From: Bradyrhizobium sp.
GTDB taxonomy: Bacteria > Pseudomonadota > Alphaproteobacteria > Rhizobiales > Xanthobacteraceae
Assembly (NCBI GenBank): GCA_028290165.1
Contig: JAQGKJ010000859.1
Coordinates: 1 to 5,742 of the forward strand
Direction of reading: 5' to 3'
DNA: 5,742 bases
Part shown: positions 1 through 5,742 of the stretch, piece after piece
Position numbering within the stretch: the first letter of the stretch is position 1
Layout of the letters: the number at the start of each line of letters is the position of its first letter
Program-made: the position numbers and the translations under genes
The notes under the pieces: generated by a model
What the model was told of the DNA's origin: nothing
What the model saw: the letters and a program-made list of their open reading frames with translations, nothing else
Databases searched by the model: none

Positions 1-441
1 GGGCGGACATCGATCAACACTGTGAGGCTGGTGATGGAAGCCGGCGGCTTCCTCTATTCCTGCGATTCCTACGCCGACGATCTGCCCTACTGGATCAAGG
101 GACCGGCGGGGCCGCATTTGATCATCCCCTACAGCCTCGATGCCAACGACATGCGTTTCGTCAACGCGCAGGGTTTCGGGGGCGGCGATCAGTTCTTCAC
201 CTATCTCAAGGATAGCTTTGACGTTCTCTACGCCGAAGGCGAAACCTCGCCGAAGATGATGTCGATCGGCCTGCATTGCCGCGTGGTCGGCCGGCCCGGC
301 CGCGCGGCTGCGCTGATGCGGTTTCTCGACTACATCAGGAGCCATGAGCGCGTCTGGGTGCCGACGCGGCTGCAGATCGCGCAGCATTGGCACGCCAATC
401 TTTCCCATCTCGCCGCTGGCGCCTTCGACATCGGATCGTGA
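1..441 (+). CDS. puuE: PuuE-type allantoinase, C-terminal part (5' end outside window)
   Basis: The frame is open from base 1 to the TGA at 439-441, giving the last 146 residues of a protein that in this family is about 300 long. PuuE allantoinases belong to the polysaccharide deacetylase (NodB-like) fold and hydrolyse allantoin to allantoate in the cytoplasm; they are unrelated to the metal-dependent amidohydrolase AllB. Family-like stretches visible here are GRTSINTVRL at visible residues 1-10, DSYADDLPYW (22-31), LHCRVVGRPGR (91-101) and the C-terminal WVPTRLQIAQHW (119-130). The N-terminal Asp/His residues that would define the active site lie upstream of the window and cannot be checked. 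The next gene, for allantoin synthesis, begins 8 bases after the stop, so the two are almost certainly co-transcribed and catalyse consecutive steps. A cell-wall polysaccharide deacetylase is the alternative, but the motifs and the uricolytic neighbours make it unlikely. Confidence 0.9.
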   Translation, partial: GRTSINTVRLVMEAGGFLYSCDSYADDLPYWIKGPAGPHLIIPYSLDANDMRFVNAQGFGGGDQFFTYLKDSFDVLYAEGETSPKMMSIGLHCRVVGRPGRAAALMRFLDYIRSHERVWVPTRLQIAQHWHANLSHLAAGAFDIGS

Positions 442-445
442 GGAG
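441..445 (+). promoter_or_regulatory. Ribosome binding site of the fused UraD-UraH gene
   Basis: AGGAG begins on the last base of the puuE stop codon and ends 4 bases before the ATG at 450. It supports that ATG over the in-frame ATG at 387, which would overlap puuE by 55 bases and add 21 residues that are not part of the OHCU decarboxylase fold. The spacing is short but usable. Confidence 0.6.
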
Positions 446-449
446 CGGC

Positions 450-1337
450 ATGTCGCAAAAAACGCTTTCCGAATTGAACGCGTGCAGCAAGGACGACTTC
501 GTCGCCGCGCTCGCCAATATCTTCGAATACTCGCCGTGGATCGCCGAAGCGGCGGGTTCGCATCGGCCGTTCGCCGGCGTCAGGCAATTGTTCGACGCGA
601 TGAAGGCGGGCGTTGACCGTGCGCCATCCGAACTGCGCCTTGCCCTGATCAAGGCGCATCCCGATCTCGCCAGCAAGACCCAGCGCGCCGCGGGCCTCAC
701 CGTAGAATCCAATGCGGAGCAGAACAGCGTCGGTCTCGACCGTCTGTCGGATGCCGAATACGAGGCCTTCGAGCGCGTCAACAACGCCTACCGCGCCAAG
801 TTTGGATTTCCCTACATCGTCTGCGTTCGTCGCCACACCAGGGATTCCATCCTGCGCGATTTCGAACGCCGCCTGCCCAACGATGCCAAAACCGAAACGC
901 AGAAGTCGGTCGAGGAAATCTGCCGGATCGCGGCCTTGCGCCTCGACCAGCTGGTGACCGCTGACGATCGGCTGCAGGTGCATGGGCGGCTGTCGACGCA
1001 TGTGCTCGATACCCACAGCGGCAAGCCGGCGGCGGGGATCGCGGTCGAGCTGGTCGAGCTGTCCGAGCTCGGCGCCAGCCGCGTCGTGACGCGGACGATC
1101 ACCAACGGCGACGGCCGGACCGATCAGCCCTTGATCGGTGGCCGGCCGGTGCCGATCGGCTGTTACGAGCTGACGTTCAGTGTCGGAAAATACTTTGCCG
1201 AGCGGCAGGTGCCGATGTCGGATCCGCCGTTCCTCGACCAGATTCCTTTGCGGTTTTCGGTGAGCGATCCCGAAAGCCATCTGCACGTGCCGCTCCTGGT
1301 CACGCCCTGGGGCTATACGACGTATCGGGGGAGTTGA
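450..1337 (+). CDS. uraD-uraH: Bifunctional OHCU decarboxylase / 5-hydroxyisourate hydrolase (fused UraD-UraH, allantoin synthase)
   Basis: This 295-residue protein joins two enzymes that finish urate breakdown to (S)-allantoin. Residues about 5-168 are a 2-oxo-4-hydroxy-4-carboxy-5-ureidoimidazoline (OHCU) decarboxylase: KAHPDLA carries the catalytic His70, NAEQNS carries Glu90, KFGFPYI is at 117-123, and Arg164 in RIAALRL matches the conserved active-site arginine. Residues about 176-295 are a transthyretin-like 5-hydroxyisourate hydrolase: LSTHVLDT (His184), TNGDGR (Arg223), HLHVPLL (His279) and the diagnostic C-terminal YRGS. The hydrolase opens 5-hydroxyisourate to OHCU and the decarboxylase then makes (S)-allantoin, so the fusion may hand on an unstable intermediate. 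Domain order is the same as in the plant allantoin synthase (TTL). No signal peptide or membrane segment is seen, so it should be cytoplasmic. It follows puuE by 8 bases, and the sigma-54 promoter for urate oxidase begins 4 bases after its stop codon. All key residues of both halves appear intact. Confidence 0.95.
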   Translation: MSQKTLSELNACSKDDFVAALANIFEYSPWIAEAAGSHRPFAGVRQLFDAMKAGVDRAPSELRLALIKAHPDLASKTQRAAGLTVESNAEQNSVGLDRLSDAEYEAFERVNNAYRAKFGFPYIVCVRRHTRDSILRDFERRLPNDAKTETQKSVEEICRIAALRLDQLVTADDRLQVHGRLSTHVLDTHSGKPAAGIAVELVELSELGASRVVTRTITNGDGRTDQPLIGGRPVPIGCYELTFSVGKYFAERQVPMSDPPFLDQIPLRFSVSDPESHLHVPLLVTPWGYTTYRGS

Positions 1338-1340
1338 AGT

Positions 1341-1357
1341 CTGGCACGAAGGTTGCT
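1341..1357 (+). promoter_or_regulatory. Sigma-54 (RpoN) -24/-12 promoter of urate oxidase
   Basis: CTGGCACGAAGGTTGCT matches every defined position of the sigma-54 consensus YTGGCACG-N4-TTGCW. The invariant GG (1343-1344) and GC (1355-1356) are exactly 10 bases apart. With the GC at -13/-12, transcription should start near 1368, leaving a leader of about 58 bases before the GTG start at 1426. It sits in the only non-coding gap of the window and points toward the urate oxidase gene. Sigma-54 promoters need an enhancer-binding activator; NtrC is the natural candidate for a nitrogen-scavenging gene, but I found no clear NtrC site. Any enhancer would fall inside the upstream coding sequence. Activity is inferred from sequence only. 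Confidence 0.82.
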
Positions 1358-1412
1358 CGTCAATGGCCCAGATCGGGACCAAGGAGAGCCTCGCGATTTC
1401 GCCGGTTGAACT

Positions 1413-1417
1413 GGAGG
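1413..1417 (+). promoter_or_regulatory. Ribosome binding site that sets the urate oxidase start at GTG 1426
   Basis: GGAGG ends 8 bases before the GTG at 1426-1428, which is close to ideal. The alternative ATG at 1363 has only a GAAGG (1348-1352) 10 bases upstream, and those bases form part of the sigma-54 promoter. That makes GGAGG/GTG the better initiation site. Confidence 0.7.
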
Positions 1418-1425
1418 TTTCACGC

Positions 1426-2265
1426 GTGCCACTGATAAAAAACAGATATGGCAAGGGCCGGGTCCGCGTGATGCGGATCCATCGCGACGGCGCCCGCCAC
1501 GAGGTCAGCCAGCTCAACGTCAAGGCGATGATCGAGGGTGATTTCGCCCGTGCCTATACGGGCGCCGACAACTCGACGTCGGTATCCACCGATACCATCA
1601 AGAACGTGGTCAATATCGTCGCCCGCGAGAATACCGGGCTCTGCACCGAGGAATTCTGTCTGGTGCTGGCGAAGAGATTCCTCGATCTCTATCCGCAGGT
1701 GAGCTCGGTTGCCATCACCGCGCACGAGACGAAATGGAGCCGCCTGAGCTTTGGCGGAAAACCGCACCCCCACAGCTTTGTGCTCGACAGCAACGGCAAG
1801 CCGACGGTGGAAGTAACCGCGACCCGCGGGGGATCGACGCTGATCTCGGGGATCGACGGTTTCACCTTCATGAAGTCGACCCAGTCCGGCTGGGAGAACT
1901 ACATCAGGGATTCCTACACCACGATCCCTCCAACCAACGACCGGATGTGCGCGACCTCCATGGTGGCAACCTGGAAATGGTCGGCGAAGCCGGAAAACTA
2001 TCCGGCCACCAATGCAAAGATCCTGGCAACGCTGCTGGAGGTGTTCGGCACCACCTACAGCGCGAGCGTGCAGGACAGCCTGTACCGGATGGGGGAGGCG
2101 GTACTTGCCGCGGTGCCGGAGATTTCCGAAATCAGCATGGCCTGCCCGAACATGCACTTCATCCTGATGAGCCTCTCGGCGTTCGGGCTCGATAACAATA
2201 ACGACGTCTTCCTGACGACCGACGAGCCGCACGGCCCGATCGAAAGCACGGTGGGGCGGGGCTGA
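1426..2265 (+). CDS. pucL: Urate oxidase (cofactor-independent uricase, T-fold)
   Basis: The enzyme oxidises urate with O2 to 5-hydroxyisourate and H2O2 without a metal or flavin. Counting from the GTG at 1426 the protein has 279 residues with two T-fold repeats. By alignment from memory with Aspergillus flavus uricase, all known active-site residues are present: Lys10 (RYGKGRVRV), Thr55 in STDTIKN (A. flavus Thr57), Phe118 in HPHSF (Phe159), Arg161 in IRDSYTTI (Arg176), Val215-Gln216 in SASVQ (Val227-Gln228), Asn242 and His244 in CPNMHF (Asn254, His256). The protein ends at TVGRG with no peroxisomal tail, as expected in a bacterium. An upstream in-frame ATG at 1363 would add 21 residues with no counterpart in the family and lies upstream of the predicted transcription start. 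Its product is the substrate of the preceding gene's hydrolase domain. The gene has its own sigma-54 promoter and may also be reached by read-through from puuE. Its TGA abuts the stop codon of the convergent gene. Confidence 0.95.
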   Translation: MPLIKNRYGKGRVRVMRIHRDGARHEVSQLNVKAMIEGDFARAYTGADNSTSVSTDTIKNVVNIVARENTGLCTEEFCLVLAKRFLDLYPQVSSVAITAHETKWSRLSFGGKPHPHSFVLDSNGKPTVEVTATRGGSTLISGIDGFTFMKSTQSGWENYIRDSYTTIPPTNDRMCATSMVATWKWSAKPENYPATNAKILATLLEVFGTTYSASVQDSLYRMGEAVLAAVPEISEISMACPNMHFILMSLSAFGLDNNNDVFLTTDEPHGPIESTVGRG

Positions 2266-4989
2266 TTACGCGCCAAACTTCTCATGCAACGCCGGCCACA
2301 GCCGGTCCGGCTTGAACGGCACGTCTGTGAAACGGATGCCGGTGGCGTTGGCAAGCGCGTTGCCAAGCGCGGCCGCCACCGGATTGTACGGGCTTTCGCT
2401 CATCGATTTGGCGCCCATCGGGCCGATCGCATCGGTGGTGTCCGCGAACAGCACCTCGGTGCGCGGGATGTCGGCGAACGACGGCAGGTGATAGTCGCGG
2501 AATTTCGGATTGACCACGCGACCGCTTTCGTCGATCACCATCTCCTCGTACAGCGTGGCGCCGAGCGACTGCGCCACGCCGCCCTCGACCTGTCCGCGGC
2601 ACTGCATGGGATTGGCGAGCCGGCCGGCATCGGCGGCCTGCACGCTCTTGAGGATCTTGATTTCGCCGGTGGCTTTGTTCACGGCGACGCGAAAGCCCTG
2701 GACGTTGAACGCGACCGATCGCGGCGTGCCCGCCGAGGTGCCCGTCGCGCCGAGAGCCTTGCCCTGCGCACGCGCGGCTTCCGCAAGCTCGGTGAACGAA
2801 ATCCGCTGCTTGCCGCAGACGACGGAATCGTTTTCGAGAACGCAGGTATCGGGATTCGTCCTGGTCATGGTGGACGTAAATACCTTAAGATCGTCGGCGA
2901 GATTTTCCGCCGCTGCTTGCGTTGCGAGTCCGGCGACAAAGGTGCCGGTCGAGCCATAGGCGCCGGTATCGTGGCCGCCATGCGCGGTGTCGGATTGCAG
3001 CAGCCGGATTTGATCGACGGTCGTCGCCAGCGCGGTCGCGGCGATCTGGCGATGCACCGTCGAGGTACCGTTGCCGAATTCCGCGGTGCCGACCGTCAAC
3101 TCGAACCCACCGTCCTCGCGCAGCGAAATCCTGGCGTCCGCGATATGCCCGTCCGGCGGCACGGTATCGATCATGGTCAGCGCAATGCCCTCGCCGATCA
3201 GCCAGTCGGTGGATAGTTCGATCTTTGGCACGTCGACCTGCATCGCGCGCTCGACCAGATCGAGGCACTGATCGAGCCCGTAGGAGCCATAGAGCACGTC
3301 GGTATGCCCTGAGCCCGGAGGCGAGAGCATGGGATCGCCGGGTTTGACGATATTGCGGCGGCGAATTTCGAACGGGCTGATGCCGAGACACTTGGCCAGT
3401 TCGTCGATCGCGGCTTCCACGGCGAGCAGCGTTTGCGGCAGGCCGTAACCCCGGAAGGCGCCTGCGGGCACCGTGTTGGTGTAGGCGACGACGGCGTCGA
3501 CCTTCTTGTTCGGGCAGTTATAGACGCCGAGCGATTCGCCGCAGGCGTGAAATAGCACCGGCGCGGCATGGTTGCCGTAAGCCCCGGTGTTCGAGAGCAC
3601 ATCGAGCTGCAGCGCCGTCAGCTTACCGTCCTTGTCGGCGCCCGCTTTCACGGCGATGCGCATCGGATGCCGCGTCGAGGTCGAGATGAATTGTTCTTCG
3701 CGCGTGAGTTCAAGTTTGACGGGCCGTCCGGTCTTGAGCGCGGCGAGCACAAGAATATCCTCGACGAACATCTCCTGCTTGCCGCCAAAACCGCCGCCAA
3801 CGCGCTCGCAGAACACCCGGACCTTGTCGGGGGCGAGATCGAAAATTTCTGCAAGCGCCCGCCGGGTCAGGAACGGCGTCTGCGTCGAGGAGCGCACGTT
3901 GAGAATGCCGCCAGCGTCGATCCAAGCGAGGCCGCCATGGGTTTCCAATGCGGCGTGCTGGACACGCTGGGTGGTGAACGTTCCCTCGTAAGTGACCGCG
4001 GCGCCGGCCAGCGCACTAGCGACATCGCCGTACTCGCCGTGGGCTTCCGCCACGATGTTGCGCCCCGCGTTGGTGACCCGCTGCGCCTGCGTCTTGTCCT
4101 CGTGAAGCAGCGGCGCGCCAGGTGTAATCGCCTGCGCCGGGTCCACCACCGCCGGTAGGATGTCGTAATCGACCTTGAGGCGGCGGCAGCCTTCTTCGGC
4201 GGCGGCTTCAGTCTCCGCGACCACGGCGGCCACCTTTTGCCCGATGAAGCGGACGACATCGTCGAGCACACGGGTGTCGTCCGGGTCCATCCAGGCTTTC
4301 TCGTGCCGTGCGGTCGAGAACAGACGGTCCGGCGCGTCCTCGAAGGTCAGGACCGCATGCACGCCGGGAACGGCGAGCGCCGCAGTCTTGTCGATCGACT
4401 TGATCCTGGCGTGCGGATGCGGCGAGCGCAGCATCTTGATGTGCGAGAGCCCTTCGATCGACGTATCGAACGTGTAGCGCGCCGCGCCCCGCACCACCTG
4501 CGGTCCGGCGGGCGCCGGCAGGCTGCGGCCGAAGGCGGTGCCGGCGGCGGCGTCTTCGATATTGGTTTTGCCGTCAAGCGCATCCTCGATCGCGCGGTAG
4601 CCGGTGCAGCGGCATAAGTTTCCCTTCAGCGACGCGCCGAGATCCTGCCGCTGCGCCTGGTTGAGGGATGCGCAGGTCATGATCATGCCCGCGGTACAGA
4701 AGCCGCATTGAAAAGCCTGCGCATCGAGGAACGCCTGCTGCATCGGATGCGTGCCGCCGTCGGGAGCGAGGCCTTCGATGGTGGTGACCGCGTGGCCGTC
4801 AGCGCGAAACGCCGGAATCAGGCAGCTGTGCACGGGCTCGCCGTCGATCAGCACGGTGCAGGCGCCGCAGTCGCCGGCGTCGCAGCCCTTCTTGACGCCG
4901 AAATGGCCAAGCTCGCGCAAGAACGTGCGCAGACATTGTCCGGCGCGCGGATTTTCCGAGAACTCCTTGCCGTTGATCTGAAAACTCAT
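2266..4989 (-). CDS. Molybdenum hydroxylase, fused [2Fe-2S]-molybdopterin subunit (xanthine dehydrogenase family, XdhD-like)
   Basis: The 907-residue protein starts at the ATG at 4989-4987, preceded by GAGG 4 bases upstream; an in-frame ATG at 5055 would add 22 residues that overlap the upstream gene and precede the FeS fold. Residues 1-75 are a plant-type ferredoxin domain with Cys36, 41, 44 and 56. Residues 76-145 are the second [2Fe-2S] domain with Cys95, Cys98, Cys126 and Cys128. From about 165 to the end come the xanthine dehydrogenase a/b hammerhead and molybdopterin-binding domains: STQ (Gln370), GGGFGGKQ (398-405), AFRGYG (511-516), EFGNG (637-641) and Glu865 in SMSESP, matching the catalytic Glu1261 of the bovine enzyme. 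It should hydroxylate an N-heterocycle with water and pass electrons to the FAD subunit encoded just upstream. The purine-binding Glu802 and Arg880 of bovine xanthine oxidase align with Gln405 and His481. Context favours hypoxanthine or xanthine as substrate, but another heteroaromatic is possible. No Tat signal is seen, so it is probably cytoplasmic. Confidence 0.88.
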   Translation of the reverse strand: MSFQINGKEFSENPRAGQCLRTFLRELGHFGVKKGCDAGDCGACTVLIDGEPVHSCLIPAFRADGHAVTTIEGLAPDGGTHPMQQAFLDAQAFQCGFCTAGMIMTCASLNQAQRQDLGASLKGNLCRCTGYRAIEDALDGKTNIEDAAAGTAFGRSLPAPAGPQVVRGAARYTFDTSIEGLSHIKMLRSPHPHARIKSIDKTAALAVPGVHAVLTFEDAPDRLFSTARHEKAWMDPDDTRVLDDVVRFIGQKVAAVVAETEAAAEEGCRRLKVDYDILPAVVDPAQAITPGAPLLHEDKTQAQRVTNAGRNIVAEAHGEYGDVASALAGAAVTYEGTFTTQRVQHAALETHGGLAWIDAGGILNVRSSTQTPFLTRRALAEIFDLAPDKVRVFCERVGGGFGGKQEMFVEDILVLAALKTGRPVKLELTREEQFISTSTRHPMRIAVKAGADKDGKLTALQLDVLSNTGAYGNHAAPVLFHACGESLGVYNCPNKKVDAVVAYTNTVPAGAFRGYGLPQTLLAVEAAIDELAKCLGISPFEIRRRNIVKPGDPMLSPPGSGHTDVLYGSYGLDQCLDLVERAMQVDVPKIELSTDWLIGEGIALTMIDTVPPDGHIADARISLREDGGFELTVGTAEFGNGTSTVHRQIAATALATTVDQIRLLQSDTAHGGHDTGAYGSTGTFVAGLATQAAAENLADDLKVFTSTMTRTNPDTCVLENDSVVCGKQRISFTELAEAARAQGKALGATGTSAGTPRSVAFNVQGFRVAVNKATGEIKILKSVQAADAGRLANPMQCRGQVEGGVAQSLGATLYEEMVIDESGRVVNPKFRDYHLPSFADIPRTEVLFADTTDAIGPMGAKSMSESPYNPVAAALGNALANATGIRFTDVPFKPDRLWPALHEKFGA
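4986..4989 (-). other. ATGA start/stop overlap coupling the two hydroxylase genes
   Basis: On the minus strand ATG (4989-4987) of the FeS-Mo gene overlaps TGA (4988-4986) of the FAD-subunit gene. Such an overlap usually means translational coupling, which suits two subunits of one complex. Confidence 0.85.
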
Positions 4990-5742
4990 CGCGCCTCGCC
5001 CTGCAGTTCGGCGCGGATCTGTTCGGCAAGGCGCAAGGTCATGTGCTTGCGCCATGCCGGCTTGCCGTGAACATCGTCATGATAGAGCGCGTCGGGAATG
5101 TGGTGAAGCAGCGCCTCGCGCAGTTCGCTTGCTTGCGGGATCAAGGCAAAGGACAATTGAACGGGCCGCACCGTCGATGCCGTCACCGCGAGTGCGAAGC
5201 GGCCCTCGCCACCGAGGCTGCCGATCAACAGCGCCGCCGACCGGCCGACCGGGGTCAACGAAATCTTGCGAAACGCCGACCGCCGCTTCAGCGTGGCAAT
5301 CGGAATGTCGATCTGCCGCAACAGGTCGCCCGGCGACAATACGTTGCGCTGGTCGCCGATGACGAAGTCGGCGACACCAATTTTCTGCTGGCTGCCGTCG
5401 GCTTTCCAGATCGTGCAGACGCCGTCGAGCGCCGATGTCAACGAGATCATCGGGCCGGCCGGCAACGACATGCAGAGATTGCCGCCGACGGTTGCGGTCT
5501 TCCAAATCTTGAAGGAGGCGAGATACGCTCGGCAGCATTGGTCGATCAGGGGTGCGGCGAGCCAATCCGGCGGGCACGCCAGGGCGTCGAGTTGCGCCAC
5601 CGTGCAGGTCGCCGCGATAGAAAGCCCGGCGTCGCCGATCGTCAGCGCCGGCCATTTGAGATCGGTGAGATCGATCAGCCGCGTCAGATGAACCTGAGGT
5701 TCCGAGAACAGCCAGGTGCCGCCCGCGAGCCAAGCATCGCCT
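4986..5742 (-). CDS. FAD-binding subunit of molybdenum hydroxylase (CoxM/XdhA-FAD family), 5' end outside window
   Basis: The minus-strand frame is open from the right edge to the TGA at 4988-4986, giving 251 visible residues; about 20-35 N-terminal residues are probably missing, as the family is about 260-290 long. The first FAD-binding motif AGGTWLFSEPQ is at visible residues 6-16, close to the N-terminus as usual. The second, TATVGGNLC, is at 82-90. The C-terminal CO-dehydrogenase flavoprotein-like domain spans about 155-250 (FRKISLTPVGRSAA at 157-170). The subunit takes electrons from the [2Fe-2S] clusters of its partner and passes them to NAD+ or another acceptor. It lacks any FeS domain, so it is not a standard XdhA; paired with the downstream FeS-Mo fusion it corresponds to the E. 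coli YgfM/XdhD pair. The promoter and any other subunit or maturation gene, such as an XdhC-like factor, would lie beyond the right edge. Confidence 0.88.
   Translation of the reverse strand, partial: GDAWLAGGTWLFSEPQVHLTRLIDLTDLKWPALTIGDAGLSIAATCTVAQLDALACPPDWLAAPLIDQCCRAYLASFKIWKTATVGGNLCMSLPAGPMISLTSALDGVCTIWKADGSQQKIGVADFVIGDQRNVLSPGDLLRQIDIPIATLKRRSAFRKISLTPVGRSAALLIGSLGGEGRFALAVTASTVRPVQLSFALIPQASELREALLHHIPDALYHDDVHGKPAWRKHMTLRLAEQIRAELQGEAR

What the first reader, a model, noticed from the sequence alone, without database searches (positions are those of the whole stretch)
1341..1357. Full-consensus sigma-54 promoter in front of urate oxidase
CTGGCACG-AAGG-TTGCT fits the RpoN consensus at all defined bases, with GG-N10-GC spacing, in the correct orientation and in the only intergenic gap of the window. 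A chance full match in exactly this place is unlikely. It implies that urate oxidation can be switched on separately from the upstream puuE/uraD-uraH genes through an enhancer-binding activator, probably linked to nitrogen limitation. The gene order then makes the first urate-degrading step the most tightly nitrogen-controlled one.
Basis: partly seen in the sequence, partly recalled or inferred. Interest (0 to 1): 0.72.

Follow-up and report, generated by a model that had tools for sequence, protein, structure and literature searches.

The report
Conserved sigma-54 promoter for urate oxidase
A soil bacterium related to Bradyrhizobium has a perfect switch sequence of the nitrogen-stress type in front of the gene that breaks down uric acid; close relatives keep the same switch, and sister purine-degradation genes carry similar ones, so it looks like part of a shared nitrogen-scavenging programme.

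Summary
TGGCACG-AAGG-TTGCT (1342-1357, + strand) fits the sigma-54 consensus at 12 of 12 positions; 0.0019 such matches are expected in the window by chance. It is conserved: 48 of 48 Bradyrhizobium/Tardiphaga-type uricase loci and 27 of 27 uricase-bearing genomes among 117 of the genus carry the core 71-97 nt before the uricase start, while flanks have diverged. The true uricase start is GTG1426, not ATG1363. In the wider family 34 of 46 uricases have a sigma-54-like site: 18 of this type, 16 of two other types (shuffles mean 1.4).

Sigma-54 control is well supported; NtrC is the likeliest, unproven, activator. That urate oxidation is switched separately, or is the most tightly controlled step, is not supported: in relatives, DUF3830-puuE-uraDH, 8-oxoguanine deaminase and xdhF carry sigma-54-like sites too (13/29, 26/30, 31/32), so the cluster looks co-regulated. 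Sigma-54/NtrC control of urate oxidase is already reported in Burkholderia (PMC5491218, passages). New member of a known kind.

The parts
1342..1357 (+). sigma-54 (RpoN) core promoter TGGCACG-AAGG-TTGCT; GG 1343-1344 (-24), GC 1355-1356 (-12); predicted +1 near 1368
   Evidence: 12/12 to consensus; conserved in 48/48 loci and 27/27 genomes; conservation island
1368..1425 (+). predicted 5' leader of the uricase mRNA (about 58 nt) with Shine-Dalgarno GGAGG 1413-1417
   Evidence: spacing from -12; SD-like sequence in 49/49 loci; no consensus RNA fold on 20 sequences
1426..2265 (+). urate oxidase (uricase), 279 aa, start GTG1426; the ATG1363 frame is an over-extension
   Evidence: PF01014, TIGR03383 from residue 25 of the long frame, relatives' starts
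450..1337 (+). fused OHCU decarboxylase / 5-hydroxyisourate hydrolase (uraD-uraH), directly upstream; its 3' end covers the zone 80-150 bp before the core (about 1192-1262) where an activator site would be expected (inferred; distance from a passage of PMC13207237)
   Evidence: PF09349 + PF00576
1..441 (+). allantoinase PuuE, C-terminal part (5' end outside the window)
   Evidence: TIGR03212, below its cut-off, as only a part is present
2266..4989 (-). xanthine dehydrogenase-type protein, Fe-S and Mo subunits in one frame, convergent with uricase
   Evidence: PF02738, PF20256, PF01315, PF01799, PF00111
4986..5741 (-). xanthine dehydrogenase-type FAD subunit (5' end outside the window; relatives have a sigma-54-like site there)
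   Evidence: PF00941; relatives' site

Best explanation
The sequence at 1342-1357 is a working sigma-54 promoter for urate oxidase. RpoN-RNA polymerase sits closed on the -24/-12 elements; an enhancer-binding ATPase opens it under nitrogen limitation, starting a transcript near 1368 with a leader of about 58 nt before GTG1426. NtrC is the likeliest activator. The promoter is one of several sigma-54-like promoters that together serve the purine-degradation cluster (xanthine to urate to allantoin to allantoate), so the pathway is most likely induced as a unit. Shown by sequence: the site, its conservation, the corrected start, the sister sites in relatives. Inferred: promoter activity, the nitrogen signal, NtrC, and that the sister sites are also present in the window's own organism.
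For: Exact consensus match, expected 0.0019 per window. Core in 48/48 close loci and 27/27 uricase genomes of 117. Mean pairwise identity is 92% in the core, 30% or less at -60 to -20 and +25 to +45 from the T of TGG (ungapped comparison), and 60% at fourfold sites of uricase; in the 78 pairs with under 50% fourfold identity the core is still 92%. The site is kept whether an NCS2 permease gene or uraDH lies upstream; the permease label changes 5 times on a quick tree. The wider family has GG-N10-GC sites at 34/46 uricases in three versions; composition shuffles mean 1.4, maximum 5 in 200 rounds. The pattern TGGCAYRNNNNTTGCW occurs 162 times against 13 for the backward control in 6 relatives. 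Sister units 13/29, 26/30, 31/32 against internal genes puuE 0/30 and xdhLS 1/35. Enhancer-binding proteins with GAFTGA in G001, the closest relative's genome: NtrC, FlbD and one 501-aa orphan; NtrX lacks it. In Burkholderia cenocepacia urate oxidase mRNA is lower in an ntrC mutant (-3.4) and its cluster is listed among common sigma-54/NtrC targets (PMC5491218, passages).
Against: No conserved upstream activator sequence was found at uricase or in the gap between xdhF and 8-oxoguanine deaminase. The enteric-type NtrC box is not enriched (best-score mean 7.80 against 7.93 shuffled at uricase; 7.86 against 7.83 at 22 other G001 sites). The spacer AA[CG]G and, in most loci, the flanks CTTG[CA]C and TAT are conserved too, which sigma-54 alone does not require. 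Relative L158 lost the -24 GG, and 12 of 46 family uricases, L158 among them, have no such site. A looser form of the core, YGGCAYRANSRTTGCT, occurs in 91 of 117 genus genomes though only 27 have uricase, so the string itself is not uricase-specific. The xdhF sites lie mostly 33 nt before the start used, so that start is probably too early or the site is not its promoter. Non-core long ORFs of the same loci also have such a site in 26 of 174 cases. No transcript data exist here for this organism. The B. cenocepacia ntrC mutant grew better, not worse, on uric acid.
Confidence: 0.78

Rival explanations
1. Nested dual promoter: in most relatives a sigma-70-type promoter (CTTG[CA]C, 18-19 nt, C-N2-TAT) encloses the sigma-54 core, giving basal plus nitrogen-induced uricase; the window and its nearest relative L052 (and separately L007 and five Tardiphaga-type loci) lack the sigma-70 parts and would depend on sigma-54 alone.
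For: CTTG[CA]C in 35/49 and TAT in 31/49 loci; window, L052, L007, L033, L034, L036, L038 and L041 lack both. Best score to CTTGAC/CTATAT (spacing 16-19 allowed) averages 8.7 of 12 at 49 uricase promoters against 6.3 at 46 other sigma-54-like sites of related genomes. In L043, L045 and L046 the -35-like box is exactly CTTGAC while -24 is CGG; L158 keeps CTTGAC and CGAAAT but has lost -24.
Against: The spacing of 18-19 is 1-2 nt longer than the rhizobial optimum (consensus recalled, from no call). AT-rich bases after -12 may simply serve sigma-54 melting. In window 1200-2400 no sigma-70-like site was found.
Confidence: 0.25
2. The conserved block is an operator for a urate- or purine-responsive DNA-binding protein, and its sigma-54 look is coincidental.
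For: The spacer is conserved within the Bradyrhizobium/Tardiphaga group (84% identity), unlike 46 other sigma-54-like sites; xdhF carries a palindrome TCTTGCAAGA over its -12 in the printed loci L052, L044, L016 and L002.
Against: The family-wide versions share only GG-N10-GC and neighbouring consensus bases, not the spacer; the 17-bp core is not palindromic; in the CTTGAC loci the possible TTGCC/GGCA dyad is broken without compensation.
Confidence: 0.08
3. The activator is not NtrC but the 501-aa orphan response regulator (or FlbD).
For: Both carry GAFTGA in G001, and orthologues of both are found in G002 and G006; no NtrC box was found.
Against: FlbD (NF050807) lies beside what look, by eye, like fliF/fliG-type genes; the genes behind the sites look like nitrogen scavenging; NtrC control of urate oxidase is reported elsewhere.
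Confidence: 0.2
4. Chance match or relic without function.
For: None beyond the general rule that consensus matches are not proof.
Against: Expected 0.0019 per window; 48/48 and 27/27 conservation with diverged flanks.
Confidence: 0.02

Closest known systems
Sigma-54/NtrC-dependent urate oxidase and xanthine dehydrogenase genes of Burkholderia cenocepacia H111 (PMC5491218, passages seen)
   Same: Urate oxidase and xanthine dehydrogenase are lowered in an ntrC mutant and listed among common sigma-54/NtrC targets
   Different: Betaproteobacterium, shown by RNA-seq; here alphaproteobacteria, shown by sequence only, with site-level conservation
RpoN regulon of Bradyrhizobium sp. DOA9 (PMC13207237, abstract and passages seen)
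   Same: A Bradyrhizobium, with the same -24/-12 consensus; its site table holds a cytosine/purine/uracil/thiamine/allantoin-permease-family gene and an XdhC/CoxF maturation factor
   Different: The main text has no occurrence of uricase, urate or uric; whether DOA9 has this cluster was not checked
Rhizobial RpoN promoters, consensus TGGCACG-N4-TTGCW (PMC4999443, passages seen)
   Same: 12 of 12 positions
   Different: That paper treats NifA-linked promoters with TGT-N10-ACA sites; that site is absent within 400 nt upstream in the window and present in 4 of 49 loci here

Membership tests
sigma-54 (RpoN) promoter | -24 GG and -12 GC ten bases apart within TGGCACG-N4-TTGCW | tested here: met
   exact at 1342-1357
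sigma-54 (RpoN) promoter | Core conserved in orthologous promoters while flanks diverge | tested here: met
   48/48 and 27/27; 92% core identity against 30% or less at -60 to -20 and +25 to +45
sigma-54 (RpoN) promoter | Start site about 12 nt after -12, upstream of a usable ribosome-binding site and start | tested here: inconclusive
   Geometry fits: predicted +1 at 1368, SD 1413-1417, GTG1426; leader 45-71 nt in 49 loci; the start site itself is not mapped
sigma-54 (RpoN) promoter | Upstream activator sequence for an enhancer-binding protein | tested here: inconclusive
   No conserved upstream island; in the window the zone lies in uraH coding sequence
sigma-54 (RpoN) promoter | Genome encodes GAFTGA-type enhancer-binding proteins | tested here: met
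   Met in G001, the genome of the nearest relative L052; GAFTGA was not checked in other genomes, and the window's own genome is not held
sigma-54 (RpoN) promoter | Transcription lost in an rpoN mutant | not testable with these tools
   needs an experiment
NtrC regulon | NtrC box upstream (enteric form TGCACC-N5-GGTGCA, recalled) | tested here: not met
   No enrichment at 49 uricase promoters or 22 other G001 sites; the box of Bradyrhizobium NtrC is not known to me, so only the enteric form is excluded
NtrC regulon | Expression depends on ntrC and nitrogen limitation | not testable with these tools
   needs an experiment
NifA target | TGT-N10-ACA upstream | tested here: not met
   None in the window within 400 nt upstream; 4 of 49 loci have one

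The most novel reading that the evidence does not exclude
The purine-degradation cluster of these bacteria is a sigma-54 regulon promoter by promoter, working without conserved nearby enhancers. Its uricase promoter is a sigma-54 core nested in the spacer of a sigma-70-type promoter in most species, so that lineages have shifted between basal-plus-induced and strictly nitrogen-induced uricase by losing one half or the other: the window and L052 have lost the sigma-70 half, and L158 the sigma-54 half.
Probability: 0.2. Interest if true: 0.55.

Novelty: new member of a known kind. Interest (0 to 1): 0.4.

Why it matters
It gives a testable map of how Bradyrhizobium-type soil bacteria and rhizobia would turn on purine nitrogen scavenging, and a natural series for studying how an enhancer-dependent promoter is kept or lost. 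For ureide-transporting legumes, whose nodules form ureides from purines (abstract start of PMC9464200 in the listing), bacterial control of urate oxidation could bear on nitrogen loss; that link is inference. The mechanism itself is familiar.

Tried and rejected
Tried and rejected: (1) A structured 5' leader: inverted repeats looked covarying by eye, but RNAalifold gave 0 pairs on 20 of the 49 leaders. Of 8 leaders folded singly, 6 were matched or beaten by 62-182 of 200 shuffles; L030 (8 of 200) and L034 (22 of 200) fold better than most shuffles. Rfam found nothing in the window. (2) An NtrC box and a NifA site. (3) An activator gene beside uricase: none recognised by eye among the ORF starts of L052, L044 and L021; in G001, G002, G003, G005 and G006 the strong PF00158 hits lie on other contigs than uricase. 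(4) A sigma-70 site or a terminator in window 1200-2400: 0 found. (5) TGGCACG-N4-TTGTA as a general promoter class: 6 matches against 6 control in 6 genomes, so not enriched, although conserved at the permease. (6) A plasmid match of 1300-1450: none. (7) 'Own genome' searches: no genome is held.

Weak points of my counts: the anchor pattern was written after looking, but all 48 close loci were kept and none was dropped. Related sequences are not independent, and several genomes are the same as, or very close to, loci. One of the 27 genus hits (L145) is a partial uricase (query 1-53). Shuffles keep base composition only. One search left out hits under 50% identity, hits starting after query residue 25, and starts with under 200 nt upstream. 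The downstream frames were picked by script; several of those G001 sites lie inside longer same-strand or opposite-strand ORFs. Tree held a misread row (L158) and was replaced, a quick tree with 12 of 51 inner branches under 80% support. My first notebook entry and my notes give 152 genome-wide matches where the sum is 162.

Full report
What is there. The window holds, left to right, the end of puuE (allantoinase, + strand, stop 441), a fused uraD-uraH gene (450-1337), urate oxidase (+), and a convergent xanthine dehydrogenase-type pair (Fe-S/Mo subunits in one frame 2266-4989, FAD subunit 4986-5741, both -). Uricase and the xdh frame end back to back at 2265/2266. The only sizeable gap is the one before uricase.

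The site. TGGCACG-AAGG-TTGCT at 1342-1357 matches the sigma-54 consensus at all 12 defined positions, with GG-N10-GC spacing and in the right orientation. It is the only exact match in the window; a Markov model expects 0.0019 in the window and 1.1e-5 on the + strand of the gap.

Uricase start. The long frame begins at ATG1363, but the uricase model begins at residue 25. The position of GTG1426 has an SD-like sequence before it in 49 of 49 loci, and 18 of 49 have an in-frame stop and no other start codon between the predicted +1 and that start. The predicted +1 (about 1368) lies downstream of ATG1363, so a sigma-54 transcript could only use a later start such as GTG1426. The gap is therefore 1338-1425.

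Conservation. One scan of genome contigs gave 55 uricase loci. All 48 from Bradyrhizobium, Tardiphaga and close Bradyrhizobiaceae or loosely named bins carry the core; the 7 remote ones (L047-L051, L053, L054) do not carry this form. In a second collection, 27 of 117 genomes of the genus have uricase (one partial) and 27 of 27 have the core 71-97 nt before its start. A looser form of the string occurs in 91 of the 117 genomes, so it is the position, not the string alone, that is telling. Column information is high from about -9 to +24 from the T of TGG and low outside, apart from a G-rich spot at +33. Core identity is 92% over 1176 pairs; the stretches -60 to -40, -40 to -20, -20 to -10 and +25 to +45, compared without gaps, give 26, 28, 32 and 30%; the two conserved flanks give 59% (-9 to -3) and 62% (+19 to +22); fourfold sites of uricase give 60%.

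Wider family. Of 248 family genomes 47 have uricase; 46 have upstream sequence (one runs off its contig). 34 of 46 have a GG-N10-GC site scoring at least 9 of 12 within 130 nt: 18 of the window's type, 14 TGGCAYYGSWTTCGCA, 2 CGGCATGYGCATTGCT; the reverse strand gives 2, and composition shuffles a mean of 1.4 and a maximum of 5 in 200 rounds. The spacers differ between types, which favours the -24/-12 logic over a fixed operator. Two Ancylobacter loci of the first scan (L048, L049), counted there as lacking the site, show the second type in their upstream sequence. One close relative, L158, has lost the -24 GG; 11 further family uricases have no such site.

The cluster. In 25 of 49 loci a divergent NCS2 permease gene (L052 copy: TIGR03173) lies upstream of uricase. 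It has a conserved TGGCACG-N4-TTGTA in 24 of 25 loci, and one base shorter in L018. The -12 GT is unusual, and the pattern is not enriched genome-wide. The window lacks this gene here, and uraDH abuts the promoter. Other leading genes carry sigma-54-like sites as well: DUF3830 of the DUF3830-puuE-uraDH unit 13 of 29 (1.5 expected), 8-oxoguanine deaminase 26 of 30 (1.0), xdhF 31 of 32 (1.5); internal genes do not (puuE 0 of 30, xdhLS 1 of 35). Most xdhF sites lie 33 nt before the start used, which is probably too early; a second in-frame ATG (MDLN) follows. uraDH scores in 7 of 45, of which four (L022, L024, L039, L055) have a TGGAA-type site 93-114 nt upstream. Non-core long ORFs of the same loci score in 26 of 174. 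In the alignment of the xdhF/8-oxoguanine deaminase gap from 31 loci the two promoter blocks stand out, together with a block GCTTTCAAC in the xdhF leader or 5' coding part. The name DUF3830 is recalled from sequence resemblance; no call named it.

Activator. G001, the genome of L052 (the nearest relative, 88-89% uricase identity), has four strong enhancer-binding proteins: NtrC, NtrX, FlbD and a 501-aa orphan; NtrX lacks GAFTGA. Of 22 further pattern matches in G001, 20 downstream frames were tested (L096 and L103 were left out): 8 ABC-transporter parts, 4 amidase, amidohydrolase or isochorismatase-family enzymes, 8 other or unknown. That points to nitrogen scavenging and hence NtrC, but no NtrC box of the enteric form was found.

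A second layer. Around the core, CTTG[CA]C (35 of 49) and TAT (31 of 49) are conserved; eight rows, among them the window and L052, lack both. They could be a sigma-70-type promoter enclosing the core, which would give most relatives basal uricase expression; this is the most novel reading and is unproven.

Literature. In Burkholderia cenocepacia urate oxidase and xanthine dehydrogenase are among common sigma-54/NtrC targets (PMC5491218, passages), although that ntrC mutant grew better on uric acid. In Pseudomonas stutzeri an ntrC mutant used uric acid poorly (PMC8443478, passage). Searches for sigma-54 + uricase + Bradyrhizobium (0 papers), RpoN + Bradyrhizobium + urate and others showed, in the titles and abstract starts listed, no paper on this promoter; the library holds open papers only, and longer result sets were listed only in part.

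Verdict. A real, strongly conserved sigma-54 promoter of a known kind.

Noticed in passing
L001-L008, L010, L011, L013, L015, L017-L020, L032-L034, L036, L038, L041, L042, L045, L052, upstream of uricase, - strand: Divergent NCS2 (PbuX-type) permease with a strictly conserved TGGCACG-N4-TTGTA (GT instead of GC at -12; one base shorter in L018). Conserved in place but not enriched genome-wide.
   Followed up: partly
L158 upstream of uricase: A natural loss of the -24 GG with CTTGAC and TTGCTCGAAAT kept, next to relatives with CGGCACG.
   Followed up: partly
L052 gap between xdhF and 8-oxoguanine deaminase (about 14487-14656): Tandem copies of GGAATTGCAAGGCT beside the 8-oxoguanine deaminase promoter; xdhF has a palindrome TCTTGCAAGA over its -12 in several printed loci.
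   Followed up: no
Genus scan, 117 genomes: This uricase was found in only 27 of 117 genomes of the genus, so other species may use another urate-oxidising enzyme or none.
   Followed up: no
window 2263-2268: Uricase and the convergent xdh frame end back to back with no gap, and no terminator-like site was found in 1200-2400.
   Followed up: no
window 2266-4989: Xanthine dehydrogenase-type Fe-S and Mo-binding subunits are one 907-aa frame, with a separate FAD subunit; most loci that hold xdh match it in one continuous stretch.
   Followed up: no
L048, L049, L171, L172, L174-L176, L178, L180-L183, L186-L189: A second sigma-54-like uricase promoter type, TGGCAYYGSWTTCGCA, with its own conserved spacer; in L174 the -24 is half of a perfect inverted repeat GGTGCCA-GAC-TGGCACC.
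   Followed up: partly
L108:3342-4847: A 501-aa orphan enhancer-binding response regulator with GAFTGA, with orthologues in two further genomes, without a role known to me.
   Followed up: no
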